Shown: piece after piece, positions 1-64,000 of the stretch
How positions within the stretch are numbered: the first letter of the stretch is position 1
How the letters are laid out: each line of letters begins with the position of its first letter
Source of the DNA: Xanthomonas sontii
GTDB lineage: Bacteria; Pseudomonadota; Gammaproteobacteria; Xanthomonadales; Xanthomonadaceae
NCBI RefSeq assembly: GCF_040529055.1
Contig: NZ_CP132342.1
Coordinates: forward strand, 1,141,001-1,205,000
DNA length: 64,000 bases
Direction of reading: 5' to 3'
Position numbers and translations under genes: made by a program
Notes under the pieces: model-generated
Seen by the model: the letters and a program-made list of their open reading frames with translations, nothing else
The model's database searches: none
Told to the model about the DNA's origin: nothing

Positions 1-1138
1 CGATGGTCACGATGCGGTCGGTGTCGGGAATGAAGTTGGACAGGATGTTGAGCAGAGTGGTCTTGCCGGATCCGGTGCCGCCGGTGACGACGATATTGCG
101 CCGTTCGCGCACGGCCATGGTCAGGAATTCCAGCATCGGCGCATTGAGCGAGCCGAAGTCGATCAGATCCTTGCCTTCCAGCTTGCGCTTGGCGAACTTT
201 CGGATGCTGATGCTGGGCCCGCGCAGGGCGATCGGAGGAATGATCGCGTTGACACGGGAGCCGTCCTTCAGGCGCGCGTCGACCATCGGTGAGCTCTCGT
301 CGATACGCCGACCGAGCGGCGTGACGATGCGTTCGATCGCGGACAGCACGGCACGATCGCTGGTGAAGCAGACTGCGGACTGCTCGATGCGGCCGGCGCG
401 CTCGATAAAGATCTGATCGTAGGCGTTGACCATGATTTCGGTCACCGTATTGTCTTCGATCAGGTCCTCCAGCGGCCCGAGCCCGATCGCTTCGTCCAGC
501 ACTTCCTTGGCCAGGCGGCGGCGGTTGATGGTCTTGGGAAGATCGGCGAACTCACGCTCCAGTACGTCGTCGATCAGACTGATGGTGGTGGCGCGCAAGG
601 TGTCGTCGCCCATGCTGCGTACATCCAGGCGTCGCAGATCCATCTGCTTGACCAGCGCGGCATGCACCTTCGCGCGGTAGACCGCGATGTCCGGTGGCAG
701 ATCCTGTGGTCGCGCCAGCTGCCGCTGCTGCTGCTCAGGCTCGGCGATAGGCTGATTGGCCGCCGCAGCGACGTGCTCACCGATCGGTGCCGCTGGCGCA
801 TTGAAAGCGCTGGCGTCCTGCCTCGGCGTCGGTGCCGACTCGGGTTCGTCGCCCACCACTTGGAGACGATAGTCGCCGATCTGCACCAGGTCGCGGCTGC
901 TCAGCGGGCCACGGCTGCCGGTCACCTTCTCGCCGTTGACCAGGACGGAGGCCCGGCCACCGAGCGTCTCGATGAAGATACCGTTGTCCTCTCGCTTCAG
1001 CGCCGCATGCTGCTGCGCGATGCTCCAGCCTTGCAGGACCACCAGATTGCCGTCGCCGCGGCCGATGCCGCATTCGCGATGCAGACAGCGGACGTGGCGC
1101 CGGTCGCGGTTGGGAGTGTCGATCAAGATGTTGAACAT
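1..1138 (-). CDS. tadA: Tad pilus ATPase TadA/CpaF with N-terminal FHA domain (partial)
   Basis: This is the motor ATPase of the Tad/Flp pilus, a cytoplasmic secretion ATPase that drives pilin assembly. The reading frame is open from ATG at 1138 to the left window edge, about 379 residues. Residues 1-95 form an FHA (phosphothreonine-binding) domain with the pattern GIGR...S..HA. After a low-complexity linker comes the CpaF core, including a Walker A P-loop GGTGSGKTT encoded near positions 58-85. The Walker B region and C-terminus lie outside the window. It starts 25 bp after the secretin reading frame, so it is the next gene of the same operon. The FHA fusion suggests control by a Ser/Thr kinase, which is inference. 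The ATPase call is secure. Confidence 0.93.
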   Translation of the reverse strand, partial: MFNILIDTPNRDRRHVRCLHRECGIGRGDGNLVVLQGWSIAQQHAALKREDNGIFIETLGGRASVLVNGEKVTGSRGPLSSRDLVQIGDYRLQVVGDEPESAPTPRQDASAFNAPAAPIGEHVAAAANQPIAEPEQQQRQLARPQDLPPDIAVYRAKVHAALVKQMDLRRLDVRSMGDDTLRATTISLIDDVLEREFADLPKTINRRRLAKEVLDEAIGLGPLEDLIEDNTVTEIMVNAYDQIFIERAGRIEQSAVCFTSDRAVLSAIERIVTPLGRRIDESSPMVDARLKDGSRVNAIIPPIALRGPSISIRKFAKRKLEGKDLIDFGSLNAPMLEFLTMAVRERRNIVVTGGTGSGKTTLLNILSNFIPDTDRIVTI

Positions 1139-1163
1139 GGCGTCTGTCTACGAGTCGTGGCGA

Positions 1164-2650
1164 TTACTGGACGTAGTCCTTGCTGCGCTTGGGCATCGCC
1201 TCCTTGCCGCGCTCCTGGATGCGACGTCCACGTTCCAGGCCTTCCTGGTTTTCTGCCGAATCGGGGGTGAGGATGCGCGGCGTCACGAACATCACCAGTT
1301 CGGTCCGATTGCCGCGGAAACCATCGGAACGGAACAGCTTGCCCAGGATCGGAATCTCGCCCAGCAGGGGAGTTTCTTGGCGTCCTGTTGCGCGCTGGAA
1401 TCGATCAGGCCGGAAATCACGATGGTCTCGCCCGCCTTGACGTTGAGTTCCGATTCGGTGCGACGCGTGGTGAAGCCGGGCACGCCCTGCACGGTCACGG
1501 TGGGATCGATCCTGCTGACTTCCGCGAGCAGACGGGTGGAAATCTCCTGGTTGCCGTTGACCAGGGGCTCGATGTCTAGCTTGATGCCGTACTCCTTGAA
1601 GTCCACCGTCACTTGACCGAATCCCTGCGGAATCGGAATCGGTACCTCACCGCCGACCAGGAACTTGGCCTGGCCGCCACTGCGCGCACTGAGCTGCGGC
1701 GACGCCAGCAGGAACGCCTTGCCCTTGTTCATCAGCAGGTTGATTGCCGAGCCGATCTGGGTGGCGATGCCGAAGAAGGCCTGGGTACCGGGCACGCGAT
1801 TTGGTAGGTCCACGCCCGCGGCCGGGGTGTCCGGCGGATTGATCCGGTAGTAATCGTTTGTGGTGAAGTCCTTCAGCAGGCCACCCACCGGTCCCTGAAT
1901 CACGTTGTCCCACTGAATGCCAAGCTCTTCGAGGGCATTGCTGTCGAACTCCATGATCTTCACGTCCATCAACACCATCGGACGCATCCCCACCGGGTCG
2001 GCGGAGGTAAAGTCGAGCACGCTCGGGTAGAGCTTCAGCAGCGCCTCGATACGCTTGGCCACGCCAGGGTTGATGTCCTGGCCGGTGATGACCACACGAT
2101 CCGCGACAGCGTGCACGCCCAGGTTGGGCACGTCCGCGAGCAAGGCGCGAATGGTCTCCACCGTGGCGCCGGCGTTGCCGTCCATGACTTCGACCGGCAC
2201 ATCGATCTGGCGCCCGTCCTGCAGCCACAGATGCACGCTGGTCGCGCCGGGCTTCTGCCCGATGATGACCAGTTCACGCTTGCCGATATTGGTCACCTGG
2301 ACCAGTTCGCCGTTGCCGACGGCCACACGCTTCAGTGCCTGCGGCAGGCTGTGCACGGCGGCCTGACCAGCATAGATGCGCGCGCGCTCGGGCAGCGGCG
2401 TGACCTGGGCATTGCCCGCAGCTCGCTGATAGGCAGGGTTGGGGACCGGAGTGGGAAAGCTGCCGCTCATCGGCACCGGCGACTGATTGCCTGTCGGCTG
2501 GGGTTGTGGCTGGGTCCTGGTATCTGGCGCGACCCTGACCGGCACCGGCACCAGTCCCGATTGCTGTTGCGCCTGTACTTCGCCGTTCATGGTCATGGTC
2601 GCTGCGGCGAGCATGGGAAGGAAAGAAACACTCCATGTAGTCCTGCGCAT
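1164..2650 (-). pseudogene. cpaC: Tad pilus secretin CpaC/RcpA, frameshifted near the 3' end
   Basis: This is the outer-membrane secretin through which the Flp pilus is extruded. It has a signal peptide (about residues 1-27), an N-terminal BON-like domain (VADRVVITGQ) and a secretin core ending in [19 protein letters not shown]. The frame starting at ATG 2650 stops at 1292 after 452 residues with an aberrant tail. One base is missing from a G run at 1367-1370 (C run on the coding strand). Adding one base restores [24 protein letters not shown] and a stop at 1164, about 494 residues in all. The lost segment holds the conserved secretin C-terminus. It could be a genuine phase-variable or null allele, or a homopolymer sequencing error. 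Confidence 0.88.
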
Positions 2651-2653
2651 GCG

Positions 2654-3433
2654 TCAGCCTTTGCCTCCGATGATGAATTCCACGCCACTGCTACCGCCGG
2701 GCTTGGCGGTGCCGAGCAACTCTTTCTGGGTCATGCCGTTGAGGCCGAATGAGTTTCGGTCCTCGACCTGACGCAGCATCACCCGCATTGCGCCGGCCTT
2801 TGCCGCCACAGTCAGGCGCTCTGCCTGTTGCGGGCTCAGTTCAAGGGTGATGTTGGAGAAGCCTTGCTGGTCTTCCTGCGCAGGCGTGTCCCCGACGCGG
2901 TTGCCGGTGGCGAGCACGTTGATGTTCTCCAGCAGCGGAATGACCCGGGAGCCGGTGTTTTCCTGTTCCACGGTCAGCAGGATGTCGACATGGTCGCCCG
3001 GCGCGATCATGCCGGAGATCGAGTTGGTCTCGTCGACGGGCAGTGTATAGCCGACATTCCCCGGCCTAATCACGCGCGAGAACTGGTCGTACAGCGGCAC
3101 CAGCGCGCTGGCGCCCAACGGAGCGCCCTGGCGGACGGGCGCGCGCAACATGCGCCCGCTGAATTGGTCCACGTTCTCCGGCGTCACCGCATCGGCGGGC
3201 TGCAGGTCCGCCGGCACTTCGCGGACGGCCAGGTCGGATGTGGTGACTACCGTGCCAGGGGCCATATCGGATTTGGGCACGGCCACCGCGACGGTCTGGC
3301 CAACATCTTTGGTGCGCGCTGCCACTGTGCTCTGGACGTAGCGCACCGCAACGAAGGCCGCCAAGGCGCCGAGACCCAGGGCGACCACGATGAAGAGCAG
3401 GTTGCGGTTCGGCTTGAATGCGGGGGCCTTCAT
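2654..3433 (-). CDS. cpaB: Flp pilus assembly protein CpaB/RcpC
   Basis: This periplasmic, membrane-anchored Tad pilus assembly factor works with the CpaC secretin. It has an N-terminal transmembrane segment (LLFIVVALGLGALAAFVAV), then a SAF domain (about residues 45-110) and a CpaB C-terminal domain with IRPGNVGYTLPV and GMIAPGDHVDILLTVE. At about 259 residues it has the family's usual length. ATG at 3433 is chosen because it overlaps the upstream pilin stop as ATGA, a sign of translational coupling. GTG at 3439 is an in-frame alternative. The gene ends 3 bp before the secretin start. Confidence 0.93.
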   Translation of the reverse strand: MKAPAFKPNRNLLFIVVALGLGALAAFVAVRYVQSTVAARTKDVGQTVAVAVPKSDMAPGTVVTTSDLAVREVPADLQPADAVTPENVDQFSGRMLRAPVRQGAPLGASALVPLYDQFSRVIRPGNVGYTLPVDETNSISGMIAPGDHVDILLTVEQENTGSRVIPLLENINVLATGNRVGDTPAQEDQQGFSNITLELSPQQAERLTVAAKAGAMRVMLRQVEDRNSFGLNGMTQKELLGTAKPGGSSGVEFIIGGKG

Positions 3434-3630
3434 AGCCACCCCAACGACAGCGCGTAGGTGAAGCTGGCGTACGCCTTGCGCAGCGAATCGATCAGTTCCA
3501 GGATGATGTTGGGCTGCGCCACGAGCACGATGACCGCCAGCATGGTGACGATGCTGTACTCGATCAGGGCCGCGCCGCGTTGTAGCCGGGCGGAGGGCGG
3601 AAAGGCGGATCTCACGGCGTTCGTCCTCAT
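3430..3630 (-). CDS. Second Flp/Tad-type pilin-like protein
   Basis: This 66-residue protein has the layout of a Flp-family pilin: a short basic leader, then the processing-type motif GAALIEYSIVTMLAVIVL, in which a Glu falls five residues into the mature hydrophobic segment, and a short tail. Such proteins are cut by a prepilin peptidase and inserted in the inner membrane before assembly. It sits mid-operon, upstream of and overlapping cpaB by 4 bp, and not at the operon head like the main pilin at 7569-7841. A minor pilin or pseudopilin role is inferred. ATG at 3630 follows directly on the upstream gene, which it overlaps by 4 bp. Confidence 0.75.
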   Translation of the reverse strand: MRTNAVRSAFPPSARLQRGAALIEYSIVTMLAVIVLVAQPNIILELIDSLRKAYASFTYALSLGWL

Positions 3631-4286
3631 TGCTGGAGCTGATTGACCACGATCGAGGTACCCTTCTCGCGGCGGTTGAAGGTTAGGGTCATCTGCTGCT
3701 TGCCCTTGCTGTAGCTGCTGACGCAACTGTTGGAAATCATCGAGCAAGCGGTAGCCGAGGATTGCGCCGTCCAGCCTTCGGCCGGTAGACGATTGCGATA
3801 GAACGCTTCGCTCTGATACGGCGATAGGGCGGTTTCCATCGCCAGCGTGCGTCCGGGGTTGTCCAGGTACTGGATGTCGTTGATGACCGAAGTGCCGGAT
3901 GGCTTCATGAAGTCGGCGCCCGGCGCAGTACGGGGTTTCTCCTTGAGCAGGCGCACGATGCCGACCTGCGCTTCGCTGCCGGTACCGGCTCCATTGATCT
4001 CGATGGTGATGAAATGCTCGCCCTGAGCGTGGCCGACGATGGTTTTGCTCCCGACGTCGTTGACAGTGATCTGGCCAGGCCATTGCTTTGAATAGAACGC
4101 AATCAACTGCTGCGGTGATTGCTGGCTGGTGTAGCGAGCCGAGCGCATGTGCAGACCGTTGTAGACCATGTGCTTGGACACCCACTCGCTCTTGGCGTCG
4201 TCGGGCTCGGGCACGTCGGGCCATTCCGCGGCGCATGCAACCGCAGACACCAGCAGGACCAGCAATGCCAGAGCCAAACGGAGCAT
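3627..4286 (-). CDS. Secreted protein of the Tad pilus operon, function unknown
   Basis: A protein of about 219 residues with a clear signal peptide (MLRLALALLVLLVSAVACAA), so probably periplasmic or a lipoprotein. No domain was recognised. Two cysteines, in TACSM and NSCVSS near residues 180-190, could form a disulphide. ATG 4286 lies 4 bp after the upstream TadE-like stop. ATG 4307 is an alternative that would overlap that gene. It overlaps the downstream small pilin by 4 bp (ATGA), so it is co-translated with pilus components and is probably an accessory assembly protein. Confidence 0.7.
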   Translation of the reverse strand: MLRLALALLVLLVSAVACAAEWPDVPEPDDAKSEWVSKHMVYNGLHMRSARYTSQQSPQQLIAFYSKQWPGQITVNDVGSKTIVGHAQGEHFITIEINGAGTGSEAQVGIVRLLKEKPRTAPGADFMKPSGTSVINDIQYLDNPGRTLAMETALSPYQSEAFYRNRLPAEGWTAQSSATACSMISNSCVSSYSKGKQQMTLTFNRREKGTSIVVNQLQQ

Positions 4287-4290
4287 GGCG

Positions 4291-5112
4291 TCAGCGCGGG
4301 CGCGCATAGGGTTCCAGCTTGTCCACCGGAACCACATCCGGGGCGATGTAGCCCGGCTCGAATCGACTGATGGTGCCTACGATCGGGATGATCTTGAGCG
4401 CATCGAACATCTTTGCCGAGTCGCTCAGGTAGGAACTTGGCACCAGCGTGCGCACCTGGCCGACGACGGAGCGCTTGGCCGGGTTCTTCGCGGTGCCTGG
4501 TCCGGCTGCATTCCATGGGTCGGCCAGCAAACTGTTGCTGCCTTGCATACGCAGCCCGAGTTGGTCGAACGGTTCCAGGAACGACGCTGACCCGCCGTTG
4601 GCAAGCTTGAGGTCCTGCACGCTGACGCTCAGGTTGGACGTCACCAAGCCTTTGTCATTGGGTGGGAAGTTGCCGGGAATCTTGCTGATCAGATTGCCGA
4701 GGCGATCCAGGATGCCGGAGGACCGTTCGTTCTTGTAAGCGTTGACGCGGATATCGCCGCGTTCCAGCAGCGGTTGGTTCGAGAAGGTATTCAGCAGGGG
4801 ATTGTCCACGCGGTCGCGCGCACTGCCGGTGCTGGCGCGGCTGATGATCGGCGCATCTGCCTTGCCGAAATGCCGGTCAACAGTCAGGTCGCGCATGCGC
4901 GTGGCGGACGGCAGGGTGTAGTCCTTCGCCACGGTCGCCTCCCAGGCGGCGGCACGCGCTGCCTGCTGGGTAGCCTGACGCAAATGAATGTACTTCCCCA
5001 TGATGGGGATCAACAGGAACAGCGGGACCAGGACGGCGCACAGCACCGCCGCCTCGGTAAGGCTCTGGCCGTCCTGGCGTCCGCGCAGTTGCGGTTGTCG
5101 ACGCTGGCGCAT
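4291..5112 (-). CDS. TadE-like pseudopilin/membrane protein
   Basis: A 273-residue protein whose N-terminus resembles TadE/TadF pseudopilins: a basic leader, then GQSLTEAAVLCAVLVPLFLL as a single membrane helix with the class-typical Glu, followed by QATQQAARAAAWE. The rest is a large extracytoplasmic domain with no recognised fold. It lies between the lipoprotein-like gene (5126-5920) and a secreted protein in the Tad operon. In the family, such proteins are processed by the prepilin peptidase and support pilus formation. The family call rests on the N-terminus only. Confidence 0.75.
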   Translation of the reverse strand: MRQRRQPQLRGRQDGQSLTEAAVLCAVLVPLFLLIPIMGKYIHLRQATQQAARAAAWEATVAKDYTLPSATRMRDLTVDRHFGKADAPIISRASTGSARDRVDNPLLNTFSNQPLLERGDIRVNAYKNERSSGILDRLGNLISKIPGNFPPNDKGLVTSNLSVSVQDLKLANGGSASFLEPFDQLGLRMQGSNSLLADPWNAAGPGTAKNPAKRSVVGQVRTLVPSSYLSDSAKMFDALKIIPIVGTISRFEPGYIAPDVVPVDKLEPYARPR

Positions 5113-5125
5113 GCTTGCGGTCCTC

Positions 5126-5920
5126 CTAGTTGATCTTCGCCGGTGCGCGCGGTGCTTCCAGCGCGGCGGAGTCGAACGCCTTGCCGACGCTGATCACCTG
5201 GGTGGTGACCTTGTAGTCCGCATCGGCGCCGGGTGTCTGTTCCAGGACAATGAAGCCACGGTTGGGGCGATGGTCGTTGGCCGGCTCGGAGGTGAATCCC
5301 CATTTTGTTCCGGCCGACCAGACACATTGACGCAGCCCGTTCGGCTTGACCCACTCGTTGCAGGGCTGACCGGCGACACTGCGTTGGGCTGGGCCCCGGA
5401 AATCGGAAAGCGCGGCAGGCGCACTCTTTTCCACCGGCGTGCGGGTCAGCGCGTCCTGCGGCGCCGCTTCGTCGGTTTTTTCGCCCGTTGCCAGATCTAC
5501 CTGCTGGTAGCGGCTGGCAGTGGTGGTTTCCTGTGTGCCAGTGCTCTCAAGCCGGAACAGACAGGTGCCGCCAGCGCCATCGTTGGCGACGTTCCAACTG
5601 GTCTCGCGGACGACCTCGGTCTCGCGATCGAACCAGAGTTCGTAGCGGGTCGTGCCGAGCAAGGCGACATCCTTGTCTGACAAGGCACGGCTCTGCAGTC
5701 CGCCCGCCTGGCAGTCGCGCAGCGTCGCCAGGTAGTTCTCTCGCGCTTCGTTGACGCCGTTGCGGGTCATTTCCACGGTTTGGCGAACGTGGATCGGTGG
5801 CATGGAGCTGCGCGTGTCCTCGGCACCGCCCGCATCCACGGCGGTGGCGCTACAACTGCACAGTGACAGAAACAGGGCCGCACACAGACCGTCCCGGCTA
5901 CGGAGGAGTACAGGCCTCAT
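5126..5920 (-). CDS. Putative lipoprotein of the Tad pilus operon
   Basis: About 264 residues. The start at ATG 5920 is chosen because it overlaps the upstream TadG stop as ATGA. The N-terminus (residues 12-24, LCAALFLSLCSCS) looks like a lipoprotein signal with a plausible lipobox around LSLC/LCSC. The body is hydrophilic with scattered cysteines (RDCQ, GGTCLF, QPCNEW, RQCVW) and no domain that I recognise. Tight coupling to TadG and to the TadE-like gene 13 bp downstream points to a role in pilus biogenesis. No function is assigned. Confidence 0.65.
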   Translation of the reverse strand: MRPVLLRSRDGLCAALFLSLCSCSATAVDAGGAEDTRSSMPPIHVRQTVEMTRNGVNEARENYLATLRDCQAGGLQSRALSDKDVALLGTTRYELWFDRETEVVRETSWNVANDGAGGTCLFRLESTGTQETTTASRYQQVDLATGEKTDEAAPQDALTRTPVEKSAPAALSDFRGPAQRSVAGQPCNEWVKPNGLRQCVWSAGTKWGFTSEPANDHRPNRGFIVLEQTPGADADYKVTTQVISVGKAFDSAALEAPRAPAKIN

Positions 5921-7497
5921 AGTCCACCGGCTCCTGCGACCACGGCTTTGATCGCTGTCGGCGTATCGACCAGGCGTGCTTGCCAATACGGACTGAATAA
6001 GTTGCCCGATTCGACCTTGTTGTCGCCACGGCGGAACAGCGCGTAGTTGGGTGGCCGATTGAAATAGACCTGCGCCGAGGACAGCGCACCCAACTCACCC
6101 TTCTGCGCCTTGCTCTGCATGGCCATGCGTGATCCGGCCGCATTGCCGATGCCGACGGTTTCGCTGGTGCGCGCATTGCGCATGTCGGTCACGGCATAGA
6201 CGGTGAAAACCGGGCCGGCGTTTTCGTCGAAGATCTGATTGCCATTGCTGGAATACGGACGCATGGCCATGTTCTTCTTTACATCGTGGTAGTCGCGTAG
6301 GCCGTTGTAGCTGGTGAAGAACGCATTCTTGTGTTGTCCGCTGGCAGCTCTGACGTTTGCGTCGCGTTCGACCAGGCGGGCGACAAAGCCATTCCTGCGC
6401 AGGCTGTCGCCATAGGGGCGGTAGCGGCGCTTGTCCCAGTCGGAATACCAACCCTGCCCATTGCCGAAGCCATTGAGAAAACGCTGGTTACGGTAGCGGT
6501 CGACTGCTTGAGCGCCGCCCCAGCCCAATGGCAGATCGATGTCGGGCAGAGGCCAGGGAAGGTTGATGTCCAGCGACATGGTGTCCAGTGCCGCCCAGCG
6601 GTTGTAGTCGACCATGTCGGTGCCGCCGGTGCTCTCGAAGTTGATCAGCCCAAGGCCGACCCGATCGCCGCGGTCCTTGCTGAAGCCATCGCGCGATTGC
6701 ATCACGACATTGCGGAAGCGATCGGCACCACTGCGTTGCGCGGCGCTGCCGGTACCGGCAGAACGCGGAATCCTGTTGAAGTCCAGAAACTTGCTTTCGG
6801 CGGTGAGCAGCTGTTCACCCAGTACGCCTGTTCCCACTGCACCCAATCTGGCACTGGGTGAGTTTCGCTGGACCACATCTCTTGCGATCAACATGCCATC
6901 GACACTCGATACGCCTTCGATCACCGAGGTTGCAGCCGTGGCGAAGATGCCATTGAGTTCGTCGAGTGTGGTAACAATGACCTGTGCGGCTGGTTGAAAT
7001 GCTTTTCGAACGCCTTTCAATATGTTTTCCGCCGCTTTGAAAGCGGTGCCGATCGCTCTGAAGATAGGGCCGACATAAGGAATCGCTGACAACACATCCA
7101 TCGTGATGCGCATTGTGATGGTGGTCATCTGCAGCTGGTTCATCCATGAGTACAGACTGATCGTCTGCGCGATCGCGACTTCATTGGCGACCCGCGCGCG
7201 ATTCATATAGGCAGCGAAGTTGAGTGCACGCGCCTGCTGCACCGCGACGCTGTACGCAGCGGCGTCCGCGGCGTTGGTGAGTTCCACTTTCTTGTTGACG
7301 GACTGGCCGCTGTCGAACAGCACGATGGCGCCGACGCACAGTACGAGGATCAGAACCAGCCCCAGTACCATGGCTTGGCCTGCCATGCTGCGCTTCCCGT
7401 CCAGGCGGGGCGGCACACGTGACTTGGCAATCGCGATCGCGGCTCGCATCTGCAATTCCTTTGCCGAATGCACTTCCTGCAGCGGCGTCACCGGCAT
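5917..7497 (-). CDS. TadG-like Flp pilus assembly protein
   Basis: A 526-residue protein with the TadE/TadG N-terminal pattern: GQAMVLGLVLILVLCVGAIV as one membrane helix, then NAADAAAYSVAVQQARALNF, which is typical of the putative Flp pilus-assembly TadE/G-like domain. The long remainder is presumably periplasmic. It lies 71 bp downstream of the main Flp pilin, with a stable hairpin between them, and its stop overlaps the next start. In the Tad system TadG helps assemble or anchor the pilus. ATG at 7497 is used; a shorter start at 7446 (MRAAIA) is possible. Confidence 0.82.
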   Translation of the reverse strand: MPVTPLQEVHSAKELQMRAAIAIAKSRVPPRLDGKRSMAGQAMVLGLVLILVLCVGAIVLFDSGQSVNKKVELTNAADAAAYSVAVQQARALNFAAYMNRARVANEVAIAQTISLYSWMNQLQMTTITMRITMDVLSAIPYVGPIFRAIGTAFKAAENILKGVRKAFQPAAQVIVTTLDELNGIFATAATSVIEGVSSVDGMLIARDVVQRNSPSARLGAVGTGVLGEQLLTAESKFLDFNRIPRSAGTGSAAQRSGADRFRNVVMQSRDGFSKDRGDRVGLGLINFESTGGTDMVDYNRWAALDTMSLDINLPWPLPDIDLPLGWGGAQAVDRYRNQRFLNGFGNGQGWYSDWDKRRYRPYGDSLRRNGFVARLVERDANVRAASGQHKNAFFTSYNGLRDYHDVKKNMAMRPYSSNGNQIFDENAGPVFTVYAVTDMRNARTSETVGIGNAAGSRMAMQSKAQKGELGALSSAQVYFNRPPNYALFRRGDNKVESGNLFSPYWQARLVDTPTAIKAVVAGAGGL

Positions 7498-7517
7498 GTC
7501 GGAAAATGGGAGAAGGG

Positions 7518-7540
7518 CCTGGGCAGCATGACTGCCCAGG
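7518..7540. terminator. Hairpin between main Flp pilin and tadG
   Basis: The perfect inverted repeat CCTGGGCAG / CTGCCCAGG (9-bp arms, 5-nt loop) lies between the pilin stop at 7569 and the tadG start at 7497. On the transcribed strand it is followed only by a mixed pyrimidine stretch, not a clean U run, so it is more likely a partial terminator or RNA-stabilising hairpin. Such an element would explain strong pilin and weaker downstream expression. That role is inferred. Confidence 0.6.
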
Positions 7541-7568
7541 TACCTGGGACATCAGGGCAACAAGCGCA

Positions 7569-7841
7569 TTACTTGTTGTTGTACGCGTCCATGCCCTTGG
7601 TCTTTTCGGCTTCCTTCTGCGCTTCCTTGGCCTGGTTCTTGGCGTAGTTGATGGATTGCGTGGCGGTTTGGCCCGCCAGTTCCTTCGAGATGCCGGCGAC
7701 CTGGCTGCGGACAGTGCCGCCGAAGAAGGTGACGGCGGAGATCGCAGCAATCGCGATCAGGGCGGTGATGATGATGTATTCGGTCATGCCTTGGCCCAGC
7801 TGCTTGCGGCCAAACTTGATGTGGCGACGATGGTTCTTCAT
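7569..7841 (-). CDS. flp: Major Flp-family pilin
   Basis: A 90-residue Flp/PilA-type pilin, the structural subunit of the Tad pilus. It has a basic leader of about 17 residues, then GQGMTEYIIITALIAIAAIS, the prepilin motif with Glu at mature position 5 and the Tyr typical of Flp pilins, and one hydrophobic helix. The tail is Lys/Ala/Gln-rich and ends MDAYNNK. A strong ribosome-binding site (AAGGAGAGGA) precedes ATG 7841. It is the first gene of the leftward operon, behind an AT-rich upstream region. Confidence 0.9.
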   Translation of the reverse strand: MKNHRRHIKFGRKQLGQGMTEYIIITALIAIAAISAVTFFGGTVRSQVAGISKELAGQTATQSINYAKNQAKEAQKEAEKTKGMDAYNNK

Positions 7842-8390
7842 CTGAATCCTCTCCTTGGTTCTTTTCGCCCAATCACCGGCAGCACACCTACGTCCCGCGC
7901 GGCAACGTGTGGCGAGTGGATTATTTAAGTGAAGTCATTCACAGAGATGAAGCTGATCTCTGGCCCGCAGATGCATCGAACGAGAATGGATGCGGACGGC
8001 GCCAATGGAACGTCAAGATATTGCCGTTACAAGAAAGGTTGCGTTAATAAATTGACGCGCAATGGAGTTTGCATCACATATCTTGTCAAATATCAGGCAT
8101 GGGGCTGGCGATACGTAGGTCCGGATATGAAGTGCGGCAAAGTGCTGTTTGTCGGCCGGCTGGAAAATTTTTGTGGTTGAAGTCGAATTTTTCTCCGCTG
8201 CCGTGTTTTTGCCTGGGAATGGGCCGCGTACGGAGCGCAGCCTCATTGTCGCAGGCGTCGATTCGGGCAAATGGCACCCCCTGCATCGTGGCAGCGCGGT
8301 GTGCTGCCACAGTCGACCTGCGCGTATCGTCTTAGTGCAGCACGGCGCGTCGAGCGCAGCGAAAAAGCGGGCACGTGTACGCCAGCACGT
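7842..8390. promoter_or_regulatory. AT-rich intergenic region upstream of the Tad pilus operon
   Basis: About 550 bp without a convincing gene. Bases 7920-8210 are visibly poorer in G+C than the rest of the window and contain the inverted repeat CAGAGAT/ATCTCTG (7942-7962). The only open frames are short, lack ribosome-binding sites and have unusual composition. The region probably carries the promoter and regulator sites of the leftward pilin operon. No canonical sigma-54 (-24/-12) or sigma-70 promoter could be assigned with confidence. Confidence 0.45.
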
Positions 8391-8649
8391 TCAGAGATTG
8401 ACCAGTTCTACCCGCCGGTTACGCGCCTTGCTTTCCTTGATGGTATTCGGCGCGATTGGCTGTTCCTGGCCGAATCCGACTGCGCGCAGGCGATCGGCGG
8501 CAACGGCTGGTGCGGATGAGGTGGGCGTTGTGGCGTTCGCCGGCGGAGCGGGAGCGTCGGTTGCCTGCTGCGGCTCAGACCGTTTGCAGCTGGCAGCGGC
8601 GGTGATCAGGAGCAGGCAAACGCTGAGCGCGGCGCGGCGTGGGGGTCAT
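8391..8649 (-). pseudogene. Small OmpA C-terminal-tail lipoprotein, frame disrupted
   Basis: The minus strand encodes a lipoprotein-type leader (ALSVCLLLITAAASC), a Pro/Ala/Thr linker, and then ADRLRAVGFGQEQPIAPNT...NRRVELVNL, which matches the last 35 or so residues of OmpA-family peptidoglycan-binding domains. The frame has no start codon. ATG at 8649 lies one base out of frame, and removing one base from the G run at 8641-8645 (C run on the coding strand) joins it to give about 85 residues. Most of a normal OmpA domain is absent. It is either a degraded remnant or a short lipoprotein with a homopolymer error. Confidence 0.55.
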
Positions 8650-8694
8650 CGCGGCCATCGGAAATCTTGAGTGCGGAGGGGGAAGCGCTTAGGT

Positions 8695-9030
8695 TTAGCG
8701 CATATCGCTCAGCAACTGCTTGCAGATCGCTGCGTCAGGCTTATAAGTGCCTGCGGCGTGGGCCTTCTGCATCGTCTGTTGGCCTTGCTTGTAGCCGTTG
8801 TCGAAGTCGCTGCCGAAATTCTTGACCTGGGCATACATGCCCTGCATCAACTGCTTCTGCTTGGCCTTGTAGCTGTCGATCTGGGCCTGGCTGGCGCCGC
8901 AGGCCTTGCCGTTTTCTGCGTTGCCGCCGACGATCTTGCCGAAATTGACGATTCCATCGTCCTGAGCGTGAACCCCGCCGCTGGCACATGCCAGTACTGC
9001 TGCTGCGATGACTGCCGTGTATCGGTTCAT
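8695..9030 (-). CDS. Periplasmic protein of unknown function
   Basis: A 111-residue protein with a signal peptide ending at VHAQ (about residue 22). The mature part carries two cysteines, in GKACGASQ and AICKQLL, and a helical Gln/Lys-rich middle. ATG 9030 is preferred because of the GAGGAGCAAGGA sequence upstream. No family was recognised. It stands alone between the Tad locus and the ABC exporter and need not be related to either. Confidence 0.65.
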   Translation of the reverse strand: MNRYTAVIAAAVLACASGGVHAQDDGIVNFGKIVGGNAENGKACGASQAQIDSYKAKQKQLMQGMYAQVKNFGSDFDNGYKQGQQTMQKAHAAGTYKPDAAICKQLLSDMR

Positions 9031-9162
9031 TCCTTGCTCCTCGTGCGGCCCGCGGCGAGCGGGCCGGTGAAACCCCTGTGGCGCGGAGGATAGCAATGCC
9101 ATGCGTAACGCCCAACCCCGCCCGGTGCGAGCGAGGGGCATGCGTTCAAGGAGCGAACAGGA

Positions 9163-9978
9163 TCAGCTCCGCAACCCCACCCCGCGCCGCAGCAGCCACA
9201 GCGCCAGCGCCGCCAGCACCGCGACGAAGCCCAGCATCAGGCTGTAGGCCACCCACACCGGCACGTCGCTGCTGCCGAGCAGGCCGTAGCGGAAGGCGTT
9301 GACCATGTAGAAGATCGGGTTGGCGTGGGTGGCGGCCTCGGCCCAGCCGGGCAGCAGCTTGACCGAGTAGAACACGCCGCCCAGGTAGGTCAGCGGGGTG
9401 AGGATGAAGGTCGGCACGATCGCCACGTCGTCGAACTTCTTCGCGTAGACCGCGTTGATGAAGCCGGCCAGGGAGAAGATGGTCGCGCCCAGCAGCACCG
9501 TGGTCAGGGTCACCAGCGGGTGCGGGATGCGCACCGGGGTGAAGAACATGGCGATGATCAGCACGATCACGCCGACCATCAGTCCGCGCAGCACCGCTCC
9601 GGCGACGTAGCCCCACAGGATCACCCAGTTGGGCATGGGGCTGACCAGCAGTTCTTCGACGTGGCGGCCGAACTTGGCGCCGAAGAAGCTGGAGCTGATG
9701 TTGCCGTAGCTGTTCTGGATCACGCTCATCATCACCAGGCCGGGAACGATGAACTGCATGTAGCTGTAGCCGCCCATGTCGCCCACGCGCGAGCCGATGA
9801 GCCCGCCGAAGATCAGGAAGTACAGGGTCATGGTGATCGCCGGCGGCACCAGGGTCTGGCCCCAGATGCGCAGGATGCGCTTGACCTCGCGGCGCACGAT
9901 GGTGCCCAGCGCGACCCAGTTGCGCTGGGCGGGCGTGGCGTCGGAAACGGGAAGGGTGGAATCGGTCTGGGTGGTCAT
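9163..9978 (-). CDS. ABC-2 type exporter permease (YadH-like)
   Basis: A 271-residue inner-membrane permease with six predicted hydrophobic segments and the ABC-2 family signature region near residues 180-235 (GATIFSLAGFINAVYAKKFD, PLTYLGGVFYSV). It is the partner of the ATPase encoded just upstream (9998-10996), 19 bp away. ATG 9978 gives the usual family length. The substrate is unknown. YadGH-type pairs are common single-copy exporters in proteobacteria. Confidence 0.9.
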   Translation of the reverse strand: MTTQTDSTLPVSDATPAQRNWVALGTIVRREVKRILRIWGQTLVPPAITMTLYFLIFGGLIGSRVGDMGGYSYMQFIVPGLVMMSVIQNSYGNISSSFFGAKFGRHVEELLVSPMPNWVILWGYVAGAVLRGLMVGVIVLIIAMFFTPVRIPHPLVTLTTVLLGATIFSLAGFINAVYAKKFDDVAIVPTFILTPLTYLGGVFYSVKLLPGWAEAATHANPIFYMVNAFRYGLLGSSDVPVWVAYSLMLGFVAVLAALALWLLRRGVGLRS

Positions 9979-9997
9979 GGTCGTCGCCGTGGGGGCA

Positions 9998-10996
9998 TCA
10001 GGGAGTGGCGGACGGCGTCGCGCCGGCGGTGGCCGTTGCAGCGTCGCGGTGCTCGCCGGTGAGGCGCACGAACAGTTCCTCCAGGCGATTGCTCTTGGTG
10101 CGCATGGAGCGCACGCGGATGCCGGCGTCGCCCAGTGCGGCGAACACGCGGTTGAGGTCCATCGCCCGCGGCATGTCCAGGTCCAGGGTGTGCGCGTCCT
10201 GGGCGAGCAGGGTGGTGCCCTCGATCGCCGGCAACTGCGCCGGCAACTCACCGTCGATGTCCAGCAGGAAGCCTTCCACGTCCAGCTTGGCCAGCAGAGC
10301 GCGCATCGGGCCCTGCTCGACGATGCGGCCGCGGTCGATGATCGCCAGGTTGCGGCACAGGCTCTCGGCTTCCTCCAGATAGTGCGTGGTGAGGATGATG
10401 GTGGTGCCGGCGGCGTTGATCTCGCGCAGCACGCGCCACATGTCGCGGCGGATCTCGATGTCCACGCCGGCGGTGGGTTCGTCCAGGATCAGCAGGCGCG
10501 GCCGGGTCATCATCGCGCGGGCGATCATCAGCCGCCGCTTCATGCCGCCGGACAGGGTGCGGCTCATCACCTGGGCCTTTTCCCACAGGTGCGCGCGCTT
10601 GAGTTCCACTTCGGCCAGGCGCTCGGCCTCGGCGCGCGGCATGCCGTAGAAGCCGGCGTAGTTGACCAGGATGTCGAAGGGCTGCTCGAACAGGTTGAAG
10701 TTGATTTCCTGCGGCACCAGGCCGATCAGGCGCATCGCCGCGCTGCGCTGGCTGCTCAGGTCGGTGCCGAACACCTCGACCTGGCCGGCGCTGAGGTTGA
10801 CCAGCGAGCTGATGATGCCGATCAAAGTCGACTTGCCGGCGCCATTGGGGCCGAGCAGGGCGAAGAAGTCGCCGGGCAGGACGTCCAGCGACACGCCGTG
10901 CAGGGCCTGCACGCCGTTGTCGTAGGTCTTGCGCAGGTCGCGCACGCGCAGGGCGGGCGCCGGCGTCTGGGGAGAAAGGGCAGGTGCGGGAGTCAA
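9998..10996 (-). CDS. ABC exporter ATP-binding protein (YadG-like)
   Basis: A 332-residue nucleotide-binding subunit. It has Walker A GPNGAGKST (about residue 50), Q-loop VPQE, signature LSGGMKRR, Walker B LLILDEP and the switch histidine in LTTHYLEEAE. The C-terminal 100 residues are the extra regulatory tail often seen in such exporters. The start used is TTG 10996. GTG at 10945 is an alternative that begins just before the ABC domain. It is co-transcribed with the permease and divergent from the ferredoxin reductase gene. Confidence 0.9.
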   Translation of the reverse strand: MTPAPALSPQTPAPALRVRDLRKTYDNGVQALHGVSLDVLPGDFFALLGPNGAGKSTLIGIISSLVNLSAGQVEVFGTDLSSQRSAAMRLIGLVPQEINFNLFEQPFDILVNYAGFYGMPRAEAERLAEVELKRAHLWEKAQVMSRTLSGGMKRRLMIARAMMTRPRLLILDEPTAGVDIEIRRDMWRVLREINAAGTTIILTTHYLEEAESLCRNLAIIDRGRIVEQGPMRALLAKLDVEGFLLDIDGELPAQLPAIEGTTLLAQDAHTLDLDMPRAMDLNRVFAALGDAGIRVRSMRTKSNRLEELFVRLTGEHRDAATATAGATPSATP

Positions 10997-11094
10997 GGCG
11001 GGCCTTCGCGCCGCATCGACGGCGCAGGAGAAGTGCAGCCGTTATTATAGAAGACCTCGTGGGGTCGCCCCCGGCCACAGACTGTTGCATCTCC

Positions 11095-11844
11095 GTGCCT
11101 GCCCAATTCCCGCTGAAACTGGTCGACCGCCACATGCTGGCCCCGGCCGTCGGCCACTACCGCTTCGTCCGCGATGACGGCCAATCCCTGCCGTTCGTGC
11201 CCGGCCAGTTCGTGCAGGTGCACTTCCACTATGCCGATGGCACCGCGACCAAGCGCAGCTACTCGCTGGCCACGCGTCACGATCCGGCACAACCGGCCGA
11301 TGCCACCGTGGAGATCGCGGTCAGCTTCGTCGCCGGCGGCGCGGCCACCGCGCTGTTCGAAGGCCTGGAGATCGGCGGGCAGGTCTGCGCCAGCGGCCCG
11401 TACGGACGTTTCTGCCTGCAGCCGGGCGACAGCAACCGTCGCTATCTGCTGATCGCCACCGGCACCGGCGTCACGCCGTACCGCTCGATGCTGCCGCTGC
11501 TGGAAGCGGCGATGGCCGAGCGCGGCGTGGAAGTGGTGCTGCTGCTGGGCGCGCGCACCCCGGCCGAACTGCTGTACGGCGACGAATTCCGCGCCTTCGC
11601 CGATGCGCATCCCGGTTTCCGCTTCGTGCCGTGTTTCTCGCGCGAGCTGCCGGAGGCGCCGCATGCGGACGTGCGGCATGGCTACGTGCAGCAGTTCCTG
11701 GGAGAGTTCGCGCCGCAGGCCGAAGGCGACATCGCCTACCTGTGCGGCAATCCGAATATGGTCGACGCCTGCTTCGATGCGCTGAAGGAGGCTGGCCTGC
11801 CGGTGCAGCACATCCGCCGCGAGAAGTACGTCAGCAGCAAGTAA
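11095..11844 (+). CDS. fpr: Ferredoxin--NADP reductase
   Basis: A 249-residue flavoprotein that exchanges electrons between NADPH and ferredoxin or flavodoxin. The FAD-binding barrel contains KRSYSLAT (RxYS motif, about residues 58-65), and the NADP domain contains LIATGTGVTPYRSML. The C-terminus EKYVSSK is short, as in the bacterial class. GTG at 11095 is chosen as the start because the family begins just before FPLKLVDRH. Upstream in-frame codons encode sequence unlike the family. The gene is divergent from the YadGH-like pair. Confidence 0.88.
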   Translation: MPAQFPLKLVDRHMLAPAVGHYRFVRDDGQSLPFVPGQFVQVHFHYADGTATKRSYSLATRHDPAQPADATVEIAVSFVAGGAATALFEGLEIGGQVCASGPYGRFCLQPGDSNRRYLLIATGTGVTPYRSMLPLLEAAMAERGVEVVLLLGARTPAELLYGDEFRAFADAHPGFRFVPCFSRELPEAPHADVRHGYVQQFLGEFAPQAEGDIAYLCGNPNMVDACFDALKEAGLPVQHIRREKYVSSK

Positions 11845-11978
11845 CGGCCGCTGTCGGCGCCGGACATCCCGCGTAGGCGCGGCTTCAGCCGCGACCGCTT
11901 CACCTGCAGGTCCATCCAGGGCGAAGCTGCGTGTTTCCGAAGCGTCGAGCGCGCTTCGCGCCCGTCCCCTCACCCCAA

Positions 11979-12001
11979 CCCCTCTCCCGGTGGGAGAGGG
12001 G
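11979..12001. terminator. GC-rich hairpin downstream of fpr
   Basis: The perfect 10-bp stem CCCCTCTCCC / GGGAGAGGGG with a 3-nt loop lies about 135 bp after the fpr stop. Just before it sit a 'ggcgcggcttcagccgcgac' repeat (11876-11895) and a 'cccctcaccccaacc' stretch that I recognise as dispersed sequence common in Xanthomonas intergenic regions. There is no U run, so it may be a repeat-borne hairpin and not a true intrinsic terminator. Confidence 0.45.
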
Positions 12002-12047
12002 CTCGTTGCGCTGGCTTGCCGGTGATTTCGTTCTGTCTGTAAAGGAC

Positions 12048-12104
12048 GCTTGACAGCCGACCTTGGCGCGCGCATTCTCCTGTCAAGCGTGCTTGACAGG
12101 AGAA
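12048..12104. promoter_or_regulatory. 30-bp palindrome with extra half-site, probable operator/promoter
   Basis: Bases 12075-12104 form a perfect inverted repeat: 14-bp arms containing CTGTCAAGC / GCTTGACAG around a 2-bp centre. A third copy of GCTTGACAG lies at 12048-12056, 43 bp (about four helical turns) from the copy at 12091. Each GCTTGACAG contains TTGACA, a consensus -35 hexamer, though the -10 matches are weak. It precedes the membrane-protein/Xre pair, so autoregulation by the HTH protein is a reasonable inference. Confidence 0.55.
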
Positions 12105-12172
12105 AGGTCGGCACGGCATACGCGGCAGCCGCGAGGGTGCCGGATCGGGGATCGGCTGAGTATCGGGGACAG

Positions 12173-12754
12173 ATGATGGGCAACTGCAGGCGCAACGCGA
12201 TCGTGGTGCTGTGCGTGAGTCTGGCGCTGCTGGCGGCGGGGGCCTGGCTGCCGCTCGGCGGCAGCGACTATCTGCGTGGGGTATGCATGGGCGTCGGCAT
12301 CGGCGGCCTGTTCATGGCGCTGCTGCTGTGGTGGTCGCGGGGCAGCCTGGCCGACAGCGCGCCGCGGGCGTTGGCACGGCGCTACTACCGCGAGTTCTTT
12401 CCGCCGATGGGCGCCTACGTGGTGGTGATGCTGTTCTGGAAGCGCCTGCTCGACAGTGTCGACGCGCACTGGCTGCGCGTGGTGGTCGCGCTGTTGCCGG
12501 CATTGACGTTGGCGCTGGTGATCCGCGCGGTGGCGCGTTTCGTGCGCGACTCCGACGAACTGCAGCGGCGCATCGAGCTGGAATCCATCGCCATCGCCGC
12601 CGGCCTGACCTGTGGCGTCTACATGGCCGCCGGCTTCCTGCAGGCGGCGCAGGTCATCGCGGTGCCGGCCTCGAGCGCGATGCTGTGGGTGTTTCCTGCG
12701 CTGTGCATGACCTATGGGGTGGTCAAGGTCGCGAACGCGCGCCGCTACCAATGA
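12173..12754 (+). CDS. Integral membrane protein paired with Xre regulator
   Basis: A 193-residue protein with about six hydrophobic segments, a cytoplasmic loop RYYREFFPP and the segment RDSDELQRRIELESIAIA between helices. This pattern is typical of small membrane proteins encoded beside HTH regulators. No enzymatic motif was seen. ATG 12173 follows a GGGACAG sequence. The stop overlaps the start of the downstream HTH gene as ATGA. It may modulate the regulator at the membrane, which is inferred from pairing only. Confidence 0.72.
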   Translation: MMGNCRRNAIVVLCVSLALLAAGAWLPLGGSDYLRGVCMGVGIGGLFMALLLWWSRGSLADSAPRALARRYYREFFPPMGAYVVVMLFWKRLLDSVDAHWLRVVVALLPALTLALVIRAVARFVRDSDELQRRIELESIAIAAGLTCGVYMAAGFLQAAQVIAVPASSAMLWVFPALCMTYGVVKVANARRYQ

Positions 12755-12951
12755 ACAGCCGCATCCGCGAACTGCGCGAGGCGCACGGCTGGTCGCAGGG
12801 CGAACTGGGCGAGCGGCTGGGCGTGTCGCGACAGACCATCAATGCGCTGGAGACCGGCAAGTACGATCCGAGCCTGCCGCTGGCGTTCCGTATCGCGCGG
12901 CTGTTCGCGCACAGCATCGAGCAGGTGTTCCTGTTCGATGAGGCCGAGTAA
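12751..12951 (+). CDS. Xre-family helix-turn-helix regulator
   Basis: A 66-residue Cro/CI-type DNA-binding protein made almost entirely of one HTH_3 domain. The recognition helix lies within GERLGVSRQTINALETGKYD (about residues 24-43). The C-terminal IARLFAHSIEQVFLFDE is the usual extension of the small YgzD/YozG-type regulators. It is translationally coupled to the upstream membrane protein. The palindrome at 12075-12104 is its likely operator. Confidence 0.88.
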   Translation: MNSRIRELREAHGWSQGELGERLGVSRQTINALETGKYDPSLPLAFRIARLFAHSIEQVFLFDEAE

Positions 12952-13041
12952 GCGCGCACTCCGTTCCATGCCCCACCGGGCACCGACGACGCCATGTTCC
13001 GGCATGGCATTCTGCAAGCCATGAACTCAAGGATGCGAACC

Positions 13042-14556
13042 ATGCGACACCCCTCCCGGCCGTTCGCCATCGCGGCGGCCACCCTGTTGCTCGCCGCCTG
13101 CCAGGCGGCCCAGGCACCGACGCCGCAGACGTCCGAACGCAGCTACGGCGCGCTGCGCTTCCACCCGTGCACGCTGACCAATCCGGTGGCCTCCAACAAC
13201 GTGCCGGCGCAGTGCACGCGGATGGCGGTGGCGGAGAATCCGGCGGCGCCGAACGGCCGCAAGATCGAACTCAACATCGCCTGGCTGCCGATCACCGGCG
13301 AGGGCGGCAGCGACCCGGATCCGGTGTTCTTCCTCGCCGGCGGTCCCGGCCAGGCCGCTACCCAGGTCGCCAGCATCGTCGACATGGCGCTGCGCGAGAC
13401 CCGCAAGCGCCGCGACGTGTTCCTGATCGACCAGCGCGGCACCGGCCAGTCCAATCCGCTGAGCTGCCTGGGACCGGACGGCAAGGAGATGCCGCTGGCC
13501 GATCCGGCGCGGGCGCCCACCGCGAACGAACTGGTCGACTACGCGCGGCGCTGCGCGCAGTCGCTGCAGGGCCGCGCCGATCCGCGCTACTACACCACCA
13601 CCCAGGCGATCGGCGATCTGGATGCGGTGCGCGCCGCGCTGGGCGTGGACAAGATCAATCTGATCGGCGGCTCCTACGGCACCCGCGTCGCCCAGCAGTA
13701 CGCGCGCCGCTACGCGCCGCACGTGCGCAGCGTGGTCATTGATGGCGTGGCGCCGAACGACCTGGTGGTCGGTGGCGAGTTCGCCACCACCTTCGAGGAT
13801 GCGATCGCCCTGCAGGCCGAGCAGTGCAAGGCCGATCCGGCTTGCGCCAAGCGCTTTCCCACCGATACCCGCACGCAGTTGCGCGCGGTGGTGGAGCGGC
13901 TGCGGCAGGCGCCGGTGGAGGTGGACTACCGCGATCCGGCCAGCGGCCAGAGCCGCCACGACCGGGTCACCGCCGACACCGTCACCAGCCTGGCGTTCTC
14001 GTTCTCCTATGCGCCGCAGACCGCGTCGCTGCTGCCGCTGGTGCTGGACGAAGCGGCCAACGGCCGCTACGGGCCGCTGATGTCGCTGGCAAAGATGATG
14101 GGCGGGCAACTGGACGGGCAGATGAATCGCGGCATGCAGTGGTCGGTGATCTGCGCCGAGGACGCCGACCGCTATCGCGCCCCGCAGACGCACGACACGC
14201 TGCTCGGTCCGGAAGTGGCGCAGATGTTCTTCGCGCCCTGCCCGGTGTGGCCCACCGGCACCCGGCCGGCCGACTTCACCGCGCCGTTCACCTCGACCTT
14301 GCCGGTGCTGCTGACCTCCGGCCAGCTGGATCCGGTGACGCCGCCGCGCTACGCCGAGCGCGTGCTGAAGGGCCTGCCCAACGGCCGTCACCTGGTGGTG
14401 CGTGGCCAGGGCCACGGCACCATGACCCTGGGCTGCATGCCCAAGCTGCTCGGCCAGTTCTTCGAGACCGCCGATGCCAAGCACCTCGATGCCACCTGCC
14501 TGGACGCGATGAGCGGCGTGCCGGCCTTCACTTCATTCAACGGATGGGAACCATGA
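13042..14556 (+). CDS. TAP-family alpha/beta hydrolase lipoprotein
   Basis: A secreted peptidase-like hydrolase of about 504 residues. The N-terminus PFAIAAATLLLAACQ is a lipoprotein signal (lipobox LAAC). The alpha/beta-hydrolase core has oxyanion region FFLAGGPGQAA, nucleophile elbow GGSYGTR, and a C-terminal TAP-like segment with LLTSGQLDPVTPP (Asp) and GQGHGTM (His). That makes a Ser-Asp-His triad, as in tripeptidyl aminopeptidase-type enzymes. ATG 13042 has AAGGA upstream; ATG 13021 is also possible. It is followed by a NatAB-type exporter 31 bp later. Confidence 0.85.
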   Translation: MRHPSRPFAIAAATLLLAACQAAQAPTPQTSERSYGALRFHPCTLTNPVASNNVPAQCTRMAVAENPAAPNGRKIELNIAWLPITGEGGSDPDPVFFLAGGPGQAATQVASIVDMALRETRKRRDVFLIDQRGTGQSNPLSCLGPDGKEMPLADPARAPTANELVDYARRCAQSLQGRADPRYYTTTQAIGDLDAVRAALGVDKINLIGGSYGTRVAQQYARRYAPHVRSVVIDGVAPNDLVVGGEFATTFEDAIALQAEQCKADPACAKRFPTDTRTQLRAVVERLRQAPVEVDYRDPASGQSRHDRVTADTVTSLAFSFSYAPQTASLLPLVLDEAANGRYGPLMSLAKMMGGQLDGQMNRGMQWSVICAEDADRYRAPQTHDTLLGPEVAQMFFAPCPVWPTGTRPADFTAPFTSTLPVLLTSGQLDPVTPPRYAERVLKGLPNGRHLVVRGQGHGTMTLGCMPKLLGQFFETADAKHLDATCLDAMSGVPAFTSFNGWEP

Positions 14557-14587
14557 GCTGCGCAGCGTTCGACAGGGAGGGGCACGC

Positions 14588-15334
14588 ATGATCGTCGCCG
14601 ACAATCTGCACAAGGCATTCAAGACCCGCGCCGGCGCCGTGCAGGCGGTGCAAGGGGTCAGCTTCCAGGCCGCCGACGGCCAGATCACCGGCCTGCTCGG
14701 TCCCAATGGCGCCGGCAAGACCACCACCTTGCGCATGCTGTACACGCTGATGGCGCCGGACCAGGGCCAGGTGCGCGTGGACGGCGTGGACGTGGGCCAG
14801 GATCCGATGGCGGTGCGGCGCGCGCTGGGCGTGCTGCCGGATGCGCGTGGCGTGTACAAGCGGTTGACCGCGCGCGAGAACATCGCCTACTTCGGCGAGC
14901 TGCACGGGCTGTCGGCGGCACGCATCGCCGAGCGCACCCGGTTGCTGTCGAAGGCGCTGGACATGGACGACATCCTCGACCGCCAGACCGAAGGTTTCAG
15001 CCAGGGCCAGCGCACCAAGACCGCGATCGCCCGCGCGCTGGTCCACGATCCGCGCAACGTGATCCTGGACGAACCCACCAACGGCCTGGACGTGATGACC
15101 ACGCGCGCATTGCGCGGCTTCCTGCGCGAGCTGCGCGAGGAAGGGCGTTGCGTGATCTTCTCCAGCCACATCATGCAGGAGGTGGCGGCGCTGTGCGATC
15201 GCATCGTCATCATCGCCAAGGGCACGGTGGTGGCCGCCGGTACCGCCGATGAACTGCGCGCCCTGACCGGCGAACCCAATCTGGAAGACGCCTTCGTCAA
15301 GGCGATCGGCAGCGACGAGGGACTGCACGCATGA
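14588..15334 (+). CDS. natA: ABC transporter ATP-binding protein (NatA-like)
   Basis: A 248-residue ATPase with Walker A GPNGAGKTT, Q-loop LGVLPDARGVYKRLT, a signature region where FSQGQRTKTAIAR replaces the usual LSGGQ, Walker B VILDEP and switch FSSHIMQE. This is characteristic of NatA-type sodium exporter ATPases. It overlaps the permease by 4 bp (ATGA). The RBS GGGAGG precedes ATG 14588. Sodium or drug export is inferred from family resemblance. Confidence 0.88.
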   Translation: MIVADNLHKAFKTRAGAVQAVQGVSFQAADGQITGLLGPNGAGKTTTLRMLYTLMAPDQGQVRVDGVDVGQDPMAVRRALGVLPDARGVYKRLTARENIAYFGELHGLSAARIAERTRLLSKALDMDDILDRQTEGFSQGQRTKTAIARALVHDPRNVILDEPTNGLDVMTTRALRGFLRELREEGRCVIFSSHIMQEVAALCDRIVIIAKGTVVAAGTADELRALTGEPNLEDAFVKAIGSDEGLHA

Positions 15335-16512
15335 GCCTGCTCCGTACCGTATTCACCGTGATGCGCAAGGAATTGCGCGACCTCTCGCGCGATCGCCGCA
15401 CCCTGGCGCTGGCCTTGCTGCTCGGGCCGCTGCTGTATCCGGCGCTGATCCTGGGCATGGGCGCGCTGGCCGAGAGCCGCGTGCGCACCCAGATCGACAA
15501 GCCGCTGGACATTCCGGTGATCGGCCGCGAACGCGCGCCGAACCTGGTCGCCTTCCTCGCCGCGCAGGGCTTGAACGCGGTCGCGCCGCCGAAGGACCTG
15601 ACCGGGGCGATCCGCAGCCAGGACGTGGACCTGGCGCTGAAGATCGACGAGGACTACGCCAACGCCTGGCACGAAGGACGCCCGGCGTTGGTGGAGATCA
15701 TCAAGGACAGCACCCGCCGCGACGCCGACATCCCGACCCAGCGGGTGCAGGCCGCGTTGAGCATGTACGGTCAGCAGGTCGGCGCCTTGCGCCTGCTGGC
15801 GCGCGGCATCGACTCGCAGGTGTCGCGGCCGCTGGACGTGGCACTGCAGGACCTGGCTACGCCCGAGGCCAAGCGTGGCGCGTTGCTGGCGATGCTGCTG
15901 CCGGTGCTGCTGACCATCACCTCGTTCATCGGCGGTGCGTACCTGATCCTCGACGCCACCGCCGGCGAACGCGAGCGGCAATCGCTGGAGCCGCTGCTGG
16001 CCACGCCGGCCTCGCGCAGCGCCATCGTCAGCGGCAAGATCGCCGCGGCCTGCGTGGTCGGCCTGGTGTCGCTGCTGCTGACCCTGCTCGCGTTCAAGCT
16101 CAGCGCGCAGGTGGCCAGCGGTATCGGCCGCCAGCTCAACGTCAGCTTCGTGGCGATGTTACAGATGCTGTTCGTGCTGCTGCCGATGCTGTTCATCGGC
16201 ACCTCGCTGCTGACCTATCTGGCGGCCGCGGCCAAGAGCATGAAGGAAGCGCAGAGCCACATGACCTGGCTGATGCTGCTGCCGATGCTGCCGGGCTATG
16301 CGTTGATGGTGTATCCGCTGAAGACCACGCTGTGGCAGTTCGCGGTGCCGTTCCTGGCGCAGAACCAGATGCTGATGAAGATCATCCGCCGCGAGACGAT
16401 CGATCCGCAGATCTGGGCGGTGTACCTGCTCACCGGTTTCGGCCTGGCCGCGGTGCTGTGGCTGGCGGCGGTGCGCCGCTACCGGCAGGAGCAGTTGGCG
16501 ATCTCCAGCTGA
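15331..16512 (+). CDS. natB: ABC transporter permease (NatB-like)
   Basis: A 393-residue membrane protein with one N-terminal helix, a large extracytoplasmic domain (about residues 45-180) and five or six C-terminal helices. The family stretch GAYLILDATAGERERQSLEP precedes LLATPASRSAIVSGK. It is translationally coupled to the NatA-like ATPase. The ABC-2/NatB architecture is clear, but the substrate is not determined by sequence. Confidence 0.88.
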   Translation: MSLLRTVFTVMRKELRDLSRDRRTLALALLLGPLLYPALILGMGALAESRVRTQIDKPLDIPVIGRERAPNLVAFLAAQGLNAVAPPKDLTGAIRSQDVDLALKIDEDYANAWHEGRPALVEIIKDSTRRDADIPTQRVQAALSMYGQQVGALRLLARGIDSQVSRPLDVALQDLATPEAKRGALLAMLLPVLLTITSFIGGAYLILDATAGERERQSLEPLLATPASRSAIVSGKIAAACVVGLVSLLLTLLAFKLSAQVASGIGRQLNVSFVAMLQMLFVLLPMLFIGTSLLTYLAAAAKSMKEAQSHMTWLMLLPMLPGYALMVYPLKTTLWQFAVPFLAQNQMLMKIIRRETIDPQIWAVYLLTGFGLAAVLWLAAVRRYRQEQLAISS

Positions 16513-16655
16513 GCAGGAGGCAGCGCGCGGGCCGGGTCCGCGCGCTGCACGCCCGTCGTCGCGGAGCCGCGCAGGAAACGCGATCGTGATGCACACTCGC
16601 TGCGCGCAGCGGCGTTGTCCGTCCTGCCGATGCTTCCTCCGCAGCGAGCCTTTGC

Positions 16656-17594
16656 ATGTCTCTAGATCCACACGATGCCCCAGCAATGATGGCGGCCGGC
16701 GCCGGGCGCCTGCTGGTGCTGGGCGAGGCGCGCATCCTGCAGCCGGGAAGGGTGCGCTGGCTGCGGGCGCTGCTCTGGGCGATCGCGCTGCTGGCGCTGA
16801 TGATCGTCGTGGCGACGGCAGTACCGCTGCTGTGCGCCAGGCTGCTTCCGCCGGGCGCGGATCGGTTCGCGCCGTATGCGACGGCGTTGACGGCCGCCGT
16901 GTTCTACGCAATCGCGGTGCGCCTGGGCGAGCGGCGCTGGCCGGCGGAACTCGCCTGGCGCGCCGCGCCCTTGCAGTTGGGCGTGGGGCTGCTGTTGGGG
17001 GCGGCCATGTTCGCGGCGGTGATGGCGATCATGGCGGCGTTCGGCGTCTACACGATCCGCTGGACCGGGGCGGCGCCGGTGTGGGCGCCGCTCGGAAAGG
17101 CGTTGCAGGCCGGCGTGGTGGAAGAGCTGATGTTGCGCGCGATCCTGTTGCGGCTGCTGTGGCGCGCGTTCGGGCCATGGTTGGCGTTCGCACTGTCGGC
17201 GCTGCTGTTCGGCCTGGCCCACCTCGGCAATCCGAACGCGAGCGTGTTCGCCGCGTTGTGCATCGCGGTGGAGGCGGGCGTCATGCTGGGCGCGTTCTAC
17301 GTGCTCAGCGGCCGGCTCTGGGTCTCCATCGGCGTGCATGCGGCCTGGAACTTCACCCAGGGCTATCTGTTCGGCGCGGCGGTATCGGGGACCGACATGG
17401 GGCCGGCGATCGCGCGCAGCACGGCGCAGGCCGGGGTGCCGGAATGGTTGAGCGGTGGCGCGTTCGGCCCGGAGGCCTCGCTGCCGGGCTTGCTGGTGTG
17501 CACGGTGGTGGGGGCGATCGCGACCTGGATGGCTTGGCGCAAGGGGCGCTTCGGCGTCTCCGCGCGCAGTGCTGGCATGACACCGACGTCCTGA
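16656..17594 (+). CDS. CPBP-family intramembrane glutamic endopeptidase
   Basis: A 312-residue polytopic protein with all three conserved CPBP (CAAX protease/bacteriocin-processing) motifs: EELMLR near residue 152, FGLAH near residue 187 and HAAWNF near residue 228. These glutamate and histidine residues form the intramembrane active site. Roles in the family range from peptide maturation to bacteriocin self-immunity; the substrate here is unknown. It stands alone after natB, with its own start at ATG 16656. Confidence 0.88.
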   Translation: MSLDPHDAPAMMAAGAGRLLVLGEARILQPGRVRWLRALLWAIALLALMIVVATAVPLLCARLLPPGADRFAPYATALTAAVFYAIAVRLGERRWPAELAWRAAPLQLGVGLLLGAAMFAAVMAIMAAFGVYTIRWTGAAPVWAPLGKALQAGVVEELMLRAILLRLLWRAFGPWLAFALSALLFGLAHLGNPNASVFAALCIAVEAGVMLGAFYVLSGRLWVSIGVHAAWNFTQGYLFGAAVSGTDMGPAIARSTAQAGVPEWLSGGAFGPEASLPGLLVCTVVGAIATWMAWRKGRFGVSARSAGMTPTS

Positions 17595-17690
17595 TCGCGC
17601 TGGTCGACGTGTTGCGGTCGGCGCGGTGTTGCGCCTGAGCGTTCGCTGCGCGCCCGGCCACTGCGGGGCACGCAGGTGTCATTGATGGGC

Positions 17691-18701
17691 TCAGCCGCCG
17701 GGATTGAACGCCAGCGTGCGGCGGGTGGTCACCGGCGCGCCGACCGGTTCGAAGCGCCAGCGCTTGGTGGCGTTCAACGCCTCGCGGTCGAACACCCGCG
17801 GCGGCGTGGAGCGCAGCACGCGCGCATTGGTGACCGCGCCGTCGGTGCCGACGGTGATCTCCACCAGCACTTCGCCTGCGGTACCCGAGCGCAGTGCTTC
17901 GGGCGGATAGCGCGGCGCCGGGGTGCTGATCGGGCGCAGCGTTTGTGCGGTAGCGGCAGTGGCCGGCGCGGCCGCGGGGGCCGCCCCCGGTGCCGGCGTC
18001 GGTTGCGTGGTGGCGGCGGGCGTGGCGGGGCGCGCGGCGGCCTGGCGTTCGGCCTCCTGGCGTGCGCTCTCGCGGCGCGCGGCCTCCTGCTGTGCGGCGA
18101 TCTGCTGCGCCGCCTGCGCCTCGCTGGCCTGCTGTTGCGCCTGCTTCTGCTGCTCGGCCGCCAGCTTGGCCTTCTGCTCGGCGTCCTTCTTGGCCTTGTC
18201 GGTCTCGTCCTGGCTGCGCTGGGCCACGGCCTCCATGCCCTTGCTCACGCCCTGCTTGAGCCGCGGCAGCGCCGGCGCCTGCGGATCCATCTTCTCGATC
18301 AGGCCGATCAGGCGCTGGGCTTCCGGGAAGTCCTCGCGGTTGATGCTCTGTTCGGCGGCGATCAGCGTGTACGGCATCAGGTCGGTCAGCGCGCTCTTGA
18401 CCCCGGCGTCGTCCGGCTGCTTGTCGCGCAACGCCAGGTAGTACTCGACCGCGTTGTTGCCGGCCGGTGCATACATGCGGTTCTCGCGCAGCGCCTGGCT
18501 GGCCGAGTCGTGCAATTGTTCGGTGCCCATCGACTGCACCTTGGCCGAGACCGCCGGCGGTGCCGGTGCGTTGGCCGCGGCGGTGGCCGGTGCAGCGCTG
18601 GGTGGTGCGGCCTCTTCCTGCTTGGAGCAGGCCGCCAGCGCGGCCAGCAACAGGATCGGCGCGACCCGGCGCGCCTTGGCGAGTGTGGTGAGTTGCGACA
18701 T
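17691..18701 (-). CDS. Lipoprotein with TonB C-terminal domain
   Basis: A 336-residue protein. The N-terminus (APILLLAALAACSKQEE) is a lipoprotein signal with lipobox LAAC, not the usual TonB anchor helix. A helical region (about residues 50-140) and a long Ala/Gln/Glu coiled-coil-like stretch follow. The end is a TonB domain: PRYPPEALRSGTAGEVLVEI and REALNATKRWRFEP. It probably acts at the envelope as a TonB-type energy transducer or a scaffold. ATG 18701 has GGGGGACGC upstream; an earlier ATG at 18734 is less likely. Confidence 0.82.
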   Translation of the reverse strand: MSQLTTLAKARRVAPILLLAALAACSKQEEAAPPSAAPATAAANAPAPPAVSAKVQSMGTEQLHDSASQALRENRMYAPAGNNAVEYYLALRDKQPDDAGVKSALTDLMPYTLIAAEQSINREDFPEAQRLIGLIEKMDPQAPALPRLKQGVSKGMEAVAQRSQDETDKAKKDAEQKAKLAAEQQKQAQQQASEAQAAQQIAAQQEAARRESARQEAERQAAARPATPAATTQPTPAPGAAPAAAPATAATAQTLRPISTPAPRYPPEALRSGTAGEVLVEITVGTDGAVTNARVLRSTPPRVFDREALNATKRWRFEPVGAPVTTRRTLAFNPGG

Positions 18702-18872
18702 GCGTCCCCCTGAATCCCCGGTGTTGGCAATCAACGATGCGACGGCGGTGCGTTCGCGGTGCTGCGGCCCCCATGCCGCCAGCGCACCCCATCGGTCAAT
18801 CTAGCATCCGCGGCCGCCGCGTGCGTGGCAGCCGCTGCCATGCGGCGAAAAGCGTGACGCGGCGCGCGCCGG

Positions 18873-19481
18873 TCAATGCGCCGGCCGCGCCGGCGCGGAC
18901 GCGGACATGATCCGGTCGGTCCAGGCGATGCCGATCGCCGACAGGATGAAGATGCCATGGATGATGGTCTGCCACAGCACGCCGGTGGCGGTCAGCGTCG
19001 CGCAGCTCTTCAGGTCCACCGTCCCCACGGCGCTGGCCAGCTGTTCCGGCGAGCACATCGGCATGCCGCCGAGCGCGCCGACCGCGATGAAGGTCTTGAG
19101 CAGGTGGATCGAGGAGATGCCGATGATCGACAGCGCCAGCTTGACCTTGAGCACGCTGGCGTTGACGTGGCTCAGCCACTCCGGCTGGTCCGGATGGCCC
19201 TCCAGGCCCAGCCGCGACACGAAGGTCTCGTAGCCGCCGACGATCACCATCACCAGCAGGTTGGAGATCATCACCACGTCGATCAGGCCGAGCACGATCA
19301 GCATGATCTGCTGCTCGCCCAGGCTCGGCGCCTCGTGGATCAGGTGCCACAGCTCCTTGCCGAACAGGAACACGTAGACGCCCTGGGCCACGATCAGTCC
19401 CAGGTACAGCGGCAACTGCAGCCAGCGCGAGGCGAAGATCAGGTTGGACAGGGGATGCAGGCGGGGCCGCTCTGGAGTCAT
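18873..19481 (-). CDS. YqhA/UPF0114 family membrane protein
   Basis: A 202-residue protein with four hydrophobic segments and the family-typical run [20 protein letters not shown] and ETFVSRL, followed by [23 protein letters not shown]0114 (YqhA) proteins are conserved inner-membrane proteins of unknown function. ATG 19481 gives the usual length. It is divergent from the GST gene at 19595. Confidence 0.9.
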
Positions 19482-19594
19482 GGCGTGGTCTGGAATGCTG
19501 CGTTGCGGGAGCGGCCAGGGTACCCGGCCGGCAATGACGCTGCCAAGCCGGGGGCCGCCGCTACACTCGGGATCCCCTGTCCAGGAACGCCGCC

Positions 19595-22586
<2,992 letters not shown>

Positions 22587-22638
22587 GTGCGCCGTTCCGC
22601 TTCCACCTTCCCGCTTCCGCACGACAAGGAGTGACGTC

Positions 22639-23223
22639 ATGTCGAGTCCGCCACCGCTGCCCGGCACGCCCGGTCCCACCTCCGCCACGGCGCTGCCACC
22701 GGCCAAGCGCGGCTGGTGGGCGCGGCATTGGAAGTGGGCGGTGCCGCTGATCGTGCTGGTGCTCGGCGCCCTGCTGCTGGCGTCGATCGCGGTGTTCGTG
22801 CTCGGCATCGCGCGCGTCACCAAGTCGTCCGAGCCGTACCGGGTCGGTGTGATGGCCGCGCAACACGACCCGCGCGTGGCGGCTGCGCTGGGCGCGCCGA
22901 TCAAGGACGGCATCATGCCCAGCGGCAGCTTCAACAGCAGCGGCGGCGGCAGTGGCAATGCCGAGCTGAGCGTGTCGCTGCACGGCAGCCGCGCCAACGG
23001 CACCCTGTACATCGAAGCCGAGCGCCATGCGGGCGAGTGGCACTACACCACCTTGCAGGTGTTGCCGGATGCGGGTGAAGCGATCCCGCTGCTCGATGCG
23101 CTCGGGCAGGACGCCGAGGACGAGGACGAAGAGGCGGACGGGATGGCGGTCGAGGCGCCGCCGGTGCCCGCCACAGATGTCGACGACAGTGCCACGCCGG
23201 CAGAGGCCGACGCGACGAAGTAG
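22639..23223 (+). CDS. Coa1-type (cytochrome c oxidase assembly factor 1 family) membrane protein
   Basis: A 194-residue protein: Pro-rich cytoplasmic N-terminus, one transmembrane helix (WAVPLIVLVLGALLLASIAV), then a Coa1/Tim21-like domain (SEPYRVGVMAAQHDPRVAAA, SGNAELSVSLHGSR, EWHYTTLQVLP) and an acidic tail. The domain assignment follows the pattern of bacterial Coa1-family proteins. AAGGAG lies upstream of ATG 22639. The function in bacteria is not established. Confidence 0.75.
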   Translation: MSSPPPLPGTPGPTSATALPPAKRGWWARHWKWAVPLIVLVLGALLLASIAVFVLGIARVTKSSEPYRVGVMAAQHDPRVAAALGAPIKDGIMPSGSFNSSGGGSGNAELSVSLHGSRANGTLYIEAERHAGEWHYTTLQVLPDAGEAIPLLDALGQDAEDEDEEADGMAVEAPPVPATDVDDSATPAEADATK

Positions 23224-23472
23224 CGAGGTGGCGAACCTTCTGCCGCTCACCGCGTCCCATGGTGCGTGGGTGGCGCCATGGGGATGGGCGATCGCACCGC
23301 CATGTCCTGCAATCGCGCGCCTCTGCTGCCGGCACAGCATCTGCGCGACCGCGGCGGCGTAGTCTTCACCCGCATGCTGCACCGCGGCGTGGCGGCGGCC
23401 ATGACCTCCGGCAGATGGCCGAGCCGGCACGCGCCGCGTACGGTCCTGACATCATTCTGTCGGAGCTGTGCC

Positions 23473-25278
23473 ATGAAGCCACGTGTCCTCGCCATCGCCC
23501 TGACCCTGGCACTGGCGACGCCCTTACCGTTTTCGGCGATGGACGCGGCGGCCGCACCGGCGGCCGCATCCGGCACGCGCGCGCCGGCCTGGGTGGAGCG
23601 TAGCAATGCGTTCGCGCAGATCCTGCTGCAGGCGCAGGCGCCGTTCCAGGCCGAGGAAGTGAGCTTCTTCGGCGTGCCGGGATTCGACGACCAGGTCTCC
23701 GATTTCGGGCCCGACAACGCGCGGCGTTTCCGCGAGGCGACCGCTGCCGCGCGCCGCACGCTGCAGGAAAAACTGCAGGTGGAGCGCGATCCGAACGTGC
23801 GCCAGGATCTGGCGATCCTGATCCAGGCCGCCGACCAGTCCATCGAGGGCAGCACGCTCAACGAGCGTTTCTTGCTGCCATGGACCGACGCGCCGCAGCA
23901 CGTGTTCGGCGGCATCAACAACCTGTTGTCCGAGCAGGTGCCGGCGGCGCGCCGCGCCAAGGCGCTGCTGCGGTTGCAGCGTTACGTGGGCCTGGCGCCG
24001 GGCAGCACCTCGATCCTGCTGCTGGCGCGGCAACGCTACGAAGAAAAGCGCGCCGACGGCAATCTCCTGCAGCCGACCAGGCGCGAGGTCGAGCAGGCCT
24101 TGAGCAACGTCGATACCTACGCCAAGGGCATTCGCGCGCTGTTCGCCGAGTACAAGATCACCGGCGCGGATGCGGCGCTGGCGGCGCTGGACAAGCAGTT
24201 CCAGGACTACGCCACGTGGACGCGCACGGTGGTGCTGCCGCAGGCGCGCGAGGATGCGCGCCTGCCGCCCGAGCTGTATGCGTTCCAGCTCAAGCAGGTC
24301 GGTATCGACATCGCTCCCCAGCTGCTGATGCAGCGCGCGCAGCTGGAATTCATGGAAACCCGCGCGGCGATGCAGCAGCTGGCGCCGCTGGTGGCCGCGG
24401 CCAAGGGCCTGCGCGGCGACGATGCCCGCGACTACCGCACGGTGCTGCGCGCGCTCAAGCGCGACACCATTGCCGACGACAAGCTCGAAGCCCACTACCG
24501 CAGCGTCATCGACCGCATCGATCCGATCATCCGCCAGCAGCGCATCGTCGACGTGCCGCAACGGCCGATGCAGATGCGCCTGGGCTCGCCGGCGGAAAGC
24601 GCCGCGCAACCGGCGCCGCATTTCCGCCCGGCGCCGCTGGTCGGCAACACCGGCGAGCAGGGCACCTTCGTGCTGCCGCTGGGCAATCCGGACAGTGCCG
24701 GCAAGGGCGAGCACTACGACGACTTCAACTTCGGCGCCGCGGCATGGACGCTGAGCGCGCACGAGGGCCGGCCCGGCCACGAACTGCAGTTCACCGCCAT
24801 GGTCGAGCGCGGCGTGTCGCTGGCGCGCAGCCTGTTCGCGTTCAACTCGGTCAACGTCGAAGGCTGGGCGCTGTACGCCGAGGCCGAGATGGTGCCGTAC
24901 GAGCCGCTGGACGGACAGTTGATCGCCTTGCAGTTCCGCCTGCTGCGCGCAGCGCGTGCCATGCTCGACCCGATGCTCAATCTCGGCCTGATCGACCGCG
25001 AGCGGGCGCGGCTGGTGCTGGAGAACGACGTCGGCCTGTCGCCGGCGATGGCCCGGCAGGAACTGGACCGCTACATGGTGCGCGCGCCCGGCCAGGCCGG
25101 CAGCTACTTCTACGGCTACAGCCGCATCCTGGAACTGCGCATGCGCACCGAACTGGCGCTGGGCGCCAGGTTCGACCGCCTGAAGTTCAACAACTTCCTG
25201 CTGGACCAGGGGCTGCTGCCCCCGGACCAACTGGCCGCGGCGGTGGACGAGGATTTCGTACCGTCGCAGCGCAAGTGA
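23473..25278 (+). CDS. DUF885 family secreted protein (metallopeptidase-like)
   Basis: About 601 residues with a signal peptide (VLAIALTLALATPLPFSA). The DUF885 body contains the zinc-site-like motif SAHEGRPGHELQF near residue 435 and, downstream, NSVNVEGWALYAE, where Glu may be the third ligand. The family is related to thermolysin-like M1/M32 peptidases and is common in xanthomonads. ATG 23473 starts the signal peptide; the longer upstream frame has no family support. Proteolytic activity is inferred. Confidence 0.85.
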   Translation: MKPRVLAIALTLALATPLPFSAMDAAAAPAAASGTRAPAWVERSNAFAQILLQAQAPFQAEEVSFFGVPGFDDQVSDFGPDNARRFREATAAARRTLQEKLQVERDPNVRQDLAILIQAADQSIEGSTLNERFLLPWTDAPQHVFGGINNLLSEQVPAARRAKALLRLQRYVGLAPGSTSILLLARQRYEEKRADGNLLQPTRREVEQALSNVDTYAKGIRALFAEYKITGADAALAALDKQFQDYATWTRTVVLPQAREDARLPPELYAFQLKQVGIDIAPQLLMQRAQLEFMETRAAMQQLAPLVAAAKGLRGDDARDYRTVLRALKRDTIADDKLEAHYRSVIDRIDPIIRQQRIVDVPQRPMQMRLGSPAESAAQPAPHFRPAPLVGNTGEQGTFVLPLGNPDSAGKGEHYDDFNFGAAAWTLSAHEGRPGHELQFTAMVERGVSLARSLFAFNSVNVEGWALYAEAEMVPYEPLDGQLIALQFRLLRAARAMLDPMLNLGLIDRERARLVLENDVGLSPAMARQELDRYMVRAPGQAGSYFYGYSRILELRMRTELALGARFDRLKFNNFLLDQGLLPPDQLAAAVDEDFVPSQRK

Positions 25279-25322
25279 GGGCGGCCATCGCATCGCTGCG
25301 CGAAAGCGCAGCGGCACGGCCC

Positions 25323-25688
25323 TCAGTGCTCGTACGGCACGCTTTCCGGGCGCCGGCTAGGATCCGTCCAGTTGCCTTGTTTGGCGGCTGCCGGACAGAT
25401 TTCCTCGTATTGCTTCACCGCGGCGATCGCGGTAGGCGTCCATGCGCCGCAATGCCAGCCATGCTTGCAGCAGCGGACCGGACTCGCCTTCCAGCAGTAT
25501 CCAGGGTCCGCTTGCCATGTGCCGCTGATCGGATCGACCGGGCTCCAGTTCTTGTCGACACCCTTGCAACCTTGGGTACAGAACACGAACGGATCATTGT
25601 CGCGGCACACGAGCTTCTGGTAGACCGGTGCGGCGGTGGCGTGAAACGACAGCAAACAAGCAGCGAAAATCCATATCAAGCGCTTCAT
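25323..25688 (-). CDS. Secreted cysteine-rich protein, unknown function
   Basis: A 121-residue protein with a signal peptide (LIWIFAACLLSFHATA). The mature part contains eight cysteines (VCRD, FCTQGC, GYCW, RCCKHGWHC, EEICP), suggesting a disulphide-stabilised fold. It has a good ribosome-binding site (GAAGGAGAGCCC) before ATG 25688. No family was recognised. It is convergent with the DUF885 gene. Confidence 0.7.
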   Translation of the reverse strand: MKRLIWIFAACLLSFHATAAPVYQKLVCRDNDPFVFCTQGCKGVDKNWSPVDPISGTWQADPGYCWKASPVRCCKHGWHCGAWTPTAIAAVKQYEEICPAAAKQGNWTDPSRRPESVPYEH

Positions 25689-25915
25689 GGGCTCTCCTTC
25701 TGGACGGACACGACTCAGCGGTCTTGTGCTGTTTGAAGACGATCCAACTCGCCGATTCCCTACCCGTGCGAGCGGAATGCAGCAGCTTCGCGGCAGGCCG
25801 GGATCGCCGGCCTGCCGACGGTGGACCATAGCGCAGGAATGTTGCAGCGCTTCATGACAGGCATGGCGATCCGGAGCGGGCATTGCCGCTGCGCGTTGCG
25901 CTCGTTGCCGTGCCC

Positions 25916-26365
25916 TCAACGATCCCCGGGGGCCGCCTGCGCGGGCGCCTGCGCCCCCGGCGGCACCCAGATCGCCATGCCGGCGGCACGCTTCTGCGTG
26001 GTGGGGATGCCGATGCCCAGGCCGCCGCCGACGTGGCCGCCGTAGCTGCCCGCGCCGACCGACAGGCCGCCGCCGGAGCGCTGCGACCCCACGCCCATCA
26101 GTACCACGCCGTTGGCGCCGAGCTTGGCCGCGTCGCGCTTGAGCCGGTCCACCGCCGCGTCGGTCTGGCCCTGGGTGCCGAAGCCGGCCGCGCTGGAGGC
26201 TTCGAGCTGGGCGATATCCACCGCCCCCGGCGGCGGCGCGGAGTAGATCTGCACCAGTGCCGGATCGATCGGCGGGCGCGCCGCGCCGACCATCACTTTC
26301 GAGGAACTGGCGCAGCCGGCCAGGGCCAGCAGCAGCGCCAGCGGCAACAGCGGTCGGATGTTCAT
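25916..26365 (-). CDS. Outer-membrane lipoprotein, unknown function
   Basis: A 149-residue protein with lipoprotein signal ALLLALAGCASS (lipobox LAGC). The central part, DRLKRDAAKLGANGVVLMGV, resembles the helix-strand unit of small stress-related lipoproteins that end in 'GANAVV'. The C-terminal half is Gly-rich. ATG 26365 begins the signal peptide. No precise function is offered. Confidence 0.7.
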   Translation of the reverse strand: MNIRPLLPLALLLALAGCASSSKVMVGAARPPIDPALVQIYSAPPPGAVDIAQLEASSAAGFGTQGQTDAAVDRLKRDAAKLGANGVVLMGVGSQRSGGGLSVGAGSYGGHVGGGLGIGIPTTQKRAAGMAIWVPPGAQAPAQAAPGDR

Positions 26366-26461
26366 GGCCTTACCCCCGTGTTCGGATCTCACGCGATCAT
26401 AGGCGGGCCGGGTGAATCGTGCCGAACCCGCCGCTGTCGCACCCTCGCAGGGCCGCCGTGA

Positions 26462-27985
<1,524 letters not shown>

Positions 27986-28002
27986 GCCGGCGTCCGCTTG
28001 TT

Positions 28003-28246
28003 GGAGGCGCCTCCGTTGCGACGCCGTTCTCGGGAAGGCCCTGTCGCGACTGAAGGGCACCTCCAACAACGGCGAAGGCCATTGGGAGGAGCGGTTCGAG
28101 CCGCTCCTGCCATCGAGACAGGACATCATGCCGAGCCGCGGCAATGATGCGTCATTCGAGGTGCCCTGAAGTCGCTCCTGTACAGGCGGCGATCTTGCGC
28201 TCCATTTGCGTGGATCTTCGTAGGCGCGGCGTCAGCCACGCCTACG
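28003..28246. repeat. Cluster of short inverted repeats downstream of hemB
   Basis: The hemB-to-epimerase gap holds three hairpins: GGAGGCGCCTCC (28003-28014), AGGAGCGG/CCGCTCCT with loop TTCGAG (28087-28108), and CGTAGGCG/CGCCTACG extended by an almost perfect inner stem (28219-28246). Such REP-like elements are typical of Xanthomonas intergenic DNA. No gene is seen in 27986-28258. Confidence 0.55.
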
Positions 28247-28258
28247 CACACATCGGCG

Positions 28259-29248
28259 TCATGCCGATGGTGTCGTCGCCGGCAGACAGCCCAGCCCCTG
28301 CAGCGTCGCCTCCACCGCCACGTCCAGCGGCGTATGCGGTTCTTCGCCGAGCAGTTCCAGCAGCCGCGCATTGCGCATGCGCAGCGGGTGCCGCCACAGC
28401 GGGCGCATCTCGTGCAGTTCGCGCGCCAGCGGCCAGAACGGCTGGGCCAGGGTCAGCAGCGGCCACGGGAAGCGGCGCGTGCGCGGCGGCGCCAGGCCAT
28501 GGCGCTGCGCCACCCGCGCGATCGCCGCGGCCATCTGCGTGCCGTCGGCGTCCCAGTGCCCGTCCATGTGCAGGCGGGCGAACGCCGGCAGGCGCGTGCG
28601 CTGTTGCAGCAGCGCCAGCATGGTCCGCGCCACGTCCGGCACGTAGGCCCATTGGTGGCCGACACCTGGATCGCCCGGCAGGGTCACCGTCGTGACCGGC
28701 CGTCCCCGTCGCACCAGCCCCTGCGCGAACCAGCTGTTGCCCACGCGCGGGCCGAAGAAGTCGCCGGCGCGCACCACGATGGCGCGTGCGCCTCGTGCGG
28801 TCGCGGCCTGCAGGCGCCGCTCCAGCTCCACCCGGATCGCGCCCTTGCGGCTGACCGGGGCCTGTGGCGCTTCTTCGTCCGGCGCCGGGTAGGCGTCCGG
28901 GCCGTAGTTGTAGACCGTGCCCGGCAGGACCACGGTGGCGCGCTCGGCGATCGCTGCGGCCACGGTGTTGTCGATCATCGGCAGCACCAGCTCCGACCAG
29001 CGCCGGTAACCGGGCGGGTTCACCGCATGCACGATCACCGCGCAGCCCTTGGCCGCCTGCCGCACGTCGGCCTGTCGCAGCGCATCGCCGCGGTGCCAGT
29101 GGATGCCGTCGCGCTCCACGCTGGGGTGGGCGAGGCCGCGCTGCAGGGCGCGCACCTGCCAGCCGGCGTCGCGCATCTGCCGCGCCAGTTCGCCGCCGAT
29201 GCCGCCGCTGGCGCCCAGCACCAGGGCCGTGGAAGAAGAAGAGGACAT
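28259..29248 (-). CDS. NAD(P)-dependent epimerase/NmrA-like oxidoreductase
   Basis: A 329-residue Rossmann-fold protein with nucleotide-binding motif LVLGASGGIGGELARQM at the N-terminus and extended-SDR features (VYNYGPDAYP, VRAGDFFGP). ATG 29248 is used because it gives the standard N-terminus. It is divergent from a LysR-family gene (91 bp apart) and is the likely target of that regulator. The substrate is unknown. Confidence 0.83.
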   Translation of the reverse strand: MSSSSSTALVLGASGGIGGELARQMRDAGWQVRALQRGLAHPSVERDGIHWHRGDALRQADVRQAAKGCAVIVHAVNPPGYRRWSELVLPMIDNTVAAAIAERATVVLPGTVYNYGPDAYPAPDEEAPQAPVSRKGAIRVELERRLQAATARGARAIVVRAGDFFGPRVGNSWFAQGLVRRGRPVTTVTLPGDPGVGHQWAYVPDVARTMLALLQQRTRLPAFARLHMDGHWDADGTQMAAAIARVAQRHGLAPPRTRRFPWPLLTLAQPFWPLARELHEMRPLWRHPLRMRNARLLELLGEEPHTPLDVAVEATLQGLGCLPATTPSA

Positions 29249-29327
29249 GGCAGCGCTCCGTCGGGGTCGGAGCTCAGTCTCGGTGCCGGTGCCACAGAAG
29301 AAAATTGGCGAAGAGCGCCGACCAGCT

Positions 29328-29341
29328 ATACATTTCTGTAT
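29328..29341. promoter_or_regulatory. Palindromic LysR-type site overlapping the regulator start codon
   Basis: ATACA-TTTC-TGTAT, a short perfect palindrome with the T-N11-A pattern of LysR-type operators, lies in the epimerase/LysR divergent region. Its last two bases are the first two of the LysR ATG at 29340. Binding there would block the regulator's own translation start region. Inferred from position and pattern only. Confidence 0.45.
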
Positions 29342-30227
29342 GGACAATACGATCGGCTGGGAACTCTACCGCTCCTTCCTGGCGGTGCTGGAGGAGGGTT
29401 CGTTGTCGGCGGCGGCACGCGCGCTGGGGCTGACCCAGCCCACGGTCGGCCGTCACGTGGCGGCGCTGGAACAGGCGCTGGCGGTGCCGCTGTTCGTCCG
29501 CTCGCAGACCGGCCTGCTGCCCACCGATGCCGCCCTGGCCTTGCGCGGGCATGCGCAGGCGATGGGCAGCCTGGCCGCGTCGCTGCAGCGCGCGGCGGGC
29601 CGCCACGGCGATGCGGTGCGCGGCGCGGTGCGCATCGCCGCCAGCGAGGTGATCGGCGCGGAAGTGCTGCCGCCGGTGCTGGCGGCCTTGCGCCGCGCGC
29701 ATCCGCACCTGCGGCTGGAACTGGTGTTGAGCAATCGGGTGCAGGACCTGCTGCACCGCGAGGCCGACGTGGCGGTACGCATGACCCGGCCCACCCAAGA
29801 CGTGCTGGTCGCGCGCCGCGTCGGCGAGGTGGCGGTGGCGCTGTTCGCGCACCAGGACTACGTGGACCGGCATGGTCTGCCGCAGGCGCTGGAGGAACTG
29901 CCGCAGCACGCGCTGATCGGATTCGATACGGAAACGCCGTTCCTGCGCGCCGCCCGCAGTGCGCTGCCGCCGTGGCGGCGCGAGGCGTTCGCGTTGCGCG
30001 CCGACAGCGACCTGGCGCAACTGGCCTTGCTGCGCGCCGGCTGCGGCATCGGTTTCTGCCAGGTCGCGCTGGCGCGGCGCACGCCGACGCTGCTGCCGGT
30101 GCTGCCGCAGCAGGTGCGCGTCGGCCTGGAAAGCTGGATCGTGATGCACCAGGACGTACGCGGCAGCGCCGCTTGCAGTGCCGTGTTCTCGGCCCTGGTC
30201 GAGGCGATGACCGCGCACACCGCCTGA
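29340..30227 (+). CDS. LysR-family transcriptional regulator
   Basis: A 295-residue LTTR. The N-terminal winged HTH is LAVLEEGSLSAAARALGLTQ followed by PTVGRHVAALEQAL. The effector domain begins about residue 90 (GAVRIAASEVIGAEVLPPVL). It is divergent from the NAD-epimerase gene, the classical LysR arrangement. ATG 29340 gives a normal length. The co-inducer is unknown. Confidence 0.9.
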   Translation: MDNTIGWELYRSFLAVLEEGSLSAAARALGLTQPTVGRHVAALEQALAVPLFVRSQTGLLPTDAALALRGHAQAMGSLAASLQRAAGRHGDAVRGAVRIAASEVIGAEVLPPVLAALRRAHPHLRLELVLSNRVQDLLHREADVAVRMTRPTQDVLVARRVGEVAVALFAHQDYVDRHGLPQALEELPQHALIGFDTETPFLRAARSALPPWRREAFALRADSDLAQLALLRAGCGIGFCQVALARRTPTLLPVLPQQVRVGLESWIVMHQDVRGSAACSAVFSALVEAMTAHTA

Positions 30228-30343
30228 GGGGCGTGCGCTTGCGGTGGCGGCCGGCTGGCGCACACGCGCCGCCGGCCGCCCCAACCCGGGCAGGGAATCA
30301 GGACGCTTTTACCAATCCCGACTCCCCACTCCCGAATCCCCGC

Positions 30344-31099
30344 TTACGGCAACGTCAGCGCGATCGGGTTGGCCTTCATGCTGGCGCTGATCGCCGGGAA
30401 CGGATCCACGCCGGACATGGTGATGACGTCGTTGATCGACACCACGTCGCAGTTGATGGTGCTGTCGTTGACGCACATGTAGGCGGCCGCGCCGTTGCCC
30501 GGTTCGTACACCGCCTTCCACACGTAGTCCGGGATCTGCACGTGGTCGGCGCCGATGCTGCTGCGCGTGCCGCTATCGAAGGCCGGGCCGGTGACCACAT
30601 AGACCTCGCCGCGCTGCTTGGCCAGCTGACGCACCTGCTCTTCGATCCGCGCCCACTCGCCGGTGTTGAGCTTGTGGTCCTGCGGGACCACGTTGGCCAT
30701 CGAGAAGGTTTCCTTCTCCGAGTTGGTGGTCGAGGCGTCGCCGGCCGGGGTCATGTGGCCGCGGTCGAAGCCGGAGTTGGTGTAGTCCGAGGTGTGCGAG
30801 CGGTCGGCGGCCGGGATGCCGGTCTCGTCGTGGAAGGAGCCGACGCGGCCGATCGATTCGGCGCCGGCGACCTGCTGGTCGGTGATGTGCTCGGCCGAGT
30901 ACAGCGGACCCTTGGTCACGCCGGAGGCCATCAGCACGTATTCGGTATGGCAGACCTCGGTGGTGCGGCTGGTGATCGACGCGTCGAGCGTCGGCGCCTT
31001 GCCGCCGGCGTAGAGCGTGGGACAGCTGGTGGCGGCGCTTGCCGCCTGGGCGGCGAACAGCGCAAGCAGGGCAAGACAACCGCGCAGGGAGACGGACAT
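30344..31099 (-). CDS. Secreted DNA/RNA non-specific endonuclease
   Basis: A 251-residue secreted nuclease of the beta-beta-alpha-metal family. It has a signal peptide (CLALLALFAAQAASA) and active-site motif DRGHMTPAGD, where His is the general base, followed by SMANVVPQDHKLNTGEW with the Mg-binding Asn. Homologues (NucA, Serratia nuclease type) degrade extracellular DNA and RNA. Cysteines in the N- and C-terminal parts may be disulphide-bonded. It is transcribed alone. Confidence 0.92.
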   Translation of the reverse strand: MSVSLRGCLALLALFAAQAASAATSCPTLYAGGKAPTLDASITSRTTEVCHTEYVLMASGVTKGPLYSAEHITDQQVAGAESIGRVGSFHDETGIPAADRSHTSDYTNSGFDRGHMTPAGDASTTNSEKETFSMANVVPQDHKLNTGEWARIEEQVRQLAKQRGEVYVVTGPAFDSGTRSSIGADHVQIPDYVWKAVYEPGNGAAAYMCVNDSTINCDVVSINDVITMSGVDPFPAISASMKANPIALTLP

Positions 31100-31245
31100 T
31101 GCAGCAACCTCGGCTGGTCAGGAGAGGTGAAGAAACTGGCGAGATTCGATGTCTGTCGGGTGACCGCTGGATGTGCCGCAAATGGCAACTGCGCCGTGGG
31201 TCACGTTTGGCGGTAGACGTCGCGCGGCGACGGATCAATCGCATG

Positions 31246-31264
31246 CGATAAGCGTTCTCATTTA
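31246..31264. promoter_or_regulatory. Probable Fur box upstream of PepSY-flavoreductase gene
   Basis: GCGATAAGCGTTCTCATTTA resembles proteobacterial Fur boxes (GATAATNATTCTCATTT type). It sits immediately upstream of the gene at 31267, which fits iron-repressed expression of a ferric-reductase-like enzyme. The match was read by eye, without a weight matrix. Confidence 0.55.
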
Positions 31265-31266
31265 CA

Positions 31267-33807
31267 ATGCGCGACCGCCCTGTCCCGCACCGCGCCGACG
31301 TGATCAAGTCCTTGTTGTTCCAGCTGCACTGGCTGCTCGGCATCAGCGCCGGGCTGGTGCTGTCGGTGATGGGCCTGAGCGGGGCCACGCTCGCCTTCGA
31401 GGACGAGATCGTGCGCCTGGCCAATCCGCCGCTGGCCGCCATCGCCGCGCGTCATGCCGCCGGCGAGCAGCCGCTGCCGCTGGCCGAGCTGGCGCGGCGC
31501 CTGGACCTGGAAGGGGCGCACCGCAGCAACCGCGTGTTGATCGATCCGACCGGCACGCGGCCGTCCGCGGTGCGCCTGCCCGGCCGCGACGGCGGCCGCC
31601 TGTACTTCGACCCCTACACCGGCGCGGTGCTGCCGGCGCCGCGCCTGGATGGGTTCTTCTCCTTCGTCGAAGACCTGCACCGGCGCCTGGCCGCCGGCGA
31701 GCGCGGCAAGGCGGTCACCGGGGTTTGCGCCTTCGTGCTGATCTTCTTCTGCCTGTCCGGCCTGTACCTGCGCTGGCCGCGGCGCTGGTGGAGCTGGCGC
31801 GCCTGGTGGGCGGTGGAGTGGAACCGGCAGGGACGCAGCTTCCTGTGGAGCCTGCACTCGGTGATCGGCACCTGGTGTCTGCTGGTGTACCTGCTGATCG
31901 CCGCGACCGGGCTGTACTGGTCCTACGACTGGTACCGGCAGGGGCTGGTGGCGATGCTTGGCGGCGATGCCGCACCCAAGGAGAAGGAGGGCGGCCGTGG
32001 CGGGAAGCCACCGGCGGTGGACTACGCGCGGCTGCAGGCGGCCCTCGCCACCGTGCCGGCCGCGCAGCGCGCCTACCTGGACCTGCGCCTGCCCGGCCGC
32101 AGCGGCCAGCCGATCGTGGCCCGCTACCTGCCGCCCGATCCGGCGCACGACCGCGCCTACGACAGCGTGGAGCTCGATCCGGCCAGTGGCCGCGTCCTGC
32201 GCCACCTGGAGTATCGACAGCAACCGCTGGGCCGGCGCCTGCTGACCAGCATGTTCGCGCTGCACAGCGGCAGCTTCTTCGGCCTGCCCGGGCGCGTGGC
32301 GATGCTGCTGGCGAGCCTGTGCATGTCGCTGTTCTTCGTTACCGGCTGGATGCTGTACCTGGACCGCCGGCGCAAGAAGCGCGCATTGCGCGCCGCGCGC
32401 CGCGCGCTGCCGGGGCTGGTCGGCGATGCCGCCGGCGCCTGGCTGGTGGGCTTCGCCAGCCAGAGCGGCCTGGCCGAGCGCCTGGCCTGGCAGACCGCCG
32501 CGCAATTGCAGGCGGCCGGGCTGGCGGTGGAGGTGCGTTCGCTGGCGCAGCTGGACCTGGCCCAGCTGCGCGGCAGCCAGCGCGCGCTGTTCGTGGTCAG
32601 CACCTTCGGCGACGGCGAACCGCCGGACGCGGCGCGTGGCTTCGTGCGCCGCGTGCTGCGCCAGGCGCAGGCCCTGCCGGAGCTGCGCTACGCCATGCTC
32701 GGCCTGGGCGATCGCCAGTACCCGCAGTTCTGCGGCTTCTCGCGGGAGGTGCAGCACTGGCTGGACGCGCAGGGCGCACAGGCGCTGTTCCCGCCACTGG
32801 AAGTGGACAACGCCGATCCGCAGGCACTGGCGCAGTGGCAATGGCAACTGTCCGCGCTCACCGGCGTGGCGGCGTCGGCGCCGGTGCTGCAGGCACCGGA
32901 GCCGCTGGACTGGGGCCTGGCCGGTCGCGTCCTGCTCAATCCCGGCAGCGCCGGCGCGCCGGTGTGGCGTATCGACCTCGTGCCACCGCCGCAGGCGCAC
33001 TGGCATGCCGGCGACATCCTGGAAGTGCAGCCCTGCCATGCGGCCGACGCGATCCGCACCTGGCTCGCCGCACAGGCGCTGGACGCGGAACAGACGGTAC
33101 AGGCCGATGGCCTGCGGCAGCCGCTGTGGCAGGCGCTGGCGTCACGCGCGCTGACGCCGCCGGCGCCGGGCGACGACCTGCAGGCCTGGGTGGACGCGCT
33201 GCCGACCCTGCCGCTGCGCGAATACTCGATCGCTTCGGTGCCGGCCGACGGGCTGCTGCAACTGGTGGTGCGCCTGACCCTGCGCGACGACGGCCGCCCC
33301 GGCGTGGGCGCCGGCTGGCTGTGCCAGCATGCGCCGGTGGGCGCGGTGCTGCGCGCGCAGGTGCGGGCCAACCCCGGGTTCCGCCGGCATGGCGATGCGC
33401 CCATGCTGCTGATCGGCAACGGCACCGGTATCGCCGGCCTGCGCAGCCTGCTGCGCGAGGCCGCGCTGGCCGGTGTGCAGGGGCACTGGCTGTTGTTCGG
33501 CGAACGCAATGCCGCGCACGATGCGCTGTTCGGCGACGAGCTGCAGGCGTGGCAGGCCGCCGGCCATCTGCAGCGCCTGGACCTGCTGTTCTCGCGCGAC
33601 CAGGCGCACAAACGCTACGTGCAGGACGGGTTGCGCGAGTCTGCCGACGCGGTCCGCGACTGGGTGGCGCGTGGCGCTACCGTGTACGTCTGCGGCAGCC
33701 TCGCGGGCATGGCGCGCGGCGTGGATACGGCGTTGCGCGAGATCCTGGGCGAGGACACGCTGGATGCGCTCAGCGCGGATGGGCGCTATCGGCGCGATGT
33801 GTATTGA
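31267..33807 (+). CDS. PepSY-membrane/flavodoxin/FAD-NAD reductase fusion
   Basis: An 846-residue inner-membrane flavoreductase with three modules. Residues 10-370 are a PepSY-type part with four helices (LHWLLGISAGLVLSVMGLSG, ELHRRLA-like loop, HSVIGTWCLLVYLLIAATGL). Residues about 390-535 are a flavodoxin-like domain (STFGDGEPPD, MLGLGDRQYPQFCGF). The C-terminus is a sulphite-reductase/FNR-like FAD-NAD(P) domain (REYSIASVP, IGNGTGIAGLRSLL, VYVCGS). Electron delivery for iron uptake is inferred from the Fur-like site upstream. ATG 31267 abuts that site; GTG 31300, just before IKSLLFQLHW, may be the true start. Confidence 0.87.
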   Translation: MRDRPVPHRADVIKSLLFQLHWLLGISAGLVLSVMGLSGATLAFEDEIVRLANPPLAAIAARHAAGEQPLPLAELARRLDLEGAHRSNRVLIDPTGTRPSAVRLPGRDGGRLYFDPYTGAVLPAPRLDGFFSFVEDLHRRLAAGERGKAVTGVCAFVLIFFCLSGLYLRWPRRWWSWRAWWAVEWNRQGRSFLWSLHSVIGTWCLLVYLLIAATGLYWSYDWYRQGLVAMLGGDAAPKEKEGGRGGKPPAVDYARLQAALATVPAAQRAYLDLRLPGRSGQPIVARYLPPDPAHDRAYDSVELDPASGRVLRHLEYRQQPLGRRLLTSMFALHSGSFFGLPGRVAMLLASLCMSLFFVTGWMLYLDRRRKKRALRAARRALPGLVGDAAGAWLVGFASQSGLAERLAWQTAAQLQAAGLAVEVRSLAQLDLAQLRGSQRALFVVSTFGDGEPPDAARGFVRRVLRQAQALPELRYAMLGLGDRQYPQFCGFSREVQHWLDAQGAQALFPPLEVDNADPQALAQWQWQLSALTGVAASAPVLQAPEPLDWGLAGRVLLNPGSAGAPVWRIDLVPPPQAHWHAGDILEVQPCHAADAIRTWLAAQALDAEQTVQADGLRQPLWQALASRALTPPAPGDDLQAWVDALPTLPLREYSIASVPADGLLQLVVRLTLRDDGRPGVGAGWLCQHAPVGAVLRAQVRANPGFRRHGDAPMLLIGNGTGIAGLRSLLREAALAGVQGHWLLFGERNAAHDALFGDELQAWQAAGHLQRLDLLFSRDQAHKRYVQDGLRESADAVRDWVARGATVYVCGSLAGMARGVDTALREILGEDTLDALSADGRYRRDVY

Positions 33808-33970
33808 GGCGATGCGCCGATCGCAGTGCGATCCAGGCTCTTGCGTGCCAGCCCTGATCGTCGCTGCGCATCATGATGCTGGGCAGAGGACGGTGGCAGC
33901 AATTTCAGCGAGCCACTGATCCGAGCGGAATGCGCGCGTGCAGCAACCGGGCGATGCGTCCGAGTGCCAT

Positions 33971-33996
33971 GCGTCGGGACTGAAGTCCCTCCCACA
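33971..33996. repeat. 26-bp dispersed repeat, copy 1
   Basis: This 26-mer contains the palindrome GGGACTGAAGTCCC followed by TCCCACA. It occurs again, identical over all 26 bases, at 61264-61289 beside the integrase pseudogene. It is a short dispersed intergenic element of Xanthomonas type. No gene is seen in 33808-34073. Confidence 0.7.
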
Positions 33997-34073
33997 ACGG
34001 CCTTCTGGTCCCGCTTGTTGTGTGTCGGCGCGGCAGCAGACCGGCATCTGCCTCGCGTCGCCGCGCAATCCGC

Positions 34074-34964
34074 TTACCTGCAGTCGCCGCTACCGGTGGC
34101 GGCCGGTGCCTTGATCCGGTACAGGTCGCGCTTGCCGGCCCTGGGCGCGCGGGCGCTGCCGGACAGCAGCAGTTCGCTGGGCTTGGACGCATCCAGCACG
34201 GCGCCGGCGGTGTGGCCGTCGCTGCCGTTGAACGACAGCGCCAGCGGCTGCGGATCCGCGTAGCGGCCACCGGCGCATTGCGCCAGCAGCACCTGGCTGC
34301 TCGTACCGCCATGGGCACGCGCGAACAGCAGCGCACGGCCGTCGCCCAGCCACGCCGCATCGGTCTCGTCGTCGGCGCTGTTGACCCCGGCCAACGCCTG
34401 CGGTGCTGCGAACGCCTGGCCCTCCTGGCGCGCCACGAACAGGTCCAGGCCGCCGGCGCCGCCATGGCCGTCGCTGGCGAACAGCAGCCGCGTGCCGTCC
34501 AGCGACAGGGTCGGCGCACGCTCGTTGCCCGGCGAATTCACTGCCGCGCCCAGGTTCTGCGGCGCGCCATAGCCGCCGTCGGCCAGCACCGGCGCGCGGT
34601 ACAGGTCGGTGCCGCCGTGGCCGCCGGGGCGATCCGAGGCGAAGTACAGCCAGCGCCCATCGGCGCTGAAGAACGGGTCGCTGTCCAGGCTCGGCGAGTT
34701 CACGGGCGCCGGCAGCGGTTGCGGGTCGCGCCAGCGGCCGTCGCGCAGCACGGCCTGCCACAGGTCGCCGCCGCCGGGCCCGCCGGCGCGGTCGGGACTG
34801 GCCCAGACGATGCGCTGGCCGTCGGGCGCGACGCTGGCGCGGGTCTCGTCGGCGGCGGTCGATACCACGCCCATGCCCTCGATGCCGAATTCGGAAAGCG
34901 CGAACGCACACGGCGCGCAGAGTAAACTCGCGGCCAGCGCGAGCGGCAGGGCAGGGGTCCGCAT
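34074..34964 (-). CDS. Secreted WD40/PD40 beta-propeller protein
   Basis: A 296-residue protein with a signal peptide ([17 protein letters not shown]). It has at least four PD40/TolB-like blades with repeated SxDGxxLYFASDRxGG patterns: [38 protein letters not shown], and the more diverged [13 protein letters not shown]. It is probably a periplasmic propeller that binds other proteins or glycans. ATG 34964. It is divergent from aroE (52 bp apart). Confidence 0.8.
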
Positions 34965-35016
34965 GAGGGATTCCATGGAATGTCGCCGCCAGTCTAAAAC
35001 AACCAACGAGCGCTCC

Positions 35017-35865
35017 ATGCCCAACTCCCGTTTTGCCGTGTTCGGCCATCCCGTCGCCCATTCGCTGTCGCCGCACATCCATGCCGCCTTCGCCAAGCAG
35101 ACCGGCATCGCCCTGCAGTACGAGGCGATCGACGTCCAGGCCGACGGGTTCGCCGCGGCGCTGGCCGCCTTCGCCGCCGCCGGCGGTGTCGGCGCCAACG
35201 TGACCCTGCCGCTGAAGGAAGCCGCGTTCGCCCACAGCGTGGTGCACAGCGCACGCGCGCAGTCGGCCGGTGCGGTCAACACCCTCAGCTTCCGCGACGG
35301 CCAGTGGCATGGCGACAACACCGACGGCGCCGGCCTGGTGCGCGACCTGACCGGCCGCAACGGCCTGGACCTGCGCGGCCGCCGTGCGCTGCTGCTGGGC
35401 GCCGGCGGCGCCGCGCGCGGCGTGGCGCCGGCGCTGCTGGAGGCCGGCGTACAGCAACTGGTGGTGGTCAACCGCGCGCCGGAACGCGCCGACGCGCTGG
35501 TCGATGCGCTGGGCGAGCCGGCGCGCGCGATCTCGCGCTACTGGGAGGACCTGCGCGAGTTGGGCGATTTCGAGCTGATCGTCAATGCCACCACCATCGG
35601 CCGCGACCCGGCCGCCAGCTTCACCCTGCCGCTGTCGCTGATCAACAGCATGACCCTGGCGGTGGACCTGAACTACGGCGAGGTGGCGATCGCGTTCCTG
35701 GCCTGGGCCCGCGCGGCGCACTGCCGCGACACCGTGGATGGCCTGGGCATGCTGGTGGAACAGGCCGCCGAGAGCTTCGAGGCCTGGCACGGCGTGCGCC
35801 CGGACACCGACCCGGTGTACGCCGCGCTGCGCGAGCGCGATGCCGTGCTGGTCAGCGCCGACTGA
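35017..35865 (+). CDS. aroE: Shikimate dehydrogenase
   Basis: A 282-residue NADPH-dependent enzyme of the aromatic amino-acid pathway (3-dehydroshikimate to shikimate). The substrate domain has [11 protein letters not shown], catalytic Lys in [10 protein letters not shown] and Asp in DNTDGAGL. The NADP domain has [14 protein letters not shown] and [12 protein letters not shown] 35017 gives the standard N-terminus [19 protein letters not shown]. It may be co-transcribed with the three small membrane-protein genes that follow. Confidence 0.94.
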
Positions 35866-35902
35866 AACACTTCGCCTCCACCCTCTATCCGGGAATAAAC
35901 GC

Positions 35903-36247
35903 ATGGACGAATCATTGATGCTGCAGGTGCTGACGCGACTGCTCACGCAGTTGCCGCTCGCGCTGGTCTATGTGGTCGGACTGGCGCTGCTGTTCACGCG
36001 CCGTCCTGGCCGTGCGCGCACCTTGGGAATCTGCGGGCTGGCGATCCTGCTGCTGGCACTGGGCCTGGGGCTGGCGTTGTGGTTCGTGCCGATGTGGTTG
36101 ATTTCCCAAGGCCATAGTTACTCGTCGATCTCGAGCTTGTTGGGCATCGTCAACGGCGCGGTCGCCTTGATCTTCGCGGTGGGCATGCTGCTGCTGGTGC
36201 TGGCGTTGCGCTTCGCCATGCCGCCGCGCGTCGCAAACCCGCACTGA
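35903..36247 (+). CDS. Small membrane protein, tandem family member 1
   Basis: A 114-residue protein with three or four hydrophobic helices. After the first helix comes the motif RRPGRARTLGICGLAILLL, which recurs in the two genes downstream. The overall topology (helix, RPGR-RTL, two helices, terminal LLLVLALRFAMP) is shared with 36378-36722. It lies 37 bp after aroE. No known family was recognised. Confidence 0.7.
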   Translation: MDESLMLQVLTRLLTQLPLALVYVVGLALLFTRRPGRARTLGICGLAILLLALGLGLALWFVPMWLISQGHSYSSISSLLGIVNGAVALIFAVGMLLLVLALRFAMPPRVANPH

Positions 36248-36377
36248 TGGCGTCGCGGCGACCCGCGTCCAGGGAGATCGTGCTGCGAGAACCACAGGGA
36301 CGCCCGGGTCGCGCCTATGGCGTGGTCCTGGTTGGCGCCGATCGCCCCGTTCGCTGCCCATCAAGAGGAGACCCTGC

Positions 36378-36722
36378 GTGGACTCTGTCGCCGTGAACTA
36401 TCTCTTGCTCACCGCGCTGTTCCAGTTCCCGATCCTGGCGATGTCTGCGGTCGGGCTGGGGTTGCTGGCCACGCGCGGCCCTGGCCGGCCGCGTACCCTC
36501 GGCTTGTGGGGGTTGGGCGTGCTGGTGCTGGTCGTGGTACTGACGACGGGCATGTCGTTGTTGCCGGCGTGGCTGATGTCGCGCGCGGCGAACGCGACCG
36601 AATCCAACCTGTGGATGGTCACGTCGGAGGCGATCGTCGCGCTGCTGACGGCAGTGAGCGCGCTGTTGCTGGTGCTGGCGTTGTGGTTCGCCCTGCCGGC
36701 GCGGCGGGCGCCATCGAACTGA
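36378..36722 (+). CDS. Small membrane protein, tandem family member 2
   Basis: 114 residues, the same length as its upstream neighbour. It shares helix 1, then RGPGRPRTLGLWGLGVLVLV, and the ending SALLLVLALWFALPARR. GTG 36378 follows AAGAGGAG. The likeness and spacing indicate tandem duplication. Function unknown. Confidence 0.7.
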   Translation: MDSVAVNYLLLTALFQFPILAMSAVGLGLLATRGPGRPRTLGLWGLGVLVLVVVLTTGMSLLPAWLMSRAANATESNLWMVTSEAIVALLTAVSALLLVLALWFALPARRAPSN

Positions 36723-36756
36723 AGAACAAGGGCGTGCGTCGTCCAGGGAGGCGAGG

Positions 36757-37122
36757 ATGTTGGCGATAAGCGTGCACCCGGTGCTGGACATGAGCGTGCT
36801 GACCGGCGGGCTCGGCCTGCTGGCGCGGCTGTTGCTGCCGCTGATCGCGTTGCTGCTGCTCCCGCGGCTGGCGCCGGGCCGCGCACGCACGCTGGCGCGG
36901 CTCGGGCTGACGGTGCTGCTGATGGGCGCGATCCTGCCGCGCCTGTTGAACGCGGTGCTGGGCTGGGTGGAACTGATGACGCCCCAGTTCCGCGGCACCC
37001 ATCCGGACGCCTATGCGCTGGTGCATCTGCTGGACGATGCGCTGTACGTGGCTGGCCTGTCCCTGCTGCTGCGCGCGCTGTGGCTGGCGCTGCCGCGCAA
37101 GGCCGCGCCGCCGCCGCCATAA
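36757..37122 (+). CDS. Small membrane protein, tandem family member 3
   Basis: A 121-residue protein with the shared pattern LLPRLAPGRARTLARLGLTV and ending LLLRALWLALPRK, but it is more diverged, with longer loops (TPQFRGTHPDAYALVHLLDD). It starts 34 bp after the second copy, with AGGGAGGCGAGG before ATG 36757. It is the third member of the tandem set between aroE and dinG. Confidence 0.68.
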   Translation: MLAISVHPVLDMSVLTGGLGLLARLLLPLIALLLLPRLAPGRARTLARLGLTVLLMGAILPRLLNAVLGWVELMTPQFRGTHPDAYALVHLLDDALYVAGLSLLLRALWLALPRKAAPPPP

Positions 37123-37189
37123 CGCGGCGCGCAGCACCGTTCAGTTCCAGCGTTTCAGTCCCTGCGACGGGACGTGAGAAAATGCCGGG

Positions 37190-39319
37190 ATGACCGATTC
37201 CGCTTCGCCGTCGACGCCGCCCGCGTCCGGCCCGTCCCCGCGTCAGCTCACCGAACCGGTCAAGCTGGCCATCCGCGATGCCTACGCCAAGCTGCAGGCC
37301 AATACGCCGGGCTTCCGCGTGCGCCGCGCGCAGAGCCAGATGATCGGCGTGGTCTCGCGCGCGCTCGGCACCTCCGGCGGCGTCGGCGTGGCCGAGGCGC
37401 CCACCGGCGTCGGCAAGAGCCTGGGCTATCTGACCGCCGGCGTGCCGATCGCCCTGGCCAGCAAGAAGAAGCTGGTGATCAGCACCGGCACGGTGGCGCT
37501 GCAGTCGCAGCTGGTCGAGCGCGATATCCCGGCCTTTCTCAAGGCCACCGGGCTGGAGGCCACGGTGGCGCTGGCCAAGGGCCGCACCCGCTACCTGTGC
37601 ACGCGCAACGTCGCCGAGCTGCATGGCGAGGCCGCGCAGGACAGCATGTTCGAGGACGAGGCGCCGCTGTACGACCGCCCGTTGAGCCCGGCCGAGGCCG
37701 AGCAGGCGCGGGCGTTGGCCAAGGCCTACGCCGACAGGACCTGGAACGGCGACCTGGATGCCGCGCCGGAGCCGGTGCCGCCGTCGCTGCGTGCGCGCAT
37801 CACTACCAATGCGGCCGGCTGCGCCGGGCGCCGCTGTTCGTTCGCGGTGCAGTGTCCGGTGCTGAAGGCGCGCAGCGAGGTGCGCGATGCGCAGATCGTG
37901 GTCACCAACCACGCCTTGCTGCTGTCGGCGCTGTCGCTGGGCGACAGCGACAACGGCCAGCCGCTGATCGCGCCGCCGTCGGACATGCTGCTGGTGCTCG
38001 ACGAGGGCCACCACATCGCCGGCGTCGCCATCGACCAGGGCGCGGCGAACCTGCCGCTGGACGAGATGGCGCGGCGCACCGGCCGCCTGCAGGCGCTGGT
38101 CGGCGCCGCCTACCGGCTCGCCGACAAGGACCGCATCGGCAACCAGTTGCCCAACGAGGCGGTCGAACTGGCCGCGCAGGTGGCCAAGGGCCTGAAGGCG
38201 TTCCGCGCCGAGATCGAACGGGTGTGGGTGCCGGAGCCGGGCCAGGACGAACCGATGTGGCGCGCGCCCAACGGCCGCCTGCCCGAGGACTGGAAGCCGC
38301 TGATCGATGCGCAGGCGCAGGACACCGGGGCGCTGCTGAACTGGGTGCAGGCCGCACACCAGATGGCGGCCAAGTCCAAGCAGGAGGACGCGGCCAAGGA
38401 ACGCCTGCAGCGCAACCTGGGCATGGCCCTGGAGATGGTCGAGCAGCAGTACGCGCTGTGGCTGGGCTGGCGCCGCGAGGACCAGGACGGGCAGCCGCCG
38501 ATGGCGCGCTGGATCACCGCCTCGCGCGATGCCGATCTGATCTGCCATTGCTCGCCGGTGTCGGCCGCGCAGGTGCTGCGCTCGCTGCTGTGGAGCGAAG
38601 TGGATGCGGCCGTGCTGACCTCGGCCACGCTCACCGGCGGCGGCGACTTCCAGGCGCTGGCGATCGACAACGGCCTGCCCGCGCATGCGGAGATGGTGTC
38701 GCTGTCCTCGCCGTTCGATCTGCCCAACCAGGCCGAGCTGATCGTGCCGGCGTTCCCGGTGGCGCCGGACGACCGCGAGGGCCATCCGCGCGAAGTGGCA
38801 CGCTACCTGGTGCGCGAACTGGACTGGGGCAAGGGCTCGATCGTGCTGTTCACCTCGCGCTGGAAGATGCTCAAGGTGGCCGACCTGCTGCCGCTCGCGC
38901 AGCGCAACCGCGTGCTGGTGCAGGGCGACGGTTCCAAGTCGCAGATGATCGGCGAGCACATGCGCCGCATCGGCGCCGGCGAAGGCTCGGTGCTGTTCGG
39001 CCTCAATTCCTTCGGCGAGGGCCTGGACCTGCCGGGCGAGGCCTGCACCACCGTGGTCATCACCCAGGTGCCGTTCGCGGTGCCGACCGATCCGCAGACC
39101 GCCACGCTTGGCGAATGGTTCGAGAGCCGCGGCCTCAACGCCTTCAACCTGATCGCGGTGCCGCACGCGCTGCGCACCCTGACCCAGTTCGCCGGCCGCC
39201 TGATCCGCACCGCCGACGACCACGGCCGCGTGATCATTCTCGATTCGCGGCTACTGACCAAGCGCTACGGCAAGCGCATCATCGACGCGCTGCCGCCGTT
39301 CAAGCGGGTGATCGGCTAG
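37190..39319 (+). CDS. dinG: ATP-dependent DNA helicase DinG
   Basis: A 709-residue XPD/DinG-type superfamily 2 helicase. It has Walker A EAPTGVGKSLGYLTAG near residue 70, an iron-sulphur cluster domain with cysteines in YLCTRN and CAGRRCSFAVQCPV (about residues 140-225), DEGHH as the DEAH box, and C-terminal motifs GLNSFGEGLDLPGE and QFAGRLIR. It unwinds R-loops and forked DNA in replication and repair. ATG 37190. Confidence 0.93.
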   Translation: MTDSASPSTPPASGPSPRQLTEPVKLAIRDAYAKLQANTPGFRVRRAQSQMIGVVSRALGTSGGVGVAEAPTGVGKSLGYLTAGVPIALASKKKLVISTGTVALQSQLVERDIPAFLKATGLEATVALAKGRTRYLCTRNVAELHGEAAQDSMFEDEAPLYDRPLSPAEAEQARALAKAYADRTWNGDLDAAPEPVPPSLRARITTNAAGCAGRRCSFAVQCPVLKARSEVRDAQIVVTNHALLLSALSLGDSDNGQPLIAPPSDMLLVLDEGHHIAGVAIDQGAANLPLDEMARRTGRLQALVGAAYRLADKDRIGNQLPNEAVELAAQVAKGLKAFRAEIERVWVPEPGQDEPMWRAPNGRLPEDWKPLIDAQAQDTGALLNWVQAAHQMAAKSKQEDAAKERLQRNLGMALEMVEQQYALWLGWRREDQDGQPPMARWITASRDADLICHCSPVSAAQVLRSLLWSEVDAAVLTSATLTGGGDFQALAIDNGLPAHAEMVSLSSPFDLPNQAELIVPAFPVAPDDREGHPREVARYLVRELDWGKGSIVLFTSRWKMLKVADLLPLAQRNRVLVQGDGSKSQMIGEHMRRIGAGEGSVLFGLNSFGEGLDLPGEACTTVVITQVPFAVPTDPQTATLGEWFESRGLNAFNLIAVPHALRTLTQFAGRLIRTADDHGRVIILDSRLLTKRYGKRIIDALPPFKRVIG

Positions 39320-39459
39320 CCGATGTGACGCCCGTTGGGTTGTCGATGTGACGCCGTTTGCCGAGCTGGCATCGCACTGAGGGCAACGGCGTGCGGTCGC
39401 CGCCGCGGCGCGGACAGGTCGTGCGCGCTGGTCTAGTATCGCGGGCGACAGGGGGAATC

Positions 39460-39960
39460 ATGATGCGAATCGCCAGACAGTGGGCGTTCGGAGCGGCGTT
39501 GTGCGTGCTGACCGGCATCGCCGTGGCGCAGCCGACGGGCGCACCGACAGAAGACGCAGCAGCGGCAGCGCCGGCCAATCCGGCCTATCGCACGCAACTG
39601 CTGCAGTTGATCAGCGACGACGCACAGGCCCGCGCCGATCTCAAGCGCGACTATTCGCCGCAGCGGCTGCAGCACGATACCGTCTCGTTGCGCGCGTATG
39701 CGCGCGAGGTGCGAACGGCGCAGAAGGAAAGCCAGGAGCGCCTGACCGATCTGATCCGGCGCCAGGGCTTTCCCGATGCGCAGGCGGTCGGCGCCGACAC
39801 GGCGCACGCGGTGTTCCTGATAGCCCAGCGCATCACCGAGTCGGCGTTCCGCTCCGACTTCCAGCGCGGCATCGATGCGGCCGTGCAGCGCGAGGCCTAC
39901 AGCCGCGCCGATCAGACACTGTTCGCCGACCGCAGCCGCGCGCTGAGCGCGAAGCGCTAG
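39460..39960 (+). CDS. Secreted protein, possibly DUF6624-like
   Basis: A 166-residue protein with a signal peptide (RQWAFGAALCVLTGIAVA). The rest is mostly helical. The segment LIRRQGFPDAQAVGADTAHAVFLIAQ resembles the DUF6624 core, in which a helix-Gly-Phe/Trp-Pro turn precedes AAxAAFLLVQH. Two ATG codons, 39460 and 39463, are adjacent. The family assignment is tentative and the function unknown. Confidence 0.6.
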   Translation: MMRIARQWAFGAALCVLTGIAVAQPTGAPTEDAAAAAPANPAYRTQLLQLISDDAQARADLKRDYSPQRLQHDTVSLRAYAREVRTAQKESQERLTDLIRRQGFPDAQAVGADTAHAVFLIAQRITESAFRSDFQRGIDAAVQREAYSRADQTLFADRSRALSAKR

Positions 39961-40265
39961 CGTCCGCCATCGCGGCGATACGCGCGGTGCATCGCGCCGC
40001 GGTGCGCTTGCGGCCGCATCGCCAGGCATCGCCGCTGCCGCTGGCACGCGCGCGCGTCTACATTTTGCGGTCGATCTGCGGCTGCATTGTCGTCGAGTGA
40101 CGCAGCGACGACGCTGCCGCTGCAACGGATTGCGCGCTCTACCAATGGTCGCGATCACAGTGCGCGGACGCGATTGGCCGCGTCGATGGCACCGATTGCA
40201 AGGAACGAATGTTCTGCGCGTCGCACTCCCGCCATGCTGCAGCTCCCTTCACACGAGCCGACGCC
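39961..40265. other. Intergenic region upstream of the periplasmic catalase
   Basis: About 305 bp with no convincing gene; the short open frames here have no ribosome-binding site or family likeness. It must hold the catalase promoter. I looked for an OxyR-type site and could not assign one with confidence. Confidence 0.4.
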
Positions 40266-41789
40266 ATGCGCCCTGGATCCCTGTTGTTGCTTGTCCTGTT
40301 GTCGCCTTCCCTGATCCTGTCGGCCAGCGCCGCGCAGTCCACGCTCACCCGCGACAATGGCGCGCCGGTGGGCGACAACCAGAACTCGCAGACCGCCGGC
40401 CCCAACGGCCCGACGTTGCTGCAGGACGTGCAACTGATCCAGAAGCTGCAGCGCTTCGACCGCGAGCGCATCCCCGAGCGCGTGGTGCACGCGCGCGGCA
40501 CCGGCGTGCATGGCGAGTTCACCGCCACCGCCGACATCTCCGACTTGAGTAAGGCCAAGGTGTTCGCGCCGGGCACGACCACGCCGGTGTTCGTGCGCTT
40601 CTCCTCGGTGGTGCACGGCAACCATTCGCCGGAGACGCTGCGCGATCCGCACGGTTTCGCCACCAAGTTCTACACCAGCGAAGGCAACTGGGACCTGGTG
40701 GGCAACAACTTCCCGACCTTCTTCATCCGCGATGCGATCAAGTTCCCGGACATGGTGCATGCGTTCAAGCCGGACCCGCGCACCAACCTCGACGACGATG
40801 CGCGCCGCTTCGACTTCTTCTCGCACGTGCCCGAGGCGACCCGCACCCTGACCCTGCTGTACTCCAACGAAGGCACGCCGGCCGGCTACCGCTTCATGGA
40901 CGGCAACGGCGTGCATGCCTACAAGCTGGTCAACGCGCAGGGCCAGGTGCACTACGTCAAGTTCCACTGGAAGAGCCTGCAGGGCCTCAAGAACCTGGAT
41001 CCGCAGCAGGTGGTGACGGTGCAGGGCAAGGACTACAGCCACCTGACCAACGACCTGGTCGGCGCGATCAAGCGCGGCGACTATCCGAAGTGGGACCTGT
41101 ACATCCAGGTGCTCGCGCCCGAGGACCTGGCCAAGTTCGACTTCGATCCGCTGGATGCCACCAAGATCTGGCCGGGCGTGCCCGAGCGCAAGATCGGGCA
41201 GATGGTGCTGAACAGGAACGTGGACAACTTCTTCCAGGAGACCGAGCAGGTGGCGATGGCGCCGGCCAATCTGGTGCCGGGCATCGAGCCGTCGGAAGAC
41301 CGCCTGCTGCAGGGGCGGATCTTCTCCTACGCCGACACGCAGCTGTACCGCGTCGGCACCAATGGCCTGAGCCTGCCGGTGAACCGGCCGCGCGTGGCGG
41401 TCAACAACGGCAACCAGGACGGCGCGATGAATGCCGGCAGCACCAGCAGCGGCGTGAACTACGAGCCGAGCCGTCTCAGCCCGAGGCCGCAGGATCCGAA
41501 CGCGCGCTACAGCCAGTTGCCGCTGTCCGGCACCACCCAGCAGGCCAGGATCACGCGCGAGCAGAACTTCAAGCAGGCCGGCGAACTGTTCCGCAGCTAC
41601 AGCAAGAAGGAACAGCAGGACCTGATCCAGAGCTTCGGCGAATCGCTGGCCGGCACCGACGACGCGAGCAAGCACATCATGCTGTCGTTCCTGTACAAGG
41701 CCGACCCGGCCTACGGCAGCGGCGTGGCGCGGGTGGCCAAGGGCGACCTGGCGCGGGTCAAGCAATTGGCTGCGCAGCTGCAGGATTGA
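40266..41789 (+). CDS. katB: Periplasmic catalase (KatB-type, monofunctional haem)
   Basis: A 507-residue haem catalase with an N-terminal signal peptide (LLLLVLLSPSLILSASA), so it acts in the periplasm. The catalytic His is in RVVHARGTGVHGEF, the distal Asn in GNNFPTFFIRDAIKFPD and the proximal haem Tyr in RIFSYADTQLYRVG. The C-terminal domain is short, as in small-subunit catalases. ATG 40266 starts the signal peptide. It is followed 64 bp later by an ankyrin-repeat gene, the katB-ankB arrangement known in Pseudomonas. Confidence 0.92.
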   Translation: MRPGSLLLLVLLSPSLILSASAAQSTLTRDNGAPVGDNQNSQTAGPNGPTLLQDVQLIQKLQRFDRERIPERVVHARGTGVHGEFTATADISDLSKAKVFAPGTTTPVFVRFSSVVHGNHSPETLRDPHGFATKFYTSEGNWDLVGNNFPTFFIRDAIKFPDMVHAFKPDPRTNLDDDARRFDFFSHVPEATRTLTLLYSNEGTPAGYRFMDGNGVHAYKLVNAQGQVHYVKFHWKSLQGLKNLDPQQVVTVQGKDYSHLTNDLVGAIKRGDYPKWDLYIQVLAPEDLAKFDFDPLDATKIWPGVPERKIGQMVLNRNVDNFFQETEQVAMAPANLVPGIEPSEDRLLQGRIFSYADTQLYRVGTNGLSLPVNRPRVAVNNGNQDGAMNAGSTSSGVNYEPSRLSPRPQDPNARYSQLPLSGTTQQARITREQNFKQAGELFRSYSKKEQQDLIQSFGESLAGTDDASKHIMLSFLYKADPAYGSGVARVAKGDLARVKQLAAQLQD

Positions 41790-41853
41790 TCCGTCCCACG
41801 CGCGGCCCGGCGGCGGCATCGCCGCGCCGCGCACTTTCTTGCGGAGACTCCCC

Positions 41854-42411
41854 ATGCGTCGTGTTGTCCTCTTCCTTCTTGGCCTCGCGGTCAGCGCCAC
41901 GGCGGTCGCTGCACCGGCCGCGCCGGCGGCGCCCGATCCGGCCGCGGTGCAGGCGCAATTGCGCAGCTACTTCTTCGATGCCGCGCGGCAGGGCCGCCAG
42001 GACATGCTGGCCGAGTTCATCCGCGCCCATTACGACCTCGATACCCGCGACGACAAGGGTTACACCGCGCTGATCCTGGCCGCCTACCACGGCCAGCAGG
42101 CGGCGGTGGAGCAGTTGCTGCGCGCCGGTGCCGATCCCTGCGCGCAGGACAAGCGCGGCAACACCGCGCTGATGGGCGCGATCTTCAAGGGCGAGCTGAG
42201 CATCGCCAAGCGGCTGATGCAGGCCGATTGCGCGCCGGACCAGCGCAACAACGCCGGTCAGACCGCGGCCATGTATGCGGCGCTGTTCCAGCGCACCGAG
42301 GTGCTGAAGGACCTCGCCGCCAAGGGTGCCGACCTGCAGGCCAGGGATGCGCAAGGCAACGACGTGGCCAAACTGCAGCGCGGCGAGTTCGCGACCGCAC
42401 CGGCGCGCTGA
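41854..42411 (+). CDS. Periplasmic ankyrin-repeat protein (AnkB-like)
   Basis: A 185-residue protein with a signal peptide (VVLFLLGLAVSATAVA) and at least three ankyrin repeats: DKGYTALILAAYHGQQAAVE, KRGNTALMGAIFKGELSIAK and NAGQTAAMYAALFQRTEVLK. In Pseudomonas aeruginosa, AnkB encoded next to KatB is needed for full catalase activity. The same role is inferred here from synteny and shared export. Confidence 0.88.
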   Translation: MRRVVLFLLGLAVSATAVAAPAAPAAPDPAAVQAQLRSYFFDAARQGRQDMLAEFIRAHYDLDTRDDKGYTALILAAYHGQQAAVEQLLRAGADPCAQDKRGNTALMGAIFKGELSIAKRLMQADCAPDQRNNAGQTAAMYAALFQRTEVLKDLAAKGADLQARDAQGNDVAKLQRGEFATAPAR

Positions 42412-42649
42412 GCGGTCCCGCCTCGCTCCACCTCCGGAGCGGAGGCCGGGACCGGCAATCGCACGGCGCGTGGATCGCAGGCCGCGGATCGGCGAAAATG
42501 CCCGGGTGGCCGGTTCCTCCGGCCCGCCGCGGCCCGTGCCGCCGCTGTTCCCGCTCCGGCGGGCGGTGGCGCCGCAGGGCCGCGTGCTGCCCTGTCGGCA
42601 TCGTGCCGGCGCTCTGCCGCGGCCAGCCGTCGCCCATCCCGGATCTGTC

Positions 42650-44221
42650 TTGAACGCCACTGCCCCCGTTTCGCCCGACCACCTGCCCCTGGCCGAGCGC
42701 CTGCGCATTGCCCTGGACCTGCTCGAGACCATCGCCGCCGACCGGCGCGTGCTCGATACCTTGCCGGAAGCCGAGCGGGTGCGCCTGCTGCAGGTGGTCG
42801 CCCAGGTCTTCAATCCCGAGCCCAAGGCGCGGCGCAAGCTGCTCAAGGAACAGGCGCGCGAGCGCCACCAGGAGAAGGTGCGCAAGGCCGAGGAGCTGCT
42901 GGCGCAGACCGGCATCCGTGCGCTGCGGCGCAAACCGGTGTTCAGCACGCCCAACTATTTCCCGCCGCACACGCCGGAAGCGCTGACCCATGCGCAGGCC
43001 GTGGCCGAGGCGCCGGCGGCGCATTCGCCCGAGTTGCGCCACTGCTACGTGTGCAAGCAGAAGTACACCGAGCTGCATCACTTCTACGACCAGATGTGCC
43101 CGCCCTGCGCCGAGTTGAACTACTTCAAGCGCACCGAGACCGCGGACCTGCGCGGGCGCGTGGCGCTGCTCACCGGCGGCCGGGTCAAGATCGGCTACCA
43201 GGCCGGGCTCAAGCTGCTGCGTGCGGGTGCGGAGCTGATCGTGACCACGCGCTTCCCGCGCGACTCGGCGGCGCGCTACGCGGAGGAGCCGGATTTCGCC
43301 GAGTGGGGCCACCGCCTGCAGGTGTACGGGCTGGACCTGCGCCACACGCCCAGCGTCGAGGCGTTCTGCAGCGAACTGCTGGCGACTCGCAGCCGCCTGG
43401 ATTTCATCGTCAACAACGCCTGCCAGACCGTGCGCCGGCCGCCGCAGTTCTACGCGCACATGCTGGCCGGCGAGACCGCCGCGCTGCACGAGCTGCCCGA
43501 GCACGTGCGCCGGCTGGTGGGCCAGTACGAAGGCCTGCGCGGCCCCGATCTGCTGCCGGCTGGGGGCAGCACGCAGCTGGCCGGGGCGGGCCAGGGACGC
43601 AGCGGTGCCGACGGCCTGCTGCGCGCCGCGGAGCTGTCGCAGGTGCCGCTGCTGGCCGACGACCTGCTCGCCCAGCAGCACCTGTTCCCGGAGGGGCGCC
43701 TGGACCAGGACCTGCAGCAGGTCGACCTGCGCGGGCGCAACTCCTGGCGCCTGCTGCTGGACGAAGTGTCCTCGGTGGAACTGCTGGAGACGCAACTGGT
43801 CAACGCGGTCGCGCCGTTCGTCCTCAACGCGCGGCTCAAGCCGCTGATGCTGCGCACGCCTGAGCGCGACAAGCACATCGTCAACGTGTCGGCGATGGAG
43901 GGGCAGTTCTACCGCAACTTCAAGACCACCCGGCATCCGCACACCAACATGGCCAAGGCCGCGTTGAACATGATGACCCGCACCTCGGCGGCCGATTACC
44001 AGAACGACGGCATCCACATGAACAGCGTGGATACCGGCTGGGTCACCGACGAGGATCCGGCCGAGATCGCCGCGCGCAAGGTGCAGGAGGAGCGCTTCCA
44101 TCCGCCGCTGGACATCGTCGACGGCGCCGCGCGCATCGTCGATCCGATCATCCACGGCTTCAACACCGGCGAGCACGTGTGGGGCCAGTTCCTCAAGGAC
44201 TACGCGCCGACGGATTGGTGA
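42650..44221 (+). CDS. SDR oxidoreductase with N-terminal zinc ribbon
   Basis: About 523 residues. Residues 1-110 are a helical N-terminal region; residues 125-165 hold CYVCKQKY...MCPPC, a four-Cys zinc ribbon. The rest is a short-chain dehydrogenase (VALLTGGRVKIGYQAGLKLL, FIVNNACQ), but with NVSAMEGQFYRN replacing the usual YxxxK neighbourhood and SAADYQNDGIHMNSVDTGW downstream. No ATG is available upstream of the conserved part; TTG 42650 is taken as the start. The substrate is unknown. Confidence 0.78.
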   Translation: MNATAPVSPDHLPLAERLRIALDLLETIAADRRVLDTLPEAERVRLLQVVAQVFNPEPKARRKLLKEQARERHQEKVRKAEELLAQTGIRALRRKPVFSTPNYFPPHTPEALTHAQAVAEAPAAHSPELRHCYVCKQKYTELHHFYDQMCPPCAELNYFKRTETADLRGRVALLTGGRVKIGYQAGLKLLRAGAELIVTTRFPRDSAARYAEEPDFAEWGHRLQVYGLDLRHTPSVEAFCSELLATRSRLDFIVNNACQTVRRPPQFYAHMLAGETAALHELPEHVRRLVGQYEGLRGPDLLPAGGSTQLAGAGQGRSGADGLLRAAELSQVPLLADDLLAQQHLFPEGRLDQDLQQVDLRGRNSWRLLLDEVSSVELLETQLVNAVAPFVLNARLKPLMLRTPERDKHIVNVSAMEGQFYRNFKTTRHPHTNMAKAALNMMTRTSAADYQNDGIHMNSVDTGWVTDEDPAEIAARKVQEERFHPPLDIVDGAARIVDPIIHGFNTGEHVWGQFLKDYAPTDW

Positions 44222-44317
44222 GAGACGGCGCGCGGGGGCGGGCTGCGCCAGCGCGCCCGCGTCCCTGTTCCGACGATCGCCGCGGCCATGCCGGCGGCGT
44301 TGTCGTGCTTTCGGATG

Positions 44318-44848
44318 TCAGTCGCCGGCGGCCGCACGCCGCATGGTGCCGCTGTAGCCCCAGGCGAATTGATGCCACTGATCGGTCGGGGGAACGTCGA
44401 GATTGTTCACCGTGCGCTGCCAGTAGACGATCATCTCGTCATTGGATGTCCGCGCAAGCGTGAACGACGACGACTCGACCCAGACGCCATCCTCATCGCG
44501 TCCCGAGGTGGTGCTGTAAATGAGCGCATGCGGGCCGGAATTGCGCATGCGGAACTGTCCCGGCTTCATTTCCCGCCACGCGCCACTGACCAGGTTGTAG
44601 ACGCGCACGTGCCAGCGCGAAACCACGAAGCGAAAACGCATGGGAAAGCCTGCGCTATCCACGTAGTGCGGCGCGTCGAAGCCGTCGAGCACGCCTTCCC
44701 AGCTGCCTTGAAAGTCGAAGCTGGCATCGCTGGGGTGGGCCAGGACGGGGCGTGGCCGATACGAGTAGAGCGGCGCGGTGATGGTGGCGCAGGCGCTCGT
44801 CAGCAGACACAACGCAAGCGCAACGGCCCAGGGTCTACATGCTTTCAT
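44318..44848 (-). CDS. Putative lipoprotein, unknown function
   Basis: A 176-residue protein with lipoprotein-like signal ALALCLLTSACATI. The mature domain has alternating strands (FDFQGSWEGVLDGFD, FRMRNSGPHALIYST, DEMIVYWQRTVNN), which may form a small beta-barrel or lipocalin-like fold; that is a guess. ATG 44848 is chosen as the start of the signal. No operon partner is evident. Confidence 0.62.
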   Translation of the reverse strand: MKACRPWAVALALCLLTSACATITAPLYSYRPRPVLAHPSDASFDFQGSWEGVLDGFDAPHYVDSAGFPMRFRFVVSRWHVRVYNLVSGAWREMKPGQFRMRNSGPHALIYSTTSGRDEDGVWVESSSFTLARTSNDEMIVYWQRTVNNLDVPPTDQWHQFAWGYSGTMRRAAAGD

Positions 44849-44962
44849 GGCACATGGCATCCGATTCGATCGGCCAGCAGCCGGTTCGACATGGTTGGTT
44901 CGTAAGAGACGCATCCGGATCGGGAAGATCGGACGATGCGCTCGAGGCTTGCGCGACGGCGC

Positions 44963-45385
44963 TCAACGGGATGGATCGGAGGTGGCCGTCGCTTCGCCTT
45001 GGTCGCGTTCGCGGCCCCAGAACTCGACCATGATGGTCATCATGGTCCACACGATCAGCGTCGGCTGCACCTTGTCCGGCAGCAGGGCCTGGCCCTTGAG
45101 CATCACGTCGATCACCTTCGGCAGTGCCAGCACCATCAGCAGGGTGTAGATCGCGTACGCCACCCGGTGCCGGCTGCTGGAAATGAACAGGATCGAGATG
45201 ACCAGGCTGGCGAGGACGCCCAGGACCACACCGAACTGCCAGGCGTTGAGGCGCTCGGTGCCGGTGAGCACCAGGCCCAGGACGGCACCGAAGAACATGT
45301 TCAGGCCGTTGAGATTGGCCTGGTACTCGTCCCTGGTCATGCGGCCGAGGCCGACCTTGCCGAACACGTTCCATCCCTTGCGCAT
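44963..45385 (-). CDS. Membrane protein, unknown function
   Basis: A 140-residue protein with four hydrophobic segments (MFFGAVLGLVLTGTERL, FGVVLGVLASLVISILFI, VAYAIYTLLMVLALPKVI, PTLIVWTMMTIMVEFWG) and a short charged tail. ATG 45385 begins MRKGWNVFGKVGLGRMTRDE. No family was recognised. Confidence 0.65.
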   Translation of the reverse strand: MRKGWNVFGKVGLGRMTRDEYQANLNGLNMFFGAVLGLVLTGTERLNAWQFGVVLGVLASLVISILFISSSRHRVAYAIYTLLMVLALPKVIDVMLKGQALLPDKVQPTLIVWTMMTIMVEFWGRERDQGEATATSDPSR

Positions 45386-45539
45386 GCTCGCTCCCCTTCG
45401 CATTGCCGCATCCTGGCGTCGCCACGCCTTCCGCTGGCCGCACGCCTCCCCGCCTCCACTGTAGCGAAGATCGCGCGCGTTCGTCGCCTGCCCGCCGCGC
45501 GTCGCGTGTCGCTGCGCCACGGCGCGGGAACCGCCTGCG

Positions 45540-46007
45540 CTAGCCCAGGGTCTGCAACTCGCCGCGCGGGCCGTCTGGTGTCAGGTACAGATGCCCGATG
45601 CCGATCGGCAGGCGGAAACGACGCGGCCCGGCACTGCCCGGGTTGAGGTAGAGCACGCCGTCGCGGGTCTCCAGCAAGGGCTTGTGCGAGTGGCCGCTGA
45701 TCACCACATCCACGCCGTCGGCGACGCGCGCCAGGGTCTTCAGGTCGTGGCGCACGTGCAGGCGCACGCCGTCGATGTCCAGGTCCAGGGTCTCGGGCAG
45801 CGCCTGTGCCCATGGCGCGGTGTCGATGTTGCCGCGGATCGCGTGCAGCGGTGCCAGTTCCCGCAGTGCGTCGAGCACGTCCGGTTTGCCGATGTCGCCG
45901 GCATGCACGATCGCGGCGCAGCCGCGCAAGGCCGCCAGCGCCTCGGGGCGCAGCAGGCCATGGGTATCGGCGATCACGCCGAGATGCAGCGGTCGAACGG
46001 GACGCAT
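45540..46007 (-). CDS. YfcE/MJ0936-type metallophosphoesterase
   Basis: A 155-residue calcineurin-like phosphodiesterase with all metal-binding motifs: GVIADTHG, VHAGDIG, RGNID and SGHSHKP, plus NPGSAGPRR at the C-terminal side. It probably hydrolyses phosphodiesters with Mn. ATG 46007 gives the usual start. The long upstream extension of this frame is antisense to the MFS gene and is not coding. Confidence 0.9.
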   Translation of the reverse strand: MRPVRPLHLGVIADTHGLLRPEALAALRGCAAIVHAGDIGKPDVLDALRELAPLHAIRGNIDTAPWAQALPETLDLDIDGVRLHVRHDLKTLARVADGVDVVISGHSHKPLLETRDGVLYLNPGSAGPRRFRLPIGIGHLYLTPDGPRGELQTLG

Positions 46008-46382
46008 CGGTGGCGCTTCCTGGTGCGTGACAGCGTGCAGGCTACCCGTTCGGACGTGGTGGCGTCGTTGCGACCTGCGCGTGCTGGCCTGTTTCGTGAG
46101 GCGATGGCGCCAGCGAGCCGAGAGCGGGCGTAGAGATCGTATCGACATCGACATCGACATCGACGCTTGGTGCATCACCGGCGCGTATCGGGATGCACCC
46201 GATGTTGCATCAGCGGCAGTTCCGGCCTGGGCGTCGTACCGCTGTGCATTAACCCGCACGTAGCGGCGTGCGGCGTCATGGCGGCATGCGCACGCGACGT
46301 GTTGTACCGTTGCCGCGCGCCGCCCTTGCTGTCGCACGACATCGCAAGGCAGTGCCGTTTCTTCTCCAGCAGACTCCGACCG
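46008..46382. other. Intergenic region with ATCGAC tandem repeat
   Basis: About 375 bp between the divergent phosphodiesterase and MFS transporter genes. It contains four copies of ATCGAC in a row (about 46140-46164). No gene or recognisable operator was found. It presumably holds promoters for both flanking genes. Confidence 0.4.
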
Positions 46383-47684
46383 ATGACCGCTTCCGCACCA
46401 TCCCCAGCCGAGGCCGCGCCGCACGGCGCCGCCGCCGTGTTCCGCGTGGTCACCGGCAACTTCCTCGAGATGTACGACTTCATGGTCTATGGCTTCTATG
46501 CCACGGCCATCGGCCATGCGTTCTTCCCGTCGCATAGCGCGTTCGCTTCGCTGATGCTGTCGCTGGCCACGTTCGGCGCCGGCTTCCTGATGCGGCCGAT
46601 CGGCGCGCTGGTGCTCGGCGGTTACATCGACCGGCACGGGCGTCGCAAGGGCCTGATCCTGACCCTGGGGCTGATGTCGGCCGGCGTGCTGCTGATCGCC
46701 TTCGTCCCCGGTTACGGCACCATCGGCGTGCTGGCGCCGTTGCTGGTGCTGCTCGGCCGCCTGCTGCAGGGCTTCTCCGCCGGCGCCGAGCTGGGCGGTG
46801 TGTCGGTGTATCTGGCCGAGATCGCCACGCCGGGCCGGCGCGGCTTCTACGTGGCCTGGCAGTCGGCCAGCCAGCAGGTGGCGGTGGTGTTCGCCGCTGC
46901 GCTCGGCGTGGCCCTGCACGCGCTGCTCTCCGACAGCACGATGGACAGCTGGGGCTGGCGCGTGCCGTTCGCCATCGGCAGCCTGATCGTGCCGCTGATC
47001 TTCCTGATCCGCCGCTCGCTGCAGGAAACCCCGGAGTTCGCCGCGCGTCAGGCCCCGGACCTGGCCGGCATCGCGCGCTCGCTGCGCGCCAATGTCGGAT
47101 TGATCCTGGCCGGCGTGGGTATGGTGATGATGACCACCGTGTCGTTCTACCTGATCACCGCCTACATGCCGACCTACGGCCGCGCCGAGCTGCACCTGAG
47201 CGAGCTCGACAGCCTGGTGGTGACCGGCTGCATCGGCCTGTCCAATTTCGTGTGGCTGCCGGTGATGGGCGCGCTGAGCGACCGCATCGGCCGCAAGCCG
47301 CTGCTGGTGTTCGCCAGCGTGGCCATGCTGCTGACGGTGTGGCCGGCGCTGCAGTGGCTGGTCGACGCGCCCTCGTTCGTGCGGCTGCTGCTGGTCGGCG
47401 AGTGGCTGTCGCTGCTGTACGGTGCCTACAACGGTGCGATGGTGGTGGCGCTGACCGAGGTGATGCCGGCCGAGGTGCGCACCACCGGCTTCTCGCTGGC
47501 CTACAGCCTGGCCACTGCGACGATGGGCGGCTTCACCCCGGCGGTGTCCACCTGGCTGATCCACACCACCCACAGCCGTGCTGCCCCGGCGTTGTGGCTG
47601 TCGCTGGCGGCGCTGATCGGCCTGGCCTGCACCTTGCTGCTGTTCCGTCGCCAGCGCGGCGCCGGCACGTTACACGCCGCCTGA
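46383..47684 (+). CDS. MFS citrate/dicarboxylate-type proton symporter
   Basis: A 433-residue transporter with 12 predicted helices. It carries the metabolite:H+ symporter family features [35 protein letters not shown] (loop 2-3 motif), [20 protein letters not shown] and [10 protein letters not shown] (loop 8-9). It closely resembles the CitA/TcuC tricarballylate-citrate symporter group. ATG 46383. Substrate assignment beyond organic acids is tentative. Confidence 0.88.
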
Positions 47685-47752
47685 GTGCCGCATTGCCCGG
47701 ACGCGGGGCAGGGCGGCGGCGGTCCGCCCCGCCCTGCGCAACCCGCGCCGGC

Positions 47753-49465
47753 CTAGCCCAGGTCCAGCGCGGCGGTGAGGTCGCCCGGCACCACGCCGCT
47801 GGCCGCGTGCATCGCACGTTCGCGCTCGACCAGGCCCGGCAACGGCTCCAGGCCGAAGCGGCGGGTGATGAAGCGCAGGATCGAGCCGGTGTCGTAGACG
47901 CTGTGGTCGACGTGGCCGCGCCTGGCGTGCGGCGACACCACCAGCGCCGGGATGCGCGAGCCCGGGCCCCAGCGGTCGGCCTTGGGCGGCGCCACGTGGT
48001 CCCACCAGCCGCCGTTCTCGTCGAAGGTGATGAACACGACGGTCTTGTCCCACAGCGGGCTGTTGCGCAGCGCCTCCACCACCATCGCGATGTGGCGATC
48101 GCCGGCGGCCACGTCGGAATAGCCGGCGTGCATGTTGAGGTTGCCCTGCGGCTTGTAGAACGTCACCGGCGGCAACGTGCCGGCCTGCACGTCGGCGAGG
48201 AAGCGGTTCTCCGGGGCGGTGTCGCCCAGGCCGCCGTCGCGCAGCCGTCGCGCCCGCGCCGGCGTGCCCGGGGCGAGGTTGGCGAAGTAGTTGAACGGCT
48301 GGTGGTGGATCTGGAAGTTGGGACTGCCCGGGAACTCGCTGGTGTCGCCGGTGTCGCCCTTGCCCTGCACCGCCAGCGCCCAGCCGCCGGCGTACCAGGC
48401 CCAGTCCACGCCCTTGGCGTCGAGCGCGTCGCCGATGTGGCGGTGGGTCTGCGGCGGCAGCGTGTTGGGGCTGTTGGGGTCGGCGTAGTCCGGGCGCGTC
48501 GGGTCCTGGCTGGTGCTGGGCTGGAACGGCGGGCTCAGGGTATTGATCGCCCAGAAATCCGGGGTCAGCGCGCCGTTGCGCACGAAGCGCGGCCGGCCGT
48601 TGAGCGCGGTGCCCGGCGAATCGTCCTGCACCGCCAGGCGGATCTCGTCGGGCCGGTCGCTGGCCAGCACGCTGATCTGCGTCCGCCCCGGGCTGGTGTC
48701 GGCCTTGGGGTAGTACGGCGCCTGCGCGGCGATCAGGTACTGATGGTTGAGGAACGAGCCGCCGAACGCGCCCATGAAAAAGTTGTCGCACAGCGTGTAG
48801 TCGCGCGCCAGGCTCCACAGCCGCAGCGTGGCCGGCGCATCGGCGTAGTGGCCCATCACCAGGCCGCCGGCGTCGCTCCACGCGGCGAAGCCGTCGTTGC
48901 GGCCGCCGTTGATCTGCATCTGGTTCTCGTAGAAGCGGTGCACCAGGTCGCGGGTCACGATGCCGTGCGGCAGCAGCTGGCCATCGGGCGTGCGCAGCGC
49001 GAACGGCGCATTGGGCAGCGGCCCGATCGCGTCCTCGCCGATCTTGTAGCGGCGATGCGCCACCACCTGTTCGTCCGGCGCCAGTCCGCCCCAGATCGGC
49101 GGCAGGATGTCGAGCACGCTGCCGTCGCGGTCCACCTGCCGCGCCTGCGCCGGCGTCACCTTGGACAGCGGCTGCTGCAGCCCGGGGAACTCGGGGAACA
49201 GATTGTTGAAGCTGCGGTTCTCGGCGTAGATCACCACCACGTGCTCGATCTTCTGCCGCAGTTGCCGATCCAGTTCCGTCGGCGACAGCGCACGCGCCGG
49301 TGCGCGTTTGGCGCTCTCGGCGTGGGCCTCGGCGGGGCCGCCGAGCGCCAGGGCGCTGCCGGCCAGCGCCAGGCCGCCGAGCAGGCGCCGGCGTTGCGGG
49401 TTTTCGGGGGTGGTGTCGGTGTTGGCAGGCGTGGTGGACGCGGGATCCTGGGGCGGCTTCTTCAC
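47753..49465 (-). CDS. Tat-exported acid phosphatase/phospholipase C-family phosphoesterase (AcpA-like)
   Basis: About 570 residues, with Tat signal RRRLLGGLALAGSALALGG. The alkaline-phosphatase superfamily core of AcpA/PLC type has HVVVIYAENRSFNNLF near the mature N-terminus, GAFGGSFLNHQYLIAA, and the conserved end VFITFDENGGWWDHV, SPHARRGHVDHSVYDTGSIL. It probably hydrolyses phosphoesters or phospholipids outside the cytoplasm. GTG 49465 is preferred; TTG 49519 would add 18 residues. Confidence 0.87.
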   Translation of the reverse strand: MKKPPQDPASTTPANTDTTPENPQRRRLLGGLALAGSALALGGPAEAHAESAKRAPARALSPTELDRQLRQKIEHVVVIYAENRSFNNLFPEFPGLQQPLSKVTPAQARQVDRDGSVLDILPPIWGGLAPDEQVVAHRRYKIGEDAIGPLPNAPFALRTPDGQLLPHGIVTRDLVHRFYENQMQINGGRNDGFAAWSDAGGLVMGHYADAPATLRLWSLARDYTLCDNFFMGAFGGSFLNHQYLIAAQAPYYPKADTSPGRTQISVLASDRPDEIRLAVQDDSPGTALNGRPRFVRNGALTPDFWAINTLSPPFQPSTSQDPTRPDYADPNSPNTLPPQTHRHIGDALDAKGVDWAWYAGGWALAVQGKGDTGDTSEFPGSPNFQIHHQPFNYFANLAPGTPARARRLRDGGLGDTAPENRFLADVQAGTLPPVTFYKPQGNLNMHAGYSDVAAGDRHIAMVVEALRNSPLWDKTVVFITFDENGGWWDHVAPPKADRWGPGSRIPALVVSPHARRGHVDHSVYDTGSILRFITRRFGLEPLPGLVERERAMHAASGVVPGDLTAALDLG

Positions 49466-49627
49466 GGTGTCATCGGGCGAGGGAAAGGCACCCGCCAGTG
49501 TGGGCCGCGTGAATGACAAGTCAAAGCCAGCCGGTCCCGGTGCCGGGCCGGCGTTCAGCGACCGTATCGCAGGCCGCGCTCCCGTGAGGCTGGATGAAGC
49601 TGCGTCAGGCGGTGCCCGAGGCCGCCT

Positions 49628-49918
49628 TCAGCGGCGTACCCGCGGACTGCCAAATACCTGCTCGCACAGCACCACATAGTCGCCCGAGCCGTCGCGCGCG
49701 GCCGCGCCGCTGGCGATGGCGGCGCTCAGCGTCGGGCCGAGCCGCGCCTCGCCCAGGCGCGCGGCCAGTTCCGTCAGTTGGGTCTGGAACCGGTGCTGCA
49801 TGTCGGCGATCTGCTGGGCATCGTGTCCCAGCCAGGCATAGCCCTTGTCGTTGTACGCGGCGGCACAGTGCAAGGTCTCGGCCAGGTCGCGTTGCAGGTC
49901 CTGCGGATCGGTGGGCAT
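49628..49918 (-). CDS. Small conserved protein, unknown function
   Basis: A 96-residue soluble, helical protein starting MPTDPQDLQRDLAETLHCAA. No motif was recognised. It follows the AI-2E family gene closely (37 bp from ATG 49918, or 6 bp from a GTG at 49948), so the two are probably co-transcribed. Confidence 0.6.
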   Translation of the reverse strand: MPTDPQDLQRDLAETLHCAAAYNDKGYAWLGHDAQQIADMQHRFQTQLTELAARLGEARLGPTLSAAIASGAAARDGSGDYVVLCEQVFGSPRVRR

Positions 49919-49954
49919 CGTGGCGTGCGGGATCGGGGTGGATCGCACCGCAGA

Positions 49955-51019
49955 TCAGGCGGTGGGCTTTCCGGCGCCGTCCGCGCCTTCGGCGTCGCCC
50001 AGCGCGTGTTGTACGTACAGGCGCTTGACCAGCACGTAGAGCACCACGGTGAGCGGCGCCGCCAGCACCACGCCCATCGGCCCGAACAGCACGCCGATAC
50101 CGAACAGCGAGAACAGCAGCAGCGCCGGCGGCAGGTCCACCGCACGCGCCTGGATCAGCGGCTGCAGCACGTGGCCTTCGAGTTGCTGCAGCACCACGAA
50201 CAGCAGCAGCGCGCCCAGCGCCACCTGCGGGCTGACCGTGAAGCCCAGCAGGATCGCCGGGACCGCGGCCACGATCGGGCCAACGATCGGGATGAAGTCC
50301 AGCAGCGCGGTCAACAGGCCGATGCCCAGCGCCACCGGCACGCCCAGCAGCCACAGGCCGATGCCGGTCAGGGTGCCGATCACCGCCATCGCCAGCAACT
50401 GGCCGGTCAGCCACGCGCGCAGCGCCTGGCCGCTGGCGGTCAGCGCTTCGTCGGCGACGCCGCGGCGGTCGCGCGGCAGCAGGTGCAGCAGGCCCTGGCG
50501 ATACAGCCGCGGCTGCGCGGCCAGGTACAGCCCGCCCACCATCATCAGCACCGCGTCGGTGACGCCGCCGCCGGCCGACAGCACGATGGCGCCGGCGTGC
50601 GTGGCCAGGGTCGAGGCGCCGTCGCGCAACTGGTCGGGGATGCGCTCGATCTGCGGCCCCAGCGGACCGGACTGCAGCCAGGCGTGGAACTTGTTCCAGG
50701 CCGCCGGCAAGGTGGCGCGGAAGGTGTCGATCTGCGCGGCGACCTCGGCACCGAACAGCAGCACGATCGCCGACAGCGCCAGGACCAGCACCAGGATCAC
50801 CAGCGCCAGCGCCGCCCACTCCGGTAGCGGCAACCATTTGCGCAACAGCGTGGCCAGCCCGTGCAGCAGCACGCCCACCACCACCGCACCGAACACGATC
50901 AGCAGCAGCTCCGACAACTGCCAGGCCAGCAGCGCCAGCGCGCCCAGCGCCATGACGACCAGGACCCGCGCCGCGAAGGGACGCAGGGGCGAGGGGGAAC
51001 TCGGGAGGGAGGCATTCAT
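49955..51019 (-). CDS. AI-2E family transporter (YdiK/PerM-like)
   Basis: A 354-residue polytopic membrane protein with about eight helices. The family core includes LWLLGVPVALGIGLLTALLD and FIPIVGPIVAAVPAILLGF, then QQLEGHVLQPLIQARAVDLP. Members export small molecules or ions; some were linked to AI-2 release, so the name does not prove the substrate. ATG 51019. Confidence 0.9.
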   Translation of the reverse strand: MNASLPSSPSPLRPFAARVLVVMALGALALLAWQLSELLLIVFGAVVVGVLLHGLATLLRKWLPLPEWAALALVILVLVLALSAIVLLFGAEVAAQIDTFRATLPAAWNKFHAWLQSGPLGPQIERIPDQLRDGASTLATHAGAIVLSAGGGVTDAVLMMVGGLYLAAQPRLYRQGLLHLLPRDRRGVADEALTASGQALRAWLTGQLLAMAVIGTLTGIGLWLLGVPVALGIGLLTALLDFIPIVGPIVAAVPAILLGFTVSPQVALGALLLFVVLQQLEGHVLQPLIQARAVDLPPALLLFSLFGIGVLFGPMGVVLAAPLTVVLYVLVKRLYVQHALGDAEGADGAGKPTA

Positions 51020-51221
51020 CGGTGGCGCGGATCCCGATCAGGACAATGAGCGCGGACAGTAGTGATAGCGCAGTGCAGGGCGAGCGAAGATCGTGTGCCG
51101 CCGGTCGGCGGCGCCAATCCACCGGTCGGCGTGCACCGGCGATGTCGGCGCGGCTGGTTCGACGCTGACCGGTCGGGCGTCCCGTGCTACCGGCCGGCCA
51201 GTCGACCGGCCGGAGCGGGCA

Positions 51222-51611
51222 CTACTGCCCGGCGGGCGGCTGCCAGAGCTCCACCTTGTTGCCTTCCGGGTCGATGACCCAGGCGAAGGCGCCGTATTCG
51301 GACTCGTCGATGCGGTCCAGCACGTGGCAGCCTTCCTCGCGCAGTGCCGCGACCAGCGCGTGCAGATCGTGCACCCGGTAATTGATCATGAAGGGTGCCG
51401 TGCCGGGCGAGAAGTGCGGCTCCTGCGCCGCCGCGCCGATCGACCAGACGGTGGAGCCGGTGACCGGCGCGCCGCTGCCGTCGTTCCAGGCGAAGGCGGT
51501 GCCGCCCCAGGCCTGCACGTCGATGCCGAGATGCCGCTGGTACCAGGCCTGCAGCGCGGCCGGATCCTGTGCCTTGAAGAAGATGCCGCCAATCCCGGTG
51601 ACGCGCTTCAT
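51222..51611 (-). CDS. VOC-family (glyoxalase/bleomycin-resistance-like) protein
   Basis: A 129-residue vicinal-oxygen-chelate protein made of two beta-alpha-beta-beta-beta units: GIGGIFFKAQDPAALQAWYQ...LGIDV and FMINYRVHDLHALVAALREE...WVIDPEGNKVELWQP. The C-terminal Glu in KVELW is the conserved metal ligand. ATG 51611 overlaps the upstream gene's stop by 4 bp. The substrate is unknown. Confidence 0.88.
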   Translation of the reverse strand: MKRVTGIGGIFFKAQDPAALQAWYQRHLGIDVQAWGGTAFAWNDGSGAPVTGSTVWSIGAAAQEPHFSPGTAPFMINYRVHDLHALVAALREEGCHVLDRIDESEYGAFAWVIDPEGNKVELWQPPAGQ

Positions 51612-51946
51612 GGAGCCTCCGCTGGTCCGATGGTGGGCTGGCCGGGCAGGGGCTCGTAACCGTCGCCGCGGCCGCTCAGCCAGCGCAGTCTACGCTTGCC
51701 GGCCTCGGCCAGGTACGCCGCGGCGGCCAGTAGCAGCGGATGCCGCAGGTCCGCGTCGATCATCAAGCGCACGTGCCCGTCCACTTCGATGTTCAGGAAA
51801 TGCGCCTGATCCGCATCGTCGTCGTAGCTGCGCGCCAGCAGCCGATCGCGGCCGTCGCTGAAGCGATAGAGGGTGTAGGCGTAGTAATAGCCGTCTTCGT
51901 CGTCCGGCTCGCTGGCGTCCACGTGGTGGGTGATGTCGACGTGCAT
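51608..51946 (-). CDS. Small acidic protein coupled to VOC gene, unknown function
   Basis: A 112-residue acidic protein (DASEPDDEDGYYYAYTLYRF, RSYDDDADQAHFLNIEVDGH) with no recognised domain. Its stop overlaps the VOC start as ATGA, so the two are co-translated. It begins a run of short leftward accessory genes reaching the integron. Confidence 0.62.
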   Translation of the reverse strand: MHVDITHHVDASEPDDEDGYYYAYTLYRFSDGRDRLLARSYDDDADQAHFLNIEVDGHVRLMIDADLRHPLLLAAAAYLAEAGKRRLRWLSGRGDGYEPLPGQPTIGPAEAP

Positions 51947-51964
51947 GCGGGTATCGTGTGCCTG

Positions 51965-52258
51965 TCAGGCCGCCCTCGAGACCACGTGGCCTGTCCCTTC
52001 GCTGCCGTTCGCCCAGAGCGTGAAATCGGCGCCCGCCGGGAAGTGGGCAAGTGCGTCAGGCATCAGCAACTGTACCCCTGCGCGGAACGTGACCCCAGGC
52101 GCCGGGCTGCCGGTGAAGGTGAGGCGGGCCGACCACTGCTGCTGGTCGATGCAGAGAATGGCGCACCACTGGCCGGAGACGAGCGCAGTCGCCTTGCTTC
52201 CTGGTTGCGCAGGATGCAGCAGCAGATCGGCCAGGAAGTGATGCGGAAGGTCATGCAT
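51965..52258 (-). CDS. EF-Tu domain III-like protein
   Basis: A 97-residue cytosolic protein. The strand order and spacing (FLADLLLHP, SGQWCAILCI, QQWSARLTFTG, PGVTFRAGVQLLMPD, FPAGADFTLWANGSEGTGHV) resemble the third beta-barrel domain of elongation factor Tu, including the late G-x-x-F-x-L/I-x-x-G...G-x-G-x-V motif. No GTPase domain is present. Likeness was judged by eye. A paralogous fold appears in 55213-55599. Function unknown. Confidence 0.5.
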   Translation of the reverse strand: MHDLPHHFLADLLLHPAQPGSKATALVSGQWCAILCIDQQQWSARLTFTGSPAPGVTFRAGVQLLMPDALAHFPAGADFTLWANGSEGTGHVVSRAA

Positions 52259-52273
52259 CAGGTCGATGTCCGG

Positions 52274-52570
52274 TCACGGCTTGCCCCAGCGCTCCTCGAC
52301 ATTGAACAGTACCTCGCAATCGCAGAAGCCTCCGTGCGCACCGAGCCAGGGGATGACCGACTCCGGAGCGACATCCTGGGACGCGAGGAACTGCGTGGTG
52401 AGTCGCAAGGAGTGATCGCAGCCATCGGCGAGCGCGTCGTTCAAGTAATCGAACAAGGCCCAGAGCGTCTCTCTGGGGAGCGGAAGGGTGGCTTCCGCGG
52501 GCGCGCACTGCTTGGACTGCGCTGATCTGCGGAGCGCTTTGCGACCTTGGGCTTTCGGGTCTTCTGTCAT
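52274..52570 (-). CDS. DUF2695 family protein
   Basis: A 98-residue protein with the DUF2695 pattern: PRETLWALFDYLNDAL, GCDHSLRLTTQFL, and the ending PWLGAHGGFCDCEVLFNVEE. His and Cys residues are conserved in the family and could bind metal. ATG 52570 is used; the longer frame upstream is not supported. It lies 15 bp upstream of the EF-Tu-like gene. Confidence 0.8.
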   Translation of the reverse strand: MTEDPKAQGRKALRRSAQSKQCAPAEATLPLPRETLWALFDYLNDALADGCDHSLRLTTQFLASQDVAPESVIPWLGAHGGFCDCEVLFNVEERWGKP

Positions 52571-52639
52571 TGTCTCTGTCGCTGGTAGAAAACAATGCTG
52601 CGGCGTAAATAGCGGAGAAGTACGGCCCGCGGCGGACAA

Positions 52640-52942
52640 TCAGTTGTCCTTGATCCAGGCCTTGATCGCCACGGTGACCCGCTGGCGGGTCTCGGCATCC
52701 GCTTTGCGAACCAGATACGGCGACCGATTGCCCAGCACCCCCGGCGCGGTCGACTGCACGCGCTCGGCGAGCTGCGCGATGAAATCGCGCCCGAGCGCGC
52801 GGTACTGCGCAACTTCCTGGGCTGTCAGCGCCATGGTCCACGCATAACCGACGGGGCCATGGCTGCAGTTGACGTCGAGCAGCAGCGTGTCGCCGTCGCG
52901 CAGGAGAAACCAGGCATGAGGCGCGTGATCTACTACCTGCAT
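52640..52942 (-). CDS. Small conserved protein, unknown function
   Basis: A 100-residue protein starting MQVVDHAPHAWFLLRDGDTL, with the central motif LLLDVNCSHGPVGYAWTMAL and a helical tail. Proteins with this NCSHGPVGYAW-type core occur as short accessory genes; I know no function for them. It is in the leftward cluster 70 bp upstream of the DUF2695 gene. Confidence 0.62.
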   Translation of the reverse strand: MQVVDHAPHAWFLLRDGDTLLLDVNCSHGPVGYAWTMALTAQEVAQYRALGRDFIAQLAERVQSTAPGVLGNRSPYLVRKADAETRQRVTVAIKAWIKDN

Positions 52943-53015
52943 GAAACGCTCCTTCGACGTGCGAGGACAATGCCTCGCGTCCACGTTGCATGCATGACGT
53001 AACAGCTCCTGTTGC

Positions 53016-53252
53016 TTACGTCGACGGCTTGTTCTTGCTGTACACGATCTTCTTGCTTCCCGCCGCACAACTGCCGATGACCTTCCGATCCTTGACGTCG
53101 CCGTTGTCGACGATGTTCAGCGTGTAGTCCTTGACGCCGTGGGCATCGAGTTTCGCGGTGAGCTCGGCCTTCAACTCCTCGCAAGATCTACCCGCCGCGA
53201 AAGCGGACGAGGAGGCGAAGGCAAGCAGGAGAAGCGCGATGGCTTGTTTCAT
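53016..53252 (-). CDS. DUF1161 family periplasmic protein
   Basis: A 78-residue protein with a signal peptide (AIALLLLAFASSSAFA). The mature part SCEELKAELTAKLDAHGVKD...GSCAAGSKKIVYSK is the DUF1161 pattern with two conserved cysteines, probably a disulphide. ATG 53252. Function unknown. Confidence 0.82.
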   Translation of the reverse strand: MKQAIALLLLAFASSSAFAAGRSCEELKAELTAKLDAHGVKDYTLNIVDNGDVKDRKVIGSCAAGSKKIVYSKNKPST

Positions 53253-53467
53253 GATGGCACCGATAGTCGATGAGGGAGAAAGAGGTTGCGGAAAAAACGT
53301 AAGGTGTGGCGGCTTTGGCATGGCGGTCGACCTGGTCGCTCTCGGGAGCAGCGCCGCCGCGCCGAGTGTAGCAAGCGCAAATTGCATCGACCGCTACCGC
53401 CACCGCACTCGGTCGGCGGCCGGTCGGGAGGAGCGGGACGCCGACGCCGCGGCCTGTTTCGGCGCAC

Positions 53468-54004
53468 TCAGGGATCGACCCACACGCCGGCGTCGTACAT
53501 CAACCGCATCGTGTAGTTGAGCTGGAGGGTCTGGTTCGGGCCGCAGGCGATCTGCGTGGTCTTGTCCGATGCTCCAGGTCCGGAGACGGAGATGGACGAA
53601 GCGGATCTGAGCGGGTCGAACAGGCTGTACCGGTAGCCGCCGTTGCTGAACTCGATCGATGCGTTGCCGTTGGGAAACGTGTTGTAAGTGAAAAGACCCG
53701 TCGGCGGCTTCTGCTGTGCGGGGTACTGCAGCACCAGCTTGCCGCTCTCCGACGCTCGGTACTGCAGGTAGCCCGAGGTCCGGTTGACCGCCTTCGACGA
53801 GCATAGCGAAAACTCTCGCTTGCGCGTCTGGCACGTCCACAGGGTGAGCTCGTCCTTGCCGCACAGCGGGCTGTGCTGGTATTCGCTCTCGGACTCCTGC
53901 AGTGTCGCTTGGCTGATGGATGGCACTGGCTCAGACGCTGGTGCTGCGAGCGGCAGGCTCGTCAAGGTCGCTGTCATGGCAATGCTTGCGATTGTCTTCT
54001 TCAT
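53468..54004 (-). CDS. Secreted protein, unknown function
   Basis: A 178-residue protein with a signal peptide (KTIASIAMTATLTSLPLAAP). Mature cysteines occur in SPLCGKDELTLWTCQTRK, FSLCSSKAV and IACGPNQ. The pattern 'ELTLWTCQTRKREFSLCSS' suggests a conserved lipoprotein-like or lectin-like module, but I cannot name it. ATG 54004. Confidence 0.62.
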   Translation of the reverse strand: MKKTIASIAMTATLTSLPLAAPASEPVPSISQATLQESESEYQHSPLCGKDELTLWTCQTRKREFSLCSSKAVNRTSGYLQYRASESGKLVLQYPAQQKPPTGLFTYNTFPNGNASIEFSNGGYRYSLFDPLRSASSISVSGPGASDKTTQIACGPNQTLQLNYTMRLMYDAGVWVDP

Positions 54005-54090
54005 GTTGTGCCAATCCCGTTGTGCCGGGTCATGTCAGAGGAGAGTCGGTGTGGACGAAACGGCGGCGTCGCCTGTTGCAGCATGGAGGT

Positions 54091-54630
54091 CTAATGCGGA
54101 GGCCGGGACCTTGCCAATAGCGTCCGAGCGCGCCTGCCCAGCTTGTCGCGATCTTTCAAGTAGATTGTAGGAGCATGGGTGACCGCAACGGTGGTCGCTG
54201 CCTGCAGTGGTGAAAGCTGGCTAAGCGGTTTGCCGAATTCCCGATTGGCAAAGCTGCTCAATCCATGATCTGTGCCGTTGTAGGCAAGACTGCAGTAGAG
54301 GCCGTAGATGTGCGACTCGTCGAAGTGCATCGGTAGCAGCATGCTCCAAAGCGCGTTGCGCACGTGCGACTGACCTTGCGCCAAATCCGTGTAGACGAGG
54401 GACGTCACCAGGCGAGCCGCATGCGGGGAGGGCGATCCCACATTCGCATCGATCAGCCTGCGAATCGCTTCGGGAGGAGTGGCGTCTTCTGGATTGGCGT
54501 GGGCGAGCAGATCGCGGATTCGGGCCAGATGTGGGCGGACAGCGAGCGCATCGTAAGCGACCAATGCGACAAGCGTTGCCAGGAGGAGCAGCGCCGTTCC
54601 TTTTCCAACGAATCTGATGATCTTGACCAT
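54091..54630 (-). CDS. Membrane protein with GT51 (transglycosylase)-like C-terminal segment
   Basis: A 179-residue protein with one N-terminal helix (ALLLLATLVALVAYDALAV). Residues about 110-172 (YGLYCSLAYNGTDHGLSSFA, EFGKPLSQLSPLQAATTVAV, RDKLGRRARTLLAR) resemble the latter part of GT51 peptidoglycan glycosyltransferases: YGxxxAAxxYFGKxxxxLxLxEAA and ERRNxVL. The upstream catalytic lobe with the Glu of EDxxFxxH is not evident. It may be a stand-alone, non-catalytic wall-binding protein. ATG 54630. Confidence 0.62.
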   Translation of the reverse strand: MVKIIRFVGKGTALLLLATLVALVAYDALAVRPHLARIRDLLAHANPEDATPPEAIRRLIDANVGSPSPHAARLVTSLVYTDLAQGQSHVRNALWSMLLPMHFDESHIYGLYCSLAYNGTDHGLSSFANREFGKPLSQLSPLQAATTVAVTHAPTIYLKDRDKLGRRARTLLARSRPPH

Positions 54631-54658
54631 GAGCGTCAGCCAACCTTAGGGCGACATT

Positions 54659-54697
54659 GGCTGCTGTAGTCGCGTGCTGCACGCGACTACAGCAGCC
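54659..54697. repeat. Perfect 18-bp inverted repeat (hairpin) overlapping a gene end
   Basis: Two perfect 18-bp arms (GGCTGCTGTAGTCGCGTG and its complement) flank a 3-nt loop. The right arm covers the last codons and stop of the membrane-protein gene ending at 54687. It could be a strong terminator for leftward transcription, though no U run follows, or the scar of a mobile element. Confidence 0.75.
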
Positions 54698-55061
54698 GGC
54701 GTTGATCGGCCGCGCGCCGAAAAACCCAGCCGACGAGCAAGCCGAGGCCTGTGGAGGCGAGCAGCTGCAGCCATTCCAGAGCGACAAACATGGCTGGTTC
54801 GTCCGTCATGTCTGGTGGCAATAGCGCCACGAGAACATCCGCGAAGGCGGCGTAGATGACCAGGATGAGGCAGGCGTGCGCGAGGCGGTGTTGCGCCACG
54901 CGCAACGCGAGGTGTGCGAAGAGTGCGGCGCAGAGCAGGAAAGAGAGATGTGTCCAGGCATTCACCAAGCCGCCTATCTCGAATAAGCCGCTGAAAAAGC
55001 CAACGCCGCACCGGAGAACAAACAGCAGGGCGGCATAGGCAAAGATCGATTTCCAGTGCAT
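54687..55061 (-). CDS. Membrane protein, unknown function
   Basis: A 124-residue protein with four hydrophobic segments (SIFAYAALLFVLRCGVGFFS, THLSFLLCAALFAHLAL, ACLILVIYAAFADVLVALLP, ALEWLQLLASTGLGLLVGWV). ATG 55061. It ends inside the 18-bp inverted repeat. No family was recognised. Confidence 0.62.
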   Translation of the reverse strand: MHWKSIFAYAALLFVLRCGVGFFSGLFEIGGLVNAWTHLSFLLCAALFAHLALRVAQHRLAHACLILVIYAAFADVLVALLPPDMTDEPAMFVALEWLQLLASTGLGLLVGWVFRRAADQRRLL

Positions 55062-55212
55062 GGCCGGCTGTACGGGGCGCGCGATCAACGAGCGAGAAGT
55101 GCGTCGCGTGCTGAAAGGGTGGGGACACTCCGCATCGCGCAAACGACGCGCTACGCCGGTCCGATGCCGGCTCTGCGTTGGCGCGCCGTGCCGCCTGACG
55201 TTGCCAGCGCCA

Positions 55213-55599
55213 TCAACGCAGGGTGCCCTCGCCGACCTTGCGCCCGCCCTCATAGGCGATGAACGACCTGTCTTTTTCCAAAACGTGGAACTGATCGATG
55301 CAGCTCAGAGACACCGCAGCGGTCTCGCCGGGTTCGATCTTCTCCTGCGCTTTGGAAATGCGCACCGCACACATGACGTCCTTACTCTCACCGGAGAATC
55401 GCACCTGTGGGCGGTAGTTGTCGTAAATCGCGTTGTCACGCCCCACCTTTTCCTGGCGCGTCAACAAGGTGAACGAGATCGGCACAGCGGCATCGGCGGG
55501 GTAGGTCAGTACCGTATCTTGGGAATTGCCCGCCGTGGCAGAAAAACAGAAGACCAGCAATGCGAGTGCAAGAAGCGTACAGCGACGGAGCGATTTCAT
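55213..55599 (-). CDS. Secreted EF-Tu domain III-like protein
   Basis: A 128-residue protein with a signal peptide (CTLLALALLVFCFSATA). The mature part aligns by eye with EF-Tu domain III: FTLLTRQEKVGR (EF-Tu VYILSKDEGGR), DNYRPQVRFSGESKDV (KGYRPQFYFRTTDV), IEPGETAAVSLSC (VMPGDNIKMVVTL) and DRSFIAYEGGRKVGEGTL (GLRFAIREGGRTVGAGVV). GTPase and domain II parts are absent. Export of such a fold is unusual. Role unknown. ATG 55599. Confidence 0.68.
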   Translation of the reverse strand: MKSLRRCTLLALALLVFCFSATAGNSQDTVLTYPADAAVPISFTLLTRQEKVGRDNAIYDNYRPQVRFSGESKDVMCAVRISKAQEKIEPGETAAVSLSCIDQFHVLEKDRSFIAYEGGRKVGEGTLR

Positions 55600-55682
55600 C
55601 GGGCGGCCTGCCTTCTTGGGTGGAAAATGGTGCCTGAGCCGTGAACCAAGCCGGCTCGGGCCGGTCGTGCCTGCATCGAGGC

Positions 55683-56090
55683 TCATGCATGTGGCCCCAG
55701 CATCAGGGTGTACGCGCGAATGCTAGCCGACCTGATCTGATCCTTGGTCATCGATTTGTTGCCGCGCACCGCCTCGGCAGGCACGAGCATGACCGTCGTC
55801 CGCCCATCGCCGGTGTTCCAGCCAAAAGCCACGACTTCCTTGTCGGCGAGGAACGACTGATCCCCGTCTTCGATATCCGAACACAGGATGCTGCCGTTCG
55901 GCTCGGTGTTACTCGATGCGGTGACATGCACCAGTCCGATCGCGCTATCGACGAGCACCTGATCCCTGTGACCAGCCGAATTGACCCTCCCTTCCACAAC
56001 CGAAGCGGTGTAGCCGAGAGACACGAGATGACCGGCGACGATCGACGCCAGGTGCTTTTTGCGATCGAGTTTGCTCTTGCCTGCAATCAT
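55683..56090 (-). CDS. Hypothetical protein next to the integron
   Basis: A 135-residue soluble protein (KLDRKKHLASIVAGHLVSLG...VDSAIGLVHVTASSNTEP) without a recognised domain. The alternating helix/strand pattern near residues 15-60 could be a nuclease-like core; that is a guess. It lies beyond the last cassette gene, with no attC between, so it is treated as the chromosomal flank of the array. Confidence 0.58.
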   Translation of the reverse strand: MIAGKSKLDRKKHLASIVAGHLVSLGYTASVVEGRVNSAGHRDQVLVDSAIGLVHVTASSNTEPNGSILCSDIEDGDQSFLADKEVVAFGWNTGDGRTTVMLVPAEAVRGNKSMTKDQIRSASIRAYTLMLGPHA

Positions 56091-56166
56091 GGGATGTCCT
56101 GTCGATCAGCAAGGATGCATGGATGGAACCGGACTACGCATGGGGGGGCGCTTGCATGGCGTCTTG

Positions 56167-56352
56167 TCACTCGGCTTTCGCTGCGTGTGCGGGCCTCTTG
56201 CAGGTCGACGGGGGAAAGACCGTGCCCTGCCAAGAGACGCCGTCAGCATAGAAGAGCGAGTCGTCCAACGTGTATCGGTCATCACTGAGCGGAACGGACC
56301 AAAGCGTATCAACCGTGGACCCGCCCTCATCATCTGGGACACGGAACAACAC
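56167..56352 (-). pseudogene. Cassette 8: truncated DUF4265-type gene at array end
   Basis: The frame downstream of attC A reads KVLFRVPDDEGGSTVDTLWS...YTLDDSLFYADGVSWQGTVF, the N-terminal half of DUF4265 proteins, then an unrelated tail CKRPAHAAKAE and a stop at 56167. No ATG is in frame near the expected start; GTG 56352 is the best candidate. The family is usually about twice as long, and no attC follows. The last cassette therefore appears truncated, probably by a deletion at the array end. Confidence 0.6.
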
Positions 56353-56379
56353 CTTGGGAGTCGGGTCGTTACTCGTGAG

Positions 56380-56439
56380 TCCTAACGCCTCAGTCAAGCC
56401 GCGGTGCGAAGCGGCGTCGGCTTGAACGAATTGTTGGCG
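56380..56439 (-). repeat. attC site A (cassette 7)
   Basis: A 60-bp site. On the minus strand it runs from GCCAAC, through the CAATTCGTTCAAGCCGACG and CGGCTTGACTGAGGC arms, to core GTTAGGA. It matches the Xanthomonas-type attC consensus shared by sites C-F. The 3' end of the cassette-7 frame reads into it. Confidence 0.88.
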
Positions 56440-56978
56440 CGCATCCACTTTCGATGCTGCGTGAAAGCTGTGGTGCCAAACGCTAACTCGATGAGCGCGC
56501 CAGCGGCAACCACGAAGACGGCGGGCGCGCGACATAACGCCAAGACAATTGCGCTCGCGGCTAGCGCCAGACCCAACGCCCAGTAGAGTCGCATGCCATA
56601 CACAGATGCAAACACCAGATAGCGGCCCCCGATGACGAGCAGCATGCCCAGGAAGAACCAAGTCGGCTGACGGAGGCCCAGCCCGTACGCGAGCGGCAAG
56701 CTGAAGATGAGCCAGAACGTGCTCGCTCCCGCAAGTTGACCGAGCGGATTGCCTTCACCGTGTGCGCCAGAGGCTCCAAGAAGCTTGCACAGCAGCACGC
56801 TGACCGGATAGATCAGCATGCCGCCAATAAGCAGCGACCAGATAGCACGCTCTGGTGTGACGAATGCCGCAAACGCAGTGGCGACTGCCCACGCCGTCGC
56901 CGATGCCACGATCCCGGTACTTCCGCTCAAGTAGCCGCGACGCATGTCCCACTGCGCGTCTCCAATCGTCATCTCCAT
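56394..56978 (-). CDS. Cassette 7: DUF7010-like membrane protein
   Basis: A 194-residue polytopic protein with about six hydrophobic segments (IVASATAWAVATAFAAFV, AIWSLLIGGMLIYPVSVLL, STFWLIFSLPLAYGLGL and others). Its last residues, NNSFKPTPLRTAA, are encoded by the attC itself, a common outcome in Xanthomonas cassettes. It resembles DUF7010-type membrane proteins; function unknown. ATG 56978 lies just inside the degenerate attC B boundary. Confidence 0.75.
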   Translation of the reverse strand: MEMTIGDAQWDMRRGYLSGSTGIVASATAWAVATAFAAFVTPERAIWSLLIGGMLIYPVSVLLCKLLGASGAHGEGNPLGQLAGASTFWLIFSLPLAYGLGLRQPTWFFLGMLLVIGGRYLVFASVYGMRLYWALGLALAASAIVLALCRAPAVFVVAAGALIELAFGTTAFTQHRKWMRANNSFKPTPLRTAA

Positions 56979-57002
56979 CGAGCCCCCTTCTCGCTGTTCT
57001 GT

Positions 57003-57303
57003 GTGCTAATTGCTTCAGTTGAGCCGCGTTGCTAAGCGACGCCGGCTTGAACGAATGGTGAAGCGGCGGCGCGAGGCGGTGGTAGAGCATGGTCAGCGCT
57101 CCCCAGCACTGCCGCCGAGTGACGAGCATGCCACAGATTGCGGTCTTGGGGCTTGCCCGAGGCGCTGACCGCTGGATGTGACCGAGCCCGAAGGCAATGA
57201 GCGCAGCGGAGCAATGAAAATGGCCGACGAAGCGGCGAGCGATCCGATGGCGGGAAACGTAAGGGCTGCGCACCGGAGCCGTCCGCTGCAGCGCCCAGTT
57301 AGG
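57003..57303 (-). repeat. attC B: degenerate/composite site after cassette 6
   Basis: The right edge (57297-57303) reads CCTAACTGGGC on the minus strand, a normal R'' end. The left 60 bp (57003-57061) is attC-like (CATTCGTTCAAGCCGGCG ... CGGCTCAACTGAAG), but the core reads ATTAGCA instead of GTTAGCA and the inner end reads CACCATTCG. Between them lie 240 bp with long inverted repeats, for example GGTCAGCGC/GCGCTGACC (57091-57099, 57162-57170). It may be two fused attC sites or a remnant of a lost cassette. Confidence 0.6.
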
Positions 57304-57305
57304 TT

Positions 57306-57641
57306 TCATTCTTCGCTCCATGCAAGACTGGGCAGCCGATCTTGCGATGGCAGCCAGTAGGCGAGCGCCTGAAGCGCATGCTCCCTGGTGACGCCGTGCG
57401 CGAGAAAACCTCTGTGGTCGTGGACGCGCACATCGAAGTTGTTGTCCGCACCCGCGCTAATGATGAAATTTCCAAAATCTACCTGGTTGCCCAAGCATGC
57501 GACGAACAGCTCTACATCGTGCTGAAGACTGCTGTTTGCAAACGCAAGAGCATCCGCTTCGCTGTGGAAGCGTCGGCTGGAATTTGCGGAAGCCGTGCCG
57601 GCGATTTCAAGTTCGATGGCGAAGTGTGTACCTGGCCGCAT
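57306..57641 (-). CDS. Cassette 6: hypothetical protein
   Basis: A 111-residue soluble protein, MRPGTHFAIELEIAGTASAN at the N-terminus, with two strand-rich halves and no recognised family. It lies between degenerate attC B and attC C, on the minus strand as expected for cassettes read away from attI. ATG 57641 lies 6 bp inside the attC C core. Confidence 0.65.
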   Translation of the reverse strand: MRPGTHFAIELEIAGTASANSSRRFHSEADALAFANSSLQHDVELFVACLGNQVDFGNFIISAGADNNFDVRVHDHRGFLAHGVTREHALQALAYWLPSQDRLPSLAWSEE

Positions 57642-57646
57642 GTGAG

Positions 57647-57706
57647 ACCTAATGCGTCAATTAAGCCGACCCGCGAAGCGGGTTCGGCTTGAATGAATTG
57701 TTAGCC
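57647..57706 (-). repeat. attC site C (cassette 5), core mutated
   Basis: A 60-bp site with R'' GGCTAAC and arms CAATTCATTCAAGCCGAAC and CGGCTTAATTGACG. Its core reads ATTAGGT where GTTAGGT is expected (57647-57653). The G of GTTRRRY is next to the crossover point, so this change should cripple recombination. Confidence 0.85.
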
Positions 57707-58150
57707 CGCAGGCTTGTGTAGCTGGGTAGGCCAAGCACCTTGACCATTGCCACCCTTGAAGAAGACACGACCATTGGGCTGGATGGAGGAAATTACAAAC
57801 TCCTGCTCGAAAGAGCGTAAATCTCCATCATGCTCGAATCGAGTGAGGCGAATAACGCGATCTCCAGGCTTCAGGTTGAGCGCAACAATTGCATCTTGGT
57901 TCTTGGCGAAAAGAGCCTCACCAATCTTGGCGCTAGCGACACGCTTTGAATCGGTGGAAACGTCTTGCCCAAGCGATGATGCGAAAGCGCGTTGACGATC
58001 GCTGGATGGCTCAGCGGGTTCGTGCCCGATTGCGGCTGCCACACGGTCCAGCAATCGGGCTGCAGCCACGTCAAACGTGTCAAGAACAACATCGATGCCT
58101 AGCGAGGCCGCGAGATGTATCTGCTCTTCTGATGGTGGAGATGCGGTCAT
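57701..58150 (-). CDS. Cassette 5: hypothetical protein with internal repeat
   Basis: A 149-residue soluble protein. Residues 10-37 and 53-80 are a 43-residue-spaced repeat with the pattern A-x-SLG-x-DV...D...VA-x-A-x-I/L (LAASLGIDVVLD / FASSLGQDVSTD). The C-terminal half (LKPGDRVIRLTRFEHDGDL) is strand-rich and may be a small barrel. No family name. The stop lies within attC C. ATG 58150. Confidence 0.66.
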   Translation of the reverse strand: MTASPPSEEQIHLAASLGIDVVLDTFDVAAARLLDRVAAAIGHEPAEPSSDRQRAFASSLGQDVSTDSKRVASAKIGEALFAKNQDAIVALNLKPGDRVIRLTRFEHDGDLRSFEQEFVISSIQPNGRVFFKGGNGQGAWPTQLHKPAG

Positions 58151-58161
58151 TTTTTCCTGCG

Positions 58162-58221
58162 GGCTAACACCTGAGTTAAGCCGCGCCGCAAAGCGGCGTC
58201 GGCTTGAACGAGTTGTTAGCT
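58162..58221 (-). repeat. attC site D (cassette 4)
   Basis: A 60-bp canonical site: R'' AGCTAAC, arms CAACTCGTTCAAGCCGACG and CGGCTTAACTCAGGT, core GTTAGCC. It is intact by inspection and nearly identical to sites E and F. Confidence 0.9.
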
Positions 58222-58225
58222 GCGT

Positions 58226-58759
58226 TCACGGGAGCCTGACCGACAGCCCCGAATTGGGTCCAGGCGGCAGGCCAAGCGCCGGCTCCACGCCGGACGATGT
58301 CCGAAGGTCCTGCAGCAAGGCATCGGGCTCAAAGTGCTTTCCAATGATTGCCTCGGACTCGGGACGAGGGTTTTCTGAGTGCCTGGCTCGATAGGCGACG
58401 ACGGATCGCTGCCCGTCAGCGATGGCGCGCTGACACAACCCCCGAGCGTAGAAGCGATTGAACTCACCTTCTGCGAGCGTGGTGTTCGCGGTTACGGGAA
58501 CTTTTGCGACGGTCACGCCGCCTTTTGGTGTTCGGCGCTCCTCGTGCGACCTGAGATAACCCCTAGCTTGCAACTGAGCCGCAAGCCATGAGTCGTCATG
58601 AGAGTCTGCGGCTTGGGCGAGAAGGGCAGGCCATGCTTTGGCCCCTTCTGCGGTAAGGCGGCTACTGATGTATAAGACCCCGCTAGCGACATCGTGCGCG
58701 ATCTCTGATGACATGTTCTCCCGGGTGCGAGAGTCGAGATTTTCATAGTTCAAGGCCAC
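58226..58759 (-). CDS. Cassette 4: hypothetical protein
   Basis: A 177-residue soluble protein starting MALNYENLDSRTRENMSSEI. It has an N-terminal helical block resembling short phage/plasmid-borne proteins (LDSRTRENMSSEI, GVLYISSRLTAEG) and a central FYARGLCQRAIADGQ with one Cys. No family was identified. It ends 4 bp before attC D. An adjacent ATG at 58714 (MSSEI) is an alternative start. Confidence 0.68.
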   Translation of the reverse strand: MALNYENLDSRTRENMSSEIAHDVASGVLYISSRLTAEGAKAWPALLAQAADSHDDSWLAAQLQARGYLRSHEERRTPKGGVTVAKVPVTANTTLAEGEFNRFYARGLCQRAIADGQRSVVAYRARHSENPRPESEAIIGKHFEPDALLQDLRTSSGVEPALGLPPGPNSGLSVRLP

Positions 58760-58776
58760 GATAAACTCTCCTTAGC

Positions 58777-58836
58777 AGCTAACGCCTGAATTAAGCCGCG
58801 CCGCGAAGCGGCGTCGGCTTGAATGGACTGTTAGGC
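58777..58836 (-). repeat. attC site E (cassette 3)
   Basis: A 60-bp canonical site: R'' GCCTAAC, arms CAGTCCATTCAAGCCGACG and CGGCTTAATTCAGGC, core GTTAGCT. It overlaps the stop codon of cassette 3 and looks competent. Confidence 0.9.
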
Positions 58837-59172
58837 CCCAAACCGCTGCACTATGGACTGGCAGGCCGGAAGTGCTTGCGGTGTTGCCCATGCGATTGCC
58901 GATTGTATGTCCGGCTCCAGCTTTGCCAATGCCTCCGGAGCCCAGCGTGCCCGAGCAGCTCCAATGGGTAGCGCATCAACCTCTGACGAGATCATTGCAA
59001 AGGTCATGAAATCTGGGTCACGGACGTCCACCTCGACCTCGCAACGAAGCGCGGCGAGGGAATGGCAGCCCTCCAAGACAGGCATCTCTCCAGCGAGGAC
59101 GCCTGTAGCGATCTCAACCGCTTTCCGGCGAGCTGAGAGCACATACTCCTCGTGTGTCATGCGCTCGATCAT
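58831..59172 (-). CDS. Cassette 3: DUF2489-like protein
   Basis: A 113-residue helical protein. The order SARRKAVEIATGVLAGEMPV, LEGCHSLAALR, DPDFMTFAMISSEVDALPIG, RARWAPEAL and the final ACQSIVQRF matches the DUF2489 pattern (SEtD-lP-G motif, late conserved Cys). Function unknown. The stop is inside attC E. ATG 59172 (or 59160). Confidence 0.78.
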   Translation of the reverse strand: MIERMTHEEYVLSARRKAVEIATGVLAGEMPVLEGCHSLAALRCEVEVDVRDPDFMTFAMISSEVDALPIGAARARWAPEALAKLEPDIQSAIAWATPQALPACQSIVQRFGA

Positions 59173-59176
59173 TGGG

Positions 59177-59236
59177 GTCTAACACCTGAGTTAAGCCGCG
59201 CCGCGAAGCGGCGTCGGCTTGAACGAATTGTTAGAG
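59177..59236 (-). repeat. attC site F (cassette 2)
   Basis: A 60-bp canonical site: R'' CTCTAAC, arms CAATTCGTTCAAGCCGACG and CGGCTTAACTCAGGT, core GTTAGAC. It is intact by inspection. Confidence 0.9.
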
Positions 59237-59245
59237 GGCAAGCCC

Positions 59246-59683
59246 TCAGTCCCAATAGATTGTATACACCTGATAGCCGGGAGGCGGCTCGGGTGCGGCT
59301 GCATGCTTTCCATATGGCCAGCCTGGCCCAATCCCGTCAGACTCTAAGCCTTCAATCCACTGGTCTGCAATGTCTTGTGGCGCGGAAGAGAAAATGTGGA
59401 TGTTCTCTGCGGCGGGCCAAAGATCGCTGTGCTCCAACGACTCGCCCCAATCCTGATGAAGCCCAACAAACACGCCCTGAACATCAGGACGGGCTTCGAT
59501 CTCTTTGAGCCTTGCATAGATGTCACGAATAGAAGGGCGGCCATATCCCCATTGGTTTGGGGCGATCGAGTCTTCTTGTGGGTTACCGATGAAGTAGTCG
59601 TCGAGAGAAACGATGGGAAAGTGCTCGTTGTCAATCCTGTCGAGGCTCTCGAGCTTGTCTAGCAGGGCTCTGCGATATTCCAT
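59246..59683 (-). CDS. Cassette 2: hypothetical protein
   Basis: A 145-residue soluble acidic protein starting MEYRRALLDKLESLDRIDNE, rich in Trp/Tyr/Asp (VFVGLHQDWGESLEHSDLWP, ESDGIGPGWPYGK) and ending QVYTIYWD. It resembles small immunity-type proteins in composition only; no family was recognised. ATG 59683 lies 9 bp inside attC G's core, and the stop is 9 bp before attC F. Confidence 0.68.
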   Translation of the reverse strand: MEYRRALLDKLESLDRIDNEHFPIVSLDDYFIGNPQEDSIAPNQWGYGRPSIRDIYARLKEIEARPDVQGVFVGLHQDWGESLEHSDLWPAAENIHIFSSAPQDIADQWIEGLESDGIGPGWPYGKHAAAPEPPPGYQVYTIYWD

Positions 59684-59691
59684 GTCTTGGC

Positions 59692-59785
59692 CTCTAACGC
59701 TCGCGGTAAGCCGCGCCGGAGTGCGAAGCACGGAGGGCACCCGCAAGCGAAGCTTGTGGGCGTCGGCTTGACCAAATAGTTAGGC
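59692..59785 (-). repeat. attC site G (cassette 1), enlarged
   Basis: A 94-bp site with normal ends (R'' GCCTAAC at 59779-59785, core GTTAGAG at 59692-59698) and the usual AAGCCGACGCC / GGCGCGGCTTA arms. The centre has an extra imperfect hairpin (about 34 bp more than sites A and C-F), including CACAAGCTTCGCTTGCGGGT. It belongs to the first cassette next to attI. Confidence 0.85.
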
Positions 59786-59813
59786 TGGTGAGCGAAGGCA
59801 TGATTGGAGGCGG

Positions 59814-60215
59814 TCAAAAGTTTTGTAGTGCGCGCCAAGCATTTAATTGCTTCTCCAAGGTATGCAACTTCATTTCATGATCATCTGGCCATTCTGAGAA
59901 GGCTTTGAGCTTTATCTGCTCAAAGGTACCCTTGGGCACATCGACGGCTTCATGGTTGAAAAAAGCAATGCCGGCATCGAGCTGCTTTTTGAATGTGTGA
60001 AGCTCCATCTCGTAGTCATCCGGCCAGCTAGATGAGGCAAAGTTGAAGATGGCACCAATGAATTCGTCGGATGCGAACTTTTCTTTGAATACTTCAAGCT
60101 CTTGGAAGGCCTCAACCTGCTTGCCAATGGTATGTCGCTGCATTTCAAAGTCGTCGGGCCAATCCGACTGTGCTTTGAGGCGAATGCGATCCTTGACGTG
60201 ATCTGGGATAGTCAT
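59814..60215 (-). CDS. Cassette 1: protein of three 45-residue WPDD repeats
   Basis: A 133-residue protein built of three exact-period repeats with Trp at residues 19, 64 and 109 (45 apart). Each reads S-x-WPDD-x-EM-x-x-HT-x-x-KQ-x-x-A (SDWPDDFEMQRHTIGKQVEA, SSWPDDYEMELHTFKKQLDA, SEWPDDHEMKLHTLEKQLNA). It is probably an all-helical repeat protein. 'WPDDYEMQ' units occur in small hypothetical proteins of many bacteria, with no function that I know. As the attI-proximal cassette it should be the best expressed. ATG 60215. Confidence 0.72.
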   Translation of the reverse strand: MTIPDHVKDRIRLKAQSDWPDDFEMQRHTIGKQVEAFQELEVFKEKFASDEFIGAIFNFASSSWPDDYEMELHTFKKQLDAGIAFFNHEAVDVPKGTFEQIKLKAFSEWPDDHEMKLHTLEKQLNAWRALQNF

Positions 60216-60238
60216 ACAAAGTCCTGTAGTTCTTGAGG

Positions 60239-60320
60239 GCCTAACTACTATTGGACCGCCCAAAAGCGGTAATGCCCCAAGTATCCACCAACGCCAGACG
60301 TCTGCAAAGGGGGAAATTCC
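60239..60320 (-). other. attI site and leader of the integron
   Basis: Core GTTAGGC on the minus strand lies at 60239-60245, where the first cassette joins. The DNA beyond it towards intI has no attC arms, as expected for attI. A leftward promoter (Pc) may be formed by TTGCAG near 60313 and GATACT near 60291, about 16 bp apart. Both elements are weak matches, so the promoter part is tentative. Confidence 0.6.
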
Positions 60321-60435
60321 CACCCTGCATCAATGACTTGCCTGATGGTGGCCGCGGCTCCGTGCGCCAATGCTGGCTACGTTATCCGACGTTCGAGCAG
60401 GCGTATGAGTTACACCCATGACGATGAAGGCGTAA

Positions 60436-61204
60436 CGGCGCATCCACCGCCAACGTGTTGGAGCCGGTGCGTGGCCGGTTGCGGCTTCGGTAATACAGCC
60501 TGCGCACCGAGCAAGCGTATGTTGGCTGGATACGGCGCTTCATCCTGGCCAACGGCAAACAGCATCCATCGCGTATGGGCAGGCCCAAGTCGAAGCGTTC
60601 CTGACCAGTCTGGCGACTCAGGGACAGGTCTCGGCCGGGACACAGAGTCAGGCGCTGGCGGCGCTGTTGTTCCTCTATCGTGATTTTCTCGGCGTGGAAC
60701 TGCCATGGATGGAGAATCTGGTCCGCGCCAAGCGACCGCGGCGGATTCCGGTGGTGCTCTCGGTCGAGGAGGTCACGCGTTTGCTGGTCGCGCTGGAGGG
60801 ACCTTGCTGGCTGATGGCCGGGCTGCTCTATGGCAGCGGCATGCGGCTGCTGGAATGCCTGCGATTGCGGATCAAGGATGTGGAGCTGGGGCGCGGCAAG
60901 ATCGTGGTGCTTGACGGCAAGGGCGGCAAGGATCGGCGTGTGCCATTGCCAATGCGCCTGGGCGAGCCGCTGCTGCGGCAACGCGATAGTGCACTGCTGC
61001 TGCACGCGGCGGATCTGGCCGAAGGGGCAGGGAGTGTGTACCTGCCGCAGGCGCTGGTGCGCAAATACCCCAATGCGGAGGTTGAACCGGGCTGGCAATA
61101 CCTGTTCCCGGCCGCACATCGGTCGGTGGATCCACGCAGTGGTCGGGTCGGCCGACCAGCTGTCCGAGGAAGTCCAGCGATGCGCAGTCCGCTGGATGGT
61201 CTAG
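60436..61204 (+). pseudogene. intI: Integron integrase intI, inactivated
   Basis: A tyrosine recombinase that would insert cassettes at attI. Recognisable pieces are the N-terminal SAM-like domain (YSLRTEQAYVGWIRRFILAN, then QVEAFLTSLATQGQ), the core with the first catalytic Arg (LLYGSGMRLLECLRLRIKDV) and the IntI-type insert region (SVYLPQALVRKYPNAEVEPG, YLFPAAHRSVDPRSGRVGR). Lesions are TAA at 60491-60493, a frameshift near 60575-60585 and a second near 61150. A stop at 61202 follows AVRWMV, so the HxxR, His and nucleophile Tyr are missing. It is divergent from the cassettes. Confidence 0.88.
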
Positions 61205-61263
61205 GGGCGGCGGCGAGCGTCAAAGGCGTCAGAAAATAATACAGCAGCGGCGTTTGTGATCCC

Positions 61264-61289
61264 GCGTCGGGACTGAAGTCCCTCCCACA
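61264..61289. repeat. 26-bp dispersed repeat, copy 2
   Basis: Identical over 26 bases to 33971-33996, including the palindrome GGGACTGAAGTCCC. It lies between the truncated intI end and the ilvD stop, close to where the integrase 3' end was lost. Confidence 0.7.
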
Positions 61290-61346
61290 GTGCAGTACCT
61301 GGACGCCATGAAGACCGCGGCAACCCACGGCCTTCATGGCAACGCT

Positions 61347-63185
61347 TCACCCCTCCAACATCGCCTTGTCCCGCACCGCCCCCTTGTCCGCACTAGTCGC
61401 CAGCAGCGCGTACGCCTTCAGCGCCGTACTGACCTTGCGCGGGCGCGGTTCCGCCGGCTTCCAGCCGCGCGCGTCCTGGTCGGCGCGGCGCGTGGCCAGT
61501 TCCGCGTCGGAGACCAGCAGGTCGATGCGGCGCTGGGGAATATCGATGCGGATGCGGTCGCCGTCGCGGACCAGGCCGATAGCGCCGCCCGCCGCCGCTT
61601 CCGGCGAGGCGTGGCCGATCGACAGGCCGGAGGTGCCGCCGGAGAAGCGGCCGTCGGTGAGCAGGGCGCATTGCTTGCCCAGGCCCTTGGACTTCAGGTA
61701 CGAGGTCGGGTACAGCATCTCCTGCATGCCGGGGCCGCCCTTGGGGCCTTCGTAGCGGATCACCACGACGTCGCCAGCCTTCACGTCATCGGCGAGGATG
61801 CCCTTGACCGCGGCGTCCTGGCTTTCGAACACCTTGGCGTTGCCCTCGAACACATGGATGGATTCGTCCACGCCGGCGGTCTTCACCACGCAGCCGTCCT
61901 CGGCGATGTTGCCGTACAGCACCGCCAGGCCGCCTTCCTGCGAGTAGGCGTGGGCGACGTCGCGGATGCAGCCGCTGGCGCGGTCGGCGTCCAGGCTGGG
62001 CCAACGCGTGGCCTGGCTGAAGGCGACCTGGGTGGGGATGCCGGCCGGCCCGGCCTGGTAGAAGGTCTGCACCGCGGGGTCGTCGCTCTGGGTGATGTCC
62101 CACTGCGCGATGGCGTCGGCCAGGGTGCGGCTGTGCACGGTGGCCTGGTCGGTGTGCAGCAGGCCGCCGCGCGCCAGTTCGCCGAGGATGGCGACGATGC
62201 CGCCGGCGCGGTGCACGTCCTCGATGTGGTACTTCTGCGTGTTCGGCGCCACCTTGCACAGCTGCGGCACGCGCTTGGACAGGCGGTCGATGTCGCGCAG
62301 GGTGAACGGCACCTCGGCTTCCTGCGCGGCGGCGAGCAGGTGCAGGATGGTGTTGGTGGAGCCGCCCATCGCGATGTCCAGGGTCATCGCGTTCTCGAAC
62401 GCCTGGAAGGTGGCGATGCCGCGCGGCAGCGCGCGCGGGTCTTCGGCGCCGTACCAGCGGTGGCACAGTTCCACCGCGGTGCGGCCGGCCTTGAGGAACA
62501 GTTGCTCGCGGTCGGCGTGGGTGGCGACCACGGTGCCGTTGCCGGGCAGGGCCAGGCCCAGCGCTTCGGTCAGGCAGTTCATCGAGTTGGCGGTGAACAT
62601 GCCCGAGCAGGAGCCGCAGGTGGGGCAGGCGCTGCGCTCGAACGCGGCGACCTTCTCGTCGGAGGCGGTGGGATCGGCGGCGATCACCATCGCGTCGATC
62701 AGGTCCAGGTTGTGGTCGGCGAGCTTGGTCTTGCCGGCTTCCATCGGCCCGCCGGAGACGAACACGGTGGGGATGTTGAGGCGCAGCGCGGCCATCAGCA
62801 TGCCGGGGGTGATCTTGTCGCAGTTGGAGATGCACACCAGCGCATCGGCGCAGTGCGCGTTGACCATGTACTCGACCGAGTCGGCGATGATCTCGCGGCT
62901 GGGCAGCGAGTACAGCATGCCGTCGTGGCCCATGGCGATGCCGTCGTCCACGGCGATGGTGTCGAACTCCTTGGCCACGCCGCCGACGCGCTCGATCTCG
63001 CGCGCGACCAGTTGCCCGAGATCCTTCAGGTGCACGTGGCCGGGCACGAACTGGGTGAAGGAGTTGGCGATGGCGATGATCGGCTTGTGGAAGTCGGCGT
63101 CCTGCATGCCGGTGGCGCGCCACAGTGCGCGGGCGCCGGCCATGTTGCGGCCGTGGGTCGAGGTCTTGGAGCGATAGTCGGGCAT
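61347..63185 (-). CDS. ilvD: Dihydroxy-acid dehydratase
   Basis: A 612-residue iron-sulphur enzyme that makes 2-keto acids for Ile, Val and Leu synthesis. The Fe-S cysteines are in [11 protein letters not shown] and [18 protein letters not shown], with [15 protein letters not shown] and the C-terminal [20 protein letters not shown] also present. ATG 63185 ([20 protein letters not shown]) gives the normal length. It marks the chromosomal site of the Xanthomonas integron and is convergent with the intI remnant. Confidence 0.95.
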
Positions 63186-63429
63186 GGGAGCAGCGAACGA
63201 GCGGGCGGGGAGGCTGGCGATGGTGGCGCGATCGGATCGTTGCTGCTGCAACCGTCCTGGACGCCCACCGGTGGGCCGACCACGTTAGCACGCAGGCTGG
63301 CGCCGCCGCGCGCCGGTCAGGAGTGCGGAGCGGTTCGCAGACCTGCCCAAACACGCTTGGCAGACTGCGGTGGCCGGTGCGTCAGGGGGCGTAGGCCCGG
63401 CTCGCCCATCATGACCACAGGAGGTGTCC

Positions 63430-64000
63430 ATGCTTCGGCATGTGCGTTCGTCGTATCCCGCTGTTTCCTCCCCCGCCCCTTCCCTTGTGTCCACCCCAGC
63501 CGATCCGGGCCGCCGCAGCGTGCTGCGCGCCGGTGTCGGCATCGCCGCCGGCGCAGCGCTGTGGGGCCTTGGCGGCCAGGCCCGCGCCGCCGGCACGCTG
63601 CCGTTCGCCGGCCTCAATCTGTCCGGATTGGCGTCCAACAACTTCGTCGACAACGCCGTCATCGACCGGAACTACCGCGACATCAGCGACCAGCATATCG
63701 TCGCCGCCGGCGCCTGCCCGCTGTTCCGCCTGCCCACCACCGCCGCACGCTTCAGTACCGGCCAGGGGATGCCGCTCAACGCCACGTATTGCGACCAAGT
63801 CGAGAAAGTGCTGAACCGGCTCGCGCAGCGCGGCAAGGTGGCGATCCTGGAGTTGCACGACTACATGCGCTTGCCGATCAAGGTCGCGAGCAAGTCCGGT
63901 TACCGGCGCGATCGCGCCGGGCAGTTGATCGGGCCGGACGGCCGCGCGGTCGCCGATCCGGCCGACCAATCGGTGTGGAACGGCACCTACCGCAAAGGCA
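63430..64000 (+). CDS. Tat-exported glycoside hydrolase (GH5 cellulase-like), partial
   Basis: The frame is open from ATG 63430 to the right window edge, 190 residues. It has a long N-region, then GRRSVLRAGVGIAAGAALWG, a twin-arginine signal followed by QARAAG. The mature part begins LPFAGLNLSGLASNNFVDNA, with FRLPTTAARF and VAILELHDYMRLP. These resemble the first strands of GH5-type endoglucanase barrels (GxNxxG, xRxPxxW-like, LDxHxY). The catalytic Glu residues would lie beyond the window. Confidence 0.7.
   Translation, partial: MLRHVRSSYPAVSSPAPSLVSTPADPGRRSVLRAGVGIAAGAALWGLGGQARAAGTLPFAGLNLSGLASNNFVDNAVIDRNYRDISDQHIVAAGACPLFRLPTTAARFSTGQGMPLNATYCDQVEKVLNRLAQRGKVAILELHDYMRLPIKVASKSGYRRDRAGQLIGPDGRAVADPADQSVWNGTYRKG

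What the first reader, a model, noticed from the sequence alone, without database searches (positions are those of the whole stretch)
56167..61204. ilvD-linked chromosomal integron with eight cassette genes
Seven attC-type sites, an attI core and an intI relic are visible. All cassette genes run away from intI. The array lies beside ilvD, the known Xanthomonas integron site. Most cassette products have no known function, so this is the window's main reservoir of undescribed proteins.
Basis: partly seen in the sequence, partly recalled or inferred. Interest (0 to 1): 0.75.

Follow-up and report, generated by a model that had tools for sequence, protein, structure and literature searches.

The report
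Inactivated Xanthomonas integron beside ilvD
This is an ordinary gene-collecting element (an integron) at its usual place beside ilvD in a Xanthomonas-type chromosome; its recombinase gene is dead and it carries seven readable collected genes and one broken one, nearly all of unknown function.

Summary
A covariance model trained on attC sites of other genomes finds all seven window attC (31.9-87.1 bits, E 2e-23 to 1e-6); apart from opposite-strand echoes the only other hit up to E 10 has E 0.79. A conserved attI ends at the GTTAG of 60241-60245. intI (60254-61206) is dead: its 5' part lies in another frame with a stop, and a 65-residue C-terminal block is missing; no other match in the genome passes the integron-integrase cut-off. 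Corrections: seven cassette genes are readable, not eight; the last (56167-56385) has lost its start and 3' part; an ORF-less cassette (57006-57304) was missed. Relatives keep ilvD and the distal flank but share few cassettes. The kind is already described (Colombi et al. 2025, PMC12444791): new member of a known kind, low interest in itself. Side result in relatives only: eleven satellite attI sites with their own arrays, ten of them at two shared chromosomal positions, which may explain why arrays outside ilvD sit at conserved places. The window's genome has only the ilvD attI.

The parts
61350..63251 (-). ilvD (dihydroxy-acid dehydratase), conserved neighbour
   Evidence: Pfam ILVD_EDD_N and ILV_EDD_C
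60254..61206 (+). intI relic: 5' part in another frame with a stop, middle part open, 65-residue C-terminal block missing, last residues present
   Evidence: TIGR02249; tblastn with relatives' IntI
60241..60349 (-). attI; cassettes join at the GTTAG of 60241-60245
   Evidence: alignment with 15 sites of other genomes, profile R3 106 bits
59814..60215 (-). C1, 133 aa, three helical WPDDxEM repeats, function unknown
   Evidence: ORF, 13 homologues, model pLDDT 96.5
59693..59785 (-). attC of C1, long type
   Evidence: R2 42.4 bits; not in any training set
59246..59683 (-). C2, 145 aa; listed homologues carry PF27222, function unknown
59178..59236 (-). attC of C2
   Evidence: R2 87.1 bits
58831..59172 (-). 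C3, 113 aa, no family
58778..58836 (-). attC of C3
   Evidence: R2 81.2 bits
58226..58759 (-). C4, 177 aa (GTG start), no family
58163..58221 (-). attC of C4
   Evidence: R2 82.4 bits
57701..58150 (-). C5, 149 aa, no family
57648..57706 (-). attC of C5
   Evidence: R2 73.3 bits
57306..57641 (-). C6, 111 aa, alpha/beta protein of unknown function; no attC of its own found by the models
   Evidence: eight homologues, model pLDDT 80.8
57006..57304 (-). ORF-less cassette of a recurring type, ending in a weak attC (57006-57064)
   Evidence: eight places in the own genome, itself included; 10 of 20 genus genomes, own included; between two attC in G007 and G010; attC R2 31.9 bits
56394..56978 (-). 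C7, 194 aa, DUF7010; its last residues read into its attC
   Evidence: Pfam 112.1 bits against cut-off 27; dN/dS 0.14-0.26 in three comparisons
56381..56439 (-). attC of C7
   Evidence: R2 62.0 bits
56167..56385 (-). C8, broken cassette gene: start lost, 3' part missing
   Evidence: 57-residue match to a longer gene in G013; DUF4265 15.5 bits, below cut-off 27 (frame 56170-56661)

Best explanation
A sedentary chromosomal integron of the Xanthomonas ilvD type whose integrase has been lost. Cassettes were once inserted at attI (60241) by IntI, which recombines folded single strands of attC; the newest lie nearest intI and the oldest (ORF-less cassette, C7, C8) at the far end. The intI copy now lacks its catalytic C-terminal block, so this genome cannot insert or cut out cassettes by itself; the array is frozen and its genes are kept or lost by ordinary mutation and selection. 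Shown here: attC, attI, orientation, broken intI, no other match over the integron-integrase cut-off in the genome, kept flanks, purifying selection on C7. Inferred from established integron biology: the recombination mechanism, the order of insertion, transcription away from intI.
For: Seven attC with a model trained on other genomes whose hairpin shows 16 cells changed on both sides against a mean of 5.9 in 500 shuffles, none reaching it; attI; intI relic and the absence of other matches over the cut-off; ilvD; cassette content that differs between 15 relatives' ilvD stretches; dN/dS 0.14, 0.20 and 0.26 for C7; the same arrangement described genus-wide (PMC12444791).
Against: No promoter was shown: one promoter-like site in the region against 1.5 expected in shuffles. 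attC 59693 does not fold better than shuffles and 57006 is weak with R2. On the smaller alignment with window sites the pair statistics are weaker (cells paired 52 of 500 shuffles as high, covariation score 41 of 500). An integrase from outside could still move cassettes. The open part of the relic keeps 86% identity to G003 IntI with dN/dS 0.27, so the loss may be recent.
Confidence: 0.95

Rival explanations
1. The array is still mobile in trans: attI and most attC are well kept, and an integrase brought in by a plasmid or another strain could still move cassettes.
For: attI 106 bits; five attC at 62 bits or more with R2; integrase-less arrays can be mobilised in trans according to PMC12444791.
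Against: No other match over the integron-integrase cut-off in this genome; the distal cassettes are degraded.
Confidence: 0.15
2. The array is a composite of two ages: an old, vertically inherited distal part (ORF-less cassette, C7, C8) and a later proximal part (C1-C6), with a deletion at the C6 junction that removed the attC of C6.
For: ORF-less cassette followed by C7 is shared in that order with G007, G010 and, over most of the stretch, G011; C6 runs directly into the ORF-less cassette without an attC found by the models.
Against: Not exclusive with the best explanation: old cassettes at the far end are expected in any integron. The junction itself was not compared with a close isolate.
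Confidence: 0.4
3. The attC-like sequences are dispersed repeats unrelated to an integron.
For: attC-like sites also occur elsewhere in the genome (18 outside the window).
Against: They alternate with ORFs on one strand next to attI, intI and ilvD; the hits elsewhere are mostly clustered too (9, 5 and 2 sites, and two single sites).
Confidence: 0.01

Closest known systems
Xanthomonas chromosomal integron downstream of ilvD (Colombi et al. 2025, PMC12444791; earlier survey by Gillings and colleagues known to me only through its introduction and recall)
   Same: Place beside ilvD, broken intI, array of mostly unknown genes, cassette content that differs between species, further arrays elsewhere in the genome, recurring 'empty' cassette.
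   Different: Own cassette set; seven readable genes; a particular form of intI loss.
CALIN (attC arrays lacking an integrase)
   Same: The genome has further attC clusters without intI; the ilvD array is functionally integrase-less.
   Different: The ilvD array still has attI and an intI relic.
sRNA-Xcc1 cassette (RF02221)
   Same: A cassette RNA of this genus, present in arrays of two relatives, L145 and L148.
   Different: No match in the window or in its array at E up to 1.

Membership tests
Chromosomal integron of the Xanthomonas ilvD type | place next to ilvD | tested here: met
Chromosomal integron of the Xanthomonas ilvD type | intI gene of the integron-integrase family | tested here: met
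   relic at 266.2 bits in one frame against cut-off 265; 219.4 bits for the shorter TTG-started ORF
Chromosomal integron of the Xanthomonas ilvD type | attI | tested here: met
Chromosomal integron of the Xanthomonas ilvD type | array of attC sites alternating with genes on one strand | tested here: met
Chromosomal integron of the Xanthomonas ilvD type | cassette content that varies between relatives | tested here: met
   C2, C4, C5 without match, C1, C3, C6, C8 with one genome each, C7 with three, in stretches of 15 relatives
Functional integron | intact integrase | tested here: not met
Functional integron | cassette promoter Pc | tested here: inconclusive
   consensus scan at chance level
Functional integron | observed insertion or excision of cassettes | not testable with these tools
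   needs isolates or an experiment
DUF7010 (PF22765), protein C7 | score over the Pfam cut-off | tested here: met
   112.1 bits, cut-off 27
DUF4265 (PF14085), protein C8 | score over the Pfam cut-off | tested here: not met
   15.5 bits, cut-off 27; the gene is truncated
sRNA-Xcc1 (RF02221), ORF-less cassette | covariance-model match | tested here: not met
   no match at E up to 1
Recurring 'empty' cassette of Colombi et al. 2025 | same sequence | not testable with these tools
   the parts of the paper that I read give no sequence
Immunity protein of the Imm1 kind, protein C6 (idea from recall) | profile or fold match | tested here: inconclusive

The most novel reading that the evidence does not exclude
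Arrays away from ilvD in this genus are not all scattered insertions of cassettes: some are satellite platforms, each with its own attI and mostly a 5' piece of intI, at shared chromosomal positions: a second position beyond ilvD in six of the 20 genus genomes (about 5-6 kb away in five, about 30 kb in G008), and beside a glutamate-cysteine ligase gene in four. One integrase gene would then have served several attI sites at once. This would explain the conserved positions of integrase-less arrays that Colombi et al. contrast with the broad distribution seen for attG insertion in E. coli. It does not apply to the window's own genome, where no second attI was found.
Probability: 0.5. Interest if true: 0.5.

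Novelty: new member of a known kind. Interest (0 to 1): 0.22.

Why it matters
In itself it adds one more inactivated Xanthomonas integron with seven readable cassette genes, six of them without a Pfam family over cut-off in my scan and one (C7) under purifying selection. The wider value is comparative: an attI profile made from this locus and its relatives reveals attI sites at other shared positions in relatives, a direct and testable reason for the conserved placing of integrase-less arrays.

Full report
What is there. The window lies at 1141001-1205000 of a one-contig 5.02 Mb genome. On the minus strand, from attI at 60241 down to 56167, there are seven attC sites, seven readable cassette genes, one ORF-less cassette and one broken cassette gene; on the plus strand, between attI and ilvD, lies a broken intI. 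IlvD is confirmed by Pfam.

attC test. Model R1 was built from six window sites and three sites elsewhere in the genome. It finds seven sites in the window, among them 59693-59785, which was not used for training. To reduce circularity I built R2 from 20 sites of other genomes only. In those 20 sites, 16 cells changed on both sides, against a shuffled mean of 5.9 and none of 500 shuffles as high; 94.5% of cells pair, against at most 44.4% when the partner is slid; the number of further pair types is less telling (54 of 500 shuffles as high). On the nine-site alignment the same counts are weaker (52 of 500 for cells paired, 41 of 500 for the covariation score). R2 finds the same seven window sites with 87.1, 82.4, 81.2, 73.3, 62.0, 42.4 and 31.9 bits; five of them echo on the other strand, 47-63 bits lower, and the only other hit up to E 10 has E 0.79. 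The 20 sites had been picked with R1, so the test is not fully independent. As single-stranded DNA six of the seven sites have 0 to 2 of 200 shuffles as good; the long site 59693 has 40.

attI. The sequence next to intI aligns with 15 other sites from eleven further genomes of the genus; 12 of the 16 rows end in GTTAG, where cassettes join. A profile of the 16 sites (R3) gives 106 bits in the window and no other hit up to E 1 in the window or in six other stretches of the genome.

intI. The best open frame covers positions 38-238 of the 315 of TIGR02249; positions 1-44 lie in another frame that contains a TAA. Compared with the uninterrupted frame of G003, the match stops at its residue 307 and resumes at 373, so 65 residues of the catalytic C-terminal part are absent (that this block holds the catalytic residues is from recall of tyrosine recombinases). 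The remaining TIGR02249 hits in the genome are below the cut-off, as are those in all 14 control genomes; I take them for Xer recombinases, from recall. In the 20 held genomes of the genus, own included, an uninterrupted match of at least 300 positions occurs in two, G003 and G017; G002 has a full-length match with one TAG.

Cassettes. Of eight cassette products only C7 passes a Pfam cut-off, DUF7010. NCBIfam and PADLOC gave no credible match. C1 has 13 matches, the nearest from an Azonexus metagenome-assembled genome at 80% identity; its predicted structure is all helical, three repeats, pLDDT 96.5. C2 has 153 matches, 120 listed, which carry PF27222, a family that did not appear in my own Pfam scan of C2. 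C6 has eight matches, one of them 98% identical without a named source. C8 aligns over 57 residues (72%) with a longer gene in G013, but here the start codon is lost and the 3' part is missing. Between C6 and C7 lies a non-coding stretch that has eight places in the own genome, itself included, and matches in 10 of 20 genus genomes, own included, at E up to 1e-5; in G007 and G010 the same stretch lies between two attC, so I read it as an ORF-less cassette. The models find no attC between C6 and this stretch.

Comparison with relatives. I fetched stretches of 15 other genus genomes around the intI matches and searched them, together with four named Xanthomonas loci, five other named loci and three own stretches, with the cassette proteins at E up to 1e-4. 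C2, C4 and C5 have no match; C1 (45%, G004), C3 (54%, G013), C6 (44%, G008, in a satellite array) and C8 (72%, G013) have one genome each; C7 has three (87-89%, G007, G010, G011). The C3 match lies next to distal flank genes of G013. The distal flank 53000-55080 is kept in pieces in seven of the relatives' stretches. By IlvD the nearest are G006, G010, G007, G009, G011 and G013 (97.8-99.1%), against 88-91% for the named X. pisi, X. melonis, X. phaseoli and X. populi; the genus name rests on these and is an inference. C7 evolves under purifying selection (dN/dS 0.20, 0.14, 0.26 against G010, G007, G011). The rest of these genomes was not searched with the cassette proteins, except C1 in 369 genomes of the class, where only the own genome matched.

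Known or new. Colombi et al. 2025 (PMC12444791; I saw the abstract, parts 1-4 of 8 of the text and found passages) describe this kind: intI downstream of ilvD, mostly broken, cassette sets that differ between species and mostly of unknown function, a recurring empty cassette, and integrase-less arrays elsewhere. Their introduction cites the earlier PCR survey by Gillings and colleagues, which I did not read. Other papers were seen only in search listings. The window is a new member of this known kind.

Side result. The attI profile R3, run over the 20 genus genomes, own included, hits 15 at E up to 0.01. Besides the ilvD attI there are eleven satellite sites: at a second position beyond ilvD in G002, G018, G007, G010, G013 and G008, with the same chromosomal flank; beside a GCS2-type glutamate-cysteine ligase gene in G002, G018, G003 and G014; and one more in G008, about 14 kb on the array side of its ilvD attI. 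Six of the eleven were in the training set, five were not. All eleven have attC on the expected side and strand within 1.5 kb, those of G003 only weakly (19.2 and 16.3 bits). A 5' piece of intI is found by protein match at nine of the eleven, not at G014 and G003. Against this reading: four further R3 hits (L212, L213, L219, L225) have no attC, and one weak hit in G011 (L222) has attC on both sides. I found no mention of satellite attI sites in the passages read or in the listings of two literature searches, which cover open-licence papers only. The window's genome has 18 attC outside the window in five places but no second attI; at the second position it carries about 1.5 kb without attI or attC.

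Noticed in passing
L199, L205, L207, L210, L211, L217, L218, L220, L223, L224, L226 (genus relatives): Satellite attI sites with their own attC arrays, nine of eleven with a 5' piece of intI, ten of them at two shared chromosomal positions.
   Followed up: partly
G000:C1 817.8-823.8, 1439.5-1441.2, 1675.3-1676.1 kb and single sites at 1616.9 and 2519.7 kb: 18 further attC in the window's genome outside the window (9, 5, 2, 1, 1), without a recognisable attI.
   Followed up: partly
L158:3671-6424 (G000:C1, about 814.7-817.4 kb): Three genes matching Thoeris defence proteins (ThsB, ThsA, ThsB) lie at the head of the attC cluster at 818-824 kb.
   Followed up: partly
window 57006-57304; copies in L158, L159, L141, L144, L146, L147, L153, L157 and others: A recurring ORF-less cassette with a conserved core of about 60 bases; 30 distinct core copies collected, no structure signal.
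   Followed up: partly
L145:2993-3080 and L148:11452-11539: The small RNA family sRNA-Xcc1 (RF02221) occurs in arrays of two relatives.
   Followed up: no
window 61263-61295: A short repeat of about 33 bases between intI and ilvD has many near-identical copies in this and related genomes.
   Followed up: no
window 55082-56170: A stretch with two ORFs (55213-55686 and 55683-56090) between the array and the conserved distal flank; neither had a match in the relatives' stretches searched.
   Followed up: partly
L196:3530-5075 (G000:C1, about 1208.3-1209.9 kb): At the place where six relatives have a second attI and array, the window's genome has about 1.5 kb with other plus-strand ORFs.
   Followed up: partly
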